A stretch of DNA of 56,652 nt from Alphaproteobacteria bacterium (GTDB taxonomy: Bacteria; Pseudomonadota; Alphaproteobacteria; UBA7985; JAUIBT01), in NCBI GenBank assembly GCA_030428565.1, contig JAUIDR010000020.1, forward strand, positions 1 to 56,652. The letters are read 5' to 3'. Positions 1 through 56,652 of this stretch are shown here, piece by piece. The notes under the pieces are model-generated. The model had not been told where the DNA came from, did no database searches, and worked only from the letters and a program-made list of their open reading frames with translations. How positions within the stretch are numbered: the first letter of the stretch is position 1; each line of letters starts with the position of its first letter. The translations under genes were made by a program, and so were the position numbers.

Positions 1-1097
1 AAGGCTTTGAGGCCGTCCAACAGCTCTTGACCGCGAGCCGTGGCGTTCTCGTTGACCTTCAGGCGCGCCATTTCGGGCAGACACGCCAGCGCCGCCGCTG
101 CGCCGACCGGGTGCGCTGAATAGGTATAGCCGTGTCCGATTGCACCAAAGCTGGAGCGGTCGCTCTCAAAGACCTCGGCCACCTTGTCGTGGATCATGAC
201 AGCGCCAAAGGGATAATAGCCGTTGGTAATGGCCTTGGCGGTCGACATCATGTCCGGTTGTACGCCCCAGAGGCGCGAGCCGCTCCAAGCGCCGGTGCGG
301 CCAAAGGCGGTGATGACCTCATCAGCGATCAGCAAAATGCCGTGACGATCGCAGATCTCGCGCACTTTGGGCATGAGCGTCTCGTGGGGCGGAATGACAC
401 CGCCCGCGCCCAAAACGGGCTCCATGATGAAGGCCGCGACGGTATCCGCGCCTTGGAAATTTATCTCATCCTCCAGGCTGGCGGCGACCAGATCGGCCAA
501 CTTGGCGGGGTCGGTCTCATTGAAGGGATTGCGATAAGGGTAAGGGGCTGCAATCTGGAAGCAGCCCGGCAACAAGGGCTCGTAGTTGCGGCGGAAATTG
601 GCGTTTCCATTGATGGACGCGCCGCCGAAATGGGTGCCGTGGTAGCCCTTCTTTAGCGAAATGAACTTGGTGCGATCGCGATCACCACGGATCTTGTGGT
701 ATTGACGCGCCAAGCGCAGCGCTGATTCGACACTATCAGAACCGCCCGAGGTGAAGAAGGCGCGGCTGAGGCCGTCGGGCGCAAACCACTCCTTAAGCGC
801 ATGCGATAGCTCGATAGCAGGGGCGGTGGCGGTGCCGCGGAAGGCTGAATAATAGGGCAGGGTGGCGAGCTGGTCGGCGATGGCCTTTTTCACCGGCTCG
901 CAGGAATAGCCCAAGTTGACGTTCCACAGACCACCCACTGAATCCAAGGTCCTATGACCGTCAACGTCGGTTAGTGTAACGCCTTCGGCTTCGCAAATGA
1001 TCTTGGGCGGATTGGCCTGCATATCGGCGGGATGCGCCATGGGATGCCACTGGAATTTGGCGTTGTTTTCTTTCAGAAAATTGCTGTCGAAGGGCAT
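1..1097 (-). CDS. class III (omega-amino acid:pyruvate type) aminotransferase, 3' end beyond window
   Basis: About 365 N-terminal codons are visible; the C-terminal 80-100 residues lie beyond the left edge. The protein starts MPFDSNFLKENNAKFQWHP and carries the class III fold signatures: an acidic PLP-ring motif LLIADEVITAFGRTG around residues 253-267 and the Schiff-base lysine in TAKAITNGYYPFG (about K288). The family transfers an amino group from omega-amino acids or amines to pyruvate or 2-oxoglutarate, using PLP in the cytoplasm. It starts 10 bp after the HAD hydrolase stop, so IclR, HAD and aminotransferase look like one leftward operon diverging from the aldehyde dehydrogenase/transporter genes. 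Its substrate is probably an amine or amino aldehyde made by that divergent cluster (inference). Family assignment is firm; the substrate is unknown. Confidence 0.9.
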   Translation of the reverse strand, partial: MPFDSNFLKENNAKFQWHPMAHPADMQANPPKIICEAEGVTLTDVDGHRTLDSVGGLWNVNLGYSCEPVKKAIADQLATLPYYSAFRGTATAPAIELSHALKEWFAPDGLSRAFFTSGGSDSVESALRLARQYHKIRGDRDRTKFISLKKGYHGTHFGGASINGNANFRRNYEPLLPGCFQIAAPYPYRNPFNETDPAKLADLVAASLEDEINFQGADTVAAFIMEPVLGAGGVIPPHETLMPKVREICDRHGILLIADEVITAFGRTGAWSGSRLWGVQPDMMSTAKAITNGYYPFGAVMIHDKVAEVFESDRSSFGAIGHGYTYSAHPVGAAAALACLPEMARLKVNENATARGQELLDGLKA

Positions 1098-1107
1098 GGG
1101 CAGAACC

Positions 1108-1797
1108 TTATGCTAGCGCCGGCAAGCCGAAGTGGCTCAGGGCTTGGGAGTAAGAAGAAGCGGGGTCGTGAACGTCGAACCAAACGCAGGTCATGCCCGC
1201 GTCTTGGCCGCCGCGAATGTTTTTCATCTGATCATCAACGAAGATGCAGGCCTCGGGCGCCAGACCCAGGCCCCCGGTTATAAAGGCGTAAGCGCGCGGA
1301 TCGGGCTTGAGGATCTGGGTATAGGTGGCGTCAATAATCAGATCCATGTCGGCCAAAAAAGGCAGGCGCGGGCGGAAGTCTTCACCATAGAAAAGGTCCA
1401 GCTCGTTGGACAAAATGGCCAGCTTGTGCCCGGCCTGCTTGACCTGTTCCATGGTGGCTAGGGCCTCGGGGCGAATGAAGGTCATGGGATCAACACTGCC
1501 CCGCGCAGCCTGCACCAACTGCTTCATCGACTGCCAGTCTTGGCCCAGAAGCGCGCCGACCTCTTTGGCGCGGGTCAGCCAATAGTCGCGCTCACTGATT
1601 TCTTGGGCCTGCATGGCACGCCACAGCGGGTCTTCTCCTGGGGCAAAAGGGCCTTGCCAAGTCAGGCTGCCAGCGGGCAGACCCAGCGCGGCTTCGTTCA
1701 GGTCGTGGGTCTCGAACAGGGTCTTGGAAATGACACCTCCAAAGTCGAGCACCAGGGCTTTGATCTCGTGAGAGTTGGTCTCGGCTTGAGCGATCAT
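1108..1797 (-). CDS. HAD-superfamily hydrolase
   Basis: This 229-aa protein is a haloacid-dehalogenase-superfamily hydrolase of subfamily IA. Motif I is VLDFGGVIS with nucleophile D18. The usual second Asp is Gly20, as in the E. coli sugar phosphatase YihX (DLGNV), so the change does not imply inactivity. Motif II is AILSNE (S130), motif III K164 in ILKPDPRAY, and motif IV IFVDDQ (D188/D189). Its start codon overlaps the IclR stop codon (ATGA at 1794-1797), which indicates translational coupling, and the aminotransferase follows after 10 bp. It could be a phosphatase or a dehalogenase-like enzyme in the pathway controlled by the IclR regulator. The substrate cannot be read from sequence. Confidence 0.88.
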   Translation of the reverse strand: MIAQAETNSHEIKALVLDFGGVISKTLFETHDLNEAALGLPAGSLTWQGPFAPGEDPLWRAMQAQEISERDYWLTRAKEVGALLGQDWQSMKQLVQAARGSVDPMTFIRPEALATMEQVKQAGHKLAILSNELDLFYGEDFRPRLPFLADMDLIIDATYTQILKPDPRAYAFITGGLGLAPEACIFVDDQMKNIRGGQDAGMTCVWFDVHDPASSYSQALSHFGLPALA

Positions 1798-2660
1798 GCG
1801 GCAGGCAACCTTGTTTCAAATGACGGGGCAAGGGGCGAAGGCGCGTCGGGCAGGTTTTTCGCGAGCTGTGTCTCGGCCAAACGCTGAAAGTCGGGTGGTG
1901 TCAGGCCGCCAAGTTGCTGGGTGAGGCGCAAACTAGCACTAAATAGGGCCTGCGCAGTGCGGGCCTTGGCCTCGGGCGTGGCCCGCGAAAAGGGGGTGAC
2001 TACCGCCAAGGTGGCGTAGGGCCGCCGTTCTTTGTCGAACACCGGCACGGCCTGCGAGTAGACCTCAATTTCAACACCGCGATTGCTCTCGCCGATCCCG
2101 TTGGCGCGGGCTTGCTTGATTAAATCGCCGACGCGCTCGGGGTCGGTCTCGGTATAGGGGGTCCAGGCGACCAGCGGCTTAGACAGCCAGTCCTTGACCT
2201 GCTCCTCGCTGCTGTAGGCCATATAGATCAGGCCCGACGCGGAGCCGTGTAACGGGGCCACAAAGCCAGTTTCCATGTGAACGCGGGTGCTTTTGGGGCT
2301 CTCAACGCTGGCGATGGTGGCCAGCCCACGCGGGTTGAGCAGGCTGGCATGGCAGGTCTCGCCAGTGCGTTCGGTCAGGTCTTGCAGCACCGGCGCGATC
2401 AGGGCTTGAAAAGGAAAATGCTGTTCGCGTAGGCGCGCGAGACGCAAAATCTCGGCCCCCAGGGCGTATTTTTTGTGACTCGGATTCTGCTGCAACAGCC
2501 CCGCACGCACCAAGGCAGAGGCGTGCCGCAGGGTGCTGGCCTTGTCGAATCCCGCCCGCTTGGCCAAATCAGTAAGACCAATCCAATCGTGCTTGTCATC
2601 GAAAAATGCTAGCAAAGACAGAGCTTTATCCGTGGTGGTTTTGGTTTCGTTTTGAGGCAT
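1794..2660 (-). CDS. IclR-family transcriptional regulator
   Basis: A 288-aa IclR-type regulator with an N-terminal winged helix-turn-helix (about residues 8-75, containing LTDLAKRAGFDKASTLRHAS) and a C-terminal effector-binding domain (about 90-265, with LHGSASGLIYMAYSS and the region around GIGESNRGVEIEV). IclR proteins are dimeric repressors or activators of catabolic operons responding to small carboxylic or aromatic ligands. It is first in a leftward operon with the HAD hydrolase and aminotransferase and faces the aldehyde dehydrogenase start across 132 bp. It therefore probably controls both the leftward genes and the rightward ALDH-TctBAC-GATase-P450-GS genes. Two dyads lie in the shared region (2664-2675 and 2747-2765). 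The C-terminal 30 residues are Ala/Pro-rich and extend past the usual domain. Confidence 0.93.
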   Translation of the reverse strand: MPQNETKTTTDKALSLLAFFDDKHDWIGLTDLAKRAGFDKASTLRHASALVRAGLLQQNPSHKKYALGAEILRLARLREQHFPFQALIAPVLQDLTERTGETCHASLLNPRGLATIASVESPKSTRVHMETGFVAPLHGSASGLIYMAYSSEEQVKDWLSKPLVAWTPYTETDPERVGDLIKQARANGIGESNRGVEIEVYSQAVPVFDKERRPYATLAVVTPFSRATPEAKARTAQALFSASLRLTQQLGGLTPPDFQRLAETQLAKNLPDAPSPLAPSFETRLPAA

Positions 2661-2663
2661 AAC

Positions 2664-2675
2664 TTAACGAGTTAA
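2664..2675. promoter_or_regulatory. inverted repeat TTAAC-N2-GTTAA upstream of the IclR gene
   Basis: A perfect 5-bp inverted repeat (TTAACGAGTTAA) lies 4 bp upstream of the IclR start codon, where bound protein would block transcription or translation initiation. The same TTAAC-N2-GTTAA arrangement occurs at 21189-21200 before hpaF/hpaR. A near version lies at 12666-12679 before the first MarR gene. That this is an operator is inference from position and symmetry. Confidence 0.45.
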
Positions 2676-2746
2676 ATTAGATCTGCGTTGAACGCATAAG
2701 TTAGTTGACAAATGCGCAAGGGTAATGCAAGCAATAAATGAAACAT

Positions 2747-2765
2747 CGGTTCATTTTGTGAACCG
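2747..2765. promoter_or_regulatory. inverted repeat CGGTTCA-N5-TGAACCG, candidate IclR operator
   Basis: Perfect 7-bp arms separated by 5 bp lie 27 bp upstream of the aldehyde dehydrogenase start codon, in the 132-bp divergent region next to the IclR gene. The symmetry, size and place suit a dimeric regulator; assignment to this IclR protein is inference. Confidence 0.5.
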
Positions 2766-2792
2766 TCGATCGAACCAGCCCAAGGGGGACGC

Positions 2793-4277
2793 ATGGATCA
2801 GTCTGCTATTGACGCGCTCGGCGCGGCGCCCATTGCCTCGCAATCAATGTGGATTGGTGGCCGTCAGGTGGCTGCAAGCGACGGCGAAACCTTCGATGCC
2901 ATCTCTCCCATTGATGGGCAGGTTCTGGCCCCGCTCCCCGCTGGCACGGCGGACGATATGCGCGCCGCGGTCGCCGCCGCCCGTCAAAGCTTCGAAGCGG
3001 GCGCATGGTCGAATATGGCCCCAGCAGCTCGCAAGCGCATCATGCACCGCATCGCCGATCTGATCGAAAAGCACGCATTGGAGCTGGCGGTCTTGGGTGT
3101 GCGCGATAACGGCACTGAAATCAGCATGGCGATCAAGGCAGAGCCCGGCTCTGCGGCGGCTACTTTCCGTTTTTATGCTGAGTGCGTGGATAAGGTCATG
3201 GGCGACATCGCGCCGACCGATCCCAGCGTGTTGGGCCTGATACACCGCGAAGCCGTCGGCGTCGTCGGGGCGATCGTGCCTTGGAATTTCCCGCTGATGA
3301 TTGGGGCTTGGAAAATCGCACCCGCGCTGGCTATGGGCAATTCGGTGGTCCTAAAGCCCGCCGAGGTTGCCAGCCTATCGCTGTTGCGTTTGACTGAGAT
3401 CTGCCACGAAGCGGGGCTGCCCGAAGGGGTCTTGAACGTCGTGACAGGTAAAGGCGCGGTCGTTGGCTCAGCGTTGGCGCATGACATGGACGTGGACGTT
3501 CTGACCTTCACGGGTTCGGGGGCGACCGGGCGGCGGCTGTTAGAAGCCTCGGCGGCATCGAACATGAAGCCCTGCTATTTGGAACTTGGCGGCAAGTCCC
3601 CCAACATCATATTTGACGACGCCCCCAATTTGGACAAGGCCATTGCGGCCTCGGCGGCGGCTATCTTTCGCAATTCCGGTCAAGTCTGCGTCGCGGGCTC
3701 GCGCTTGTTGGTCCAGGCCTCAATCTATGACGAGGTGGTGGAAAAGCTGAGCCAACAGGCCAGCACTATGAAGGTCGGCAACCCTCTGGATCTGACGACC
3801 CAAGCAGGCGCGGTCAGCAGCGATGTGCAGTTGGCACAAAACCTGGCCCACGTCGAAGCGGCCTTGAGCGGCGGCGCGCGCCTGGCGACGGGCGGCCAAC
3901 GGATTCTGCAAAACAGCGGCGGTTATTACATGCAGCCGACGGTATTCGCCGATGTCACCGGCGATATGAAGCTGGCCCAAGAAGAAGTCTTTGGCCCCGT
4001 TCTGGGTGTCATTCGTTTTGAAGACGAAGCTGAAGCGGTCCGTCTGGCCAACGCCACCGTTTATGGTCTGGCTGCTGGCGTCTGGACCAGCGATTTGGGC
4101 CGCGCTCACCGAATGGTCAAGGCCGTCAAGGCCGGGGTCGTGCACGTCAATACCTACGGCGGCCCCGACATCACCGTGCCCTTGTCGGGGCACAAGCAAT
4201 CGGGCAACGGGTCGGACAAGTCGATCTATGCTCTGGAGAAGTTTAGCAAACTTAAAACCGCTTGGATTCAACTTTGA
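2793..4277 (+). CDS. NAD(P)-dependent aldehyde dehydrogenase
   Basis: A 494-aa, full-length member of the aldehyde dehydrogenase superfamily (betaine/gamma-aminobutyraldehyde dehydrogenase-like). Catalytic features: N165 in PWNFP, the cofactor loop FTGSGATGRR (239-248), general base E264 in LELGGKSPN, nucleophile C299 in SGQVCVAGSR, and EEVFGPV near residue 400. The ATG at 2793 follows a GGGGGA Shine-Dalgarno. It is the first rightward gene opposite the IclR regulator and lies 54 bp before tctB. It would oxidise an aldehyde released from the imported substrate to its carboxylate, in the way PuuC acts in putrescine catabolism; the role is inferred from neighbours, the enzyme class is clear. 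Confidence 0.94.
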   Translation: MDQSAIDALGAAPIASQSMWIGGRQVAASDGETFDAISPIDGQVLAPLPAGTADDMRAAVAAARQSFEAGAWSNMAPAARKRIMHRIADLIEKHALELAVLGVRDNGTEISMAIKAEPGSAAATFRFYAECVDKVMGDIAPTDPSVLGLIHREAVGVVGAIVPWNFPLMIGAWKIAPALAMGNSVVLKPAEVASLSLLRLTEICHEAGLPEGVLNVVTGKGAVVGSALAHDMDVDVLTFTGSGATGRRLLEASAASNMKPCYLELGGKSPNIIFDDAPNLDKAIAASAAAIFRNSGQVCVAGSRLLVQASIYDEVVEKLSQQASTMKVGNPLDLTTQAGAVSSDVQLAQNLAHVEAALSGGARLATGGQRILQNSGGYYMQPTVFADVTGDMKLAQEEVFGPVLGVIRFEDEAEAVRLANATVYGLAAGVWTSDLGRAHRMVKAVKAGVVHVNTYGGPDITVPLSGHKQSGNGSDKSIYALEKFSKLKTAWIQL

Positions 4278-4331
4278 GCGCAGGCAGGGTAGGGGCTTGG
4301 ACCGCTGCTGGCCGCAAAGTTTGGGGGAAGT

Positions 4332-5018
4332 ATGACCTTTAAGTCAGACTTAAACGAAGCGTTTCGTTCGCACAGCGAGGCTAAGAGATTCAATGCTCTT
4401 GGCGCCGCGAGCGAATTGTCCTCGCTCATTCCCAAGGAAAAGCGCTTTAAAGTCGGCGACTTGTTTGGCTTTAAGCGTACGCGCGGCGACTTGATTTTTT
4501 CGATCTTCATGCTGGGGTTGGCGCTGTTCTTGCTCTACCACTTTGGCGATGAGGGCGGATGGTATGACCGCGATCTGCCACAACGACGTTTCGGCAAAGT
4601 GCTAAAGCAGCAATGGGTTGGCCCCTTGATGGCGCTGGCTGTCTTGGTGCCCGCTGCCCTGTTGAATGCTTGGCTCTCCTATCGCTGGACCCAAAAACCA
4701 GAGCGCAAACACCGGCCTAATCAGACCGTGTTTGAAGTGGTGGAATGGCTGCGGGCGCTGGAGTTTTTGCTCTACTTCATCATCTATTCGTTTTGCGTGC
4801 CGATCTTGGGCTACCTGCTTTCGACGCTGATCTTTGCTTTGTTTTTGACCACAAGACTTGGCTATCGCAAGCCAAAGTGGCTGGCCTATAGCCTGGGGAC
4901 GGCCATGGTGATCGTCCTGGTATTTCGCACCCTGCTGCAAATCAAAACGCCGGTGAATATCTGGCTCTATGAGCAATTTCCACCCGCCCTTGAAACCTTC
5001 ATGAAGGTCTATTTCTGA
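4332..5018 (+). CDS. tctB: tripartite tricarboxylate transporter small membrane subunit TctB
   Basis: A 228-aa membrane protein in the TctB position of a TTT transporter. A charged cytoplasmic N-terminus of about 50 residues is followed by four hydrophobic segments: about 53-70 (DLIFSIFMLGLALFLLYHF), 98-118, 140-175 and 182-203. The N-terminal extension is longer than in many TctB proteins. The start is preceded by a GGGGGAAG ribosome site. The stop overlaps the tctA start (TGATG at 5016-5020), indicating coupled translation and stoichiometric assembly. TTT systems take up carboxylates with a periplasmic binding protein and are ion-gradient driven. TctB sequences diverge strongly, so the call rests on length, topology and position. 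Confidence 0.88.
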   Translation: MTFKSDLNEAFRSHSEAKRFNALGAASELSSLIPKEKRFKVGDLFGFKRTRGDLIFSIFMLGLALFLLYHFGDEGGWYDRDLPQRRFGKVLKQQWVGPLMALAVLVPAALLNAWLSYRWTQKPERKHRPNQTVFEVVEWLRALEFLLYFIIYSFCVPILGYLLSTLIFALFLTTRLGYRKPKWLAYSLGTAMVIVLVFRTLLQIKTPVNIWLYEQFPPALETFMKVYF

Positions 5019-6511
5019 TGGACGCTCTACTAGCAGGGTTGATTGATTTACTTGATCCACAAGTGCTAATGGCGCTTGTTATCGGATCATTGGGCGGCCT
5101 GTTCATCGGCGCGGTCCCTGGCATTGGTCCGGCGATCGCCATCGCGATTTTGCTGCCTGCGACGGTCTTTTTGCCCGACCTGGTTAGCCTGGTCCTGTTG
5201 CTGGGGGTCTATGGCTCCTCGATGTACGGCGGTGCAATCCCTGCCATCTTGATCAACACGCCCGGCACACCGGTCAATGCGCTGACCACCTACGACGGCT
5301 ACGCCATGACCAAGCGCGGCGAAGCCCCGCGCGCCTTGTCGTTGGCCTATTCAGCCTCGTTCTTTGGGGCCTCGTTTTCGATCCTTGTGGCGCTGGTCTC
5401 ATTGATCCTGTTTGGCCCTTATCTGAAGGATTTGGGCGCCCTGTTCGGCCAGCGGGATATCTTTATGGCAGCGCTGCTGGGCGCGGTGCTGTTGATCTTG
5501 GCGCATCGTCAGAACATGGTGTTGGCCGCGCTCTTGTTTGGCGTTGGGTTCTTGATTGCCATGGTGGGCCGCCAATCGACACGCGGCGTCTCACGCTACA
5601 CCTTTGGTTTTGAAGAATTGGCCTCGGGCTTCAACCTGATCGTGGTAATCGTGGGAATCTTTGCGGTCTCGCAGGCGCTTAACCTTATGACTGGCAAGGA
5701 TTCTGCCGCGCCCAGCGCTTCGGTGAAACAAGGCGGCCTCTTCCGTGGCTTGTTCGAGCTGTTGCGGTTCCCGCGCGTTGCCACCCTGTCGGCCATGTAC
5801 GGCACCATCATGGGTATCATCCCCGGCGTTGGCGAGTTCGTGGCGCAATTCTTCTCCTATGCTACCGCGCGCGGGCTGTCCAAGAACCCGGCCATGTTCG
5901 GCAATGGCGCGCCCGATGGGCTGATCGCTTCCGAGACATCAAACAACGCCGTGCCGTCAGCGGCTATGATCCCATTGTTGGCCTTGGGCGTGCCCGGCGA
6001 GGCGCTGACCGCAATGATGATGGTGGTGTTTTTCGATGCGGGCGTAAAACCCGGCCCCGATATCTTTGAAAACCACCCCAGCTTTTTGTTCAGCCTGTTC
6101 ATCGCCTTGCTCATCATCAATGTGCTGGTGGTGGCGGCGCTCATGTTTTCGTCGAACTTCATTGCCAAGATCGTTCACATCCCCAATCGCTTTTTGGGGG
6201 CCTTTATTTTGATCTTGGCGTTCGTTGGCGTCTTTTCGATCCGAAACAATATTTTCGATTGTGTGATTGCGGCCTGCTTCGGCTTCTTTGGCTTCATTTT
6301 GCGGCGTTTGGATTGGCCGCTGGTGCCATTGGTGCTGGGCATGGTTCTGGGCGCGATCATGATCGAAAAGCTCACCGCTGGTGCCAGCCGGGTCAAGACG
6401 TGGTGGAACCTGGTGGACCGGCCCGTCTCAGGCACCCTTGCCGTGGTCATCGTGGCGTTGATTATCGGCTCAATCATTCTAGCGCGCTTTGAAAAGCGCA
6501 AGAATACCTAG
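5018..6511 (+). CDS. tctA: tripartite tricarboxylate transporter large permease TctA
   Basis: A 497-aa polytopic inner-membrane protein with the conserved TctA N-terminus: GGLFIGAVPGIGPAIAIAIL around residues 24-43, then YGSSMYGGAIPAILINTPGT at about 66-85. A second glycine-rich half-repeat, GTIMGIIPGVGEFVAQFFSY, lies at about 262-281 and is followed by SETSNNAVPSAAMIPLLALG. About 11-12 hydrophobic segments are present. It forms the transport core with TctB and receives substrate from the TctC protein encoded next. The substrate is probably an organic acid or an amine bearing a carboxylate, judged from the family and the catabolic neighbours; no residue allows a firmer call. Confidence 0.95.
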   Translation: MDALLAGLIDLLDPQVLMALVIGSLGGLFIGAVPGIGPAIAIAILLPATVFLPDLVSLVLLLGVYGSSMYGGAIPAILINTPGTPVNALTTYDGYAMTKRGEAPRALSLAYSASFFGASFSILVALVSLILFGPYLKDLGALFGQRDIFMAALLGAVLLILAHRQNMVLAALLFGVGFLIAMVGRQSTRGVSRYTFGFEELASGFNLIVVIVGIFAVSQALNLMTGKDSAAPSASVKQGGLFRGLFELLRFPRVATLSAMYGTIMGIIPGVGEFVAQFFSYATARGLSKNPAMFGNGAPDGLIASETSNNAVPSAAMIPLLALGVPGEALTAMMMVVFFDAGVKPGPDIFENHPSFLFSLFIALLIINVLVVAALMFSSNFIAKIVHIPNRFLGAFILILAFVGVFSIRNNIFDCVIAACFGFFGFILRRLDWPLVPLVLGMVLGAIMIEKLTAGASRVKTWWNLVDRPVSGTLAVVIVALIIGSIILARFEKRKNT

Positions 6512-6565
6512 CCGCGTCGGCGACTAGGAACCCTTCGGCTTCTTTTTCACTTCAGGGAGAAAAAC

Positions 6566-7513
6566 ATGAAAAAGATCGTATCAGCCTTCGCAGGCGCAGC
6601 CGTTGCTCTGACTATGAGCGCAGCTGCTTTTGCCGGCTCACACTCTTATCCCAACGGCCCCGTGCAGTTCATCGTTCCTTGGCCTCCGGGTGACTTCGAA
6701 GACATCCTGACCCGCATGATTGCTGCTGAAATGCAGGACTCAACCGGCCAGCCCGCGTCAGTCGTCAACCGTCCTGGCGGCGGCGATGGCCCCTTCCCCG
6801 GCGCGCTGGAAGTTCTGGACGCACCGGCTGACGGCTCTGTTGTCGGATCATTCGTGATCGGCGTTCCGCTGGTTGGTCCCAAGCTGGGCATTGGCATCGA
6901 GAGCGACTCTTTCGAACCCATCGGCATCTTTTTGACCTACCCCTTCGTGTTGGCGGCTGCCGGCGATGCGCCTTATTCCAACATGGCTGAGTTGGCTGCG
7001 CACGCGCAGGACAACGACGTGATCCTGGGCCACTTCGGCGCGGGCCTGACCCCCACCGCGGCGTCCTTCGCGGCTGCCGCCAAGATGGGCTTTGAGTTCG
7101 CCGACGATTCGGCCTTCGACATGCTGGATTGTAACACCTTGTCCTCTGGCGATGCGGACGTGATCAACACCACCTTGGCCCTGATCGAGCCTTGCTTGGG
7201 CGACATCAACGTTCTGGCCAATGTTGGTGAAGTACGCATCGGCAAGCTGCCTGAAGTTGGCACACTGGCTGAGCAAGCGGGCATCCCCGATCTGGAGCTG
7301 TGGAACGGCCTGTTCGTCAAGAAAGGCACGCCTCAGAACGTCAAGGACAAGCTGGCCGAGATCGCCAAAAAGGCCATGATGAGCGAAGAAGCTCAGACCC
7401 TGGCTAAAGAGACAGGCGCGCGTGTCTACTGGCAAGATGCGGCTGCATCTGCGGCGCGTATCGTTGCAGACGATGCCAAGAACTCTGAGATCAAAGCCCT
7501 GATTGGCAACTAA
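6566..7513 (+). CDS. tctC: TctC-type periplasmic substrate-binding protein
   Basis: A 315-aa exported protein (Bug/TctC family). Residues 1-23 form a Sec signal peptide (MKKIVSAFAGAAVALTMSAAAFA, cleavage after AFA). The mature N-terminus contains the family motif YPNGPVQFIVPWPPGDFED, in which PWPPG matches the common PF.PGG.sD loop that contacts a carboxylate. Pocket regions include VVNRPGGGDG and the NGLFVKKGTP segment near 250. An AGGGAGA ribosome site precedes the ATG. Unusually for the family it has a cysteine pair candidate (C189 and C210, in LDCNTL and EPCLG). It delivers substrate to TctAB and ends in a hairpin terminator at 7525-7560, so later genes may be read through at a lower level or have their own promoter. 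Confidence 0.92.
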   Translation: MKKIVSAFAGAAVALTMSAAAFAGSHSYPNGPVQFIVPWPPGDFEDILTRMIAAEMQDSTGQPASVVNRPGGGDGPFPGALEVLDAPADGSVVGSFVIGVPLVGPKLGIGIESDSFEPIGIFLTYPFVLAAAGDAPYSNMAELAAHAQDNDVILGHFGAGLTPTAASFAAAAKMGFEFADDSAFDMLDCNTLSSGDADVINTTLALIEPCLGDINVLANVGEVRIGKLPEVGTLAEQAGIPDLELWNGLFVKKGTPQNVKDKLAEIAKKAMMSEEAQTLAKETGARVYWQDAAASAARIVADDAKNSEIKALIGN

Positions 7514-7524
7514 GATCTCACTAC

Positions 7525-7560
7525 AATTGGAGGGGCGAGAGCCCTTGCTCCTCCAATTTT
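7525..7560 (+). terminator. rho-independent terminator-like hairpin after tctC
   Basis: The arms AATTGGAGG and CCTCCAATT form a strong stem around an internal GC pairing and an 18-nt centre, and are followed by TTTTCC. It lies 12 bp after the tctC stop and could set transporter mRNA above the downstream GATase/P450/GS genes. Confidence 0.65.
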
Positions 7561-7637
7561 CCAAGCTGGCAGATCACGCGCTGCCCCTGCGCTTTTCCCC
7601 AACAGCAAAACAACCCCTAACCAAGGCTAACTAGTCG

Positions 7638-8363
7638 ATGGACCGTATCCGCCTGGGCATTCTTCAAGTCAATCACGACAAGTCAGAACAGATTGGCGAT
7701 CATTTTCCCGATGATGCGCACCGCTTTCGCGATCTGTTCGACCAACTTGAGCAGCGCTTTACCTACCGGGTCTATATGACCATTGGGGGCGAGCTGCCGA
7801 AATCGGTCGATGAGCAGGACGCCTATCTGATTACCGGCTCGCCCCTTTCGGTTAACGAGGATCATTTCTGGCTGTCCGCACTCTATGACTTTATCCGGGC
7901 ATGCGACGCGGCCAAGAAACCATTGCTGGGCACATGCTTCGGACACCAGGCGATCGCCGTGGCGCTGGGCGGAGAGGTCGGCTACTCCGAAGGTGGCTGG
8001 AACCTGGGCGTTGAATCGACCCACTTTGACGTTCGTAAGCCCTGGATGGAGCCCTACCAAGATTTGAATTTCTACTGCTCCCACAAAGAGCAAGTTACCA
8101 AGATGCCAGAAGGCTGTGAGGTGCTGGGCCACTCAGAGCGTTGCCAGTTCGCCAGCTTTGCCAAGGGCGGCCACATCTTTACGACCCAGATGCACCCCGA
8201 ATTCAGCCGTCCCTTCATGGAAGCGGTTTTCGAACTCACTCGCGACGATCTCAGTCCCGAGGACTATCAAACGGCCAAGGACACACTTGCATGCCAGCCT
8301 GACGGTCTGGTGTTTGCGCGTTGGGCCGCGCGCTTCTTTTCGCAAAAAGGACAGAAGGCATGA
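7638..8363 (+). CDS. class I glutamine amidotransferase-type hydrolase, probable gamma-glutamylamide hydrolase
   Basis: A 241-aa stand-alone GATase1 domain of the GMP-synthase-like type. The catalytic triad is visible: nucleophile C100 in LLGTCFGHQAIA, H186 and E188 in QMHPEFSR; the oxyanion strand is YLITGSP (63-69). Stand-alone proteins of this kind occur with glutamine-synthetase-like ligases in aniline (TdnT/AtdA2) and isopropylamine gene clusters, where they are linked to removing gamma-glutamyl groups. Here the same pairing occurs: the GS-like ligase is two genes downstream, with a P450 between them. The stop codon overlaps the P450 start (ATGA at 8360-8363), so the two are translationally coupled. 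The hydrolase role is inferred from context; the GATase fold is clear. Confidence 0.88.
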   Translation: MDRIRLGILQVNHDKSEQIGDHFPDDAHRFRDLFDQLEQRFTYRVYMTIGGELPKSVDEQDAYLITGSPLSVNEDHFWLSALYDFIRACDAAKKPLLGTCFGHQAIAVALGGEVGYSEGGWNLGVESTHFDVRKPWMEPYQDLNFYCSHKEQVTKMPEGCEVLGHSERCQFASFAKGGHIFTTQMHPEFSRPFMEAVFELTRDDLSPEDYQTAKDTLACQPDGLVFARWAARFFSQKGQKA

Positions 8364-9613
8364 CCGCTATCGTTGATGACGGCACCCTAGATATATCAAA
8401 CCACGACAGCTTTGCGGGTGGCGTTCCGCATAAGACGTTTGAGCGCTTGCGTCGCGAAGACCCGGTACACTGGACGCCGGAACACGACGGCGGCCGGGGT
8501 TTTTGGTCGCTCACCCGTCAAGCGGATATCCTGGCTGCCAATGGCAACAACAAGGTCTTTTCGTCTGCGCAAGGCATCCGCATTGAGGACCAGAGCCACG
8601 AAGAGTACATGGCGCGCCGTACCTTCCAGGAAACAGACCCGCCCGAGCATCGCTTGACGCGAAAGATGCTGAATCCCGCCTTTTCCAAGGGCGCGGTGGC
8701 AAGCTATGAGGCCATGATCACCGAGCTGGCGGTCGATATCGTAGATCGCGCTGTGGCTATGGGTGAATTCGATGGTGTCGAGCAGATCGCCAAGCAGCTG
8801 CCCATGCTCATGCTGGGCCGAATTTTGGGGCTGCCGCGAAAAGATCTGGACTGGTTGGTCTCCAAGGGCGATGCGCTGATTGGCAACACAGACCCCGACT
8901 TTGCGCAAGTGCTGGTCGATAAGGTTGATACCAGCGAATATCGCCTCATGCCTTTCCGCTCGCCCGCGGGTGTTGAACTCTATGATTACGCTGAGGCGAT
9001 CATGAAGGGCGAGAAGGCAATCGACCCGGACGGCTTGCTGCGCAAAATTCTGGACCAGAACGACGCCGATGCGGTGATGGACGAACGCGGCTTTAAGAAC
9101 TTCTTCTGTCTGCTGGTGGCCGCTGGCAATGATACGACGCGCTATTCTATCGCGATGGCTTTGTACCAGTTGGCCAAAGACCCAGCGTTGATGGACAAGC
9201 TGCGCAGCGGCGAAGTTTGGGACACGGCGGGCGACGAGTTCATTCGCATTGCTTCGCCGACCATGCACTTCCGCCGCACGGCGACCGAAGACATAGAGAT
9301 GGGCGGCAAGCAGATCAAAAAGGGCGACAAGGTCCTGTTGTGGTTCGTTTCAGGCAACCGCGATGAAGATGTGTTCGACGATCCCTTTACCGTCAAATTG
9401 GACCGCGTGAGCACCAGCCACGTTGCTTTTGGCCAGGGCGGCGTTCACGTTTGCCTGGGCATGTGGCTGGCCCGCATGGAGCTGAAAGTTCTGCTGAAGG
9501 TCTTGGCCGAGAGGGTTGAAAAATTCGACCTCTTGGCTGAGCCTACTTGGACCCGCTCTAACTTCATATGTGGCGTTAAAAAGCTGCCACTGCGCGCGCA
9601 GCCTCGCGCTTAA
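8360..9613 (+). CDS. cytochrome P450 monooxygenase
   Basis: A soluble bacterial class I P450 of 417 aa, using the ATG at 8360 which overlaps the preceding stop (ATGA) and follows AAAAGGA; an in-frame start at 8321 would only add 13 residues inside the upstream gene. Motifs: I-helix AAGNDTTR (about 254-261), K-helix ExxR in DEFIRI (E293/R296), and the heme-binding loop FGQGGVHVCLG with thiolate C365. It resembles the group containing linalool and steroid side-chain hydroxylases. Ferredoxin and reductase partners are not in the window. Set between a GATase hydrolase and a GS-like ligase, it probably hydroxylates a gamma-glutamylated amine (inference). Confidence 0.96.
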   Translation: MTAIVDDGTLDISNHDSFAGGVPHKTFERLRREDPVHWTPEHDGGRGFWSLTRQADILAANGNNKVFSSAQGIRIEDQSHEEYMARRTFQETDPPEHRLTRKMLNPAFSKGAVASYEAMITELAVDIVDRAVAMGEFDGVEQIAKQLPMLMLGRILGLPRKDLDWLVSKGDALIGNTDPDFAQVLVDKVDTSEYRLMPFRSPAGVELYDYAEAIMKGEKAIDPDGLLRKILDQNDADAVMDERGFKNFFCLLVAAGNDTTRYSIAMALYQLAKDPALMDKLRSGEVWDTAGDEFIRIASPTMHFRRTATEDIEMGGKQIKKGDKVLLWFVSGNRDEDVFDDPFTVKLDRVSTSHVAFGQGGVHVCLGMWLARMELKVLLKVLAERVEKFDLLAEPTWTRSNFICGVKKLPLRAQPRA

Positions 9614-9684
9614 ATGCAAACGCCGGTGGGGTCGCTTGCAAGCTAACCCCGCTGACAAAAACGATTCCAAGGGAAGAAATCCTC

Positions 9685-10956
9685 ATGTCTCACACCCGTA
9701 TTCGTCCCCTGTTCAGTGACCTTTTAGGCCTGCCGCGCGGCAAGTTCGTTCCGCCCCATGTGGCCGACGGCGGTAAGGTCGGCTTTGCTGGCGCCGTCTT
9801 TGCTGTCACCTATGACCGCGACTTGCTGAATGTGCCGGGTGCGGGCGTCTTTGAGGGCATTCCCGATGTTCACTTGAACTTGGAATCCGAGCGTCGCAAA
9901 GCTTGGGAGCCGCATGTTGAGATCGCTTTGGGCGACCTGGCTTCGGCCAAGGGCGAATTCCCCTTGTGCCCGCGTTCGGCGCTGAAGCGTGCGATTGCCG
10001 CTTGGGAGGCCAAGGGCCTGAAACCCATGGTCGGCCTGGAGCTGGAAGCCTATGTTTTCCAGCGCGATGAAGATGGGGTCTGGCGCCCCTATGAGACCCC
10101 GGGCGCTTTTGTCTATGGTACCGGCCCGGCCAACGATCCCGGCGGCTTGGTCGAAGACATCTGGCAGGCGGCCTACGACTGCGATCTGCCGATCGAGAGC
10201 ATGAACGGCGAATACGACAACGGCCAGTTTGAGCTGACTTTGTGTTTCGCGGACGCTCTGAAAGCTTGTGACGATGCCTTCTTGTTCAAAGCTTTGGCCC
10301 GTGAAGTCGCGCTGAAAAAGGGTCTGATCCTGACCTTTATGCCCAAACCTCACCCTGAGCGCGGCGGTTCTGGCATGCACATCAACTTCAGCTTTGTCGA
10401 TGAGAGCGGAGCCAACGTCGTCGCCCCGCACGGCGAGCTGTCCGACATCGCCAAGGGCTGTATCGCGGGCATGTTGGAACACCACGAAGGCCTGTCGGGC
10501 CTGCTGGCGCCGACGGTCAACTCCTATGCACGCCTGGCGCCGGGTTCTATGGCAGGCTACTGGGCCAACTGGGCCGAAGATCATCGCATGGTGACGGTGC
10601 GCTCTTCCACCAGCTCACCCAAGTCAGCGCGCCTGGAGCACCGCACCGCGGACTGTTCGGCCAACCCTTACATCGCGGTGGCTGCGGTCTTGCAGGCAGC
10701 GCTGCTGGGCGTTGAGCGCGGCTATAAGATACCCAAGGCTGAAGACCTGGATGGTATTGAGAATGTGCGCGCCACCCGCCACGTGCCGAACGGTCTAGTT
10801 GCCGCCATGGACGCGCTGGAAAAGGACAAGGCTTTGTGTGCGGCGGTAGGGCAGACCTTGTGTGAAGCGCAAGCCGTGATGAAGCGCGACGAAGCCTCTC
10901 GCCTGAAAGGCAAGAGCATCGACGATATCCGCGATTACTATCTGCCGTTTGTTTAG
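9685..10956 (+). CDS. glutamine synthetase family ligase, probable gamma-glutamyl-amine ligase
   Basis: A 423-aa glutamine synthetase catalytic-domain protein with the metal ligands expected for ATP-dependent glutamyl transfer: GLELEAYVF (about 117-125), NGQFELTL (about 180-187) and GSGMHINFSF (about 230-239). The substrate-binding segment NSYARLAPGSMAGYWANW follows near 275-292 and RLEHRTADCSANPY near 315. It is shorter than housekeeping GlnA (about 470 aa) and lacks the adenylylation-site region of GlnA, as in PuuA/IpuC/TdnQ-type ligases. It likely joins glutamate to a free amine, giving a charged, protected substrate for the P450. It is last in the rightward run that begins at the aldehyde dehydrogenase; the start follows GGGAAG. 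Confidence 0.9.
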   Translation: MSHTRIRPLFSDLLGLPRGKFVPPHVADGGKVGFAGAVFAVTYDRDLLNVPGAGVFEGIPDVHLNLESERRKAWEPHVEIALGDLASAKGEFPLCPRSALKRAIAAWEAKGLKPMVGLELEAYVFQRDEDGVWRPYETPGAFVYGTGPANDPGGLVEDIWQAAYDCDLPIESMNGEYDNGQFELTLCFADALKACDDAFLFKALAREVALKKGLILTFMPKPHPERGGSGMHINFSFVDESGANVVAPHGELSDIAKGCIAGMLEHHEGLSGLLAPTVNSYARLAPGSMAGYWANWAEDHRMVTVRSSTSSPKSARLEHRTADCSANPYIAVAAVLQAALLGVERGYKIPKAEDLDGIENVRATRHVPNGLVAAMDALEKDKALCAAVGQTLCEAQAVMKRDEASRLKGKSIDDIRDYYLPFV

Positions 10957-10983
10957 AACCAGCGCCGCGGTAATTGAATATTG

Positions 10984-11290
10984 CCAGCGTCGCGCCGCCG
11001 CGAGCATTGTTGCCCTTGATAGGTCGCTGAACAACAGGACCGATCTTTGAGCAGCGGCTTGGGGAGCGTCGCGGCTTTGGCATGTTACCAGCGTCGCGCC
11101 GCCGCGAGCATTGTTGCCCTTGATAGGTCGCTGAACAACAAGACCGATCTTTGAGCAGCGGCTTGGGGAGCGTCGCGGCTTTGGCATGTTACCAGCGCCG
11201 CGCCGCCGTGAGCATTGTTACCTTTGATAGGTCGCTGAACAACAGGACCGATCTTTGAGCAGCGGCTTGGGGAGCGTCGCGGCTTTGGGA
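10984..11290. repeat. three tandem copies of a 104-bp intergenic repeat
   Basis: The 363-bp gap between the GS-like gene and the Tm-1-like gene is filled by three direct copies (10984-11087, 11088-11191, 11192 to about 11290) with a handful of substitutions; the third carries the most (for example CGCGCCGCCGTGAGC and GTTACC). A partial echo (ACCAGCGCCGCGG) precedes the first copy. The period is not a multiple of three, so reverse-strand open frames here shift between copies and are not a gene. No terminator or promoter is obvious. It resembles a dispersed intergenic repeat that has amplified. Confidence 0.9.
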
Positions 11291-11319
11291 TACCCACCAC
11301 TTTTGCAAGGGAAGTTTGC

Positions 11320-12579
11320 ATGAGCCCGCAGCCCGAAGGCGCCAAGGCCGGCGTAAAAACCATATTGGTCATCGGAACCTATGACACCAAGTCGGACGAG
11401 TTGTCCTATTTGGAGGCTTGCATTCGCGCGCAGGGCGGGCAGGTCATCTCTATGGATGTCTCGGTGCTGGGCGACCCGCCCGAGCCTACCCGTATCTCAA
11501 AACACAAAGTGGCCGAAGCGGCGGGGTCGAGCATTCAGGCTGTGATCGACAGCGGCGACGAAAACAGCGCTATGCAGATCATGGCTCAGGGGGCATCGGT
11601 CATCACTGAAGACCTGTACCGCCACGGACATATTGACGGCATGATCGCGATGGGCGGCTCCATGGGCACCGATCTGGCCCTAGATTGCGCCCAAGCGCTG
11701 CCCTTGGGTGTGCCCAAGTACATCATTTCGACCATCGCCTTTTCGTCGCTAATCCCACCCGAGCGTTTGGCAGCAGATATTCAGATGATCCTGTGGGCGG
11801 GCGGCCTCTACGGTCTCAACTCGATCTGCAAGTCTTCCCTGTCGCAGGCCGCCGGTGCGGTCCTTGGTGCCGCGCAGGCGGTCGAGCGGCCTGATGATCA
11901 GCGCCCTTTGGTGGGCATGACCAGCCTGGGCTCGTCTTGCTTGCGCTATATGAAGAAACTGAAGCCAGCCCTGGCACAGCGCGGCTATGAAGTGGCGATT
12001 TTTCACTCTACGGGCATGGGTGGCATGGCCTTCGAGAACCTGGCCGCGCAAGGGCGCTTTGCTTGCGTGATGGATTTTTCCATGCAGGAATTTGCCAACG
12101 GCGTGTTCGGCTCGCTGGTGAGTTCGGGCGCGGCGCGCTTGCGCTCCGCCGGGCAGAGCGGCACACCGCAAATTGTAGCGCCAGGCGCGGCTGATTTGCT
12201 CGATTTTGCCGGTTGGCAGGAGATCCCGCCGCGATTTGCCGACGATCCCTTCCACGCGCACAATCGCTTGATCAAATCCACGGTACTTGGCGCGCAAGAA
12301 AGGGTCGAAGTGGCTGAAGCTATGGCCGCCTGCCTGCGTGACGCCAAGGCGCCGGTGCATTTCATCTTGCCAAACGGCGGCCATGAGGAATGGGACAAGC
12401 CGGGCGGCGATACCCACATGCCCGAGGCGCTGGCGGCCATGAACGAGGCCCTGCGCCGCGTCATGCAAGACCCAATCCACATGACCGAGATTGACGCCCA
12501 CATCAATGACCAGGCCTTCGTTGATACCGCGCTTGCCATCTTCGACGATTGGCGCGCCAAGGGTATCGTAGAGGGCTAG
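11320..12579 (+). CDS. Tm-1-like ATP-binding domain protein (UPF0261 family)
   Basis: A 419-aa full-length member of the UPF0261/Tm-1-like family. The N-terminus ILVIGTYDTKSDELSYLE is the family signature. It is followed by a nucleotide-binding-like GGSMGTDLALD near 112-122 and a second half starting VGMTSLGSSCLRYMKKL near 197, with HSTGMGGMAFENLA at about 228-241. The C-terminal region contains HFILPNGGHEEWDKPGGD. In plants the related Tm-1 domain binds ATP and a viral replicase; the bacterial role is not established. The ATG follows AAGGGAAG. It sits alone between the repeat block and the hpaB regulator, in the direction of both neighbours, so pathway membership is uncertain. Confidence 0.88.
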   Translation: MSPQPEGAKAGVKTILVIGTYDTKSDELSYLEACIRAQGGQVISMDVSVLGDPPEPTRISKHKVAEAAGSSIQAVIDSGDENSAMQIMAQGASVITEDLYRHGHIDGMIAMGGSMGTDLALDCAQALPLGVPKYIISTIAFSSLIPPERLAADIQMILWAGGLYGLNSICKSSLSQAAGAVLGAAQAVERPDDQRPLVGMTSLGSSCLRYMKKLKPALAQRGYEVAIFHSTGMGGMAFENLAAQGRFACVMDFSMQEFANGVFGSLVSSGAARLRSAGQSGTPQIVAPGAADLLDFAGWQEIPPRFADDPFHAHNRLIKSTVLGAQERVEVAEAMAACLRDAKAPVHFILPNGGHEEWDKPGGDTHMPEALAAMNEALRRVMQDPIHMTEIDAHINDQAFVDTALAIFDDWRAKGIVEG

Positions 12580-12611
12580 CCGCACACAGGCCCAACTAGC
12601 TCCAGAACCGT

Positions 12612-12629
12612 GCCGGGCGAGCGCCCGGC
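12612..12629 (+). terminator. GC-rich hairpin after the Tm-1-like gene
   Basis: Perfect 7-bp stem GCCGGGC/GCCCGGC with the loop GAGC, 32 bp after the stop codon. The U-tract is poor (AAGCCGCTTTGCTT), so termination efficiency is doubtful, but it separates the gene from the promoter at 12642. Confidence 0.45.
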
Positions 12630-12641
12630 AAGCCGCTTTGC

Positions 12642-12679
12642 TTGACATTGCATTAGACCTATATTATTAATATGTTAAT
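12642..12679 (+). promoter_or_regulatory. sigma70-type promoter with overlapping dyad before the MarR gene
   Basis: TTGACA at 12642-12647, a 17-bp spacer, and TATTAA at 12665-12670 make a near-consensus promoter. An imperfect palindrome, ATTAATATGTTAAT (12666-12679), overlaps the -10 element and resembles the TTAAC-N2-GTTAA dyads at 2664 and 21189. MarR-type repressors usually bind such 14-20 bp dyads over their own promoter, so autoregulation is likely (inference). Confidence 0.65.
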
Positions 12680-12736
12680 TAATTCGATCGTAGGCAAAAC
12701 AATCATCGCGCCCGCATAACCGGAGGACATGACCGC

Positions 12737-13186
12737 ATGACCCGCTTTTCAACGACCCTGCCCATGATGCTCAATGCTACCTTGGATGCGGTCATGCCCG
12801 CCTACCGCGAGTTGTTTGCCCGCTATCAGCTCACCGAACAGCAGTGGCGTATTTTGCGCGTTCTTTGGGAGAATGACCGCCTGCCTACCGCCGAACTAGC
12901 AAAGCAGACCTTGCTGCCCGCGCCCTCGCTGGTTGGCATTCTGGATCGCTTAGAAAAAAAGGGTCTGGTGCAGCGCTTGCGCTCGGATCAAGACCGCCGC
13001 GTTGTTTGCGTGACGCCGACCGATAAGGGCCGGGCGCTGGAGCTGGAAATTCGCCCCCAAGTCGCGGCGATCCACGAGAGCCTGACCCAGAAAGTAACGC
13101 CTGAAGAGTGGCAGCAGCTCGCGCGCATTTTGGGCAAGCTGCAGGCTCCGGCAGGCGTGGAAAAGCCGCGCAAAGTCGCCGCCTAA
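12737..13186 (+). CDS. MarR-family regulator (HpaR-like) upstream of hpaB
   Basis: A 149-aa winged-helix MarR protein. The core ITEQQWR-type motif appears as LTEQQWRILRVLWEND (about 32-47), the recognition helix region is ELAKQTLLPAPSLVGILDRLEKKG, and the wing contains RSDQDRRVV. It is close to the HpaR repressors of homoprotocatechuate operons, but a second and more canonical HpaR is encoded at 21298. It lies 73 bp upstream of the hpaB-type oxygenase in the same direction, so it probably controls the hydroxylase genes separately from the ring-cleavage genes. The ligand may be 4-hydroxyphenylacetate or a related phenol (inference). Confidence 0.9.
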   Translation: MTRFSTTLPMMLNATLDAVMPAYRELFARYQLTEQQWRILRVLWENDRLPTAELAKQTLLPAPSLVGILDRLEKKGLVQRLRSDQDRRVVCVTPTDKGRALELEIRPQVAAIHESLTQKVTPEEWQQLARILGKLQAPAGVEKPRKVAA

Positions 13187-13259
13187 TCCCAACGAGATAA
13201 AAAGCCCGGCCTTTGCGGCTGGCACCAACGAAGTAGACACAAAACTAGGAAACAAACCC

Positions 13260-14786
13260 ATGTTAAAAACTCAGACACTGCAAGTCTTTGAAGCCAACAA
13301 AGGCGCGTTTGCGGGGCACCCCAGCGATACTGGCACCGGCATCAGGACCGGCGCACAGTACCTGGCGGGCCTGCAAGATGATCGCCAAGTTTGGATGGAA
13401 GGCCAACAGGTCAAAGACGTGACCCAGCAGCCGGGTTTGATGCGTTGTGCGGCCACCATGGGTGAATTTTTGGACCGCCAACACCAGGACGCCTACAAAG
13501 ATACGGTCACCTATATGGACGAGGACGGCGACCGCATCGCTACGGCGTTCTTGCCGCCGAAGTCCAAGGACGATGTCGCCCAGCGCGGGCGCGCCTACTA
13601 CGAGTGGGCCACCTGGTCGAACGGCATGTTTGGCCGAACGCCGGACTACAAGAACGCATCGGTCATGGCCTTTGCCCACGCCCAGCCCTTCTTGAGCCAG
13701 GGCAAGTCGGACTACACCGATTTTGCCGCCAATATGGTCAACTATTACAACTACATCCGTAAGAATGACCGCATCTTGACCCACACCCTGGTCAACCCCA
13801 TCACAAACCACAAGCTGGCGTCTGAGGGCAAATTTGACGAGACAGTCGCGCTGCACGTGGTCAAAGAATCGCCCGAAGGCATCGTCGTGCGGGGCGCGCG
13901 CTTATTGGCCACTCTGGGCCCTCTGGCCGATGAGATTGAGGTCTTCCCCTCGACCGTTTTGAAGTCCTCGCCCGACAACATCCCTTTCTCCTTCGCCTTT
14001 GCCATTCCGATTGCAACGCCGGGCCTGACCTTGCTGTGCCGCGACTCTTACGATGAAGGTAAGTCACACTTTGATGCACCGCTGGCGTCCCGCTTTGAAG
14101 AGATGGACTCGGTCGTGATCTTTGACGACGTGTTCGTGCCCTGGGAACGCATTTTCATTTATGGCGAGCCCAGCTTGTGCAACCAGGCCTTCGGTACGTC
14201 AAACGCGGTCATCCACATGATGCACCAGGTGGCTTGTGGCAAGCTGGCCAAGTCGGAATTCCTGGTCTCGCTCATGTGTGCGATTGCCGAAGCCACCGGC
14301 AAGGACCGCGATCTCTATGTGAAAAACATGATCGCCGAAGTCATGACCATGTCAGAGACTGTGCGCGCGCTGCTCTACTCGGCTGAATCGCAAGCGCACG
14401 AAGACCAGTACGGTAACTTTGTGCCTTTGCGCCTGCCGCTGGAGACCTCGCGCAATCTCTTCCCCAAGATGTACCCGCGCATTATTGAGCTGATCCAGCT
14501 GTTGGGCTCTTCGTCTTTGATGGCGACCCCGACAGAGGCCGATTTCTCGAATGCCCTGGCGGCCAGCGTTGAAAAGTATTTCCAGACCGTCAACCTAGAG
14601 AGCCGTGATCGCGTCGCCTTGTTCCGTCTGGCGCACGATGTGGCGATTTCGGGCTTTGGCTCGCGCCAGTGCCTCTATGAGCGCTTCTTCTTCGGCCCAC
14701 AGGCCTTTATGGCGGCAGCTTACTATGACCTCTATGACAAGAAGCCGGGCGTTCAGCGCGTCTATGATTTCTTGAAGCAAGGCTGA
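13260..14786 (+). CDS. hpaB: 4-hydroxyphenylacetate 3-monooxygenase, oxygenase component
   Basis: A 508-aa reduced-flavin-dependent aromatic hydroxylase of the HpaB/PvcC family, the usual size of E. coli-type HpaB (about 520 aa). The N-terminal family region contains RTGAQYLAGLQDDRQVW and the middle ITNHKLASEGKFDE. The acyl-CoA-dehydrogenase-like core has VVIFDDVFVPWERIFIY near 285-301, which matches the conserved V..PWE..L.Y segment. The enzyme converts 4-hydroxyphenylacetate to 3,4-dihydroxyphenylacetate (homoprotocatechuate), the substrate of the hpaD dioxygenase encoded 4 kb away. It is 4 bp upstream of its flavin reductase. Related phenol hydroxylases share the fold, but the hpa neighbourhood supports this substrate. 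Confidence 0.9.
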   Translation: MLKTQTLQVFEANKGAFAGHPSDTGTGIRTGAQYLAGLQDDRQVWMEGQQVKDVTQQPGLMRCAATMGEFLDRQHQDAYKDTVTYMDEDGDRIATAFLPPKSKDDVAQRGRAYYEWATWSNGMFGRTPDYKNASVMAFAHAQPFLSQGKSDYTDFAANMVNYYNYIRKNDRILTHTLVNPITNHKLASEGKFDETVALHVVKESPEGIVVRGARLLATLGPLADEIEVFPSTVLKSSPDNIPFSFAFAIPIATPGLTLLCRDSYDEGKSHFDAPLASRFEEMDSVVIFDDVFVPWERIFIYGEPSLCNQAFGTSNAVIHMMHQVACGKLAKSEFLVSLMCAIAEATGKDRDLYVKNMIAEVMTMSETVRALLYSAESQAHEDQYGNFVPLRLPLETSRNLFPKMYPRIIELIQLLGSSSLMATPTEADFSNALAASVEKYFQTVNLESRDRVALFRLAHDVAISGFGSRQCLYERFFFGPQAFMAAAYYDLYDKKPGVQRVYDFLKQG

Positions 14787-14790
14787 GATC

Positions 14791-15720
14791 ATGAGCCAGA
14801 CTTCTGAGACGCCAGCGCCCTTTAGTGGGCGCGATTTTCGGGACGCGCTGTCCTCCTTTGCAACGGGGGTGACGATCGTCACCGCGCGCGATGGCCAAGG
14901 CCAGCCCGTGGGCATGACCGCCTCCAGTTTTAATTCGGTGTCGGTCGATCCCCCGCTGGTCTTGTGGAGCGTCACCAAGACCGCGCTGTCAGCGCCCGCC
15001 TTCCGCGATGCCCAGCACTTCAGCATTCACGTGCTGAAGACCACCCAGACCGAGGCGTCGGGCCGCTTTGCCAAGCCAGGCACCGACAAGTTCGCGGGCT
15101 TGGAGATTGGCGAGACCGAGAACGGCGTGCCGATCTTGCCCGAGGCTCTGACGCGCTTCGATTGCCGTCAGTGGGCGGTCTATGAGGGCGGCGACCATTG
15201 GATTTTGGTCGGCGAGGTTCTGGATCTGAGCCTTGAAAAGGGCCAAGGACTGGTCTTCTCGGGCGGATCTTATGCACGCGCCGAGACCTTGCAGAGCAAA
15301 GCCGTCGAGGAGAGCCGTCTGGGCAGCGAACACCCGCTGGAGACGCTGGCTTTCTACCAGCTTTCGCGCGCCTACCACGCCATGGCTGACCGCTTCCACC
15401 ATCAGGTGCTGGACGCGGGCCTCACGCTGGGCGAATGGCGGGTGCTGTCGTCTCTGTCGGGCCCAGAGGCGCTGGGTCTTGAGGAGCTGGCCGCGCGTAC
15501 CTACATTCAGCCCTACGCGCTGGACGATGTGTTGGCGGGTCTGCAGGCCGACGGGCTGGTGAGCTTTGACGATAAGGTCGCACAAGGCACCGACAAGGGC
15601 CGCGAGCGGGTCGCCGGCCTGCTGGCGCTGGCGCGCGCCAACGATGAAACCGCCATGGCCACTATGGACGGGGAACAGCGCGCCGCTTTCAAGGCTCAAT
15701 TGCAGGCGATCCGCGACTAG
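14791..15720 (+). CDS. hpaC: flavin reductase with C-terminal MarR-like domain (C1-type HPA hydroxylase reductase)
   Basis: A 309-aa two-domain protein. Residues 10-165 are a short-chain NAD(P)H:flavin reductase domain (DALSSFATGVTIVTARD, then GMTASSFNSVSVDPPLVLWS, and GRFAKPGTDKFAGL). Residues about 185-305 form a MarR-like winged helix (LGEWRVLSSLSGPEALGLEELAARTY). This layout matches the C1 reductase of Acinetobacter baumannii p-hydroxyphenylacetate hydroxylase, where the C-terminal domain is autoinhibitory and senses the substrate. Classical HpaC is only about 170 aa. It supplies reduced flavin to the hpaB product encoded 4 bp upstream. Pairing a C1-type reductase with an HpaB-type oxygenase is uncommon to my knowledge. 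A terminator follows at 15750. Confidence 0.88.
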   Translation: MSQTSETPAPFSGRDFRDALSSFATGVTIVTARDGQGQPVGMTASSFNSVSVDPPLVLWSVTKTALSAPAFRDAQHFSIHVLKTTQTEASGRFAKPGTDKFAGLEIGETENGVPILPEALTRFDCRQWAVYEGGDHWILVGEVLDLSLEKGQGLVFSGGSYARAETLQSKAVEESRLGSEHPLETLAFYQLSRAYHAMADRFHHQVLDAGLTLGEWRVLSSLSGPEALGLEELAARTYIQPYALDDVLAGLQADGLVSFDDKVAQGTDKGRERVAGLLALARANDETAMATMDGEQRAAFKAQLQAIRD

Positions 15721-15749
15721 ACGGCTGCATTTGCGCGCTAACGAACAAG

Positions 15750-15784
15750 CACCCCCAAGGCCCCGGCTTTGGGGGTGTTTTTTT
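15750..15784 (+). terminator. rho-independent terminator after hpaBC
   Basis: Stem CACCCCCAA/TTGGGGGTG around a GGCCCCGGCT centre, followed by seven T residues. It lies 29 bp after the flavin reductase stop and ends the hpaBC transcript. Confidence 0.92.
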
Positions 15785-15848
15785 GCCTTGCTGGTTCGCT
15801 GCGACAACTTGTGCTAGTATAGACGTTTCAAGCAAAAGGAGAGCGTCC

Positions 15849-16160
15849 ATGTCGATGACATTGCAAGTCCTCTATCCGGTGGCAGAGGGCACGACCTTCG
15901 ACTACGACTACTAAATGACCAAGCACCTGGAGATCGTCGGCCAAGCATTCGGGCAGCACATCCAAAGCACACTTGTGACCAAGGGGCTGGCAGGCGGGCC
16001 CGATGTTCCGTCTGGCTATCACGCAATCGCGAGTATCGTATTTGCCGATCAGGCCGCGCTGGATGCTGCCATGGCGAGTGCCGGGCCAGCCTTGGCAGAC
16101 ATCCCCAACTTCACCAACTCTGAGCCGGTCATGCTGATTGGGGAACGACTAGACGGCTAG
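15849..16160 (+). pseudogene. EthD-family protein interrupted by an in-frame stop
   Basis: Reading from ATG 15849 gives MSMTLQVLYPVAEGTTFDYD then YY, a TAA stop at 15912-15914, and continuation in the same frame as MTKHLEIVGQAFGQ through to a stop at 16158. Together the two parts make 103 codons, the normal size of EthD-like dimeric alpha/beta-barrel proteins, with the typical FD.dYY..tH.p.v motif split exactly by the stop. EthD proteins accompany P450 and oxygenase pathways and have poorly defined roles. AAAGGAG precedes the first ATG. Re-initiation at the ATG immediately after the TAA (15915, 81 aa) would lose the first strand. Point mutation, sequencing error or recoding cannot be told apart here. 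Confidence 0.75.
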
Positions 16161-16250
16161 CTAAAAACCGGTTGGCGCGGCCAAGGCTCGCGGTCGCCCG
16201 AGGCTCGATGGGCCAGGAGTTCCCACCTTGGTGGGGGAGGGAGCGGACAG

Positions 16251-16276
16251 GGCGCCTTGAACGAGAGCAAGGCGCC
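16251..16276 (+). terminator. perfect 9-bp hairpin after the EthD-like gene
   Basis: GGCGCCTTG and CAAGGCGCC flank an 8-nt loop and are followed by GCCGCTTCTTTG. It lies 90 bp past the EthD-like frame, between convergent transcription units. The weak U-tract makes function probable rather than certain. Confidence 0.6.
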
Positions 16277-16385
16277 GCCGCTTCTTTGTGGGCCGGAGCT
16301 GCGATCATCGGCGCATGATTTTAGGCCCAGATGATTTCGGTCCGGTTGATTTCGGCCCAGGCGCTCGGGCGCAGCGATCTGGGCC

Positions 16386-16430
16386 GGTCGAACTAAGCCC
16401 GGCCGATCTAAGCCCGGTCGATCTAAGCCC
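16386..16430. repeat. three 15-bp tandem repeats at the 3' side of hpaH
   Basis: Units GGTCGAACTAAGCCC, GGCCGATCTAAGCCC and GGTCGATCTAAGCCC run head to tail just beyond the hpaH stop, with degenerate relatives (GATTTCGGCCCAG) to the left. The rest of the 277-bp gap holds only the 16251 hairpin; no gene is supported. Confidence 0.85.
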
Positions 16431-16437
16431 AGGCTGT

Positions 16438-17244
16438 TTAAGCGAAGTCGATCGCCACTTCTCCGAAGGCACCAAAGTCGGCATGAAAGCGCGAACCGGC
16501 GGGCGCTTCGATCGGGCGGATGAAAGAGCCCGACAGTACGACTTGCCCGGCCTTCAGGCCCTGGCCGATGCTGGCCAGTCGCTGCACCAGCCAGACCATC
16601 GATGTCACCGGATCGTTGAGCACGCCCGCGCCCAAGCCGGTCTCTTCGACCGTATCATTGCGTTTGACGATGGCCCCCACCCAACGCAGGTCAAAATCAT
16701 CGACGCCGTGGCGATTGTCGCCCAGAACGACGCCCGCGTTGGCTGCATTGTCTGAGATGGTGTCAAAGATCTTGCGCGCGATGCCGGTTTGCGGATCTTT
16801 GCGCAAAATGCGGGTATCTAAGATCTCTAGACAAGGTGTCAGGTAGTCGGTCGCCGCGATAACTTGCTCGCGGGTCACGTCCTCGCCCGCCAGGTCTGCG
16901 CCCATGACGAAAGCGATCTCTGCCTCAATGCGTGGCTCGATGAAGCGTCCCGCGGGCACGGTTGAGCCGTGCGCAAAGTCCATTGATTGCAGCAAGAAAC
17001 CTGAGTCAGGCGTCGTGATATTCAAAGCCATCTGCATGGCGCGCGAGGTCAGCCCGATTTTCCAACCGATCTGCGGATCGCCTGCTGCGACCTTGGCCGC
17101 CACGACGGCTTCTTGGATATCATAGGCTTCGGCCAGTGTGATCTCGTGATGTTCCAGCGAGATCAGCCCGGTCTGGACGCCGGTCTTTTCGGCCTCCAGC
17201 AAGCGCGCGGCGGCAGCTTGGGTCTGCTCTTGGGTCAGCGCCAT
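16438..17244 (-). CDS. hpaH: 2-oxo-hept-4-ene-1,7-dioate hydratase
   Basis: A 268-aa member of the HpaH/MhpD hydratase family, related in fold to FAH hydrolases. It has the expected motifs YDIQEAVVAAKVAAGDPQIG (about 41-60), GWKIGLTSRAMQ, and the metal-binding EPRIEAEIAFVMG near 102-114, followed by CLEILDTRI. The enzyme adds water to 2-oxohept-4-ene-1,7-dioate, giving the substrate of the HpaI aldolase; HpaI itself is not in the window. It is the last gene of the leftward hpaF-E-D-G-H operon, starting 3 bp after the stop of the FAH-family gene. Full length for the family (about 267 aa). Confidence 0.93.
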   Translation of the reverse strand: MALTQEQTQAAAARLLEAEKTGVQTGLISLEHHEITLAEAYDIQEAVVAAKVAAGDPQIGWKIGLTSRAMQMALNITTPDSGFLLQSMDFAHGSTVPAGRFIEPRIEAEIAFVMGADLAGEDVTREQVIAATDYLTPCLEILDTRILRKDPQTGIARKIFDTISDNAANAGVVLGDNRHGVDDFDLRWVGAIVKRNDTVEETGLGAGVLNDPVTSMVWLVQRLASIGQGLKAGQVVLSGSFIRPIEAPAGSRFHADFGAFGEVAIDFA

Positions 17245-17247
17245 GGT

Positions 17248-18108
17248 TCAGGCCTCGTCAGCAACGGTGTTTCGCAGCTCGCCAATGCCTTCGGCTGCGA
17301 TCACGATTTCATCGCCCGGCTTTAGGAAAATCGGCGGATCAAATCGCGCGCCCGCACCCGTGGGTGTGCCGGTGATGATGACATCGCCCGGGACCAAAGT
17401 CGTGAAGGTTGAGATGTAGGCGATCTGAAAATCAATCGGGAAAATCATGCGCCCGGTGCGGTCCTTCTGGCGCAGCTCCCCGTTGACGTGGGTGGTCAGC
17501 TCGACGTCTTGCAACTGCGACTTGTCCTTGAAGGGCACCAGGTTCGGGCCAATGGCGCCAGACTGATCGAAGTTCTTGCCCTGGGTCACGTTGAATTTCG
17601 CATGGCGCACCCAATCGCGCAGTGTGCCCTCGTTGCAAAGGCTCATGGCAGCGATGTGGTCCCAAGCGTCTTCGCGCGCAATGTGGCGCCCGCCCTTGCC
17701 GATAACAATGGCAATCTCGCCCTCATAGTCGAGTTGATCAGAGGCTTTGGGACGGATCAGCGGTTGATTGTGGCCGGTAAAACTGCGGGCAAAGCGCGGG
17801 AATAGCGACGGATTGGGCGGCAGGTCTTTGCCGTCTTTATACTCTTCGTTGCGCGAGGGGAAGTTGACCCCGACGCAGATGATCTTTTCCGGCTGGGGAA
17901 TAGGAATGTCGTAGGTGAAGCTGCCGACGGGGTGGGTGACGGCGCGGCCTGCTGCTGCGGCTTCAAGCTGGTCGAAGCCCTCAGCTTCAACAACTTGGCG
18001 CAGGGTCGGCCATTGCGGAAAATCAGCCGATAGGGCGATCATGCCCTCGCCGGTATCGAGGCCATAGAACTGCTGGCCTTGGGCGCTGAAGGTGGCGAAC
18101 TTGCTCAT
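17248..18108 (-). CDS. hpaG: fumarylacetoacetate hydrolase-family protein, probable HpaG-type isomerase/decarboxylase
   Basis: A 286-aa FAH-fold enzyme with metal-site motifs LDYEGEIAIVIGKGG (about 118-132) and DVIITGTPTGAGARFDPP near 242-259, plus an N-terminal cap. Within the homoprotocatechuate pathway the HpaG step decarboxylates and isomerises 5-oxo-pent-3-ene-1,2,5-tricarboxylate. E. coli HpaG is about 430 aa with two FAH repeats; here only one FAH domain is encoded, so either it forms a homodimer doing both reactions or a partner lies elsewhere. AAGGAG precedes the start. It lies between hpaD and hpaH in the operon. The function is assigned from family plus position; other FAH acylpyruvases are possible. 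Confidence 0.82.
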   Translation of the reverse strand: MSKFATFSAQGQQFYGLDTGEGMIALSADFPQWPTLRQVVEAEGFDQLEAAAAGRAVTHPVGSFTYDIPIPQPEKIICVGVNFPSRNEEYKDGKDLPPNPSLFPRFARSFTGHNQPLIRPKASDQLDYEGEIAIVIGKGGRHIAREDAWDHIAAMSLCNEGTLRDWVRHAKFNVTQGKNFDQSGAIGPNLVPFKDKSQLQDVELTTHVNGELRQKDRTGRMIFPIDFQIAYISTFTTLVPGDVIITGTPTGAGARFDPPIFLKPGDEIVIAAEGIGELRNTVADEA

Positions 18109-18201
18109 GGAGCGGGCTCCTTTACCGGAATTTTTTAAGGAATCTGGAACAGCGCGGGGCCGAGGATTTATGCCTCGGTCCTGGCGGTGGTTGACGCTGC
18201 C

Positions 18202-19182
18202 TTATGGGGCAATAATCGGGGTGGCGTTCAGCTCTGCAGCGCGGGGCTCGACGCCCTCGAACAGCGAGCCATGCTCGAACCAAGAGCGCGGGGCGGGCGC
18301 GCCCCACAGGGTTTGACGCTGCGGGTCTTTCAGATCCCACTTGATGGGCTCCAGATCCGGGTCAATGGTCTGATAGTCCGAGCAGTAGATCTCAATTCGG
18401 TGGCCGTCGGGGTCTAAGATATAGAGGAAGAAGGCGTTCGAGATGCCGTGCCGGCCAGGGCCGCGCTCGATATTGGCGACGTAGCCCGACGTGGACATGA
18501 GATCGAGCAGGTTGATGATATCCAACGGCGTCGGCACCCAGAAAGCCGTGTGGTGCAGGCGCGGACCCAGACCGTTGGTGAAGGCCATGTCGTGGACACC
18601 GCCCTTACGGTGCATCCAGGCAGCCCATAGCTTTTGGCTCTCCTCATCCTCGGTGTATTCGGTGACGCGGAAGCCCATTTCGTTATAGAAGGCCACGCTC
18701 TCGTCAACGTTGGGCGAGAAGCAGTTGAAGTGGTCGATGCGTAGCGGCTTAACGCCCTTGTACAGCGCGTACTGCTGGTGGATGTGCGGCAGGCGCTCCA
18801 TCTTGAAATAGAACTCAAGCGGAATGCCGTGGCAGTCTTCGGTCAGCAGCGTGCGGCCTTGATAGGGGCGCTCGATCCAGCTTGTTGGCTTGCCGCGCTC
18901 TTTGAACCAAGCTTCGGCCTTGTCCAGCTCTTCTTCGGCAAAGACCTTGAAGCCCAGAGCACCGGCGTAGGCCTCGTCGGCCTTCTGCAGCACGATACAG
19001 TGGTGGCCGCGTTCTTCCATAGCGCGCAGGTAGATGCGATCGTCGGTCTCGTCGGTGACCTGCAGGCCGATCATGTCGGTGTAGAACTTCTTGGAAGCAG
19101 CCAAGTCCTTGACCTTGAACTCGACGTGAGACAGGCGAAGGACGTTGAAGTCAGGGTAGAGATTATAGGCGGGTACGGGCAT
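18202..19182 (-). CDS. hpaD: 3,4-dihydroxyphenylacetate 2,3-dioxygenase (extradiol)
   Basis: A 326-aa type I extradiol dioxygenase made of two VOC modules. The metal triad is visible in the second module: H151 (LRIDHFN), H210 or H211 (PRLHHTAF) and E264 (GHRIEIYCSD), with spacing like the Brevibacterium/Arthrobacter homoprotocatechuate dioxygenases. The enzyme opens homoprotocatechuate to 5-carboxymethyl-2-hydroxymuconate semialdehyde in the cytoplasm. Its GGGAGG ribosome site is formed by the last two glycine codons of hpaE upstream, so translation is tightly coupled. Note that E. coli HpaD belongs to the unrelated LigB superfamily; this is the VOC-type analogue. Confidence 0.93.
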   Translation of the reverse strand: MPVPAYNLYPDFNVLRLSHVEFKVKDLAASKKFYTDMIGLQVTDETDDRIYLRAMEERGHHCIVLQKADEAYAGALGFKVFAEEELDKAEAWFKERGKPTSWIERPYQGRTLLTEDCHGIPLEFYFKMERLPHIHQQYALYKGVKPLRIDHFNCFSPNVDESVAFYNEMGFRVTEYTEDEESQKLWAAWMHRKGGVHDMAFTNGLGPRLHHTAFWVPTPLDIINLLDLMSTSGYVANIERGPGRHGISNAFFLYILDPDGHRIEIYCSDYQTIDPDLEPIKWDLKDPQRQTLWGAPAPRSWFEHGSLFEGVEPRAAELNATPIIAP

Positions 19183-19185
19183 GGA

Positions 19186-20700
19186 TTATCCTCCCAGCTT
19201 GGGCACATTGCGGGGCTTAGTCGCAAAGGCGATGTTTTTAGTTTCCATATAGAAATCGAACGACCAATCACCACCGTCGCGGCCGATGCCTGATGCCTTG
19301 ACGCCGCCAAAGGGCGAGGGAAGGTGGCGAATATTTTCTGAGTTGACCCAGATCATGCCCGCTTCCATACGCTCGGTAAAGCGCAAGGCCCGGTTCAGAT
19401 CGTTGGTCCAGATATAGCCTGCCAGGCCGTAAGCGACGTCATTGGACAGCGCCAGCGCTTCTTCTTCGTCGTCAAAGGCCATGGCGGTCAGGACTGGGCC
19501 AAAGATTTCCTCTTGGGCGATGCGCATGTCATTGGTGGCATTGGTGAACAGGGTCGGGGCGACATAGCAGCCTTCTAGGCCTTCGACTTTGGTGCCGCCA
19601 ACGGCGATTGTCGCGCCGTCCTCGCGGGCGATGTCCATATAGGACATGACCTTTTCTTCATGGGTCGGATGGATCAGCGGGCCGACGACCGTGCTGGGGT
19701 CCAGCGGGTGGCCGACCTTGATGTTGGCGGCCTTCTTGGCGACCTTGGCCAAGAACTCGTCTTGAATGGAGCGTTCAACCAGCAGTCGGCTTGAAGAAGT
19801 GCAGCGCTCGCCGTTCAAGGAGTAAATCATAAAGACCGCAGCGTCAGCGGCGCTTTCTAGATCTGAATCGGCAAAGACCACGACCGGGTTCTTGCCGCCC
19901 AATTCAAAGTGAACCCGCTTTAGGGTCGCTGCGCCCTGGCGCATGATGTGCGATCCGGTCTGCGATTCACCAACAAAGGCGATGGCCTTGATGTCGGGGT
20001 GTTCGGTCAGGGCCTTACCAGCGTCCTCACCAAAGCCGTTAACCAGGTTCCAAACGCCCTTGGGCAGGCCTGCTTCCTCGGCGATCTCGACCAGCAAACG
20101 CGCGGTCAAGGGCGACAGCTCGGCTGGCTTGTGGACGACGGTACAGCCCGCGGCAAGCGCCGGCGCAATCTTCCAGGTCGACAGCATGAAAGGCGTGTTC
20201 CACGGCGTAATAACGCCAACAGGACCCAACGGATAGCGCGTGGTAATATTGAGCTGTCCATCGGCTGCCAGTTGCTGGCCATCGCGAGCGGTCGGCGCTT
20301 GGTCGGCAAAGAAGCGGAAGTTGGCTGCACCGCGCAGCGCTGCTTTCGACATGAAACGCAACGCCTGGCCGGTGTCCATGCACTCGGTGAAGGCGATCTC
20401 CTCAGCGCGTGCTTCGATAGCGTCGGCTACCTTGTGCAGCAGGGCCTTGCGCTCTTTGCCGGGCATGGCGGCCCAGGCCGGGAAGGCGGCCTTGGCAGCT
20501 TTGGCGGCGCGGTCGATGTCTTCTTCTTTGCCGCGCGCGACGGTCGCCAGTGGCTTCAGGTCGACGGGCGAAATGGTCTCGAATGTCGATCCGTCAGCGG
20601 CGGGTACGGCTTCGCCAGCGATGTGGTTCAAGACGCCTTGGCCGTCCCATCGCTTGAGGTAGTCTTGCGCTTTGGCAAGGTTGGTTTGCAGGTCGGACAT
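19186..20700 (-). CDS. hpaE: 5-carboxymethyl-2-hydroxymuconate semialdehyde dehydrogenase
   Basis: A 504-aa aldehyde dehydrogenase with N168 (TPWNTPFML), the cofactor loop FVGESQTGS (242-250), general base E266 (HFELGGKNPV) and nucleophile C300 (LNGERCTSSSR). The GERCTSSSR active-site context and position between hpaF and hpaD identify the hpaE function: NAD-dependent oxidation of the ring-cleavage semialdehyde to 5-carboxymethyl-2-hydroxymuconate. It is the second gene of the leftward operon, 44 bp after hpaF, with AGGAG before the ATG. Length is normal for the family. Confidence 0.94.
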   Translation of the reverse strand: MSDLQTNLAKAQDYLKRWDGQGVLNHIAGEAVPAADGSTFETISPVDLKPLATVARGKEEDIDRAAKAAKAAFPAWAAMPGKERKALLHKVADAIEARAEEIAFTECMDTGQALRFMSKAALRGAANFRFFADQAPTARDGQQLAADGQLNITTRYPLGPVGVITPWNTPFMLSTWKIAPALAAGCTVVHKPAELSPLTARLLVEIAEEAGLPKGVWNLVNGFGEDAGKALTEHPDIKAIAFVGESQTGSHIMRQGAATLKRVHFELGGKNPVVVFADSDLESAADAAVFMIYSLNGERCTSSSRLLVERSIQDEFLAKVAKKAANIKVGHPLDPSTVVGPLIHPTHEEKVMSYMDIAREDGATIAVGGTKVEGLEGCYVAPTLFTNATNDMRIAQEEIFGPVLTAMAFDDEEEALALSNDVAYGLAGYIWTNDLNRALRFTERMEAGMIWVNSENIRHLPSPFGGVKASGIGRDGGDWSFDFYMETKNIAFATKPRNVPKLGG

Positions 20701-20744
20701 GTGGGTCTCCTATCCTTGGGCTGGGGCCGTTAGGCGTTTTGCTC

Positions 20745-21137
20745 TTACTTCTGGTCTTGTTTGAGGCGCGCGTGAACGGTGTTGGTCTTCCAGCTCAGCG
20801 CGGGGTTGTTTTCAACGATGTCCAGCGACAGCATGAAGTAGCCGTCGGCCAGCAGCGGCGCAAAGTGGTCTTCGGCCGCCATCATGATCGCGGCACCCGC
20901 AGCAGCTTTGGCCTCGTCGCTGCGCCCAGCGCCCATGCGGATCAGCATGGCGGCAAAGGCGTTTTCGGGATGGCTATCGGCGATCGCCACATGTGCGCAC
21001 GAAACGCAACGCACGCGAATGCCGCCGTGGGGAAAGATGCCCGTTGCCAGCATGGCATCGCGCAGCCGTTCGCAAAGAGCGGTCAAGTCACTCTTGCTCG
21101 CCAGGTTGGCGGAATGCTCAATGGTCAGATGCGGCAT
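20745..21137 (-). CDS. hpaF: 5-carboxymethyl-2-hydroxymuconate delta-isomerase
   Basis: A 130-aa tautomerase-superfamily enzyme (CHMI). After removal of Met1 the N-terminal proline (MPHLTIEHSANL) is the catalytic base, as in E. coli HpcD/HpaF (126 aa). It isomerises 5-carboxymethyl-2-hydroxymuconate to the 2-oxo-3-ene form. It is the first gene of the leftward hpa ring-cleavage operon, with a GAGGAG ribosome site, and is divergent from the hpaR regulator across 160 bp. Confidence 0.93.
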   Translation of the reverse strand: MPHLTIEHSANLASKSDLTALCERLRDAMLATGIFPHGGIRVRCVSCAHVAIADSHPENAFAAMLIRMGAGRSDEAKAAAGAAIMMAAEDHFAPLLADGYFMLSLDIVENNPALSWKTNTVHARLKQDQK

Positions 21138-21188
21138 GGGCTCCTCGCTGTGTTGCGCGCCCTTTGTAGGGTCGGTTCTAGCTTTTAA

Positions 21189-21219
21189 TTAACTTGTTAA
21201 ACATTTGACGGTTTGTCAA
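21189..21219. promoter_or_regulatory. two dyads in the hpaF-hpaR divergent region
   Basis: TTAAC-N2-GTTAA (21189-21200) and TTGAC-N5-GTCAA (21205-21219) lie side by side between hpaF and hpaR. The first matches the dyad before the IclR gene and resembles that over the 12665 promoter. E. coli HpaR represses its divergent promoters by binding dyads, so these are the best candidate HpaR operators. On the minus strand the second dyad contains TTGACA, a plausible -35 for hpaF, but no convincing -10 was found. Confidence 0.6.
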
Positions 21220-21297
21220 TCTGAATCTTCATGACTTGCGGGCAGGGGTAAGATTTTTCTAAAAGGGAGGGCAATTTTCTCAGTTTTTGGAACAGGC

Positions 21298-21753
21298 ATG
21301 CCTCACTCGTCGCAAGACCAACCCTTGGCCCCGATCCATACGAGCCGGTCGCTGCCGATCCTTTTGCTAAGGACACGCGAGGCGGTTATGCGCCATTTCC
21401 GCCCGATGCTGGCGGCGCATGGTATCACCGAACAGCAATGGCGGGTGCTGCGTGTGCTGGACGAGCAAGCGACCCTGGACGTCACCCAAGTCGCAGAATT
21501 GTCGTGTCTGTTGCGTCCCAGCCTGACGCGCATTTCCAGAGCGCTGCAAGAAGAAGGGCTGATCGAGGCCTTCCACGATCCCAAGGACCGCCGCCGCACC
21601 CTGCTGCGGATTTCCGACAAGGGCCGCGCCCTGGTGATGGAGCTGACGCCGCGCAGCCAAGCCATCTATGCTGAACTGGACGGTGTGATCGGTGAGGGCA
21701 AGGTCTCAGAGACCGTCGAGATGCTGGAATCACTGCTTAAAAAACTAGTTTAG
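21298..21753 (+). CDS. hpaR: homoprotocatechuate degradation operon regulator HpaR (MarR family)
   Basis: A 151-aa MarR-family protein with the HpaR pattern LLLRTREAVMRHFRPMLAAH (about 22-41), then ITEQQWRVLRVLDEQATLDV, the helix-turn-helix LLRPSLTRISRALQEEGLIE and wing DPKDRRRT. These segments align by eye with E. coli HpaR (REAAMSYFRPI, TEQQWRI, LRPSLTGIL). HpaR represses the hpa ring-cleavage genes and its own gene until 4-hydroxyphenyl- or dihydroxyphenylacetate appears. It is divergent from hpaF and is separate from the MarR gene at 12737. The ribosome site is weak (GGAACA). A short hairpin (GCTCTTCAAGAGC) follows the stop. Confidence 0.93.
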   Translation: MPHSSQDQPLAPIHTSRSLPILLLRTREAVMRHFRPMLAAHGITEQQWRVLRVLDEQATLDVTQVAELSCLLRPSLTRISRALQEEGLIEAFHDPKDRRRTLLRISDKGRALVMELTPRSQAIYAELDGVIGEGKVSETVEMLESLLKKLV

Positions 21754-21937
21754 GCTCTTCAAGAGCAACCTAGGGCCAAGCCTGCGTGCGGGGTGGCGCC
21801 TGTTTGGGACGTCTGTTTGGGATGCGTTCAAGGCTGATCCGCAACTTGGCGCCTGTAGTGGCGGGAAACTACGCAGGCGCCGCGCTGACGCTGCGGACAG
21901 CTACTGTCTGGGGAAATTACCCATCGTAATCGCGCGA

Positions 21938-21949
21938 ATATTCGAATAT
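21938..21949 (+). promoter_or_regulatory. 12-bp AT-rich palindrome in the promoter of the DUF302-like gene
   Basis: ATATTCGAATAT is a perfect palindrome 37 bp upstream of the start codon, in an otherwise GC-rich region, within GAATATTCGAATATG. A regulator site is plausible; no family is implied. A strong AGGAGG ribosome site at 21974-21979 follows. Confidence 0.4.
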
Positions 21950-21986
21950 GCTAAACTCCTACACAATTTGCTAGGAGGTTCAGACA

Positions 21987-22436
21987 ATGTATAGCCAGAC
22001 AAAATGTGCACTTTTTGCTGCTGCGCTTGGGACAACGATCCTTGGGTTCGGCTCGGCCGCGATGGCGCAAGCGATCACCATGGACTACGACGGCAGCTTT
22101 GATGATGCGACCTTCGGCGTTGAAAATGCCATCGTCGATAAGGGGCTGGTCATCGACTACGTGTCTCATGTGGGCGAGATGCTGAACCGCACCGGCGCGG
22201 ATGTCGGCAGCGATGTAACGATATTCGATAACGCCGACATCTATCTGTTCTGCTCAGCTGTGACATCACGCAAGGTGATGGAAGCCAACCCTGACAACGT
22301 TGCTTTTTGCCCCTACAGCGTCTTTGTCACCGACAAGGACGGTAAGGTCGAGATCGGTTATCAAGATTACCCCGATGGTCCGATGGATTTGGTCGAGGAG
22401 TTGTTGCAGGAGATCGTTGACGCCTCCATGGAGTAG
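21987..22436 (+). CDS. exported DUF302-like protein
   Basis: A 149-aa protein with an N-terminal signal peptide (about residues 1-28, ending GSAAMAQA). The mature part runs through FDDATFGVENAIVDKGLVID, then VTIFDNADIYLFCSAVTSRK and FVTDKDGKVEIGYQDYPDG, a pattern like the DUF302 fold (helix, strand, F.N...g..l....p and the closing G.v.i.Y.dp). DUF302 proteins are small and often periplasmic, with no agreed function. Two cysteines (C91 and C108 approximately) could form a disulfide. It has an excellent AGGAGG ribosome site and its own promoter region, and ends before a repeat tract and a strong bidirectional terminator, so it is monocistronic. Confidence 0.72.
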   Translation: MYSQTKCALFAAALGTTILGFGSAAMAQAITMDYDGSFDDATFGVENAIVDKGLVIDYVSHVGEMLNRTGADVGSDVTIFDNADIYLFCSAVTSRKVMEANPDNVAFCPYSVFVTDKDGKVEIGYQDYPDGPMDLVEELLQEIVDASME

Positions 22437-22446
22437 AGCGCTCGAC

Positions 22447-22535
22447 CGGCCCGGTGGGCGCAAGCCCCAGAGCGGCCCGGTGGGCCCAAGCCCCCAGAGC
22501 GGCCCGGTGGGCCCAAGCCCCCAGAGCGGCCCCAG
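22447..22535. repeat. 27-bp tandem repeat (about 3.3 copies)
   Basis: Units of CGGCCCGGTGGGCCCAAGCC plus CCCAGAG run at 22447-22472 (26 bp, one C lost and one change), 22473-22499 and 22500-22526, with a 9-bp remnant. They lie between the DUF302-like stop and its terminator and are GC-rich, with internal self-complementarity (GGCCC/GGGCC). Confidence 0.92.
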
Positions 22536-22542
22536 AACCATG

Positions 22543-22581
22543 GAAAAGACCCGAGCGGCGCGCGGCCTCTCGGGTCTTTTC
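22543..22581. terminator. bidirectional rho-independent terminator
   Basis: A perfect 13-bp stem GAAAAGACCCGAG/CTCGGGTCTTTTC with a 13-nt GC-rich loop lies between convergent genes; T-rich ends occur on both strands. It serves the DUF302-like gene (plus) and the VOC gene (minus). Confidence 0.92.
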
Positions 22582-22601
22582 GTTTAGATCGCTTCTTGCA
22601 C

Positions 22602-23135
22602 TTAGGCAGCCGCCTCGTGGGCTGTTTTTAGGCTCGATAGCAGGTCGGCCAGGTCCAGCGGTTCGGTCACCATGTCCAGTTCGCCGTTGGGCAGGCGCGG
22701 CCAGTCGGCCTCGGGGCGGTCCCAATAAAGCTCGATGCCATTGCCATCAGGGTCGCTGAGGTACAGCGCTTCACTAACGCCGTGGTCGCTCGCGCCCTCC
22801 AGGCGCACGCCATGATCACGCAGACGCAGCAAGGCATCGGCCAAAGCCGCGCGCTCAGGATAGAGGATGGCCATGTGAAATAGCCCGGTGTGGTGCGGCG
22901 CGGGCGGCTTGCCCCCTTTGGAGGCCCAGGTGTTGAGCCCGATGTGGTGATGATAGCCGCCAGCGGAGATAAAGGCGGCTTCTTCGCCCATGCGCTGAAC
23001 CAGCTCAAAGCCCAACACACCGCAATAAAAGTCAAGCGCGCGCTGGATATCGGCGACCTTCAGGTGAACGTGGCCGATGCGCGTGCCGGGATGGATGGGG
23101 CGCGGGGTTCGGTCGGATTGGCGTGTGTCTGACAT
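22602..23135 (-). CDS. VOC-family protein (catechol 2,3-dioxygenase CatE-like, truncated form)
   Basis: A 177-aa glyoxalase/extradiol superfamily protein. It contains one clear VOC module plus a second, partial one: RIGHVHLKVADIQRALDFY (19-37), GYHHHIGLNTW near 59-69, HHTGLFHMAILYP near 81-93 and LSDPDGNGIELYWDRP near 126-141. Putative metal ligands are H22 in IGHVHLK, an H in HHTGLF and E in IELYWD. CatE-like proteins are usually about 280-320 aa, so this is a short version. It is not adjacent to the hpa genes in an operon, and the substrate is unknown. It is transcribed toward the terminator at 22543, with the DoxX gene about 80 bp upstream in the same direction. Confidence 0.82.
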   Translation of the reverse strand: MSDTRQSDRTPRPIHPGTRIGHVHLKVADIQRALDFYCGVLGFELVQRMGEEAAFISAGGYHHHIGLNTWASKGGKPPAPHHTGLFHMAILYPERAALADALLRLRDHGVRLEGASDHGVSEALYLSDPDGNGIELYWDRPEADWPRLPNGELDMVTEPLDLADLLSSLKTAHEAAA

Positions 23136-23218
23136 GGGATCGTCCTTATGAAGGGGTGCATTAATGCCATTTGCAGGCGATGGCGATACGAGGGGCCGGA
23201 GCCCCTCGGCGCATTAGG

Positions 23219-23641
23219 TTAGGCTTTGCGCGCAATCAGCTGCTCGACAAAGCGCGGACGCCAGGCGAAGGCACCGTCACCCAGCAGTGCTTGGATAACG
23301 AGCGCCAAGCTCCAAAAGGCAGGGAATTCCCAGCCGCCGCCATTGGCCGAAAAGACCCAGCCGTTGCCTAGGTGTTGCAGGGTCGCGCCCAACAGAACCG
23401 GCAACAAAGCCAAAGAGACCCAGCGCGTGTAAAGGCCCGCAATCAACGCCAAGCCGCCCAAGATTTCGGCCAGAATGACCACATAGGCCAAGAAACCGGG
23501 GTAGCCGATGGATTGGAAGAAGCCGACGGTACCTGGAATGCCAAAGGTCATGACTTTCAGCAACAAGCCGTGGGCCAGCAGCATGATGCCCATAGAGACG
23601 CGCAGCAGAAGTGCTGCATAATCGGTGTTTGAGTTATTCAT
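23219..23641 (-). CDS. DoxX-family membrane protein
   Basis: A 140-aa four-helix membrane protein of the DoxX family: hydrophobic segments at about 9-26 (ALLLRVSMGIMLLAHGLLL), 47-66 (FLAYVVILAEILGGLALIAG), 72-88 and 105-122. The start at 23641 (MNNSNTDY) is preferred because AAGGAC stands just before it; an in-frame ATG at 23713 would add 24 charged residues. DoxX-like proteins are linked to thiosulfate/quinone chemistry or redox stress. It is divergent from a LysR regulator, a very common pairing in proteobacteria in which the LysR protein controls the doxX-like gene. Confidence 0.88.
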   Translation of the reverse strand: MNNSNTDYAALLLRVSMGIMLLAHGLLLKVMTFGIPGTVGFFQSIGYPGFLAYVVILAEILGGLALIAGLYTRWVSLALLPVLLGATLQHLGNGWVFSANGGGWEFPAFWSLALVIQALLGDGAFAWRPRFVEQLIARKA

Positions 23642-23785
23642 GATCGTGTCCTTTATAACAGAAAATAAGCCGAGATCGGACTCACGATCCGATCGTTTCG
23701 CTGTTGTCTGCATATTATCTGCAACTATACGCGGGACAATTCGTCATGTAAGAATATCATTTATAACCAGGAGTGTGAGGTTGGT

Positions 23786-24673
23786 GTGCTTGATCGAGTG
23801 ACGAGCCTGCAAGTCTTTGTAAAGGTAGCCGATCTTGGCAGCTTGTCAGCGGCAGCGCGGGCGCTGGGCATGTCGCAGACCATGGCCAGCAAGCATATGG
23901 CCGCGCTTGAAGCGCGCCTGGAAGTTCCCCTTTTAGTTCGCTCAACGCGGCGCATGCGCTTGACCGATGCTGGCCAGACCTTCTTGGCACAAAGCCGCAA
24001 TATCTTGGCCCAGATGGACGAGGCCGAAGCTCAGGTCTCGGCACGGCGTGAGCGCGTCACAGGCCGCCTTCGGGTCAGCTTGCCGGTCTCCTATGGCCTG
24101 CGAAAAATTGTGCCGCTATTGGCCGCGTTTAGCGGGCGCCATCCCGACTTGGTGTTGGATCTCAGCTTTACCGATCGCAAGGTTGACATGCTGAAAGAAG
24201 GCTGGGACTTGGCCGTTCGCATCACCAAGATGGAAGATTCGAGCCTCATGGCGCGGCGGTTAGCACCCTGCCCCTTGGTGATGGTGGCTGCGCCATCCTA
24301 TCTGGAGCGTTTTGGCCGCCCAAAGCGGGTTAGTGAGCTGACGCAGCATCGTTGCCTAGGCTATACGCTAGGCAGTCAGGACGCGAGCGTCTGGCAGTTC
24401 GGCGGGGCCGACAAGCGCCGGGTGGTGGTCAATCCCTGCTTTCGCGCTGATAATGGCGATGCGCTGATGGCAGCGGCGGTGGCGGGCATGGGCATTGCCT
24501 ATCAGCCGTTGTTTATCGCCGAAGAGGCTTTAGCGACCGGCCAGCTTGAAACCTTGCAGTTGGACCAGCCTTGGGGCGAGATGGACGGCATTTTCGCGGT
24601 CTTCCCCGCGACCCGCCATCCTGAAGCTAAATTGCGGGCCTTTATAGACTATCTGGTCGAGGCGCTGCGTTGA
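23786..24673 (+). CDS. LysR-family transcriptional regulator
   Basis: A 295-aa LysR-type regulator starting at a GTG codon. The N-terminal helix-turn-helix spans about residues 1-60 (LQVFVKVADLGSLSAAARAL, then SQTMASKHMAALEARLEVPL) and is followed by the linker helix and an effector domain with VAGMGIAYQPLF near 232-243. It resembles the AaeR/CrgA-like branch commonly divergent from DoxX genes. It faces the DoxX gene across 144 bp, which contains AT-rich sequence (ATTATCTGCAACTATACGCG), so it probably autoregulates and controls that gene. Inducer unknown. Confidence 0.92.
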   Translation: MLDRVTSLQVFVKVADLGSLSAAARALGMSQTMASKHMAALEARLEVPLLVRSTRRMRLTDAGQTFLAQSRNILAQMDEAEAQVSARRERVTGRLRVSLPVSYGLRKIVPLLAAFSGRHPDLVLDLSFTDRKVDMLKEGWDLAVRITKMEDSSLMARRLAPCPLVMVAAPSYLERFGRPKRVSELTQHRCLGYTLGSQDASVWQFGGADKRRVVVNPCFRADNGDALMAAAVAGMGIAYQPLFIAEEALATGQLETLQLDQPWGEMDGIFAVFPATRHPEAKLRAFIDYLVEALR

Positions 24674-24782
24674 AACCGCCGCGCGCGTTAAGTCGCTGAT
24701 ACTTGGCGCATTTGAGCTGGACCGGGGCGATCTTTGCGCGCAAACTGCCCCGATAGAAAAGCTAAACACACCAGAGGCAACC

Positions 24783-25646
24783 ATGACATCGACCCCGCAG
24801 CCTGGCTTGGGCCATCGCCCGCTTGTTTCCGCTGATTGGCTCGCCGAAGCGATGAGCGCACCAGACCTAAAGATTGTCGATGCCTCTTGGCACCTGCCCA
24901 ATGTCAATCGTTCGGGGCGCGGGGAATACGAACAAGAGCATATTCCTGGCGCCCAGTATTTCGACATCGATGATTGCGCCGAGGCCAGCGATTTGCCGCA
25001 TATGATGCCGTCGCCAGCCATGTTCGCGGGCTACGTTGGCCGACTGGGCATCAGCGAGAAAGATCGCATTGTCGTCTATGATAGCGTTGGCCTGTTTTCT
25101 GCCGCGCGGGTCTGGTGGATGTTCCGCGCTTTCGGCGCTGAGAATGTCTTTATTTTGGACGGTGGCCTACCGGCTTGGAAAGCGGCGGGTCATGCGCTGG
25201 AAGCCGGAAAGAACGCGGCCACACCGGCCAGCTTTACCCCGAAACTGGACGCGAGCGCGGTGGTGAATGCCTCGCAGGTGCTGGAGGCCTGTTCGCGCGG
25301 CACGGCTATGGTGCTGGACGCCCGAGCCTATGATCGCTTTTTGGGCGAAGCGCCCGAACCACGCGAGGGCCTACGCTCTGGCCACATGCCGGGTGCGGCC
25401 TCAATGCCCTTTGGCGAGCTGCTGAATAAGGGGCGCCTGAAGTCCAACGAGCGTCTGAAGGCTGTGCTGGATGCGCGCGGCTACTCGCCCTCACGCCCCA
25501 TCATCACGTCTTGCGGGTCGGGTGTGACAGCCGCGGTCATTAGCCTGGCGCTTCACTGTCTGGGTCATGACCAGGCGCGTCTTTATGATGGGTCTTGGTC
25601 TGAGTGGGGCGCGCGCAGCGACCTGCCCGTCGCCACAGGCGGTTAG
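24783..25646 (+). CDS. sseA: 3-mercaptopyruvate/thiosulfate sulfurtransferase (rhodanese)
   Basis: A 287-aa two-domain rhodanese. Domain 1 (about 12-140) has IVDASWHLPN and EHIPGAQYFDIDD but no catalytic Cys. Domain 2 (about 160-282) has SGHMPGAASMPF and the active-site loop TSCGSGVTA with C244. The CGSGVTA loop is typical of SseA-type 3-mercaptopyruvate sulfurtransferases rather than thiosulfate-specific rhodaneses (CRKGVTA). It transfers sulfane sulfur from mercaptopyruvate to thiols or cyanide. It has a separate promoter region downstream of the LysR gene and converges with fdhD, itself a sulfurtransferase that relays sulfur to the molybdenum cofactor. Confidence 0.94.
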   Translation: MTSTPQPGLGHRPLVSADWLAEAMSAPDLKIVDASWHLPNVNRSGRGEYEQEHIPGAQYFDIDDCAEASDLPHMMPSPAMFAGYVGRLGISEKDRIVVYDSVGLFSAARVWWMFRAFGAENVFILDGGLPAWKAAGHALEAGKNAATPASFTPKLDASAVVNASQVLEACSRGTAMVLDARAYDRFLGEAPEPREGLRSGHMPGAASMPFGELLNKGRLKSNERLKAVLDARGYSPSRPIITSCGSGVTAAVISLALHCLGHDQARLYDGSWSEWGARSDLPVATGG

Positions 25647-25713
25647 GGCGCGGACCGCCCCCTTGGCTCAAGCCTTGCCAGCCTGTGCGGGCTTGTTTGT
25701 GTGATAGGGCAAT

Positions 25714-26625
25714 CTAGTCGCCCAAATCCTCGCCGTGGCTGTCGAAAATCAACCGTTCTTCGCCGGCCATCAGCGTAAAGCGACGGCCTTTGGCGCGCCC
25801 GATCAGGGTCAGTCCCGCTTGGCGGGCCAGATCAACGCCCCATTGGGTAAAACCCGAGCGTGAGACCAGAATAGGGATCTCCATTTGCACCGTCTTTATC
25901 ACCATTTCAGAGGTCAAGCGCCCTGTTGTGAAAAAGACCTTATCGCGTAGGCCGAGGCTCTGGCGATGGGCAAAGCCAGCGATCTTATCGACCGCATTGT
26001 GACGGCCCACGTCTTCCATATAGACCAGCGGGCGCGCGCCGTCGGCCAGAACGCAGCCGTGAATAGCCCCCGCTGAAAGATAAAGGCTGGGCGTGCGATT
26101 GATGAGCGAGAGCAACGGAGCGAGCTGGGAAGTGCGCAGGCGGACGTTTGGGTCCAATTTCACCTCGTCAAAGCGCTCCATCATGTCGCCGAAAGCGGTG
26201 CCTTGCGCGCAGCCAGAAGTCAGTGTCTTCTTTTTAAGCTTTTCCAGATAGTTAACCTGGCGCTTGGTACGTACCACCACGACTTCAAGATCATCGTCAT
26301 AGTCGATGTCCTCAATCTCGTCGTTGGCCGCCAGCATGTTTTGATTGAGCAGGTAGCCACGCGCCAAATCCTTGGGATGGTCGCCAATGGTCATCATGGT
26401 GACGATCTCTTGGTCGTTGAGATAGAGCGTTAGAGCGCGCTCCTTAATGACCGATAGCTCTTGGGCTTGCCCGTTTTCATCCCGCCCCTGATCGGCTTGC
26501 GTCAGGTTGCTGAGATCTTCGCCATCATCGCCAACGGCAGGGCGCAGCAGATAGCCCGCCAGCTCTTCTGCACTGGCCTTGCCGCGCGGTTTTTTGCGTT
26601 GCTGTGAAGTCTGGGTGGGGCTCAT
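25714..26625 (-). CDS. fdhD: formate dehydrogenase accessory sulfurtransferase FdhD
   Basis: A 303-aa FdhD-family protein. From ATG 26625 (MSPTQTSQQRKK) it has a polar N-terminal extension of about 60 residues, then ERALTLYLNDQEIVTMMTIG, DHPKDLARGYLLNQ, the cysteine loop LTSGCAQGTAFGD, the nucleotide-binding SAGAIHGCVLAD, EDVGRHNAVDKIAG and TTGRLTSEMVIK. FdhD takes persulfide from a cysteine desulfurase and sulfurates the molybdenum cofactor of formate dehydrogenase. Here the essential cysteine loop has a single Cys (GCAQG) rather than CxxC, as in one FdhD subgroup. A longer frame to 26829 would translate the 17-bp repeat tract and is not supported. No formate dehydrogenase structural gene lies in the window. 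Confidence 0.92.
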   Translation of the reverse strand: MSPTQTSQQRKKPRGKASAEELAGYLLRPAVGDDGEDLSNLTQADQGRDENGQAQELSVIKERALTLYLNDQEIVTMMTIGDHPKDLARGYLLNQNMLAANDEIEDIDYDDDLEVVVVRTKRQVNYLEKLKKKTLTSGCAQGTAFGDMMERFDEVKLDPNVRLRTSQLAPLLSLINRTPSLYLSAGAIHGCVLADGARPLVYMEDVGRHNAVDKIAGFAHRQSLGLRDKVFFTTGRLTSEMVIKTVQMEIPILVSRSGFTQWGVDLARQAGLTLIGRAKGRRFTLMAGEERLIFDSHGEDLGD

Positions 26626-26663
26626 GGTCGGCTCGTCGGTTTGTAAGGGTGAGGCCTTTGGTT

Positions 26664-26748
26664 GATAAGTGCGGGCGGTCGATAAGTGCGGGCGGTCGAT
26701 AAGTGCGGGCGGTCGATAAGTGCGGGCGGTCGATAAGTGCGGGCGGTC
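26664..26748. repeat. 17-bp tandem repeat, five perfect copies
   Basis: GATAAGTGCGGGCGGTC is repeated five times without error between zapA and fdhD, ending 1 bp from the zapA stop codon. In the fdhD direction it lies in the mRNA leader 39 bp before the start. Perfect identity of copies suggests recent slippage, so copy number may vary between strains. Confidence 0.97.
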
Positions 26749-26749
26749 G

Positions 26750-27373
26750 TTAGGTGGCGGGCGGGTCGGCTTTGGGTTCGGCGCTGACGCCCTCGTCATC
26801 AGCGGGCAAGCGAGGCTCAACCTGGGCAAGGTCGCGCTCCATGCCTTCTAGGCGTCCGGCCATTTCGTCAAATACCTCCGCCAAATAGAGCTGGGTGGCC
26901 TGTAGGATTTGGTCTTGAGCGCGCGCGGTCGCTTGATTTGCGGTTGCTGGGTCGCTGGCTGGCGGGTCGCTGGCTTCCTTTGCACTGGCTTCCTTAGCAT
27001 TGGCGGCCATTTCGTCACTGGCCCCGTCATCGGAATTCGGGTCGCCAACGGCCAGGGTGCCGCTTGCACCGCTGCCGCTTTCAACGCTGCTGCTTTCTAC
27101 TCCGGCGCTCGCGGCTGTCGCGCGGTCCTGGGACTGGTCCTGACCGTGGATGATGGCATGGCTACGCTGGCGTTCTAATTCATCGGCTCTGTCGGCAAAT
27201 TGCAGGGCGGCCAACATGAGCAAGCGGGTGGGCGAGTGCCCGGGGTTGGTCTCTGCAAGGCGAGTGACCAGTGCCGCTACTTCGGCACCCATGGCTTGAA
27301 CGCGCGCTTCTTGGCCCGCCTCGCAGACCACGCGGTGCGAAAAGCCACCAATGATGAGTTCGACTTCGGGCAC
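26750..27373 (-). CDS. zapA: cell division protein ZapA with long C-terminal extension
   Basis: A 207-aa protein. Residues 1-70 match ZapA: VELIIGGFSHRVVCEAGQEA followed by LVTRLAETNPGHSPTRLLML and the helix AALQFADRADELERQ. ZapA binds FtsZ and bundles protofilaments at the Z-ring. Usual ZapA is 100-130 aa; here about 85 residues of Ala/Ser/Asp-rich low complexity (ending PPASDPATANQATARAQDQ) join the head to a terminal helix (LYLAEVFDEMAGRLEGMERD). It is coupled to the upstream coiled-coil gene (3-bp gap). In alphaproteobacteria this gene pair is a conserved arrangement near gap, as seen here. Confidence 0.85.
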   Translation of the reverse strand: MPEVELIIGGFSHRVVCEAGQEARVQAMGAEVAALVTRLAETNPGHSPTRLLMLAALQFADRADELERQRSHAIIHGQDQSQDRATAASAGVESSSVESGSGASGTLAVGDPNSDDGASDEMAANAKEASAKEASDPPASDPATANQATARAQDQILQATQLYLAEVFDEMAGRLEGMERDLAQVEPRLPADDEGVSAEPKADPPAT

Positions 27374-27376
27374 AGC

Positions 27377-27757
27377 CTAGGCCTCCTCATCCGCTGCGGG
27401 TTTTTGTGTCTGGTTCGGCAGCGATGGCGGGGTCATCAAGCCATCTTCTATCGTGCCCAAGTAAGCGTCCAGCCGCTGAAGTTGGGCGACCAAATGTTGC
27501 TTTTCGCGCTCGACCTGGCGTGCGTGGTCGCGAAGCTGGGCTACATCGCGGGCATCGCTCTGGCGCAGGCGCTCGCTGTTGAGCGCGACGCGTTGCTCCA
27601 GCGCGTTCAGGGCGCGATCCAAGCGGCGCTTGGCGGTCTCCATCTTCAGCGCGGCCGTGTCCTGCATCTCTAGCTCTGCCTCCGTGAAACCCTGATCGAT
27701 GGGCCTGGACTGGGATCCATCAGGTCTTGGCGGTGAATCGGTTGGTTTCGAAGGCAT
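27377..27757 (-). CDS. small coiled-coil protein upstream of zapA (DUF4164-like)
   Basis: A 126-aa protein when started at ATG 27757 (MPSKPTDSPPRPDG). Frames upstream open only with TTG at 27862 or ATG at 27844 and would add basic low-complexity residues, so the start is uncertain. The middle is a continuous predicted coiled coil (about 28-105: ALKMETAKRRLDRALNALEQ, later QLRDHARQVEREKQHLVAQL), with Pro-rich ends. Small coiled-coil proteins sit immediately upstream of zapA in many alphaproteobacteria and may cooperate in Z-ring or envelope functions; that is inference from location. The stop is 3 bp before the zapA start, so they are co-translated. Confidence 0.72.
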   Translation of the reverse strand: MPSKPTDSPPRPDGSQSRPIDQGFTEAELEMQDTAALKMETAKRRLDRALNALEQRVALNSERLRQSDARDVAQLRDHARQVEREKQHLVAQLQRLDAYLGTIEDGLMTPPSLPNQTQKPAADEEA

Positions 27758-27862
27758 GGATCGAGGCCTTGCGTTGGGGTTAGGGGCAGCGGAGTTAGAA
27801 GGCGCAGCCCGTGCGCCCCGACAGCTCCCGCCACGCTTAACCATCTTAAAGCATTTTCTCAA

Positions 27863-28170
27863 GGATTGATGTGCTTACGACCAAAGGTGGCATCGCGCCC
27901 ACGGAGTCCGGCATTGGGCTTGCCGCTTCCTGGTACGACCCGATCCGTTGAGGGGGCACCGCGTGCCAAGCTGTCGCGCTGTTGGTGGGCAGGTTTTCAT
28001 CTCTTATCGCGCGATGTTCGAATTCGCGCGAAACAAGATGAATGGCGGCTTGGGTGCCAAAGTGCTGCTTGAACAGAGGACGCGCTCGCGTCTATCTGAC
28101 GCCACCTGATGGCTAGAAGGCCGACTCCCTTGGCCCGATCTACCCATCAAGCTTGGAATGAACGAGGATT
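27863..28170. other. 308-bp divergent intergenic region between the zapA operon and gap
   Basis: No supported gene. A 68-codon forward frame at 27866 has no ribosome site or family resemblance. This is the place where alphaproteobacteria sometimes carry 6S RNA, but no confident 6S-like fold could be recognised by eye. Promoters for both flanking operons must lie here. Confidence 0.5.
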
Positions 28171-29187
28171 ATGAGCCCCATGACAATTCGTGTTGGACTT
28201 TCTGGATTTGGCCGCATCGGCCGCCTGACCTTGCGCGCCCTTTATGAGAGCAAGGCCAATGACATCGACATAGTTGCGGTCAACGACTGGTCGAACCTGG
28301 AGACCGCCGCGCGTTTGTTTAAATACGATTCCATCCATGGGCGCTTTAGCGGTCAGGTCGCTGTCGGTGCTGAAGGTTTGGACCTCGGCCGTGGCACCAT
28401 CCGTGCCCTGTCCTCGCGCGACCCCAGGCAGTTGGCCTGGGGCGATCACGGCGTTGATGTGGTGCTGGAATGCACCGGTGCCTTCAACGAACGCGACAAG
28501 GCAGCGGGCCACTTAGAAGCGGGCGCAAAGCGGGTGGTTGTCTCAGCACCCTGTAAGAACGCGGATGCCACCGTGGTCTATGGCGTTAACGACAACGTTA
28601 TCGGCGCCGAGCACCTGGTGCTGTCGTCGGCCTCGTGTACCACCAATTGCTTGGCCCCCGTTGCGAGCGTCCTGCACAATGAATTCGGCATCGAAGAGGG
28701 CTTTTGCACCACGGTTCACGCCTATACCGGCGACCAGAATTTGATCGACTCGCGCCACAAAGACCCGCGCCGTTCGCGCGCGGCGGCTATGTCCATGATC
28801 CCGACCTCAACCGGTGCCGCTAAGGCGGTTGGCGAAGTTCTGCCCGAGTTGAAAGGCAAGTTGAACGGCGCCGCGGTTCGCGTGCCGACGGCCAATGTCT
28901 CTATGATCGACTTCACGGCGCGCGTTTCAAAGTCAGCGTCGGTTGAAGCCATCAACGCTGCGATGAAGGAAGCCGCCCAGGGCCGCCTCAGCGGTGTGCT
29001 GGCCTACAACGACGAGCCGCTTGTTTCTTGCGACTTCAACGGGGACCCGCATTCGTCAATTTTCGATGCTAGCGAGACCAAAATCTTGGGTGACCGCTTC
29101 ATCCGCGTCATCTCTTGGTATGACAACGAGTGGGGCTTTGCCAACCGCATGCTGGACATGACCCGCGCAGTCGCCGGCACGCTCTAA
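28171..29187 (+). CDS. gap: glyceraldehyde-3-phosphate dehydrogenase, type I
   Basis: A 338-aa phosphorylating GAPDH. Features: Rossmann motif VGLSGFGRIGRLTLRA (8-23), D39 in VAVNDW at the adenosine ribose position, catalytic C156 in SSASCTTNCLAP, RDPRQ and SRAAAMSMIPTSTGAAKAV in the S-loop region, and WYDNEWGFANRM near the C-terminus. It interconverts glyceraldehyde 3-phosphate and 1,3-bisphosphoglycerate with NAD. ACGAGG precedes ATG 28171; ATG 28180 is an alternative start. It is followed by a hairpin at 29242 and then the 5-formyl-THF cyclo-ligase gene. Housekeeping gene with normal length. Confidence 0.96.
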   Translation: MSPMTIRVGLSGFGRIGRLTLRALYESKANDIDIVAVNDWSNLETAARLFKYDSIHGRFSGQVAVGAEGLDLGRGTIRALSSRDPRQLAWGDHGVDVVLECTGAFNERDKAAGHLEAGAKRVVVSAPCKNADATVVYGVNDNVIGAEHLVLSSASCTTNCLAPVASVLHNEFGIEEGFCTTVHAYTGDQNLIDSRHKDPRRSRAAAMSMIPTSTGAAKAVGEVLPELKGKLNGAAVRVPTANVSMIDFTARVSKSASVEAINAAMKEAAQGRLSGVLAYNDEPLVSCDFNGDPHSSIFDASETKILGDRFIRVISWYDNEWGFANRMLDMTRAVAGTL

Positions 29188-29241
29188 GGCGTGATACCCC
29201 CACAAGGCTCCCCACAAAGGGGGCGCTGATAGACAATCGCG

Positions 29242-29278
29242 AAGAGCTGCTTTAGCTAGAGAGGCTAGGGCGGCTCTT
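29242..29278 (+). terminator. hairpin between gap and the 5-formyl-THF cyclo-ligase gene
   Basis: AAGAGCTGC pairs with GCGGCTCTT (one G-U), with inner TAGC/GCTA pairing, 54 bp after the gap stop, followed by TGTCCTTT. It may terminate gap mRNA or be part of a small structured RNA in this 133-bp gap. The CCCCCACAA/GGGGG segment just upstream can also fold. Confidence 0.45.
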
Positions 29279-29320
29279 TGTCCTTTGCGGTGGTAGGATT
29301 TGAAAAAGGTTCTAAGTGCG

Positions 29321-29971
29321 ATGACACAAGGCCCGAATAAGGGATTGGCCCACGCCAGCCCAGAGGAAAAACAGGCACTGCGCAAGCAGCAATTCGCCCG
29401 CCGTAAGCAAGCGCACTCGCAAGAGGCACAGACGGCGGCCCTAGCGGTTATCGCACCGATACAGGCCTTGATCGACGATTGGCTGTTAGAACAGCAGCAG
29501 ATCGCGCGCCAAGCGGGGCAAGCGATCGCGCAGAGCCTGCGCATCTCGGCCTATTGGCCGATCCGTACCGAGCTGGACCCGCGGCCTTTGATTGCCAGCT
29601 TATTACACGATGGGCACGAGCTGTGTTTGCCCGTCGTTCCCGGGCCCGATGTGCGGCTTGAGTTTCGCGCGTTTGAAGACGAACGCGATTTGATCGAAGG
29701 TGCCTTTGGGGCGATGATCCCGCCCGACAGCGCGGCGCGCTTCGAACCACAGGTCTTGCTGGTGCCCATGTTGGCTTTTGATGAGGCTGGGTATCGCTTG
29801 GGCTATGGCGGTGGCTACTACGACCGCACGCTGGAAGATTTACGCAGCCAGCACCCAACGTTGGCCATTGGCTTGGCCTATGACGCCCAAGAAGTAGCGC
29901 AGGTGCCCATTGAGCCGACAGACGAACGGCTGGATGCCTTGGTGACACCCAGCCGTCAGTTTCGCTGGTAG
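29321..29971 (+). CDS. 5-formyltetrahydrofolate cyclo-ligase
   Basis: A 216-aa protein from ATG 29321 (MTQGPNKGLAHAS), preferred over a TTG at 29300 since AAAGG stands at a workable distance. Family motifs: KQQFARRKQAHSQEAQ helix, ISAYWPIRTELDPRPLI (substrate pocket) and the ATP/Mg signature LAFDEAGYRLGYGGGYYDRT near 150-169. The enzyme (MTHFS, YgfA) converts 5-formyl-THF to 5,10-methenyl-THF using ATP, recovering a folate by-product of the glycine/serine one-carbon system; glycine cleavage genes lie 4 kb away. It lies downstream of gap and converges with the tail-fibre-like gene. Confidence 0.93.
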   Translation: MTQGPNKGLAHASPEEKQALRKQQFARRKQAHSQEAQTAALAVIAPIQALIDDWLLEQQQIARQAGQAIAQSLRISAYWPIRTELDPRPLIASLLHDGHELCLPVVPGPDVRLEFRAFEDERDLIEGAFGAMIPPDSAARFEPQVLLVPMLAFDEAGYRLGYGGGYYDRTLEDLRSQHPTLAIGLAYDAQEVAQVPIEPTDERLDALVTPSRQFRW

Positions 29972-30000
29972 CGCGATTGGATTGGGCCGCTGCTTTGGCC

Positions 30001-30014
30001 GTGATCTAGATCAC
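30001..30014. promoter_or_regulatory. perfect palindrome GTGATCTAGATCAC
   Basis: A 14-bp palindrome of the form GTGA-N6-TCAC, resembling CRP/FNR-family sites, lies 7 bp past the stop of the convergent repeat-protein gene and 30 bp past the cyclo-ligase stop. With no promoter nearby its function as an operator is doubtful; it may only aid transcript ending. Confidence 0.25.
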
Positions 30015-30020
30015 GCCACC

Positions 30021-32486
30021 CTAGGCGACAGCCTCAAAGCGAATATTGAACAAGCTGGTCCAATTGCTGGCGCTCATGCCGCTGGCATAGATTGATACGT
30101 TGTTGTTGTTGACGTAGACCACCGCCGCTCCACTGGAATTCTTGGTGGAAATGAACAGATTGGTTTCGGGACGATACCCTTGGGGCAGCGTGAAAATGGT
30201 CTGCTGGTGGGTGACGCCGGTGACAATGCCGCTCAGTTCAACCAGGCCGCGATCGTCTTTGCGGTAGCGAACCGGGCCGTAGTCGCTGGCCTGAAAGCTG
30301 GCCCCGTTGACCCAACCTGCGGCGCCGACATCGCCCAAGTTGAGCCAGGTTCCAAGGCTCCCTGATCCGCCAGCGCTCTCGGTCGCTGGAACCCAATTGC
30401 TGCCGTCAAATTTGAGGATGTCTCCAACATTGGGGGTTGTGTTGGTGACATTGCTAAGGTCTGACAACTGGCCGGACGCTAGAACCTGCGGGCCGGTCGC
30501 ACGCGCCCATTGCACGCCATCATATCGAAGCAAATCGTAAGCGACGGCGCCGGTAGTCGAGACATCGGACAGACCATCCAAAGAGCTAGCGCCGCCGGTT
30601 TGAGCCTGTGCCGTCCAGCTTGTGCCGTCGTAGGTTAGTACCTGGCCATTAGCGGCGCCGGTGGTGGAGACATCGCTGAGACCGTCCAAGGAAGGGCTTG
30701 GAATCGCTTGCGACGTCCAGCTTGTTCCGTCGTAAGTCAGCACCTCGCCGTTGGTAGCTCCCGTCGTTGAGACATCCGTCAGACCGTCCAGAGAAGTGCT
30801 CGGTATTGCCTGCGATGCCCAGCTTGTGCCGTCGTAGGTTAGTACCTCGCCATTGGCTGCACCGGTGGTCGAGACATCAGACAGACCATCCAAAGCAGCG
30901 CTCGGGATCGCTTGCGACGCCCAGTTTGTGCCGTCGTAAGTCAGCACCTCGCCGTTGGCCGCACCAGTGGTGGCGACATCGCTGAGACCGTCCAAAGAAG
31001 CGCTTGGAATCGCTTGCGACGTCCAGCTTGTGCCGTCGTAGGTTAATACCTCGCCGCTGGCCGCACCAGTGGTGGCGACATCGCTGAGACCGTCGAGTGA
31101 GCTAGCACCAGCGGCCTGAGCGGTCCAGTTGGCACCGTCGTAAGTCAGGACTTGGCCACTGGCGGCGCCGGTGGTGGAGACATCTGTCAGCCCATTCAGC
31201 GAGTTGCTGGTGCCAGCCTGCGCGTCCCAGCTGGTGCCATTAAAAGTCAAAACTTGTCCGTTGGCTGCGCCCGCTGTGGAGACATCCGTAAGTCCATCCA
31301 GCGAGTTGCTGGTGCCCGCTTGCGCGGTCCAGCTGGTGCCGTCGTAGGTCAGTACCTGGCCATTAGCGGCGCCGGTAGTTGACACGTCGCTGAGACCGTC
31401 GAGGGAGCTAGCGCCAGCCGCTTGAGCCTGGGCGGTCCAGCTCGTTCCGTCGTAGGTTAATACCTCGCCATTGGCTGCACCGGTGGTCGAGACATCGGAC
31501 AGACCATCCAATGAGCTAGCGCCGCCCGCCTGAGCCTGTGCCGTCCAGCTGGTGCCGTCGTAAGTCAACACTTCGCCATTGGCTGCACCGGTGGTCGAGA
31601 CATCGCTGAGACCGTCCAAAGAAGCGCTTGGAATCGCTTGCGACGCCCAGCTTGTGCCGTCGTAAGTCAGCACCTCGCCGTTGGCTGCTCCCGTCGTTGA
31701 GACATCCGTCAGACCGTCCAGCGAGCTAGCGCCGCCCGCCTGAGCCTGGGCCGACCAGCTGGTGCCGTCGTAGGTTAGTACCTCGCCATTGGCTGCACCG
31801 GTGGTCGAGACATCGGACAGACCATCCAAAGAGCTAGCGCCGCCGGTTTGAGCCTGGGCCGACCAGCTTGTGCCGTCGAAGGTCAGCACCTCGCCGTTGG
31901 TAGCTCCCGTCGTTGAGACATCCGTCAGACCGTCCAGCGAGCTAGCGCCAGCCGCCTGAGCCTGTGCCGTCCAGCTTGTGCCGTCGTAAGTCAACACTTC
32001 GCCGCTGGCCGCGCCGGTGGTGGAGACATCGCTGAGGCTGTCGAGGGAAGCGCTGGCAATCGCCTGCGCCGTCCAACCGGTGCCATCGAAAGTCAGTACC
32101 TGGCCGCTCAATGCGCCCGCGGTGGACACGTCGTCCAATTCATCCAAAGCCGATGCGGCAGCCAAAGCCGTGCTGGTCCACTGGCTGCCGTCGTAGCTTA
32201 GAATATCGCCGCTGCTTACCGAAGTCGTCAAAACGTTCCGCAGGTCGCCCAAACTGAGCGCTGCGCCTTCCACCGACGCCCCCCTAACGGCTAGGGTGGT
32301 ATTCGGATTGGTCGCGTCAAAAGTGGCGATTTCCATATAGTTATCGCCACCGACATTGAATTTCATCGAAACGTTGGGGTAAGCAGAGGTATCGTACCAA
32401 ATCGCGGTCGGGAAATCACTGGGGAGCTTGCCCCAATATACACGTCCTTGAGGGTCAACACGTCCTTGAGGGTCAAACTGTGCCAT
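30021..32486 (-). CDS. phage-tail-fibre-like protein with about 18 tandem repeats
   Basis: An 821-aa protein from ATG 32486 (MAQFDPQGRV), chosen because AAGGAG precedes it. After an N-terminal region of about 80 residues come about 18 repeats of 33-36 residues with core LDGLSDVSTTGAANGEVLTY then DGTSWTAQA, separated by short linkers of three kinds (QAQ-GAS, QAIPSA, QAGTSN). The C-terminal 110 residues differ: YGPVRYRKDDRGLVELSGIV, FTLPQGYRPETNLF and a final beta-rich FNIRFEAVA. This tip resembles C-terminal domains of phage tail or side-tail fibres, and the repeats resemble fibre shaft modules. No signal peptide, anchor or phage genes are nearby. The role is unknown; an adhesin or captured fibre is possible. 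Confidence 0.82.
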   Translation of the reverse strand: MAQFDPQGRVDPQGRVYWGKLPSDFPTAIWYDTSAYPNVSMKFNVGGDNYMEIATFDATNPNTTLAVRGASVEGAALSLGDLRNVLTTSVSSGDILSYDGSQWTSTALAAASALDELDDVSTAGALSGQVLTFDGTGWTAQAIASASLDSLSDVSTTGAASGEVLTYDGTSWTAQAQAAGASSLDGLTDVSTTGATNGEVLTFDGTSWSAQAQTGGASSLDGLSDVSTTGAANGEVLTYDGTSWSAQAQAGGASSLDGLTDVSTTGAANGEVLTYDGTSWASQAIPSASLDGLSDVSTTGAANGEVLTYDGTSWTAQAQAGGASSLDGLSDVSTTGAANGEVLTYDGTSWTAQAQAAGASSLDGLSDVSTTGAANGQVLTYDGTSWTAQAGTSNSLDGLTDVSTAGAANGQVLTFNGTSWDAQAGTSNSLNGLTDVSTTGAASGQVLTYDGANWTAQAAGASSLDGLSDVATTGAASGEVLTYDGTSWTSQAIPSASLDGLSDVATTGAANGEVLTYDGTNWASQAIPSAALDGLSDVSTTGAANGEVLTYDGTSWASQAIPSTSLDGLTDVSTTGATNGEVLTYDGTSWTSQAIPSPSLDGLSDVSTTGAANGQVLTYDGTSWTAQAQTGGASSLDGLSDVSTTGAVAYDLLRYDGVQWARATGPQVLASGQLSDLSNVTNTTPNVGDILKFDGSNWVPATESAGGSGSLGTWLNLGDVGAAGWVNGASFQASDYGPVRYRKDDRGLVELSGIVTGVTHQQTIFTLPQGYRPETNLFISTKNSSGAAVVYVNNNNVSIYASGMSASNWTSLFNIRFEAVA
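30560..32200 (-). repeat. tandem 102/108-bp coding repeats in the tail-fibre-like gene
   Basis: Repeats of 34 or 36 codons share long stretches of identity (for example TACGACGGCACAAGCTGG in many units), while silent third positions and linkers vary between blocks. The pattern is what unequal recombination plus drift would give. Assembly collapse or expansion is a risk here. Confidence 0.93.
32441..32476. repeat. 18-bp perfect tandem duplication
   Basis: CACGTCCTTGAGGGTCAA occurs twice head to tail in the N-terminal coding region of the tail-fibre-like gene, duplicating a six-residue segment (two DPQGRV units). In frame, so the protein is intact. Confidence 0.95.
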
Positions 32487-32678
32487 AAGGGCTCCTTTAG
32501 GTTGGGAGAATCCGCGCCCCAACCCAATTGGAGCCGGTGCTCACTTGAGCGATCTTCTCCAAAGGTCAAGAACAATTAAGGAACAAAAACTGAAAATGCA
32601 ACAAAAACCTGCCGTAGGGCTGAGCTTGGCCTGGCGGTCCGCGCTCTTGGTTTCACGTAGCAAAAGCAAGGGGGTGGC

Positions 32679-33497
32679 ATGCGTATTCTTTGTCTAGGTG
32701 ATTTGCTGGGCCGGGCCGGTCGCAGCGCCGCCATGCAGGCTTTGCCCGAGCTGCGCAAGCGCTGGAAGCTGGATTTCGTCGTGGTCAACGGCGAGAACGC
32801 GGCGGGCGGTTTTGGCATTAACGCCAATCAATGCCGCGATTTGCTGAAGTCGGGCGCTGATGTGCTGACGCTGGGCGATCACGCTTTCGATCAGCGCGAT
32901 ATCTTGACCATCATCGACAAAGAGCCACGCATTGTGCGCGCGCTCAATTATCCCGAGGGCACACCGGGCAGCGGCGCTGCGCTGTTGACCTTACACGATC
33001 AGCGGAAGGTGCTGGTGGTCCAAGCCATGGGCCGCGTCTTTATGGATGCCCTAGAAGACCCGTTTCGCGCGCTGGACCGCTTGCTTGCGAGCCACAAGCT
33101 GGGCGCGTCGGTGCAAGCCATTATCGTTGACGTTCACGCCGAAGCCACCTCGGAAAAGGGCGCGCTGGGACAATATTTGGACGGTCGCGCCTCGCTGGTG
33201 TTCGGCACGCATACGCATATTCCCACGGCTGATACCCGCATTTTGCCTAAAGGCACGGGCTTTCAGACCGATCTTGGCATGTGTGGCGACTATAACTCGG
33301 TGATTGGGTTTCAGCCCGAAGCCTCGATTAAGCGCTTTTTGAAGAAAGTCCCCATCGAGCGCTTTACCCCCGCAACCGGTGAGGCCACTTTGAGCGGGGT
33401 CTTTGTCGAGACCGACGATGCGACGGGTTTGGCCAAGCAAATCCAACCCGTGCGCATCGGGGGCTGCTTGGAGGCTGCCGAATTGCCAGAGCTGTAA
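32679..33497 (+). CDS. ymdB: YmdB-family metallophosphoesterase (2',3'-cyclic phosphodiesterase)
   Basis: A 272-aa protein of the YmdB/TIGR00282 family. Metal-site motifs: MRILCLGDLLGRAGR (D8), VVNGENAAGGFGIN (N39/E40), LGDHAFDQRD (D67/H68 region), VDVHAEATSEK (H near 152) and GTHTHIPTADT (H177/H179 approximately). Family members are di-iron phosphodiesterases acting on 2',3'-cyclic nucleotides; in Bacillus YmdB affects biofilm and motility choice. In many bacteria it is a conserved, monocistronic or near-housekeeping gene. It diverges from the tail-fibre-like gene; the region between holds a T-rich stretch but no clear promoter. Full length for the family (about 265 aa). Confidence 0.93.
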   Translation: MRILCLGDLLGRAGRSAAMQALPELRKRWKLDFVVVNGENAAGGFGINANQCRDLLKSGADVLTLGDHAFDQRDILTIIDKEPRIVRALNYPEGTPGSGAALLTLHDQRKVLVVQAMGRVFMDALEDPFRALDRLLASHKLGASVQAIIVDVHAEATSEKGALGQYLDGRASLVFGTHTHIPTADTRILPKGTGFQTDLGMCGDYNSVIGFQPEASIKRFLKKVPIERFTPATGEATLSGVFVETDDATGLAKQIQPVRIGGCLEAAELPEL

Positions 33498-33627
33498 CCC
33501 GGCGGCGCGGGAGGCGACGGGAGAAATTTTCGCGGTTTTGCGATGCGATTTTTGCTAGCGCCAGGCTGCTTTTTGCTCTTAAGATTCTTGGCATCAAAAA
33601 ATGGGACAACTGCACAGGATAGTGGCC

Positions 33628-34035
33628 ATGGGGACTTGGGACGTAGGGGCGCTGGACAATGACGATGCGCAAGACTTTCTGGCTGAATGGCAAGAAGGCG
33701 AGGACTATGAACCCGTTGATGAGCTTTTGTCCGAGGTCCTGGACATGGCCGATTCCTATCTTGAAGCCGATTTGGCGGCTCGTGCTGTCGCGGCTGGAGC
33801 GGTGCTGAGCGCGGTGGTCAATGAGACGATCGAAGAACTCTTTGACGAAGATGAGGATTCGATTGATTGGGCTTTTGGCCTGCCGCAGCCCAAGGTGGCG
33901 CTGCTCAATAAGCTTGTGCGGGCGCTCAAACGCATCTTGAAGGGCGAATCCGAGCTGCGGGAGCAGTGGGAGGAGACCGACGACTTCGCGGCCTGGCGCG
34001 CGACCGTCACGGAGATTATCGCCGATTTGACCTAA
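33628..34035 (+). CDS. DUF4259 domain protein
   Basis: A 135-aa acidic protein beginning MGTWDVGALDNDDAQDFLAE, the hallmark start of DUF4259. ATG 33628 is preferred to an in-frame ATG at 33601 that has no ribosome site and precedes the conserved start. The rest is helical and rich in Glu/Asp (EDYEPVDELLSEVLDMADSY, NETIEELFDEDEDSIDWAFG). The function of the family is not known; members are small cytoplasmic proteins scattered across bacteria, sometimes near immunity or stress genes. It is monocistronic with a strong terminator at 34097. Confidence 0.85.
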   Translation: MGTWDVGALDNDDAQDFLAEWQEGEDYEPVDELLSEVLDMADSYLEADLAARAVAAGAVLSAVVNETIEELFDEDEDSIDWAFGLPQPKVALLNKLVRALKRILKGESELREQWEETDDFAAWRATVTEIIADLT

Positions 34036-34096
34036 GGCCGTTTCGTCCAGAGGTGCGGGCAGGAAACCTTCCGGTCAGCAAGGCGACAGAAATGAT

Positions 34097-34137
34097 AAAG
34101 GCGGCAAGACCGATCAGGGTCTGCCGCCTTTTTCTTT
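34097..34137 (+). terminator. rho-independent terminator after the DUF4259 gene
   Basis: Stem AAAGGCGGCA/TGCCGCCTTT extended by AGACC/GGTC pairing around a GATCAG loop, then TTTTTCTTT. It lies between convergent genes and may also slow gcvP transcripts from the other side, although the minus-strand U-tract is weaker. Confidence 0.92.
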
Positions 34138-34153
34138 GGCCCCGATGGGCAAC

Positions 34154-37042
34154 CTACAAGTAGTCCTCAATCGGTGGGCAGGCACAGACCACGTGGCGGT
34201 CGCCGTAGGTGTTATCGACCCGCGAGACTGGCGGCCAATACTTCAAGGGTGCCATCAAGCCGCCCGGGCGCCCCATGGGGAAGACCGCTTCTTCGCGGCT
34301 GTAGGGCCGGCTCCACTCCTCAACCAAGTCATCCATGGTGTGCGGCGCGTGACGCAAAGGGCTGTCCTCAGCGCTGTATCGCCCTTCGGCCACGGCGTCG
34401 ATTTCGGCGCGAATGGCGATCATGGCCTCACAGAAGCGATCCAGCTCCTTCAGGCTCTCGCTCTCGGTGGGTTCGATCATCAAGGTGCCCGCGACCGGCC
34501 AGCTCATGGTCGGTGCGTGGAAGCCATAGTCCATCAAGCGCTTGGCGACGTCATCGACGGTCAGCCCGGCGGCGTCCAGGGCCGGGCGGGTATCAATGAT
34601 GCACTCGTGCGCCACACGACCGCGTGCGCCACGATACAGCACCGGGAAGTAGGGTTGCAGTCGTTCGGCGATGTAGTTGGCGTTCAAAATTGCGATCTTG
34701 GTGGCTTGGGTCAGGCCCTCGCCGCCCATCATTGCGATATAGGCATAAGAGATAGGCAAGATCGATGCCGAGCCATAGGGGGCACCGCTCACCGGGCCTT
34801 GCGGCGGCAAGCTGGCATCCAAGGGGTGTCCGGGAACGAAGGGCGCCAAATGGGCGGCAACACCAATCGGGCCCATGCCCGGTCCGCCGCCGCCGTGTGG
34901 GATGCAGAAGGTCTTGTGCAAGTTGAGGTGGCCCACATCCGCGCCGTAATCACCCGGGCGCGACAGACCGACCTGAGCGTTCAGGTTGGCACCGTCCAAA
35001 TAGACTTGCCCGCCGTATTTGTGGGTGATGTCACACAGCTCGCGAACCTGCTCTTCGAACACGCCGTGCGTTGAGGGGTAGGTAATCATACAGGCGGCCA
35101 ATGATGCGCCCGCCGCTTCGGCTTTGTCGCTGAAGTCCGCCAGGTCGATGTTGCCTTTTTCATCGCTCTTGACGATGACAACATCCATGCCCGCCATGTG
35201 GGCCGAGGCCGGATTGGTGCCGTGCGCCGACGAGGGGATCAAACAAATCCGCCGATCCTGGTCTCCGTTGGCGTCGTGGTAGGCGCGGATGGCCAACAAG
35301 CCCGCGTATTCGCCTTGCGCGCCCGAGTTGGGCTGCATGCAAATCGCATCATAGCCGGTAATGCGGCACAAGAAGTCGGACAGCCCGTCCAGAAGCTCGC
35401 GGTAGCCTTGGGTCTGCTCGACCGGCTGGAAGGGGTGCATGTGCGCAAAGCCGGGGTAGGAGATGGGCATCATCTCAGCGGCTGCGTTTAGCTTCATGGT
35501 ACAAGAGCCCAGCGGGATCATGCCGCGATCAAGCGCATAGTCCTTGTCGGCCAGAACGCGCATGTAGCGGGTTAGATCGGCTTCGGACGGCGACTGATTA
35601 AAGACCGGGTGGGTCATGAAATCGCTCTGGCGGGCCAGGTCAGACGGCAACGCGCCGTCGGCTTGTGACGGCAAGCTGACCCCAAACAGACCAGCCAGGG
35701 CGGCCAAAGTGGCCTCGCCAATGCTCTCATCAAAGCTGAGCGCTACTTGATCGCCCGCAACTTTACGCAGGTTGATGCCTTGAGCAGCAGCAGCGGACAA
35801 CAGGCTGTCGGCATCGTCAACGCGCACCAAAAGCGTATCAAAGTAGGCTTTGTGAACCAGTCGATCACCTAAGGCCTGGCCGAGGCGTGCGGCCTTGTCG
35901 TGGACCTGGCGCGCTATGGCCTTCAAGCCCTCTGGCCCGTGGTAGACGCCGTACATCGAGGAGATGACGGCGAGCAGCACCTGCGCGGTACAAATGTTGG
36001 AGGTGGCTTTTTCGCGGCGGATGTGCTGTTCGCGCGCTTGCAAGGTTAGGCGATAGGCGGCGCGGCCTTTGGCGTCTTTTGAGACCCCGATCAGGCGGCC
36101 GGGCATCGAACGCTTGTAGGCATCGCGTGTCGCCATATAGCCTGCGTGCGGCCCACCGAAGCCCATGGGCACGCCAAAGCGCTGCATGGAGCCGATGACG
36201 ATATCTGCCCCCATTTCGCCAGGGCTAGCCAACAAAGTCAGGGCCAAGGGATCGGCGGCAAATACAGCCAGGGCTTTGGCCTCGTGCAGGGCCTCGATTT
36301 GGGCGCGGTAGTCGCGGACCTCACCATTCAGCGCGGGATATTGGAACAGCGCGCCAAAGACCTTGGCAGGCTCCAGATCGGTCAAAGGATCACCGACTTG
36401 GATTTGCCATCCAAGCGTCAGGGCGCGCGTTTCCAGCACCGCCAAGGTCTGGGGCAAGCAAGCGGCATCGACAAAGAAAACGTCCGATTTAGCCTTTGAG
36501 GCCTTGTGTGCAAGCGCCATGGCTTCGGCGGCCGCGGTTGGCTCGTCCAGCAGGCTGGCGTTGGCGATTTCCAGGCCTGCAAGATCGGCAACCATGGTCT
36601 GGAAGTTGAGCAAGGCTTCCATGCGGCCTTGCGAGATCTCGGCTTGGTAGGGGGTATAAGCGGTGTACCAAGCTGGGTTTTCCAAGATGCAGCGCTGAAT
36701 GACAGGCGGCGTCAGGGTGCCGTGATAGCCCAGACCAATCATATTGGTCATCAGGTGGTTTTTATCAGACAGGGCCCGCAGGCGCGCCATGACCTCATGC
36801 TCGCTCAAGGCATCTAGGCCGATGTCCAAAGGCTGCGTCTGGCGGATTGACTTGGGAACCGTCTCGTCGATCAAAGCATCCAGCGAGGACGCCCTTAGGC
36901 TGGCCAACATGGCCGCAATGTCTTGGCTGGAGGGGCCAATGTGGCGGGCATCGGCGAAGGCGTGCGGGTCGGCGACTGGCGGTTGTTTTATCAGCGGCGC
37001 GGCGCTGCTTGCTTCAGGCGTAGACATATCAGGCGTAGACAT
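34154..37042 (-). CDS. gcvP: glycine dehydrogenase (decarboxylating), P protein of glycine cleavage
   Basis: A 962-aa homodimeric-type P protein, not split into GcvPA/GcvPB. Start at ATG 37042 ([13 protein letters not shown]) follows GAGAG; a frame opening at 37093 adds only non-conserved residues. The N-terminal half begins [15 protein letters not shown]; the C-terminal half has the PLP lysine in [16 protein letters not shown] (about K709) and [12 protein letters not shown] and [15 protein letters not shown]. It decarboxylates glycine and transfers aminomethyl to the GcvH lipoyl arm. It is the last gene of gcvT-gcvH-gcvP behind a glycine riboswitch, but is separated from gcvH by 364 bp with a 13-bp repeat array, so its expression may be set separately. 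Confidence 0.97.
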
Positions 37043-37406
37043 GAGGCTCTCGCTAGTAATCACAGGGGTCAAATAGTTAAAATAAGGGGACAAATTGCAG
37101 GGGGAGCTGGTTGGCTAGAGAACCAGCCAGGGCGTCGGTCAGTCGGTGCAGCTGTGACCATGTAGGCTCGATAGGTGCCCTGAGGAGGTGCCCTGCGGAG
37201 GCGCCCTGAGGAGGCGCCCTGAGGAGGCGCCTTGACGAGCCGCCTTGAGGAGCCGCCTTGAGGAGCCACCGTGAATCGGTACCTTGAATGGCACCGTGGT
37301 CAGGGGCGCCCTGAAGCGGCACCATGAGTAGGACACTCAGGCAATGGCGTTTTGGGCGCGGGGATTTGTGAAGGGCCAAGGGTTTCCAGGCCCTCCAAGT
37401 CGCCCT
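37043..37406. other. 364-bp spacer between gcvH and gcvP
   Basis: No gene is supported. Weak reverse frames (PQGASSGRLLRAPP-like) are translations of the 13-bp array at 37180-37270 and its degenerate flank (GGCACC/GGTACC-containing units to about 37325). No terminator was recognised, so read-through from gcvH to gcvP is possible. Confidence 0.7.
37180..37270. repeat. 13-bp tandem repeat, seven copies, between gcvH and gcvP
   Basis: Units CTGAGGAGGTGCC, CTGCGGAGGCGCC, CTGAGGAGGCGCC (twice), TTGACGAGCCGCC, TTGAGGAGCCGCC and TTGAGGAGCCACC run head to tail at 37180, 37193, 37206, 37219, 37232, 37245 and 37258. On the gcv mRNA strand the units read GGCGCCTCCTCAG, which contains a self-complementary GGCGCC that could pair between copies. 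Confidence 0.95.
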
Positions 37407-37766
37407 CTACTCGGTCATGGCCTTGTAGGCGGCCTCGTCCATCAGCGCGTCCATGTCACCGGGGTTGGCCAGCTTCATTTTGAACAGCCAGCCCTGACCT
37501 AGCGGGTCTTCGTTGACCAAGCCAGGGTTGTCTTCCAGGGCCTCGTTGGATTCGATGATCTCGCCGTCCAGGGGGGCGTAAACGTCAGAGGCGGCCTTGA
37601 CGCTCTCAACCACGACGGCGGTGTCGCCCTTGGACATCTCGCCTTCAGCGTCGCTGAGGTCGACGAACACCAAGTCGCCCAATTGAACGGTGGCGTGCTC
37701 GGTGATGCCAACGGTGGCGATATCGCCCTCCAAACGGAGCCATTCGTGTTCTTCGGTAAACTTCAT
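37407..37766 (-). CDS. gcvH: glycine cleavage system H protein
   Basis: A 119-aa lipoyl-carrier protein. [20 protein letters not shown] is the usual N-terminus and the lipoylated lysine is K57 in [19 protein letters not shown]. It shuttles the aminomethyl group from GcvP to GcvT and receives electrons for the L protein. It lies 45 bp downstream of gcvT; an AGGAAAC-type site precedes the ATG. Normal length (about 125 aa) and intact. Confidence 0.97.
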
Positions 37767-37811
37767 GATGTTTCCTCGTTGTTGTCTTGCGGACGTTGAA
37801 AGTGAAGGCGG

Positions 37812-38978
37812 CTAGCGCTTATAGCGCTGGGCCACGAAAGGTAGGCTGGCAACGCTGAGCGCCATGGCTTTGTTGCGTTGTTTTGCGAAAATGGCCTTGC
37901 CGGGTTCGGCAAAGGAGGCATCCACATAGCCCATAGCGACGGGGCTCTGTGCGCTGGGACCGAAGCCGCCCGAAGTGACACGCCCAATCGGCTGGCTGAG
38001 CGCTTCGTCGGCGTATAGTTCGGCCGGTGGACGCAGCGGCGCACGGCTGGCGGGCTGCAAGCCCACGCGCTTAATAGATGGGCCAGCGGCCAATTGGGGA
38101 GCGATGGTTGACCAGCCGGGGTAGCCGCCTTCGCGTGCTCCGCCGGTCTTGCGGGCCTTTTGCATAGCCCAAACCAGATCGGCTTCAACGGGGCTGGTCT
38201 CGGGATCTAGGTCGTTGCCATAGAGGCAGAGCCCCGCTTCTAGGCGCAGGGAATCACGCGCGCCAAGACCTATGGCCTCAACGCTGTCATCGGCGAGCAA
38301 TGCACGCGCCAAGGCTTCGGCCTGATCGCCGGCGACGGAGATTTCAAAGCCGTCTTCACCGCTGTAGCCAGAGCGCGAAATGAACACCTTGCCGAGCGGT
38401 CCATCGAACCAGCCAACCTGCATGAACGTCAGCGCGGCGACTTCTGGATAGTGCGCGGCAAGGGCGGCTTCAGCGGTCGGGCCCTGTAGCGCCATGAGCG
38501 CGCGGTTATCCATCATCTCGATGTCGAGGGCGTCGCCGATTTGCGCCTGCATGTGGGCCAAATCGGCATCTTTGCAAGCCCCGTTGACCACCAAAAACAG
38601 GGCGTCGTTGCCGTCTTCATCATGGGTCTTGGCCACCATCATATCGTCGCGCAGACCGCCCGCCTCATTGGTGAAAAAGGCGTAACGCTGGCGACCTGGC
38701 TTGAGGCCCAGAATGTCTTGCGGCACCAGGCTTTCAAGCGCCAAACAGACCTGTTCTAGGCTCTCGCCCGCCTTGGGACGCAGCCACACCTGGCCCATGT
38801 GGGAGACGTCAAACAGACCTGCAGCCTCGCGCACCCACAGATGCTCTTTCATGACGCCCAGCGCGTATTGCACTGGCAGGCTGTAGCCCGCAAAGGGCAC
38901 CATCTTGCCACCAAGCGATTGGTGCAAGTCGTTCAAAGGCGTGAGTTTGAGCTCGTCGGTCTGGACGGAATCGGACAT
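37812..38978 (-). CDS. gcvT: aminomethyltransferase, T protein of glycine cleavage
   Basis: A 388-aa folate-dependent aminomethyltransferase. Motifs: KMVPFAGYSLPVQY near 25-38, HLWVREAAGLFDVSHMGQVW near 46-65, the catalytic-site region NGACKDADLAHM, YSGEDGFEISV near 205-215, and LGARDSLRLEAGLCLYGNDL near 234-253. It releases ammonia and forms 5,10-methylene-THF. First gene of the gcv operon, preceded by AAGGTG and a leader containing a 24-bp palindrome and a tandem glycine riboswitch, so expression should rise with glycine. Length is close to family norm (about 365-380). Confidence 0.97.
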   Translation of the reverse strand: MSDSVQTDELKLTPLNDLHQSLGGKMVPFAGYSLPVQYALGVMKEHLWVREAAGLFDVSHMGQVWLRPKAGESLEQVCLALESLVPQDILGLKPGRQRYAFFTNEAGGLRDDMMVAKTHDEDGNDALFLVVNGACKDADLAHMQAQIGDALDIEMMDNRALMALQGPTAEAALAAHYPEVAALTFMQVGWFDGPLGKVFISRSGYSGEDGFEISVAGDQAEALARALLADDSVEAIGLGARDSLRLEAGLCLYGNDLDPETSPVEADLVWAMQKARKTGGAREGGYPGWSTIAPQLAAGPSIKRVGLQPASRAPLRPPAELYADEALSQPIGRVTSGGFGPSAQSPVAMGYVDASFAEPGKAIFAKQRNKAMALSVASLPFVAQRYKR

Positions 38979-38999
38979 GAAGCGTGCACCTTACAGTCG

Positions 39000-39023
39000 C
39001 AGCGACAGTTGCAACTGTCGCTG
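39000..39023 (-). promoter_or_regulatory. 24-bp perfect palindrome between riboswitch and gcvT
   Basis: CAGCGACAGTTG followed by its exact reverse complement lies 22 bp before the gcvT start and about 10 bp after the second aptamer. In RNA it forms a long, tight hairpin. No U-tract follows, so it is unlikely to be a classical terminator; it may be part of the riboswitch expression platform controlling access to the AAGGTG ribosome site (inference). Confidence 0.55.
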
Positions 39024-39029
39024 AGGGTT

Positions 39030-39216
39030 ACGCATCCTTCTGTCCTTGGCGCCTGAGAGCTTTATCCCTTCGGCGGAGCCAGGCGAAGCTGGCTCTCTCT
39101 CCAGAAATACGAGTGTGATCGCGGTCCTTTTGCCTGAGAGTTTCCGGACGCAGTTGCTCCTTCGGCGGCCTCATGTCAGCGCGCTTTTCACCGCGCCTCA
39201 AGGCACTCTCCCGAGA
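39030..39216 (-). ncRNA. tandem glycine riboswitch
   Basis: On the minus strand two glycine aptamers follow each other. The first begins GGGAGAGTGCC near 39213 and has GCCGCCGAAGGAGCAACTGC, then ACTCTCAGGCAAAAGGACCG. The second begins TGGAGAGAGAGCC near 39108 and has CCGCCGAAGGGATAAAGC, then CTCTCAGGCGCCAAGGACAG, ending near 39035. These are the conserved GGAGAG, CCGAAGGnGCAA and CTCTCAGGC elements of the class. Tandem glycine riboswitches activate gcv operons when glycine is plentiful, and the location directly upstream of gcvT fits. Confidence 0.96.
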
Positions 39217-39249
39217 TCGCGGCGACCCTAGCAAAGAGCTAGTCGCTTT

Positions 39250-42200
39250 TCAAGCAGGCTGCGGCCAATCTGTCGCGACCTTTAGTTCGGCGATAGCCGC
39301 CTCTGCTTTGGCGCGCTGTTTTGTTGCCGCCTCCATCCACACCGGGCCGTAACCGCGGATGTCGAGTGGTGCTTTGGCTATGGCCTCCAGCGCCTCAAAT
39401 GGGGCCTTACGTGATGCCGCTGCCATGGTCGCCAGCGCCTGTTCGTACCAGACGATGAATTCGCGGTTTAAACGCCGTTCCTTGCTGTAGCCGAATAGGT
39501 CGAGCGGGCCGCCACGAAGACCCTTCAGACGCGCAAGCACCGCCAGCGCCGGGCGCAACCAAGGGCCGAATTGCCGCTTGACCGGGCGGCCGCGCTCGTC
39601 TTTCTTCCAAGACAGGATCGGCGGGGCCATGTGGTAGTGAATGCGATAATCGCCTTCAAACGCTTCGGCGATTTGATCTTCAAAACCGGTCTGGGTATGC
39701 AGGCGCGCGACCTCGTATTCGTCCTTGTAGGCCATGAGTTTGAACAAGGCTTTGGCGGCCTGCTGGCTCAAGGTCGCAACCTCGCTGGCGGGTCGGACCT
39801 CAGCCAGGCGCTGGGTGAAATCTGCTAGCGCCTGGCGATAGCGCTGGGCGTAGGCTGCATCTTGGTAGTCGACCAAGAAATCAGCGCGCTGGTCGATGAT
39901 GGCTTCCAGGGCTTGCGCGGGCTCAAAGCTGGGCTTGAGATAAGGTTCAAGTGCCTCGGGTTTGGCCGCGATCAGGCGTCCTAAGTCAAAGGCCAGGGCG
40001 TTCTTGTCAATCGCCACGCCGTTCAAAGCGATGGCGCGCTTCAGGGCAGGTTCGCCGACTGGAACCAAGCCTTGCTGCCAGGCATAGCCCAACATCATAA
40101 CGTTGGCGAAAACACTGTCGCCCAACAGGGTCTCAGCGGTGGCGTTGGCGTCAAAGCTGGCCAGATTGTCTGCACCGATGGCTCCGGCGATGACCTGGCG
40201 ACGCGCATCAAGGCGCAGATCGGCATCGCGATTGAGCACAATGTCACCCGTCGGCATGGCGGCCATGTTCAAGACGGCGCGCGTGCCAGCGCGGTAATGG
40301 ACCGACGCCTTGGGCGAGGCCGAGACCACCGCATCGCAGCCGATCAGCGCGTCGGCGCTTGCGGTGTCAATGCGCACTTGATTGAGGCCGCTGGGCGTAT
40401 CGCTCAGGCGGATATAGGAGAGGACTGGCCCGAACTTCTGCGCAAAACCGGTGAAGTCCAAGACGCTGGAGCCCTTGCCTTCCAAGTGTGCGGCCATGGT
40501 GATGAGCGCGCCCACCGTTACGACGCCGGTGCCACCAACACCCGTTACCAGCAGGTCAAAGGGGGCATCAAGCTTCGAAGGCCGGGGCAGGGGCAGGCTG
40601 GCAAGCGTTGCGTCAAGATCCAAGGCCACGCCCTGCTTTTTGCGACGTTGACCGCCTTCGATGGTCACAAAACTGGGGCAAAAACCTTGCAGGCAAGAAA
40701 AGTCCTTGTTGCAGGTGGAAAGATTGACCTGGCGCTTGCGGCCAAATTCGGTCTCCAGCGGCTCGATGCTGAGGCAGTTGCTCTCTATCGAACAGTCGCC
40801 GCAACCCTCGCAGACCAGCGGGTTGATGTAAGCAAAACGAGCGGGATCTTCTAAGGTGCCGCGCTTGCGACGGCGGCGTTTTTCGGTGGCGCAGGTCTGC
40901 TCGTAGATCAGAACGCTTACGCCTTTCACGCTGCGCATCTCGCGCTGTACAGCGTCCAGCTCACGGCGGTGATGCAAGGTCGCGCCTTGCGGGAAGTCGG
41001 AAAGGCGGAATTTCTCAGGGTGGTCAGAGATCAAGGCGATACGCTCAACGCCTTCGGCGCGGCTGATATGGGCGATGGCCTGGACGCTGACTGGGCCGTC
41101 TACGGGCTGGCCGCCGGTCATGGCGACAGCATCGTTGAACAAGATCTTATAGGTGATGTTGGCCTTGGCCGCGATGGCCTGGCGAATAGCCATCGAGCCC
41201 GAGTGATACCAGGTGCCTTCGCCCAGGTTTTGGAAGGTGTGCTTGTGGCCCGAAAATTGCGAGGCCACGGACCAGGCCACGCCTTCGCCGCCCATCTGGG
41301 CAAAGCCGCCCGTGTTGCGGTTCATCCAAGAGGCCATAACGTGGCAGCCGATGCCTGCGCCAGCGCGGCTGCCTTCGGGCACCTTGGTCGAGCTGTTGTG
41401 CGGGCAGCCCGAGCAGAAATAAGGCGTGCGGTTGGCGCCTTCGACTTGCAACATGATGGGCTCTTGCCGGGTCAGGCGCTCGGCTTTGGCGGGCAAGTTC
41501 TCGTCGGGGAAAAAGCGATTGAGGCGGTCGGCCACGATGGGAACCAACTGCAGTGGGCTGAGTTCACCAGACCAAGGCACCAAGGCTTCATCGGCCTGGC
41601 TGGTGAATTTGCCGACCATGCGCTCGGGCTTGTCGCCCGGCCAGTCATAGAAATACTCTTTGAATTGGCTCTCGATAATGCCGCGCTTTTCCTCAACGAC
41701 CAGCACCTCTTTCTTACCGCGCACGAAATCCAGAGCGTCGCGGCGCGCCAGGGGCCAGACCATGCCCACCTTGTAAATGTCGATGCCCAGGCGGCGGCAG
41801 GCCGCCTCGCCGATGCCCAACAGCCGCAGGGCTTCCATGAGGTCCAGGTGGGCCTTGCCGGTGGTAACGATACCGAAAATGGCGTGATCAACCTCATAAA
41901 TATGCTTGTCGATGGGGTTGGCTTCAACGAAAGCCTCGACCGCCTTCAGCTTGGCGCCCATGCGGGTCTCGATCTCAGCGCTGGGTGGATCGGCTGGGCG
42001 AATATGGATGCCACCGGGATACTCTGGCAAAGTCGGCGTGATGAAATCGCGTTCTGTGGGCAGCTCGACCGAGCGCGCGGACTCGACGGTCTCAGAGATG
42101 GCCTTGAAACCGACCCAGGTTGACGAAAAGCGGGATAGGGCAATGCCGTAGGCGCCAAAATCAAGGTATTCTTCGACGCTGGCCGGATTGAGCGTTGGCA

Positions 42201-42720
42201 TGAACCAAGCCAGAAAGGTCGCGTCCGACTGATGCGGCATGGAGGAGGAGACGCAGCCGTGGTCGTCGCCGGCGACCACCAATACGCCCCCCTTGGGGGC
42301 TGTGCCGTAGAAGTTGCCGTGCTTTAGGGCATCGCCGGAGCGGTCTACGCCGGGGCCTTTGCCATACCACATGGAAAAGACACCCTCGACCTCAGCCCCA
42401 TCTTGCAAGTGGGCTTGCTGCGCGCCGATCACAGCGGTTGCGCCTAGATCCTCGTTGATGGCGGGCATAAAGGTAATGCGCTCTTGCTCTAAGCGTTGTT
42501 TGGCGCGCCACATTTCCAGGTCCAGCGCCCCAAGCGGCGACCCGCGATAGCCCGACACGAAACCCGCCGTGTTGTGGCCCGCTTGGCGGTCGCGCTCGGC
42601 TTGGTCGAACATGATCCGCGTCAGGGCCTGCGTGCCAGTCAGAAAGACGCGGCCGGTCTTGCGCGTATAGCGATCTTCAAGGGCATAGGGATCAAGCGGG
42701 GTAGGTGTAGGGCTCAGCAT
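39250..42720 (-). CDS. indolepyruvate ferredoxin oxidoreductase, single-chain
   Basis: An 1156-aa 2-oxoacid:ferredoxin oxidoreductase with the alpha and beta parts in one chain. It opens with the pyrimidine-binding region RVFLTGTQALTRIMFDQAE and SGYRGSPLGALD. Thiamine-diphosphate binding follows (GCHVMASWMNRNTGGFAQMG and AVAMTGGQPVDG). A ferredoxin-like [4Fe-4S] site lies at about 636-648 (CEGCGDCSIESNC), with a further Cys cluster CNKDFSCLQGFCPS. The C-terminal gamma-type domain starts DLLVTGVGGTGVVTVGALI. It oxidatively decarboxylates aryl- or branched-chain 2-oxoacids to acyl-CoA with ferredoxin as acceptor; arylacetyl-CoA output would link to the paa genes nearby. An Lrp regulator diverges from it. 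Confidence 0.94.
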   Translation of the reverse strand: MLSPTPTPLDPYALEDRYTRKTGRVFLTGTQALTRIMFDQAERDRQAGHNTAGFVSGYRGSPLGALDLEMWRAKQRLEQERITFMPAINEDLGATAVIGAQQAHLQDGAEVEGVFSMWYGKGPGVDRSGDALKHGNFYGTAPKGGVLVVAGDDHGCVSSSMPHQSDATFLAWFMPTLNPASVEEYLDFGAYGIALSRFSSTWVGFKAISETVESARSVELPTERDFITPTLPEYPGGIHIRPADPPSAEIETRMGAKLKAVEAFVEANPIDKHIYEVDHAIFGIVTTGKAHLDLMEALRLLGIGEAACRRLGIDIYKVGMVWPLARRDALDFVRGKKEVLVVEEKRGIIESQFKEYFYDWPGDKPERMVGKFTSQADEALVPWSGELSPLQLVPIVADRLNRFFPDENLPAKAERLTRQEPIMLQVEGANRTPYFCSGCPHNSSTKVPEGSRAGAGIGCHVMASWMNRNTGGFAQMGGEGVAWSVASQFSGHKHTFQNLGEGTWYHSGSMAIRQAIAAKANITYKILFNDAVAMTGGQPVDGPVSVQAIAHISRAEGVERIALISDHPEKFRLSDFPQGATLHHRRELDAVQREMRSVKGVSVLIYEQTCATEKRRRRKRGTLEDPARFAYINPLVCEGCGDCSIESNCLSIEPLETEFGRKRQVNLSTCNKDFSCLQGFCPSFVTIEGGQRRKKQGVALDLDATLASLPLPRPSKLDAPFDLLVTGVGGTGVVTVGALITMAAHLEGKGSSVLDFTGFAQKFGPVLSYIRLSDTPSGLNQVRIDTASADALIGCDAVVSASPKASVHYRAGTRAVLNMAAMPTGDIVLNRDADLRLDARRQVIAGAIGADNLASFDANATAETLLGDSVFANVMMLGYAWQQGLVPVGEPALKRAIALNGVAIDKNALAFDLGRLIAAKPEALEPYLKPSFEPAQALEAIIDQRADFLVDYQDAAYAQRYRQALADFTQRLAEVRPASEVATLSQQAAKALFKLMAYKDEYEVARLHTQTGFEDQIAEAFEGDYRIHYHMAPPILSWKKDERGRPVKRQFGPWLRPALAVLARLKGLRGGPLDLFGYSKERRLNREFIVWYEQALATMAAASRKAPFEALEAIAKAPLDIRGYGPVWMEAATKQRAKAEAAIAELKVATDWPQPA

Positions 42721-42872
42721 GATAAGCTCGCGGGACGGGTGAGAGAGGCGGTAAGTATACCAGGCTGGTCCTGATGAAACTCTTCAACTTCTTCGGAGCA
42801 ATCGGCTATAATTGACAAAATTACGCAAAAATGTTCACGATATCGGATAAAAATTCCGATTGCGGGGGCGAA

Positions 42873-43346
42873 ATGAAATTGGATGCAAAAGACGCGCTCT
42901 TGCTGCGCTTGCTGCAAGAAGATTGCCGGATCTCAAACGCAGAACTGGCCGAGCGCCTGGGTGTGTCCCCGTCGGCCTGCTACCGGCGGGTGAAATCGCT
43001 TGAGGATGCGGGCATAATTGAGGGCTACGGCGCGCGCATCAACGCGGCCAAGGCGGGCCTTGGTTTTCAGGTCATTGTGCACGTGCAGCTCACCCGCCAC
43101 GAGCAAGAACATATGCGCCAGTTTATACAGGCCATGCAGCGCTGGGATGAGGTGTTGGAGTGCTATGGCACTTCAGGGCAGGCTGACTATCACTTGCGGG
43201 TTCTGGTCAAGGATATTGAGGCCTACAATCGCTTTTTGGAAGATAAGCTGTTTACCATGCCCGCCGTACAGAGCGCGCAGACCAACATGGTCTTGCGGGT
43301 CTCAAAGCAGCACAGCGTTTTGCCGATTTGCGCGACAGCGGACTAG
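42873..43346 (+). CDS. Lrp/AsnC-family transcriptional regulator
   Basis: A 157-aa Lrp-type regulator from ATG 42873, preceded by GGGGGCG; an upstream frame from 42831 adds a non-conserved segment. N-terminal HTH: DAKDALLLRLLQEDCRISNA, then ELAERLGVSPSACYRRVKSL. The C-terminal RAM domain has VHVQLTRHEQEHMRQF and YGTSGQADYHLRVLVKDIEA. Lrp proteins sense amino acids; sitting divergently from indolepyruvate:ferredoxin oxidoreductase it probably responds to an aromatic or branched amino acid and controls that gene (inference). The stop codon TAG is supplied by the first unit of a 13-bp repeat array that begins at 43340. Confidence 0.93.
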   Translation: MKLDAKDALLLRLLQEDCRISNAELAERLGVSPSACYRRVKSLEDAGIIEGYGARINAAKAGLGFQVIVHVQLTRHEQEHMRQFIQAMQRWDEVLECYGTSGQADYHLRVLVKDIEAYNRFLEDKLFTMPAVQSAQTNMVLRVSKQHSVLPICATAD

Positions 43347-43443
43347 GGCTGGGGACTAGGGCCAAGGACTAGGGTTGGGGAGCGGGGCCAGGGACTGGGG
43401 TCGGGGAGTAAGGCCAGGGATCGGTACCAGGGACTGGAGCTGG
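43340..43443. repeat. 13-bp tandem repeat (8 units) spanning the 3' ends of two convergent genes
   Basis: Eight 13-bp units run without a break from 43340 to 43443: GGACTAGGGCTGG, GGACTAGGGCCAA, GGACTAGGGTTGG, GGAGCGGGGCCAG, GGACTGGGGTCGG, GGAGTAAGGCCAG, GGATCGGTACCAG and GGACTGGAGCTGG. The CTAG in units 1 and 3 gives TAG on both strands: unit 1 ends the Lrp gene (43344-43346), and unit 3 ends the isomerase gene (43369-43371 on the minus strand). Units 4-8 encode the Pro-rich tail of the isomerase in shifting frame. Confidence 0.95.
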
Positions 43444-44193
43444 GGTTTCGGACAGATCAAACAAGCGCCCGGGGCCCCGGCCTTGTGTCGGCTGACCCGC
43501 CAAGCGCAAAAGATGCCAGCACAGCGCTTGATTGCTGGTCACGACCGGTTTGCCAATTCGCCGCTCGGCCTCCTCGATGACGCCGAAGGTCTGTAGGTTC
43601 GTGCAGGGAATGAACAGAGCATCCAGGTCCGCACTTTCGCTCAACATCACCAGGGCCTCTAAGATCGAGGCGGGGGAAATTCGGGCCACCTTGGGGTCTT
43701 CGATCTGCTCGAAAGAACCGAAGGCCGCGATCTCAAAGCCTTGATCTTGCAGCAAGTTGCGCATGACCGCCGAGACGCTCTCAATGTAGGGCGTTAGGAA
43801 GCCAAGCTTGCCAACCTCGAGCGCCTGCAGGGCCGCGACTGCCGCGCGAATAGGGTCGCTGACGGCTGCGGTGGGGTGTTTGGCCTGCACCATCTTTTCG
43901 ACCCGGTCCGAGCCAATGACCGTCGCGCCCGAGGTGCAAGCATAGCCGACGGCCGCCATGGGCGCGCCCGCTGGCAGTAGGCTGGCAGCTTCAGGAATAC
44001 GATCGGCCATAGCCGCCAGACTAGCGGGGGTCACGTCGTTTTCCATACGGATACGGGTTTGAAACAGTCCCTGACCAGGCGCTGTAAAGCAGCGCAGGGC
44101 CTCGATGGGCAGCGTTTCGTCGGTCTCCAGCAAAATCAGGCCGAAGGCGGCTTGATGGCTGGCGGGTGGTCCGAGGTCGTAAGGTAGGGCCAT
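43369..44193 (-). CDS. Asp/Glu racemase-superfamily enzyme (maleate isomerase / EutA-like)
   Basis: A 274-aa protein of the maleate isomerase/arylmalonate decarboxylase family. Both catalytic cysteines are present: C86 in VGYACTSGATVIG and C197 in FIPCTNLQTFGVIEEAE. Having both favours an isomerase or racemase over arylmalonate decarboxylase, which has only the second. Related EutA proteins occur in ectoine utilisation clusters. The last 26 residues (ETPAPVPGTDPWPYSPTPVP and beyond) are a Pro-rich tail encoded by the 13-bp array, so the original C-terminus was probably near 248. It is 15 bp downstream of the M24 hydrolase, in one leftward operon. Confidence 0.85.
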   Translation of the reverse strand: MALPYDLGPPASHQAAFGLILLETDETLPIEALRCFTAPGQGLFQTRIRMENDVTPASLAAMADRIPEAASLLPAGAPMAAVGYACTSGATVIGSDRVEKMVQAKHPTAAVSDPIRAAVAALQALEVGKLGFLTPYIESVSAVMRNLLQDQGFEIAAFGSFEQIEDPKVARISPASILEALVMLSESADLDALFIPCTNLQTFGVIEEAERRIGKPVVTSNQALCWHLLRLAGQPTQGRGPGRLFDLSETPAPVPGTDPWPYSPTPVPGPAPQP

Positions 44194-44208
44194 GGTCTTG
44201 TCTTTCGA

Positions 44209-45360
44209 TCAGAGGATCGGTAGCTCGCGCGCGGCGCGCGGGGTCAAAAGGCGGCAGCCGCCGTCTGTGATGACGAGATTTTCTTCGTGCACCATCATGC
44301 AGCCGTCAGCCATGGTCAGGCTGGGTTCTAGCGTAATCACCATGCCCGGCTTTAAGGCGGTGGTATCCCAATCCACGATGGAAGGTGTCTCGGTTAGCTG
44401 CATGCCAAGGCCGTGGCCCATGCGGCCGACGCTGCCCGATTGCCCGCTTGGAGCGGGGAACTCGGCGTCGATCACAGCCTGCATGACGCTAAACAAATCG
44501 GCCATGCTGGCACCGGGACGCGCAGCGGCTAGGCCTGCCTCGGTCGCGCGCCACAGGCAATCATAGCCCCGCTTGCTGCGATCATCGGCGGCACCAATGG
44601 CAAAGTTGCGGTCAAAATCGCAGAAATAGCCGCGCCGTGTTGCGCCGGTATCCAACATCAGTACGTCGCCCCGTTTCAGCGGTTGCGCGCCTGGCGGAGA
44701 GATTACATCGCCGTAGCCGCCCGGTCCCGCACCGCCGACCAGATAGGGCACATCTTCGGCCCCTTCTTCTAGCAGCGCAATTTTGAAGGCCCGAAAGGCT
44801 TGGTCCAAGCTCTGGCCTTGGCTGAAAAGCTGCGGGGCGCGAGCAAAAGCGCGCCCTGCGATTTGGCACATGGTCTCGATGGCCTCGATCTCCAGGGCTG
44901 ATTTGACCTGACGTAGGCCGTTGAGCAGCTCGGAAGCACAAATGAACTGGCTGTTGGCTAAGCCCGCATCCAGGCGTTGAAAATCATTCAGCGGCATGCG
45001 CAAGCAAGCTTCGCGCCCCTTGGGCAGCCCAATGCGCGAAAAAGGGGCCAAGGCATCCAGCAGTAGGCTCACCCCGTCATCGTCGGGGTGCGGGGCGGAC
45101 CAGCTGCGGATGTCCTTAATCCAGGTTTGCGCCATCAACTCGGCCCCGATCGAAGGAATAATAGCGATCGGCGCTGCCTTGGCCGGGACGACCAGATACC
45201 AAGGCCGCGCGGGCGAGAGCCAAAACAAGGTGCGAAACCCGGTGAGCCAGCGGATTTCCGCTTCGCTCGTCAGCAACAGTGCGTCGAGCCCAGCCTCCGC
45301 CATACCTGCATGCAGGCGTGCTAGGCGTTGTTCGAATTCAACTTGGGGAAAATCGGGCAT
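44209..45360 (-). CDS. M24-family metallohydrolase (Xaa-Pro peptidase / ectoine hydrolase-like)
   Basis: A 383-aa protein with a creatinase N-terminal domain (about 10-145, LTSEAEIRWLTGFRTLFWLS) and a pita-bread catalytic domain. Metal ligands are visible: D237 (LMLDTGATRRG), D248 (FCDFDRNF), H316 (RMGHGLGMQLTE), E345 (ITLEPSL) and E359/E360 (MVHEENLVI). The family includes aminopeptidase P, prolidase, creatinase and the ectoine hydrolase DoeA, which cleaves C-N bonds in non-peptide substrates. Its operon partner is a maleate-isomerase/EutA-like enzyme, and a diaminopropionate ammonia-lyase-like gene diverges, so a small-molecule substrate is more likely than a peptide (inference). Confidence 0.88.
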   Translation of the reverse strand: MPDFPQVEFEQRLARLHAGMAEAGLDALLLTSEAEIRWLTGFRTLFWLSPARPWYLVVPAKAAPIAIIPSIGAELMAQTWIKDIRSWSAPHPDDDGVSLLLDALAPFSRIGLPKGREACLRMPLNDFQRLDAGLANSQFICASELLNGLRQVKSALEIEAIETMCQIAGRAFARAPQLFSQGQSLDQAFRAFKIALLEEGAEDVPYLVGGAGPGGYGDVISPPGAQPLKRGDVLMLDTGATRRGYFCDFDRNFAIGAADDRSKRGYDCLWRATEAGLAAARPGASMADLFSVMQAVIDAEFPAPSGQSGSVGRMGHGLGMQLTETPSIVDWDTTALKPGMVITLEPSLTMADGCMMVHEENLVITDGGCRLLTPRAARELPIL

Positions 45361-45553
45361 GAGGCAGGCAAGTGTGCTAGGGCAGGGACAGCCTCAGTCT
45401 GGCTAAGCCTCGGCCAAGCAGCGCGACCAGGAGCGACAGTCTAGCGGTCAGAGGGTCGCTATCAAAACGGCGAGGCAGGGGCCAAGGCGGCAGTCTGGCG
45501 CTCACAAGGACAGCCACCGAGAGGGGCAGGACACAGCTAGGAGACCAAGCGGC

Positions 45554-46642
45554 ATGCAAATTATGGACAACCCCTTTCGCGGCCAAGTGATCGACGATCA
45601 GCAATGGGGCCTGACCCAAGGCCAAGTGAGCGACGATGTTGAGGCAGTGGCGCGCTTGATGAATGTGTGCCCGGCGGCTCATCAGACGCCGCTGGCGACG
45701 CCCCAGCAGCTGGCAGAGGCCCTGGGCATTGCCGGATTGGCGGTCAAGGATGAACGCGGACGCATGGGGCTGGGCAGCTTTAAGTCCTTGGGTGCGGCCT
45801 ATGCCATTGCCAAGCGTGCGGTGGCCGCTGCCGGCGGATCACTGGACCCCGACACCCTGGCCCAAGCGTTGCAGGGGCAGACCTTTGTCTGCGCGAGCGC
45901 GGGTAATCACGGCCTGTCACTGGCAGCGGGCGCGCGGGTGTTTGGCGCGGACGCTGTGGTCTACCTGTCTGACACTGTGCCCGAAGCTTTTGCTCAGCGC
46001 TTGATGGATAAGGGCGCGCAGGTGGTGCGCGAAGGCGCTGACTACGAAGCTAGCATGGCCGCCGCCCTGGCAGCTGCGGCAGACAAAGGTTGGACGCTGC
46101 TATCAGATTCAACCTGGCCCGGCAGCGTCGAGGGCGGGCGCGATGTCATGGAAGGTTATACCTTGATGGCTGATGAAGCGGTGCGCCAGTGGCAAGAAGC
46201 TATGGGCGACGCACCGCCCAGCCATATCTTTTTGCAAGCCGGTGTTGGCGGTCTGGCGGCGGGTAGCGCGGTGATCTTCCGCAAGGTTTGGGGCGATGCA
46301 CCGCTTATCGTCGTTGTTGAGCCCGACGCCGCCCCGGCGCTTTATGAGAGCGTCAAGCAAGGCCAGCTGGTTGAGACCCAAGGCCCCAGTTCGGATATGG
46401 GGCGCTTGGATTGCAAGGTGGCTTCGCACTTGGCGCTTAAGGCTCTGGCCAATATGGCCGACGCCTTCCAACTGATCAGCGATACAGAGTGTGAGCAGCA
46501 GATCGCTCGGCTTGACGGCGAGGGCTTGGCGGCCTCGGCCTCTGGCGGGGCAGGCTTTGCGGGCCTTGCGCTGAGCGCAGCGGCGGGGCAGCTCCCCGCC
46601 AATGCTCGCGCCTTGGTTATTGTCAGCGAAGGGCCGACCTAG
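45554..46642 (+). CDS. PLP-dependent diaminopropionate ammonia-lyase-like enzyme
   Basis: A 362-aa fold type II PLP enzyme. The Schiff-base lysine is K77 in GLGSFKSLGAAYAIAK. The family-specific stretch VCASAGNHGLSLAAGARVFG binds phosphate. DSTWPGSVEGGRDVMEGYTL followed by MADEAV, then IFLQAGVGGLAAGSAV and VVEPDAAPALYESV, match diaminopropionate ammonia-lyase (DpaL/YgeX) more than threonine dehydratase. DpaL (about 398 aa) turns 2,3-diaminopropionate into pyruvate and two ammonia; this copy is shorter. TAGGAG precedes the ATG (45554, or in-frame 45563). It diverges from the M24/isomerase operon across 193 bp in which no clear promoter was seen. Confidence 0.83.
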   Translation: MQIMDNPFRGQVIDDQQWGLTQGQVSDDVEAVARLMNVCPAAHQTPLATPQQLAEALGIAGLAVKDERGRMGLGSFKSLGAAYAIAKRAVAAAGGSLDPDTLAQALQGQTFVCASAGNHGLSLAAGARVFGADAVVYLSDTVPEAFAQRLMDKGAQVVREGADYEASMAAALAAAADKGWTLLSDSTWPGSVEGGRDVMEGYTLMADEAVRQWQEAMGDAPPSHIFLQAGVGGLAAGSAVIFRKVWGDAPLIVVVEPDAAPALYESVKQGQLVETQGPSSDMGRLDCKVASHLALKALANMADAFQLISDTECEQQIARLDGEGLAASASGGAGFAGLALSAAAGQLPANARALVIVSEGPT

Positions 46643-46656
46643 GCGGCGCGCAGCGC

Positions 46657-47160
46657 CTAACCAACACCCGGCACGCTCATATCAAGCGGAGGGCCAGCGA
46701 AGCGCATGTGGTGGCGTGCGCCGGATTCCTCGATCGCGGCCATATCCTCGGGGATGGCGAACTGCCCACGGGCCATTTCGGCGAAAAAATTCTCAAAGCC
46801 GCCTGGCGTAAGCATGACCAGGTGACGGCAGGGCGTATCGCCGATGACTTGGAAGGTGTGGACCTTGCCGCGCGGCACAAACACCGCTTCACCGGCCTGC
46901 TTGACCAGGGTCTGACCGTCCAGGAAAAACTTCAGCGTTCCGGTGACGATATAGAAGGTCTCATCCTCGGCGTCGTGAATGTGTTGCGGCGGTCCCGAGC
47001 CGATGGGCGAAATGCTGTCAACCAAGGACAAAGCACCGCCGGTTTGTTCCGATGAAATCAGAATGCGATAGAGCACGCCGTTCCAATTGAGCATGTCCGG
47101 TGCCTCGTCAAGGCTGCCCGCGAGGGTGGCGAAATCGGCCAGATTGATGCTGTCTAACAT
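46657..47160 (-). CDS. cupin-domain protein
   Basis: A 167-aa single-domain cupin, started at ATG 47160 (MLDSINLADFATLAG) because GGAGG lies directly upstream; a frame from 47211 adds 17 non-conserved residues. Cupin motif 1 is visible as PPQHIHDAEDETFYIVTG (metal ligands two His and one Glu), with motif 2 as GEAVFVPRGKVHTFQV (final His ligand). The protein is similar to quercetin 2,3-dioxygenase-like or regulatory cupins. It converges with the ammonia-lyase-like gene (14 bp apart) and diverges from a LysR gene. The substrate is unknown. Confidence 0.87.
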   Translation of the reverse strand: MLDSINLADFATLAGSLDEAPDMLNWNGVLYRILISSEQTGGALSLVDSISPIGSGPPQHIHDAEDETFYIVTGTLKFFLDGQTLVKQAGEAVFVPRGKVHTFQVIGDTPCRHLVMLTPGGFENFFAEMARGQFAIPEDMAAIEESGARHHMRFAGPPLDMSVPGVG

Positions 47161-47272
47161 GGGAGCCTCCAGGGAAAAGAGAGGGCGGTTCTGAACCGCT
47201 TGGGATGTCAAAACCCTAGCTCTACTGAAATGATTTGAGAAATTTATTTATTGTATATAATATATTTCTATT

Positions 47273-48274
47273 ATGAATTTTAGTAACTTTGATCTGAACT
47301 TACTACGCGTTTTCAACGCTTTGATGCGCGAAGGTTCGACTGTCAAGGCAGCGGATCGCTTGGGGTTGACACAACCGGCGGTCTCCAATGCCCTTTCGCG
47401 CTTGCGCCATGCCTTGGAGGATCCGCTGTTTGTGCGTCAGGGACAGCGCCTGGTCGCCACCCACTATGCGCAGAGCCTTGAAGCCCCACTGCGCGCACAT
47501 CTAGATGCTTTGGAAGTGCTGTTGGGCGGTCCGCCTGCCTTCGATCCCATGGCCAGCCACGACGAGTTTCGCCTGTCGGGTGCCGACTTTTTCTCCGAAA
47601 TGCTCATGCCGACTTTGGCCGGGGATTTGAACGAAAAGGCGCCAAACGTGCGGGTGCAACTGGTGGACTTGGTGCCCGATTCCTACGTCGATTCCATCGA
47701 GCGTTATCAGGTCGATTTCGCGCTGTTGCCCAAGTCAGACTTCCCCGAATGGGTCGCCTGGCAGCCCCTGTTTTGGTCTGATTTCATCGTCATAGCGCGC
47801 CAGGGCCATCCCCGCCTGCAAGGTCATGTAGCCGTACTACAGGATCGGTCTGGTGACGCGGATAGGCCGGGCGGCGGTTATCCTCAACTACCGCTGGATT
47901 TGTTCTGTAGCATCGACCAGGTCTTGTTCTCGCCCGAGGGCCGCTTTCAGGCCATGGGAGACGCCGCCTTGGCGGAGGTGGGCGCGGAACGCCGCGTTGT
48001 CATGACCCTGCCCAGCTTTGCGGGTGTCTATCGCACAGTCGCGGTCAGCGACTTGATCGCTTTGGTCCCGCGACAGCTCGCTGAAAAGGTCGCCAGCGGT
48101 CTGGGGTTGTCCCTCTTTGCCGCGCCGATGGCGGTGCCTCCCGCTCTCATTGTTTCAGCCTGGCACCGGCGCTATAGCGCGAGCCCGGCTCACCGCTGGT
48201 TGCGGGGGCTGATCGCTGATTTGACCGCACCGCTCAACGCCGGTCTGCCAGCCCTGGGGCCCGGCGTCGAATAG
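47273..48274 (+). CDS. LysR-family transcriptional regulator (NodD/LinR-like)
   Basis: A 333-aa LysR-type regulator beginning NFSNFDLNLLRVFNALMREG, the NodD-like N-terminus with LTQPAVSNALSRLRHALEDP as recognition region (about 33-52). The effector domain is longer than usual and includes RGGGYPQ-like insertion residues (DADRPGGGYPQLPLD near 200). It faces the cupin gene across 112 bp with a strongly AT-rich promoter region (TTTATTTATTGTATATAATA) containing a near -10 TATAAT. It probably controls the cupin gene and itself. It is convergent with the thiolase gene, with only 3 bp between the stops. Confidence 0.92.
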   Translation: MNFSNFDLNLLRVFNALMREGSTVKAADRLGLTQPAVSNALSRLRHALEDPLFVRQGQRLVATHYAQSLEAPLRAHLDALEVLLGGPPAFDPMASHDEFRLSGADFFSEMLMPTLAGDLNEKAPNVRVQLVDLVPDSYVDSIERYQVDFALLPKSDFPEWVAWQPLFWSDFIVIARQGHPRLQGHVAVLQDRSGDADRPGGGYPQLPLDLFCSIDQVLFSPEGRFQAMGDAALAEVGAERRVVMTLPSFAGVYRTVAVSDLIALVPRQLAEKVASGLGLSLFAAPMAVPPALIVSAWHRRYSASPAHRWLRGLIADLTAPLNAGLPALGPGVE

Positions 48275-48277
48275 CTT

Positions 48278-49480
48278 TTAGACGCGCTGCAAAGCGATCG
48301 CGATGCCTTGGCCGACGCCGATGCACATGGTGGCGAGCGCGCGTTGCTTGCCGGTCTTGACCAACTCCAGCGCGGCGGTGCCGGTAATGCGGGCACCCGA
48401 CATGCCCAGCGGGTGGCCCAGGGCGATAGCACCGCCGTTGGGGTTGATGTGTGCGCCGCGCTCGTCCAAGCCCAAATCGCGCAGCACGGCCAGCCCTTGC
48501 GCGGCGAAGGCTTCGTTGAGCTCGATGATATCGAAGTCTTGCGGGCTCAAGCCCAAATGGGCGCAGAGTTTGCGGGTCGCTGGCGCTGGGCCCATACCCA
48601 TGATGCGCGGCTCGACCCCTGCGGTGGCCCCCGCCTCAATGCGCGCCAGCGGCTTTAGGCCCTGCGCCTTGATGGCGGCTTCGCTGGCGATCAAGAGAGC
48701 AGCCGCGCCGTCGTTGACGCCCGACGCATTGCCCGCGGTGACACTGCCACCGTCGCGGAAGGGGGCTTTCAGCGCGGCCAGCTTTTCAAGACTGGTCTGG
48801 CGCGGGTGTTCGTCGCGATCGACAACCAGCGGCTCGCCTTTGCGCTGGGGGATGGTGACAGGGGTGATTTCGTCGGCAAACCGGCCCTTGGATTGAGCAG
48901 CGGCGGCGCGCTCCTGAGAGGCCATGGCGAAAGCGTCTTGATCGGCGCGCGAAATGCCAAACTGCTCGGCCACGTTCTCAGCGGTCTCGGGCATGGAATC
49001 CACCCCGTACTGCTTTTTCATGAGCGGATTGATAAAGCGCCAACCAATGGTGGTGTCATAGATCTCGGCTTGGCGGCTGAAGGCCTGACTTGCCTTGGGC
49101 ATGACAAAGGGCGCGCGCGACATGCTCTCAACCCCACCTGCGAGTACCAGGTCTTGCTCGCCGCTCTTGATGGCCCGCGCCGCAGCAATCACCGCGTCCA
49201 TGCCAGAGCCGCACAGCCGATTGATGGTGGTGGCGGGCACGCCGACCGGCAGACCCGCCAGCAGGGCCGACATGCGCGCGACGTTGCGGTTGTCTTCGCC
49301 GGCTTGGTTGGCGCAGCCGTAGACCACTTCGTCCAGGGCGGCTGGGTCCAAGTTGGGATGACGTGCCAGCAATGTCTGGATGGGAATGGCCCCCAAATCA
49401 TCAGCGCGCACGGACGAGAGCGCGCCGCCAAAGCGGCCAATCGGAGTGCGGACATAATCGCAAATATAGGCGTGGGACAT
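48278..49480 (-). CDS. paaJ: 3-oxoadipyl-CoA thiolase
   Basis: A 400-aa thiolase. Nucleophile C90 in TINRLCGSGMDAV, H356 in IALGHPLGMSGARI and C386 in TMCIGVGQG complete the active site. The N-terminus YICDYVRTPIGRFGGALSSV, then GCANQAGEDNRNVARMSALL, is characteristic of beta-ketoadipyl-CoA thiolases (PaaJ/PcaF) rather than general acetyl-CoA acetyltransferases. It cleaves 3-oxoadipyl-CoA (and, in phenylacetate degradation, 3-oxo-5,6-dehydrosuberyl-CoA) to acetyl-CoA and succinyl-CoA or a C6 product. It lies 50 bp downstream of the fused hydratase/dehydrogenase gene in the same leftward series, consistent with a phenylacetate lower pathway. Confidence 0.93.
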   Translation of the reverse strand: MSHAYICDYVRTPIGRFGGALSSVRADDLGAIPIQTLLARHPNLDPAALDEVVYGCANQAGEDNRNVARMSALLAGLPVGVPATTINRLCGSGMDAVIAAARAIKSGEQDLVLAGGVESMSRAPFVMPKASQAFSRQAEIYDTTIGWRFINPLMKKQYGVDSMPETAENVAEQFGISRADQDAFAMASQERAAAAQSKGRFADEITPVTIPQRKGEPLVVDRDEHPRQTSLEKLAALKAPFRDGGSVTAGNASGVNDGAAALLIASEAAIKAQGLKPLARIEAGATAGVEPRIMGMGPAPATRKLCAHLGLSPQDFDIIELNEAFAAQGLAVLRDLGLDERGAHINPNGGAIALGHPLGMSGARITGTAALELVKTGKQRALATMCIGVGQGIAIALQRV

Positions 49481-49530
49481 AGGTCTGTGATCCTGTTCGA
49501 CGGTTTTGTCTGTTGGCTTGATGGCGCGCG

Positions 49531-51591
49531 CTAAGCCGAGCCTGCTTCATCGCTTCGGTCTTGCGCAGCCCAAAATAAGGGGCCGCCCTGATGGCGCGGG
49601 AAGCCAAATCCTGTCACCAAGGCCAGGTCAATATCGCTGGCGCGTAGCGCGATACCTTCGCCCAACAGGCTCTGAGATTCGTCTGCCATAGCCGCGAGCA
49701 CGCGCTGCATGATCTCATCATTGCTAAACGTTTGGCGAGTCAAGCCGAGCTGCTGCGATTCGGCTTCGATCAGATTGGTTACGAAGGGGTCAACCTGAGG
49801 CGTTTTGCTGTCGGGCTCATAACGATACCAGCCCTTACCGGTCTTTTGCCCCAGGCGGCCCGCTTCGCAAAGCTTGTCGGCAATGGTCGAATATCGTTGC
49901 TTGGGATCGCGGGTGGCCGCCAAGCGCCTACGTCGCGCCCAGGCGATATCCAGGCCCGACATGTCCGAGACCGCATAAAGGCCCATCTTGAAACCGAACT
50001 CGGTCAGGGCCGCGTCGATCTGTTGGGGCAAGGCGCCCTCTTCGAGAAGGAAATCGCATTCATCGCGGTAGCGTGCATAGATGCGGTTGGCGATAAAACC
50101 GTCACAGACTTGCGCCAATATCGGAAGCTTGTGCAACTTTTCTGCAACAGCAAAGGCGGTCGCCAAAGCGCTCTGATTGGCGGCTTTTGTCTGCACGACC
50201 TCGACAAGTTTGTTGATGTTGGCGGGGGCGAAGAAATGCAACCCCAAGACCCGCTCGGGGTGTTTGGCGCTGGCAGCTATGGCATCGATGTCAAGGTAGG
50301 AGGTGTTGGTCGCGATGATGGCCTCGGCGGCGACTTCAGCCTCGATCTGAGCCAGGACGCCCTGCTTCACCGCCATGTCTTCGAACACCGCTTCGATGAC
50401 AAAGGGCAAGTCGGCCAAAGCGCTGTAATCAGGCGTGCAAGTCAGACGCGCTTGGCAGGCGCCCAGCCCGCCAACCCTGGACAACAGGCCGCGCTTGTCC
50501 GCTGAGGCGAGCGAGCCGTGAATGCGTGATTCTGCGGTCTGACACGCGGCTTCATCGCGCTCGACAAGGATAACGCTGAGGCCTGAAATCAGAGCTGATG
50601 CAGCGATGCCGACCCCCATGGTGCCGCCGCCGACCAGGCCCAAACGCTCGACGGATAGGGCCGCTGTGCGATCAAGCCCAGGCACTTTTTTCACTTCGCG
50701 CTCTGCAAAGAACAAGCCGCGTAGAGCTTTGGCCTGTCGCGATTCCCTCAGCTCGAGATAGCGCTGGCGATTGGCTTGCTGCGCTTGATCTAGCGGCAAG
50801 CAAACCGCGTCTCGTAGGGCTTGAACGGCTGTTGGCGGAGCGATTTGGCCCTTGCTGGTCTGACGGCGGGCTTTGAGGGCGCTCTGCCAATCCTCATCGC
50901 TGGCTTGGGCGCGGACCGCTCGCTCGATGGGGCGTGCGGGTAGGTCGGAAGCCAAGACCATGGCTTGGGCGGCGTCGATCAGTTGATCGGGTTCTGCTAG
51001 GTCCTCCAACAAGCCCATCTCCACCGCTTGCGGGGCGCTGATTGGCTTGCCGCCAGCGATGAAATCGCAAGCCTCGCTAAAGCTAGCAGCACGCACCAGG
51101 CGCTCGGCCCCGCCCGCACCTGGAATGATGCCCAGATGGACTTCGGGGAATCCCAGCTTGGCTTTGGCGACCGCAAGGCGTGCGTTACAAGCGAGCGCGA
51201 TCTCAAGTCCGCCGCCCAGTGCCGCCCCGTTGAGCGCCGCCACCGTTGGCAGCGGGCAACCTTCTAGGGCCGCGATGACGCTGGGTAGGCTGGGCTCCTG
51301 CTGGCCGATCTGCATCTCTTTGATGTCGGCCCCGGCAATAAAAGTCGAGCCGCTCGCGGTGAGGATGACCCCCTTAGCCTCGGGGTAGCGCTTGAGCTGA
51401 CGCAGCGCATCCAACAGGCCCTGACGCACCTGGGGGGAAAGGGCATTGACCGGTGGCGCTGTGATCGTGATGCGTGCGATTGAGCCATGGAGGGTCAGGC
51501 TAACGGGCGTGTCTTGGCTGCTGCGTGGCTGGGCGCTGCGTTGTGGGGCGCTGCGTTGTGGGGCGCTACGTAGTGGGGCGCTGTGTGGCAT
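49531..51591 (-). CDS. fused enoyl-CoA hydratase / 3-hydroxyacyl-CoA dehydrogenase
   Basis: A 686-aa FadB/FadJ-type bifunctional enzyme (start ATG 51591, MPHSAPLRSAPQ). The N-terminal crotonase domain (about 30-210) has GADIKEMQ, GAALGGGLEIALACNARLA and PGAGGAERLVRA. The NAD-binding Rossmann motif is VGGGTMGVGIA (about 310-320), then ATNTSYLDIDAIAA and LHFFAPANINKLVEVVQ, with two C-terminal dehydrogenase helical domains to the end. In the paa pathway PaaF and PaaH are separate; here one chain could do both steps on 2,3-dehydroadipyl-CoA and 3-hydroxyadipyl-CoA. The first 20 residues derive from a 15-bp repeat (SAPLR/SAPQR units). It directly follows the TetR gene. Confidence 0.9.
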   Translation of the reverse strand: MPHSAPLRSAPQRSAPQRSAQPRSSQDTPVSLTLHGSIARITITAPPVNALSPQVRQGLLDALRQLKRYPEAKGVILTASGSTFIAGADIKEMQIGQQEPSLPSVIAALEGCPLPTVAALNGAALGGGLEIALACNARLAVAKAKLGFPEVHLGIIPGAGGAERLVRAASFSEACDFIAGGKPISAPQAVEMGLLEDLAEPDQLIDAAQAMVLASDLPARPIERAVRAQASDEDWQSALKARRQTSKGQIAPPTAVQALRDAVCLPLDQAQQANRQRYLELRESRQAKALRGLFFAEREVKKVPGLDRTAALSVERLGLVGGGTMGVGIAASALISGLSVILVERDEAACQTAESRIHGSLASADKRGLLSRVGGLGACQARLTCTPDYSALADLPFVIEAVFEDMAVKQGVLAQIEAEVAAEAIIATNTSYLDIDAIAASAKHPERVLGLHFFAPANINKLVEVVQTKAANQSALATAFAVAEKLHKLPILAQVCDGFIANRIYARYRDECDFLLEEGALPQQIDAALTEFGFKMGLYAVSDMSGLDIAWARRRRLAATRDPKQRYSTIADKLCEAGRLGQKTGKGWYRYEPDSKTPQVDPFVTNLIEAESQQLGLTRQTFSNDEIMQRVLAAMADESQSLLGEGIALRASDIDLALVTGFGFPRHQGGPLFWAAQDRSDEAGSA
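51531..51588. repeat. 15-bp tandem repeat in the N-terminal coding region
   Basis: GGGCGCTGCGTTGTG (twice), GGGCGCTACGTAGTG and a partial unit encode four five-residue units of SAP(L/Q)R type at the start of the fused hydratase/dehydrogenase. Being 15 bp, copy number changes keep the frame. Confidence 0.93.
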
Positions 51592-51593
51592 GA

Positions 51594-52346
51594 CTAGGAA
51601 TCCTTTTTGGGATCGAAGGCGCTCAAATCGTAGACCGGAACCCAAACAATGTCGGACATTTGGCCCTGTTGAAATTTTGGGGTCTGGGAGGCCGTCGCCT
51701 CTGCCTCCCCATCTGGCCGCCTAGCGTCTGGCTGAGATGTCGCGTTCAGGCCGTGGACCAGCAATCGCGCGCAGAGCTTGGCGTAGTCATCGCGATCCAT
51801 ATCGCGCCCGGGGCGGTGCCAAAGATAAAACCAGTTGAGCATGCCGAACAGGCTCATGGTCAAGGCGCGAAGTTCGCTCTCGTCTTGGGTCATCGCCTCG
51901 TCAGCATGGCTGGCGTTCTGGCGCTGCAAAACCGCGATGCGCTCGGAAAATGCCGCCACAATCCGGCGCTGCAATTCGCGCAGTTTCTGTTGGTCGTCTT
52001 CGGGCAGCAGGCCCAAGGCCTGGAACTGCAATTGGTGTTGATCGTCGGCGCCGTCGTAGACGCGCAGCGTTGCGCTGGTCGCGGCGTAAATCCAGGATTC
52101 TGGATCGTCTTCGTCAATCGCCGACAAGGCATCCAGCAGTTCGCTTAGGTGCGCGTCAATGATGGCGGCCAAGATCTCATTCTTTGACGAGAAATAATGA
52201 TATAACAATCCCTTAGATACGCCACAGGCGACCGCTAACCCCGACATGGAGGCGCGGTCATAGCCTTGCTCGGCAAACCAGCGGGCGGCTTGGTTAAACA
52301 GCTTGCGGCGCTTGTCGGCGTGGTCGGCGGCTTCGGAACGTGACAT
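51594..52346 (-). CDS. TetR/AcrR-family regulator (PaaR-like)
   Basis: A 250-aa TetR-type repressor. HTH (about 12-58): KLFNQAARWFAEQGYDRASM, then SGLAVACGVSKGLLYHYFSS. The larger C-terminal domain binds ligand and dimerises. In many proteobacteria outside the enterics a TetR-type PaaR represses phenylacetate genes and responds to phenylacetyl-CoA. This gene lies between paaG and the fused beta-oxidation gene, and a fitting operator ACCGAC-N2-GTCGGT stands before paaG/paaZ at 53235. Its stop is followed 2 bp later by the next start codon, implying coupling. The C-terminal 40 residues look non-conserved. Confidence 0.88.
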   Translation of the reverse strand: MSRSEAADHADKRRKLFNQAARWFAEQGYDRASMSGLAVACGVSKGLLYHYFSSKNEILAAIIDAHLSELLDALSAIDEDDPESWIYAATSATLRVYDGADDQHQLQFQALGLLPEDDQQKLRELQRRIVAAFSERIAVLQRQNASHADEAMTQDESELRALTMSLFGMLNWFYLWHRPGRDMDRDDYAKLCARLLVHGLNATSQPDARRPDGEAEATASQTPKFQQGQMSDIVWVPVYDLSAFDPKKDS

Positions 52347-52367
52347 GAGAAGTCCTTGCGCTTCTGG

Positions 52368-53174
52368 CTATTCTTGGCCGCTGAAATTGGGCGCGCGCTT
52401 ATCCAAGAAGGCCGTGACCCCCTCGCGATAGTCGGCAGAGCGGCCCGCGCGGCCTTGCAGCTCGGCTTCCATGCCAAGATGGGTGTCCAGGTCATGGCCC
52501 GCTGCGGCTTGCATCGCCTGTTTGGTGAGGCCCAGGCCAAATGTAGGGGCGTCCGCCAGGGCCTGCGTCTGGGCGTGGGCGCGTTCTGCTAGCTCCTCGT
52601 CATCATAGACCCGCCAGACCAGGCCCCAGGCCTGGGCGGTCTCGGCGGTGATGGGCTCGGCGGTCATGGCCCAGGCCTTGGCGCGGGCCTCGCCGATCAG
52701 GCGCGGCAGCACCCATGTGCCGCCAGCATCGGGGATCAGGCCCACCTTGGCGAAGGATTGAATGAATTTGGCCGAGCGCGCAGCCAGAACGATATCGCAG
52801 CTAAAGGCGATGTTGGCACCCGCACCCGCAGCAACGCCATTGACAGCGCAGACAACCGGCTTGCCCATGCCGCGAATACAGCGCACCAGCGGGTTATAAA
52901 AGGTCGACAGCGTGTGCTCCAGGTCGGGGGGGCCATCCATAGTGCGCGGATCGCGGTCGCCCAGATCCTGGCCAGCACAAAATCCGCGACCCTCGCCGGT
53001 CAACAAGACGGCGCGGCACTTGGGGTCCGCTGCGGCCTGTTCCAGCTGAGCACGAAGCGCGCGGTGCATCTCGTCAGTAAAAGCGTTGAGGCGTTCGGGG
53101 CGATTGAGGCGCAGTTCAATCCAGGAGTGGTGATCCTTGACCAGAATCGTGTTTGAATCGTGTGGGTTTGTCAT
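52368..53174 (-). CDS. paaG: 2-(1,2-epoxy-1,2-dihydrophenyl)acetyl-CoA isomerase PaaG
   Basis: A 268-aa crotonase-fold protein started at ATG 53174 (MTNPHDSNTILV) after GAGG; a frame reaching 53276 reads into the operator region and is not supported. It has NRPERLNAFTDEMHRALRAQ, CAGQDLGDRDP, GVAAGAGANIAFSCDIVLAA and the PaaG-type acid loop LIPDAGGTWVLPRLIG. The Asp of PDAGGTW corresponds to the catalytic D136 of E. coli PaaG. It isomerises ring-1,2-epoxyphenylacetyl-CoA to oxepin-CoA, the substrate of PaaZ encoded divergently. PaaB-type crotonases are similar, but the PDxGGTW loop favours PaaG. Confidence 0.92.
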   Translation of the reverse strand: MTNPHDSNTILVKDHHSWIELRLNRPERLNAFTDEMHRALRAQLEQAAADPKCRAVLLTGEGRGFCAGQDLGDRDPRTMDGPPDLEHTLSTFYNPLVRCIRGMGKPVVCAVNGVAAGAGANIAFSCDIVLAARSAKFIQSFAKVGLIPDAGGTWVLPRLIGEARAKAWAMTAEPITAETAQAWGLVWRVYDDEELAERAHAQTQALADAPTFGLGLTKQAMQAAAGHDLDTHLGMEAELQGRAGRSADYREGVTAFLDKRAPNFSGQE

Positions 53175-53234
53175 GGCATCCTCCCTAGGCCTTCGCGGCT
53201 GTCGCCGGGTTTTCTCCACACAAGACTTGCAAAA

Positions 53235-53248
53235 ACCGACTGGTCGGT
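53235..53248. promoter_or_regulatory. operator-like inverted repeat between paaG and paaZ
   Basis: ACCGAC-TG-GTCGGT is a 6-bp-arm dyad in the 148-bp divergent region, of the ACCGAC...GTCGGT kind reported for TetR-type PaaR boxes. It is likely bound by the TetR regulator encoded at 51594 and would control both paaG and paaZ. Confidence 0.7.
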
Positions 53249-53322
53249 CAATAGTAATGTGCAAACAAGGCCTCACTGTTGTTTCTGCAACTGGGCCACG
53301 ATCTCATGAGCAGGAGACCCCC

Positions 53323-55359
53323 ATGTCCGATATGTCGGCCCTTCGCGTAGAAAGCTTTGCTGCAGGCCAATGGATCAGCCCTGGCACGGAAGCTGCCTCA
53401 ATTTATTCGGCCATTGACGGTCACTTAGTGGCAGAGAGTGGTGGTCAGAACCTGGATTTTCAGGCCATGTTGGACTATGCACGCGGCGTCGGCGGTGCGG
53501 CGTTGCGTGAGCTGACTTTCCACGATCGCGCCCGCATTCTAAAAGCTTTGGCGCTGTACCTCGGCAAGCACAAGGATCAGCTTTACGAGCTGTCCTACCT
53601 GACCGGTGCCACCAAGGCCGACTCCTGGATCGATATTGACGGCGGCATCGGTACGGTCTTTGTCTTCGCGTCAAAGGGGCGGCGCGAGATGCCCGACGAG
53701 AAGGTCTATTTGGACGGCGATATTGAGCAGCTCTCGCGCCACGGCAGCTTTTTGGGCCAGCATATCTGCACGCCTCTGCTGGGCGCGGCGGTGCAAATCA
53801 ATGCCTTCAACTTCCCGGTCTGGGGCATGTTGGAAAAGTTTGCGCCCGCTTTCCTGGCCGGTGTGCCCTCGATCGTCAAGCCCGCGACCGCGACCGGCTA
53901 TGTGGCCGAGGCCTGCGTGCGCCTCATGCTGAAATCGGGCCTGTTGCCCGAAGGCAGTCTTCAGCTCATTAGCGGGAGCACGGGCGATCTTTTGGACCGG
54001 TTGGGTCCGCAGGACGTGTTGAGCTTTACGGGCTCCGCAGAGACCGCGCTCAAGCTGCGCTCGCATCCGGGATTGCTGGCGCGCTCGGTGCGTTTTATGG
54101 CTGAACAAGACTCGCTGAACGCCTCTATTCTGGGACCAGATGCTGAACCCGGCACGCCCGAATTCGAACTGTTCATCAAAGAAGCGCGCAAGGAAGTGAC
54201 CACCAAGGCCGGGCAAAAGTGTACCGCCATCCGCCGCATGATCGTGCCCCAGCAGCACCTTGATGCGGTCAGCGAAGCGCTGGTCGCTCAATTTGCCAAG
54301 GTCAAAATCGGCGATCCTCGCTTAGAGACAACCCGCATGGGCGCGCTTGCTAGCCAAGCCCAACGGCGCGACGTGCAGCAAAAAGCACAAATTATCGAGC
54401 AGTATGCGCGCTGTGTTTACGGCGATGGTCCTTTGCTGGTCGATGGCGCCGACGGTGAAGCGGGCGCTTTCTTGGCGCCCAAGCTGTTCGTTTGCGACGA
54501 TCCGGATGCCTCCAACTTGGTGCACGAAACCGAAGCTTTTGGCCCCGTATCGACCCTGATGGGCTACGGCGATGTCGCGCATGCTTGCGAGCTGGCCAAC
54601 CGGGGCGGGGGCTCCCTCGTGGCCTCGCTCATGACCCACGATCCGGCAGTAGCGCGCGCCGTCGCCTTGGGTTCGGCTGCCTGGCACGGGCGTCTTTACA
54701 TCAATGATCGCGATTCCATGGGCGAGGCAACCGGCCACGGCTCGCCTTTGCCGCACATGGTCCACGGCGGGCCGGGTCGCGCGGGCGGTGGCGAGGAGCT
54801 GGGCGGCATTCGCGGCGTCAAGCACTACATGCAGCGCACAGCCGTTCAGGGCTCGCCCGAGATGCTGCGCAGCATTGGCGGGGTCTGGGTCAAAGGCGCG
54901 CGTGAGCTGGAGCCGGGCGCGCACCCCTTCACCAAGCGCTTCAATGACCTGCAAATTGGCGAGACCCTCTGGACCGAGCCGCGCACGATCAGCCTGGACG
55001 ACATTGAGCATTTCGCGACCTTCACCGGCGATACCTTCTATGCCCACATGGATGAAGAAGCGGCGGCCGCCAACCCCTTCTTCCCGGGCCGAGTGGCTCA
55101 CGGTTATCTGCTGTTGAGCTTTGCCGCAGGACTGTTCGTCGAACCCAATCCGGGGCCTGTGCTGGCGAATACGGGCCTCAATGGCCTCAGCTTTCAAAAG
55201 CCCGTCTCGCCCGGCGACAGCATCAAGATCCGCCTGGTCGTCAAGCGCAAGACCAAGCGCAATGAGGAATATGGCGAAGTACGCTGGGATGTGACGCTCT
55301 ATAATCAGGACGACGAGCAGGTCGCTGATTATGAGCTGCTAACCATGGTGGCCTACTAG
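53323..55359 (+). CDS. paaZ: bifunctional oxepin-CoA hydrolase / 3-oxo-5,6-dehydrosuberyl-CoA semialdehyde dehydrogenase PaaZ
   Basis: A 678-aa fused enzyme from ATG 53323 ([20 protein letters not shown]) after GGAGA; an upstream frame to 53137 overlaps paaG antisense and is not used. The N-terminal aldehyde dehydrogenase domain (1-520) has E261 in [10 protein letters not shown] and nucleophile C300 in [12 protein letters not shown]. The C-terminal MaoC-type hydratase domain (about 540-678) has D570 and H575 in [20 protein letters not shown] and [17 protein letters not shown]. These correspond well to E. coli PaaZ E256, C295, D561 and H566. It opens the oxepin ring and oxidises the aldehyde before it can cyclise. 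The upstream epoxidase paaABCDE and ligase paaK are not in the window. Confidence 0.96.
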
Positions 55360-55627
55360 ACCAGCTGGGGGCTGGGGCCTCAACCGATAGATCGAACAGG
55401 TGAGCGGGTGGCAGCCTGAGGTTCGCATGCTGATCGGCCCTCAAATGACATCAGAAGGAAGGCGCAGGCTTCAATTTGTCTGTTGCTTTCCGCCTGAGTA
55501 TTTATACCCAAAATAGCGAATAAATGCAGATAACTTTTTAAGGTTGGCGCGCGCGCGCGTATGCGATGGGACAAATAGCGAACAATGTTCTCGGTTTCGA
55601 GAGCTGCTAGCTGGAGTTTCAAGGTCT
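55360..55627. other. 268-bp intergenic region after paaZ
   Basis: No gene. It contains an AT-rich stretch (TATTTATACCCAAAATAGCG to TAACTTTTTAAGG, about 55499-55542) that may hold a promoter, and a (CG)n run GCGCGCGCGCG near 55549-55559. No terminator for paaZ was recognised. Confidence 0.5.
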
Positions 55628-56341
55628 ATGAGCCCATATTCGCCAATCCCTCGTCAGATGTGGTGGACAACAGCCTACCAAACATCGTCTGGCCCCGACG
55701 GCGTACCGCTGATGTCGCCTCGTACAGGTCAGGTCAAACGGGATCAACTCATGGATGATGCAAAGAAAGCGGCGGAGGAAAGGGCAGCGATTGCGCGCAG
55801 TATTCGAGCAGCGGAAAGGGAGTCGGTGCGCGCAAAACAAGCTGCTTTGGCCGCGGGCCAAGCCCGCGCTGAGCGGCAAAGTCTGCCTTACCGGCCTTCG
55901 TTCCAGTTGGCCCCAGGCCAGGCCCGCGCCGAGCGCCAAAGCCTGCCTTACCAGCCCTCGTTTCAGCTGGCCCCAGGCCAGGCCCGCGCTGAGCGCCAAA
56001 GCCTGCCTTACTGGCCTTCGATCCAGCTAGCACCAGGCCAAGCTCGCGCTGAGCGGCAAAGTCTGCCTTACCGGCCTTCGATCCAGCTAGCACCAGGCCG
56101 AGCTCGCGCTGAGCGGCAAAGTCTGCCTTACCGGCCTTCGATCCAGTTGGCCCCGGGCCAAGCGCGTGCGGAGCGCCAAAGCCTGCCTTACCGGCCTTCG
56201 ATCCAGCTAGCACCAGGCCAGGCCCGCGCTGAGCGCCAAAGCCTGCCTTACCGGCCTTCGATCCAGCTAACACCAGGCCAAGCGCGTGCTGAGCGCCAGC
56301 TGGACACCCGCATTAACCTTGCGGGATTGAGGTCGCCGTGA
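55628..56341 (+). CDS. protein with 20-residue tandem repeats, unrecognised
   Basis: A 237-aa protein from ATG 55628 (MSPYSPIPRQMWWTTAYQTS), preceded by AAGG. The first 75 residues contain a charged helix (KKAAEERAAIARSIRAAERE). The rest is eight copies, the last incomplete, of a 20-residue unit: GQARAERQSLPYRPSIQLAP. The repeats end abruptly in QLDTRINLAGLRSP, just before an IS5-like transposase. The unit is basic and proline-containing, likely extended or helical with turns. No signal peptide or known domain. It may be a real surface or nucleic-acid-binding protein, or an expanded repeat with a decayed end; function is unknown. Confidence 0.6.
   Translation: MSPYSPIPRQMWWTTAYQTSSGPDGVPLMSPRTGQVKRDQLMDDAKKAAEERAAIARSIRAAERESVRAKQAALAAGQARAERQSLPYRPSFQLAPGQARAERQSLPYQPSFQLAPGQARAERQSLPYWPSIQLAPGQARAERQSLPYRPSIQLAPGRARAERQSLPYRPSIQLAPGQARAERQSLPYRPSIQLAPGQARAERQSLPYRPSIQLTPGQARAERQLDTRINLAGLRSP
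55857..56300 (+). repeat. 60-bp coding tandem repeat, about 7.4 copies
   Basis: The period is exactly 60 bp with roughly 85-97% identity between units (for example CTGCCTTACCGGCCTTCGAT in most). Changes cluster at silent or conservative positions (CGG/CAG/TGG at one codon). Units 4-7 are the most alike, indicating recent amplification. Confidence 0.97.
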
Positions 56342-56365
56342 TTCACTTGGCTAGAGGAGAAGCCT

Positions 56366-56652
56366 ATGCCCGTGATCAAGCAAGAGCCGTCGCTGTTCGG
56401 TATGTCGGACCATCTGAGGAGCCTAAGCGAAAGCGGCGATCCACTGGCCGTGCTGGAGCGGACTGTGGATTTCGAACAATTCCGCGATCTGCTAGAAGCA
56501 GCCCTTGCTTACAGCGATGGCCGCAAGGGTGGACGGCCCCACTTTGATCCTGTGGCGATGTTCAAGGCCGCGATCTTGCAGACCCAGCACAACTTGAGTG
56601 ACGCCAAGACGGAGTTCATGATCAAGGACCGTCTGTCCTGGATGCGCTTTCT
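56366..56652 (+). CDS. IS5-family transposase, N-terminal part, cut by window end
   Basis: The visible 95 codons start MPVIKQEPSLFGMSDHLRSL and continue through TVDFEQFRDLLEAALAY, GRKGGRPHFDPVAMFKAAIL and AKTEFMIKDRLSWMRF. This is the N-terminal part of IS5/IS1182-type DDE transposases: the GGRP..dpv.mfka..Lq segment and the dr.sf.rF segment are diagnostic. The catalytic DDE residues lie beyond the window. GAGGAGA precedes the ATG. The left inverted repeat of the element should be between about 56290 and 56360 but was not identified with certainty. The insertion lies right after the 60-bp repeat protein and may have truncated it. Confidence 0.9.
   Translation, partial: MPVIKQEPSLFGMSDHLRSLSESGDPLAVLERTVDFEQFRDLLEAALAYSDGRKGGRPHFDPVAMFKAAILQTQHNLSDAKTEFMIKDRLSWMRF

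Follow-up and report, generated by a model that had tools for sequence, protein, structure and literature searches.

A phage-type fibre is encoded on its own, behind a conserved 5' leader, at the same housekeeping position in all three compared genomes of one alphaproteobacterial genus, and there is good support for a conserved, free-standing fibre gene preceded by such a leader. The explanation that we consider most likely, although we hold it tentatively, is that this is a domesticated phage-type receptor-binding fibre, and our best guess is that it is encoded in trans for a phage-derived particle. The gene was found in a stretch of 56,652 nucleotides (the window), which is the whole of contig C108 of a draft genome (G000; 114 contigs, 99% complete), and was compared with two other genomes of the genus, G001 and G002. 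The genus-wide conservation, the difference in repeat number and the RNA leader are new in this analysis. The features of the locus are as follows:

32575 to 32604, minus strand: promoter-like site TTGTTG-N18-CTTAAT, recognised by eye from the alignment; TATAAT in both orthologs
32490 to 32575, minus strand: conserved structured 5' leader, from alignment and folding of three species
30021 to 32486, minus strand: fibre-like gene, 821 aa, without signal peptide and without cysteine; orthologs in the same slot
32253 to 32486, minus strand: N-terminal domain (N-domain), residues 1-78, genus-only among 385 sampled genomes of the class
30360 to 32252, minus strand: shaft, 18 units of 34-38 aa, residues 79-709
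30024 to 30359, minus strand: C-terminal tip of ~112 residues (about 710-821), all-beta and receptor-binding-head-like in a low-confidence model

A lone fibre gene at a fixed locus

The open reading frame runs on the minus strand from an ATG at 32486 to a stop codon ending at 30021, and its sequence bears out the phage-fibre-like gene of shaft modules and tip-like C-terminus that the first-pass annotation had recognised there. That annotation had also placed the gene by itself between 5-formyl-THF cyclo-ligase and ymdB; the flanking products indeed belong to PF01812 and PF13277, respectively, and GAPDH and a DUF4259 protein are encoded next to them, with glycine cleavage genes (recognised from their translations) also nearby. 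The latter group is accompanied by a glycine riboswitch at 39112-39223 on the minus strand (RF00504, 58.8 bits), an ordinary one located upstream of gcvT-gcvH-gcvP. No phage structural genes were visible by eye in the ORF list of the window, in agreement with the earlier statement, and no chaperone gene adjoins the fibre gene. Rather than lying within or beside tail morphogenesis genes, it has housekeeping flanks in all three genomes. It is present in a single copy in its own genome and its G+C content is host-like (0.607 vs 0.601 for the window).

The ortholog in G002 (contig JAUIBT010000026) occupies the same slot and encodes 326 aa with four units, while that in G001 is split over two contigs, both ending inside the gene, of which one carries the N-domain and ymdB, and the other the tip, the cyclo-ligase gene and GAPDH. 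The first ten residues, MAQFDPQGRV, are identical in the three species, and an 18-bp tandem duplication in the N-domain (DPQGRV twice) is missing from both orthologs. The fibre gene had no match at E 0.001 in the sampled genomes of the same order or of other classes; among the 385 genomes of the class the N-domain was specific to the genus, and the remaining matches covered the repeats or were marginal.

The gene is under purifying selection, with dN/dS of 0.05-0.24. Synonymous divergence is lower in two of its modules than around them, namely in the N-domain between G001 and G002 (dS 0.43 vs 0.76 for ymdB; 79 codons) and in the tip between G000 and G001 (0.52 vs 1.06 or more for the neighbours; 115 codons), which suggests, from these small samples, an exchange of modules between species.

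These observations bear on the reading that the gene is a dead prophage remnant, a misassembly or a contaminant. The genomes are draft MAGs, and in G001 the gene is interrupted by a gap between contigs, but the same slot and flanks recur in three genomes with intact frames, and the purifying selection, the host-like G+C content and the conserved leader also argue against such an origin, which we regard as very improbable and already largely refuted. In particular, the possibility of a prophage misassembled at this place, raised in the first-pass annotation, does not hold, since three species have the gene in this slot.

The shaft had been described as about 18 near-identical repeats. Motif splitting of the protein gave exactly 18 units of 34, 35, 36 or 38 aa, and TRF reported a 102-bp period across 30604-32106 with ~72% matches. 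Near-identity holds for the protein (mean of 85% aa identity over 28 residues for units 3-16) but less so for the DNA (79% nt; pairs 65-95%), and the differences between units at codon positions 1, 2 and 3 amount to 0.149, 0.056 and 0.435. Since nucleotide identity falls below amino acid identity and the changes are mostly at third positions, the units are old and have been maintained at the protein level. The longest exact repeat in the array is 56 nt, and thus the array should be resolvable by a short-read assembler, the figure of 18 being the count of a draft assembly.

The three classes of linker reported earlier are real, but their arrangement in blocks is only partial: QAQxxGASS occurs in units 3, 4, 5, 7, 8 and 16, QAIPSxS in units 6 and 12-15, and QAGTSNS/QAAGASS in units 9-11. 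The past duplication proposed with them is supported, in the form of block duplication, by the DNA identities of units 5 and 14 (93%) and of units 6 and 15 (95%). A comparison of repeat counts gave 18 units here versus four in the sister species G002 (in G001 the assembly breaks within the gene). Units 1, 2, 17 and 18 are the counterparts of the four G002 units, the fourth of which begins with I and was identified by eye, and units 3-16 are extra copies.

Other tandem arrays in the window comprise a 60-bp array at 55856-56298 (7.4 copies, 88% matches), immediately followed at the end of the contig by a transposase fragment (DUF772), a 17-bp array of ~6 copies at 26660-26764 in the 5' part of an fdhD-like ORF, and a 104-bp unit at 10984-11288 (2.9 copies, 97% matches) around the boundary of glutamine synthetase-like and UPF0261 genes.

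The conserved 5' leader

Most of the 95 aligned leader positions are invariant across the three species, and the sequence directly 3' of the stop codon is far less similar among them than the leader. In each of the three species the leader forms a more stable fold than shuffled sequences do (z of -2.17, -2.90 and -3.67). In the consensus fold the Shine-Dalgarno sequence GGAG (32495-32492) pairs with GGCUCC (32535-32530) around an inner hairpin (32527-32517/32507-32497), so that the predicted structure would hide the ribosome-binding site. In the minimum-energy fold of two species CUCC pairs instead with a conserved upstream UUGGAG, and it is therefore possible that the leader could take two alternative states. 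Covariation was uninformative with three sequences, and an Rfam scan of the leader returned no credible match. The promoter-like site upstream was missed by the promoter scan because its -35 element matches at 3 of 6 positions only.

Relatives of the protein and its route out of the cell

The shaft repeats match the PHROG families phrog_9729 ('tail fiber protein', E 8e-70) and phrog_9627 (1e-79), with ~30% identity to phage tail fibres. The fibres of PA5oct-like Pseudomonas phages, together with phrog_9729, resemble the protein in the repeat unit, at about this identity over many units; however, their N-domain differs and they are encoded with the rest of the virus. The N-domain of the orphan fibre had no match in viral contigs and phage records. 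Short matches of the repeat region to the Pfam families CBM_5_12, DUF2510 and TNT were rejected, as no stretch passed alone.

The relatives of the tip found by tblastn are tail proteins of Janthinobacterium, Streptococcus and Streptomyces phages and proteins of viral contigs, mostly annotated as phage tail proteins, and two of the related phage genes immediately follow a tip-attachment or tail-assembly gene and precede the holin gene. Both shaft and tip are thus related in sequence to phage tail proteins, the tip by weak matches (best E 6e-4 among phage records). No Pfam family was found for the tip, and its sole sequence matches in the PDB (IpaD and others, E 0.3 or more) were dismissed as noise.

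The predicted structures are monomer models only, with mean pLDDT of 47-51; that of the tip reached 51, and the full-length G002 model (47) was kept out of the claims. When the tip model was searched against the PDB, the first four matches were lactococcal receptor-binding heads, led by those of p2 and TP901-1 at a weak E of 0.03, followed by adenovirus fibre heads. By VIA the tip scored Z 6.9 with the bIL170 head, 5.6 with AP22 gp53 and 5.4 with the R2 pyocin fibre; phage tip, head and fibre proteins lay at Z 5.3-7.1 amid unrelated beta folds of like Z, and Z below 8 can mean merely a common beta arrangement. The structural match to receptor-binding heads is supportive of a receptor-binding tip, not proof of it. 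The first-pass annotation had allowed that the C-terminal domain might turn out unlike fibres; the tblastn relatives and, weakly, the top ranks of the fold search point the other way. The lactococcal p2, TP901-1 and bIL170 proteins, although they are the top structural matches (E 0.03; Z 6.9), differ in that they sit on phage baseplates and have no long repeat shaft.

As noted in the first-pass annotation, the protein lacks an export signal: the maximal hydropathy over 19 residues is 0.83, with values below 0 near the N-terminus, a profile that does not accord with a Sec or Tat signal peptide. This matters for the main rival explanation, in which the protein is a secreted, stand-alone adhesin that leaves the cell by an unrecognised route and holds surfaces or cells, its fibre architecture having been borrowed from phage. 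Four distant alphaproteobacterial genomes encode large proteins that contain repeats of the same kind, have what by eye look like signal peptides and are not accompanied by visible phage genes; several surface adhesins rank behind the phage heads in the fold search; and the repeat number varies, as is common among adhesins. On the other hand, the fibre protein lacks a signal peptide, a hydrophobic segment and an anchor, no secretion system was recognised beside its gene, and the sequence relatives of its tip are mostly annotated as phage tail proteins. On balance, we consider an adhesin rather unlikely. The large repeat proteins of the four distant genomes (L034, 8589-10634; L036, 5213-7746; L035, 5233-9678; L033, 5036-7513) resemble one another at the N-terminus, where they begin for example with QERFVTQSGGRGLQNAK; the two that were scanned yielded no Pfam family.

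The absent export signal, together with the conservation of gene and leader, would also suit a retained protein that belongs to no particle and acts inside the cell or is released on lysis, e.g. as a decoy of phage receptors or a block to superinfection. Nothing specific favours such a role, however, and no defence genes were noticed beside the gene, which makes it less probable still than an adhesin.

Candidate particles and a trans-encoded fibre

A fibre encoded in trans is the reading we favour on account of the missing export signal, the phage-fibre-like shaft and tip, and a parallel within the Alphaproteobacteria. The RcGTA genes provide a precedent: they occupy five loci, and those for recognition lie apart from the head-tail cluster (PMC11409702). 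The RcGTA tail fibre, Rcc00171, has an R-pyocin fibre and AP22 gp53 as reported homologues (PMC7296036). Rcc00171 is likewise an alphaproteobacterial fibre of phage type, serving a phage-derived particle, and counterparts of its homologues are among the weak fold matches of our tip. The RcGTA marker PF13547 was not found in G000, nor PF09343 in any of the three genomes, with positive Caulobacter controls for both; a fibre of an RcGTA-type GTA was therefore rejected.

For the suggestion that the fibre is part of a contractile particle encoded elsewhere, candidates are provided by contractile-tail genes, which are present in all three genomes on contigs other than that of the fibre locus. A tape-measure search led to contig C59 of G000, which encodes P2-like sheath, tape measure, tail, hub, holin, endolysin-like and fibre genes. 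The sheath of this module (L054) is 97-98% identical in the modules of G001 (contig C35, L062) and G002 (contig C39, L055), and a further related sheath copy lies on contig C4 of G002 in a more complete prophage that also encodes a portal (PF05136), a capsid protein (PF03864) and baseplate J. Neither G000 nor G001 yielded a match to baseplate J. The negative result for the sheath family PF04984 in all three genomes is a false negative, as each of them proved to encode the sheath when searched with a protein query, and the absence of the HK97-type portal PF04860 is uninformative because the resident phage type, represented by the G002 prophage, uses PF05136.

The sheath gene is cut off by the end of contig C59, and the tape measures of the G000 and G002 modules share only 43% identity. 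As the C59 and C39 modules have unlike flanks and a low sheath dS (0.25-0.54), they resemble mobile prophages more than a fixed particle. They come with their own fibre genes, in which tblastn detected no segment of the orphan fibre, and hence a shared attachment domain was not seen. Against a fibre mounted in trans thus stand these resident fibres, the failure to find baseplate J in G000 and G001, the absent RcGTA markers, an N-domain with no phage match, the low confidence of the tip model and the lack of an adjacent chaperone gene. Of the three alternatives named in the first-pass annotation, i.e. a captured fibre, part of a particle and an adhesin, none is proved, although the facts on which they drew were right.

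If the fibre is indeed mounted in trans, the P2-like contractile tails of the genus would be the candidate particle. The protein would be made when the leader opens the ribosome-binding site, would presumably trimerise, and would leave the cell as the fibre of a tail particle of phage origin or when the cell lyses. The N-domain may anchor it to the particle and the tip may attach to related cells through a glycan or protein, while the length of the shaft would shift by gain and loss of units. R-type tailocins offer a possible analogy for the mode of action, as their fibres choose the kin cells to be targeted, and genus-wide recombination of these fibres has been reported (PMC13195805). In the genome studied here, by contrast, the fibre lies outside the tail cluster, and the tail genes are at most those of a putative tailocin.

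Where bacteria carry captured phage fibres, these usually belong to prophages, tailocin clusters or GTAs. It seems conceivable, and we offer it as a leading but tentative account, that one phage receptor-binding fibre has become a permanent possession of this genus at an unchanging chromosomal locus, with a leader gating its translation and a shaft that differs between species in its number of units (4 to 18), either as a part mounted in trans or as a lone recognition device. If this is true, domestication can act on the recognition part by itself, as a lone fibre maintained by selection at one locus across species with a conserved leader, and the range of 4 to 18 units would constitute a natural series for asking what the length of the shaft does.
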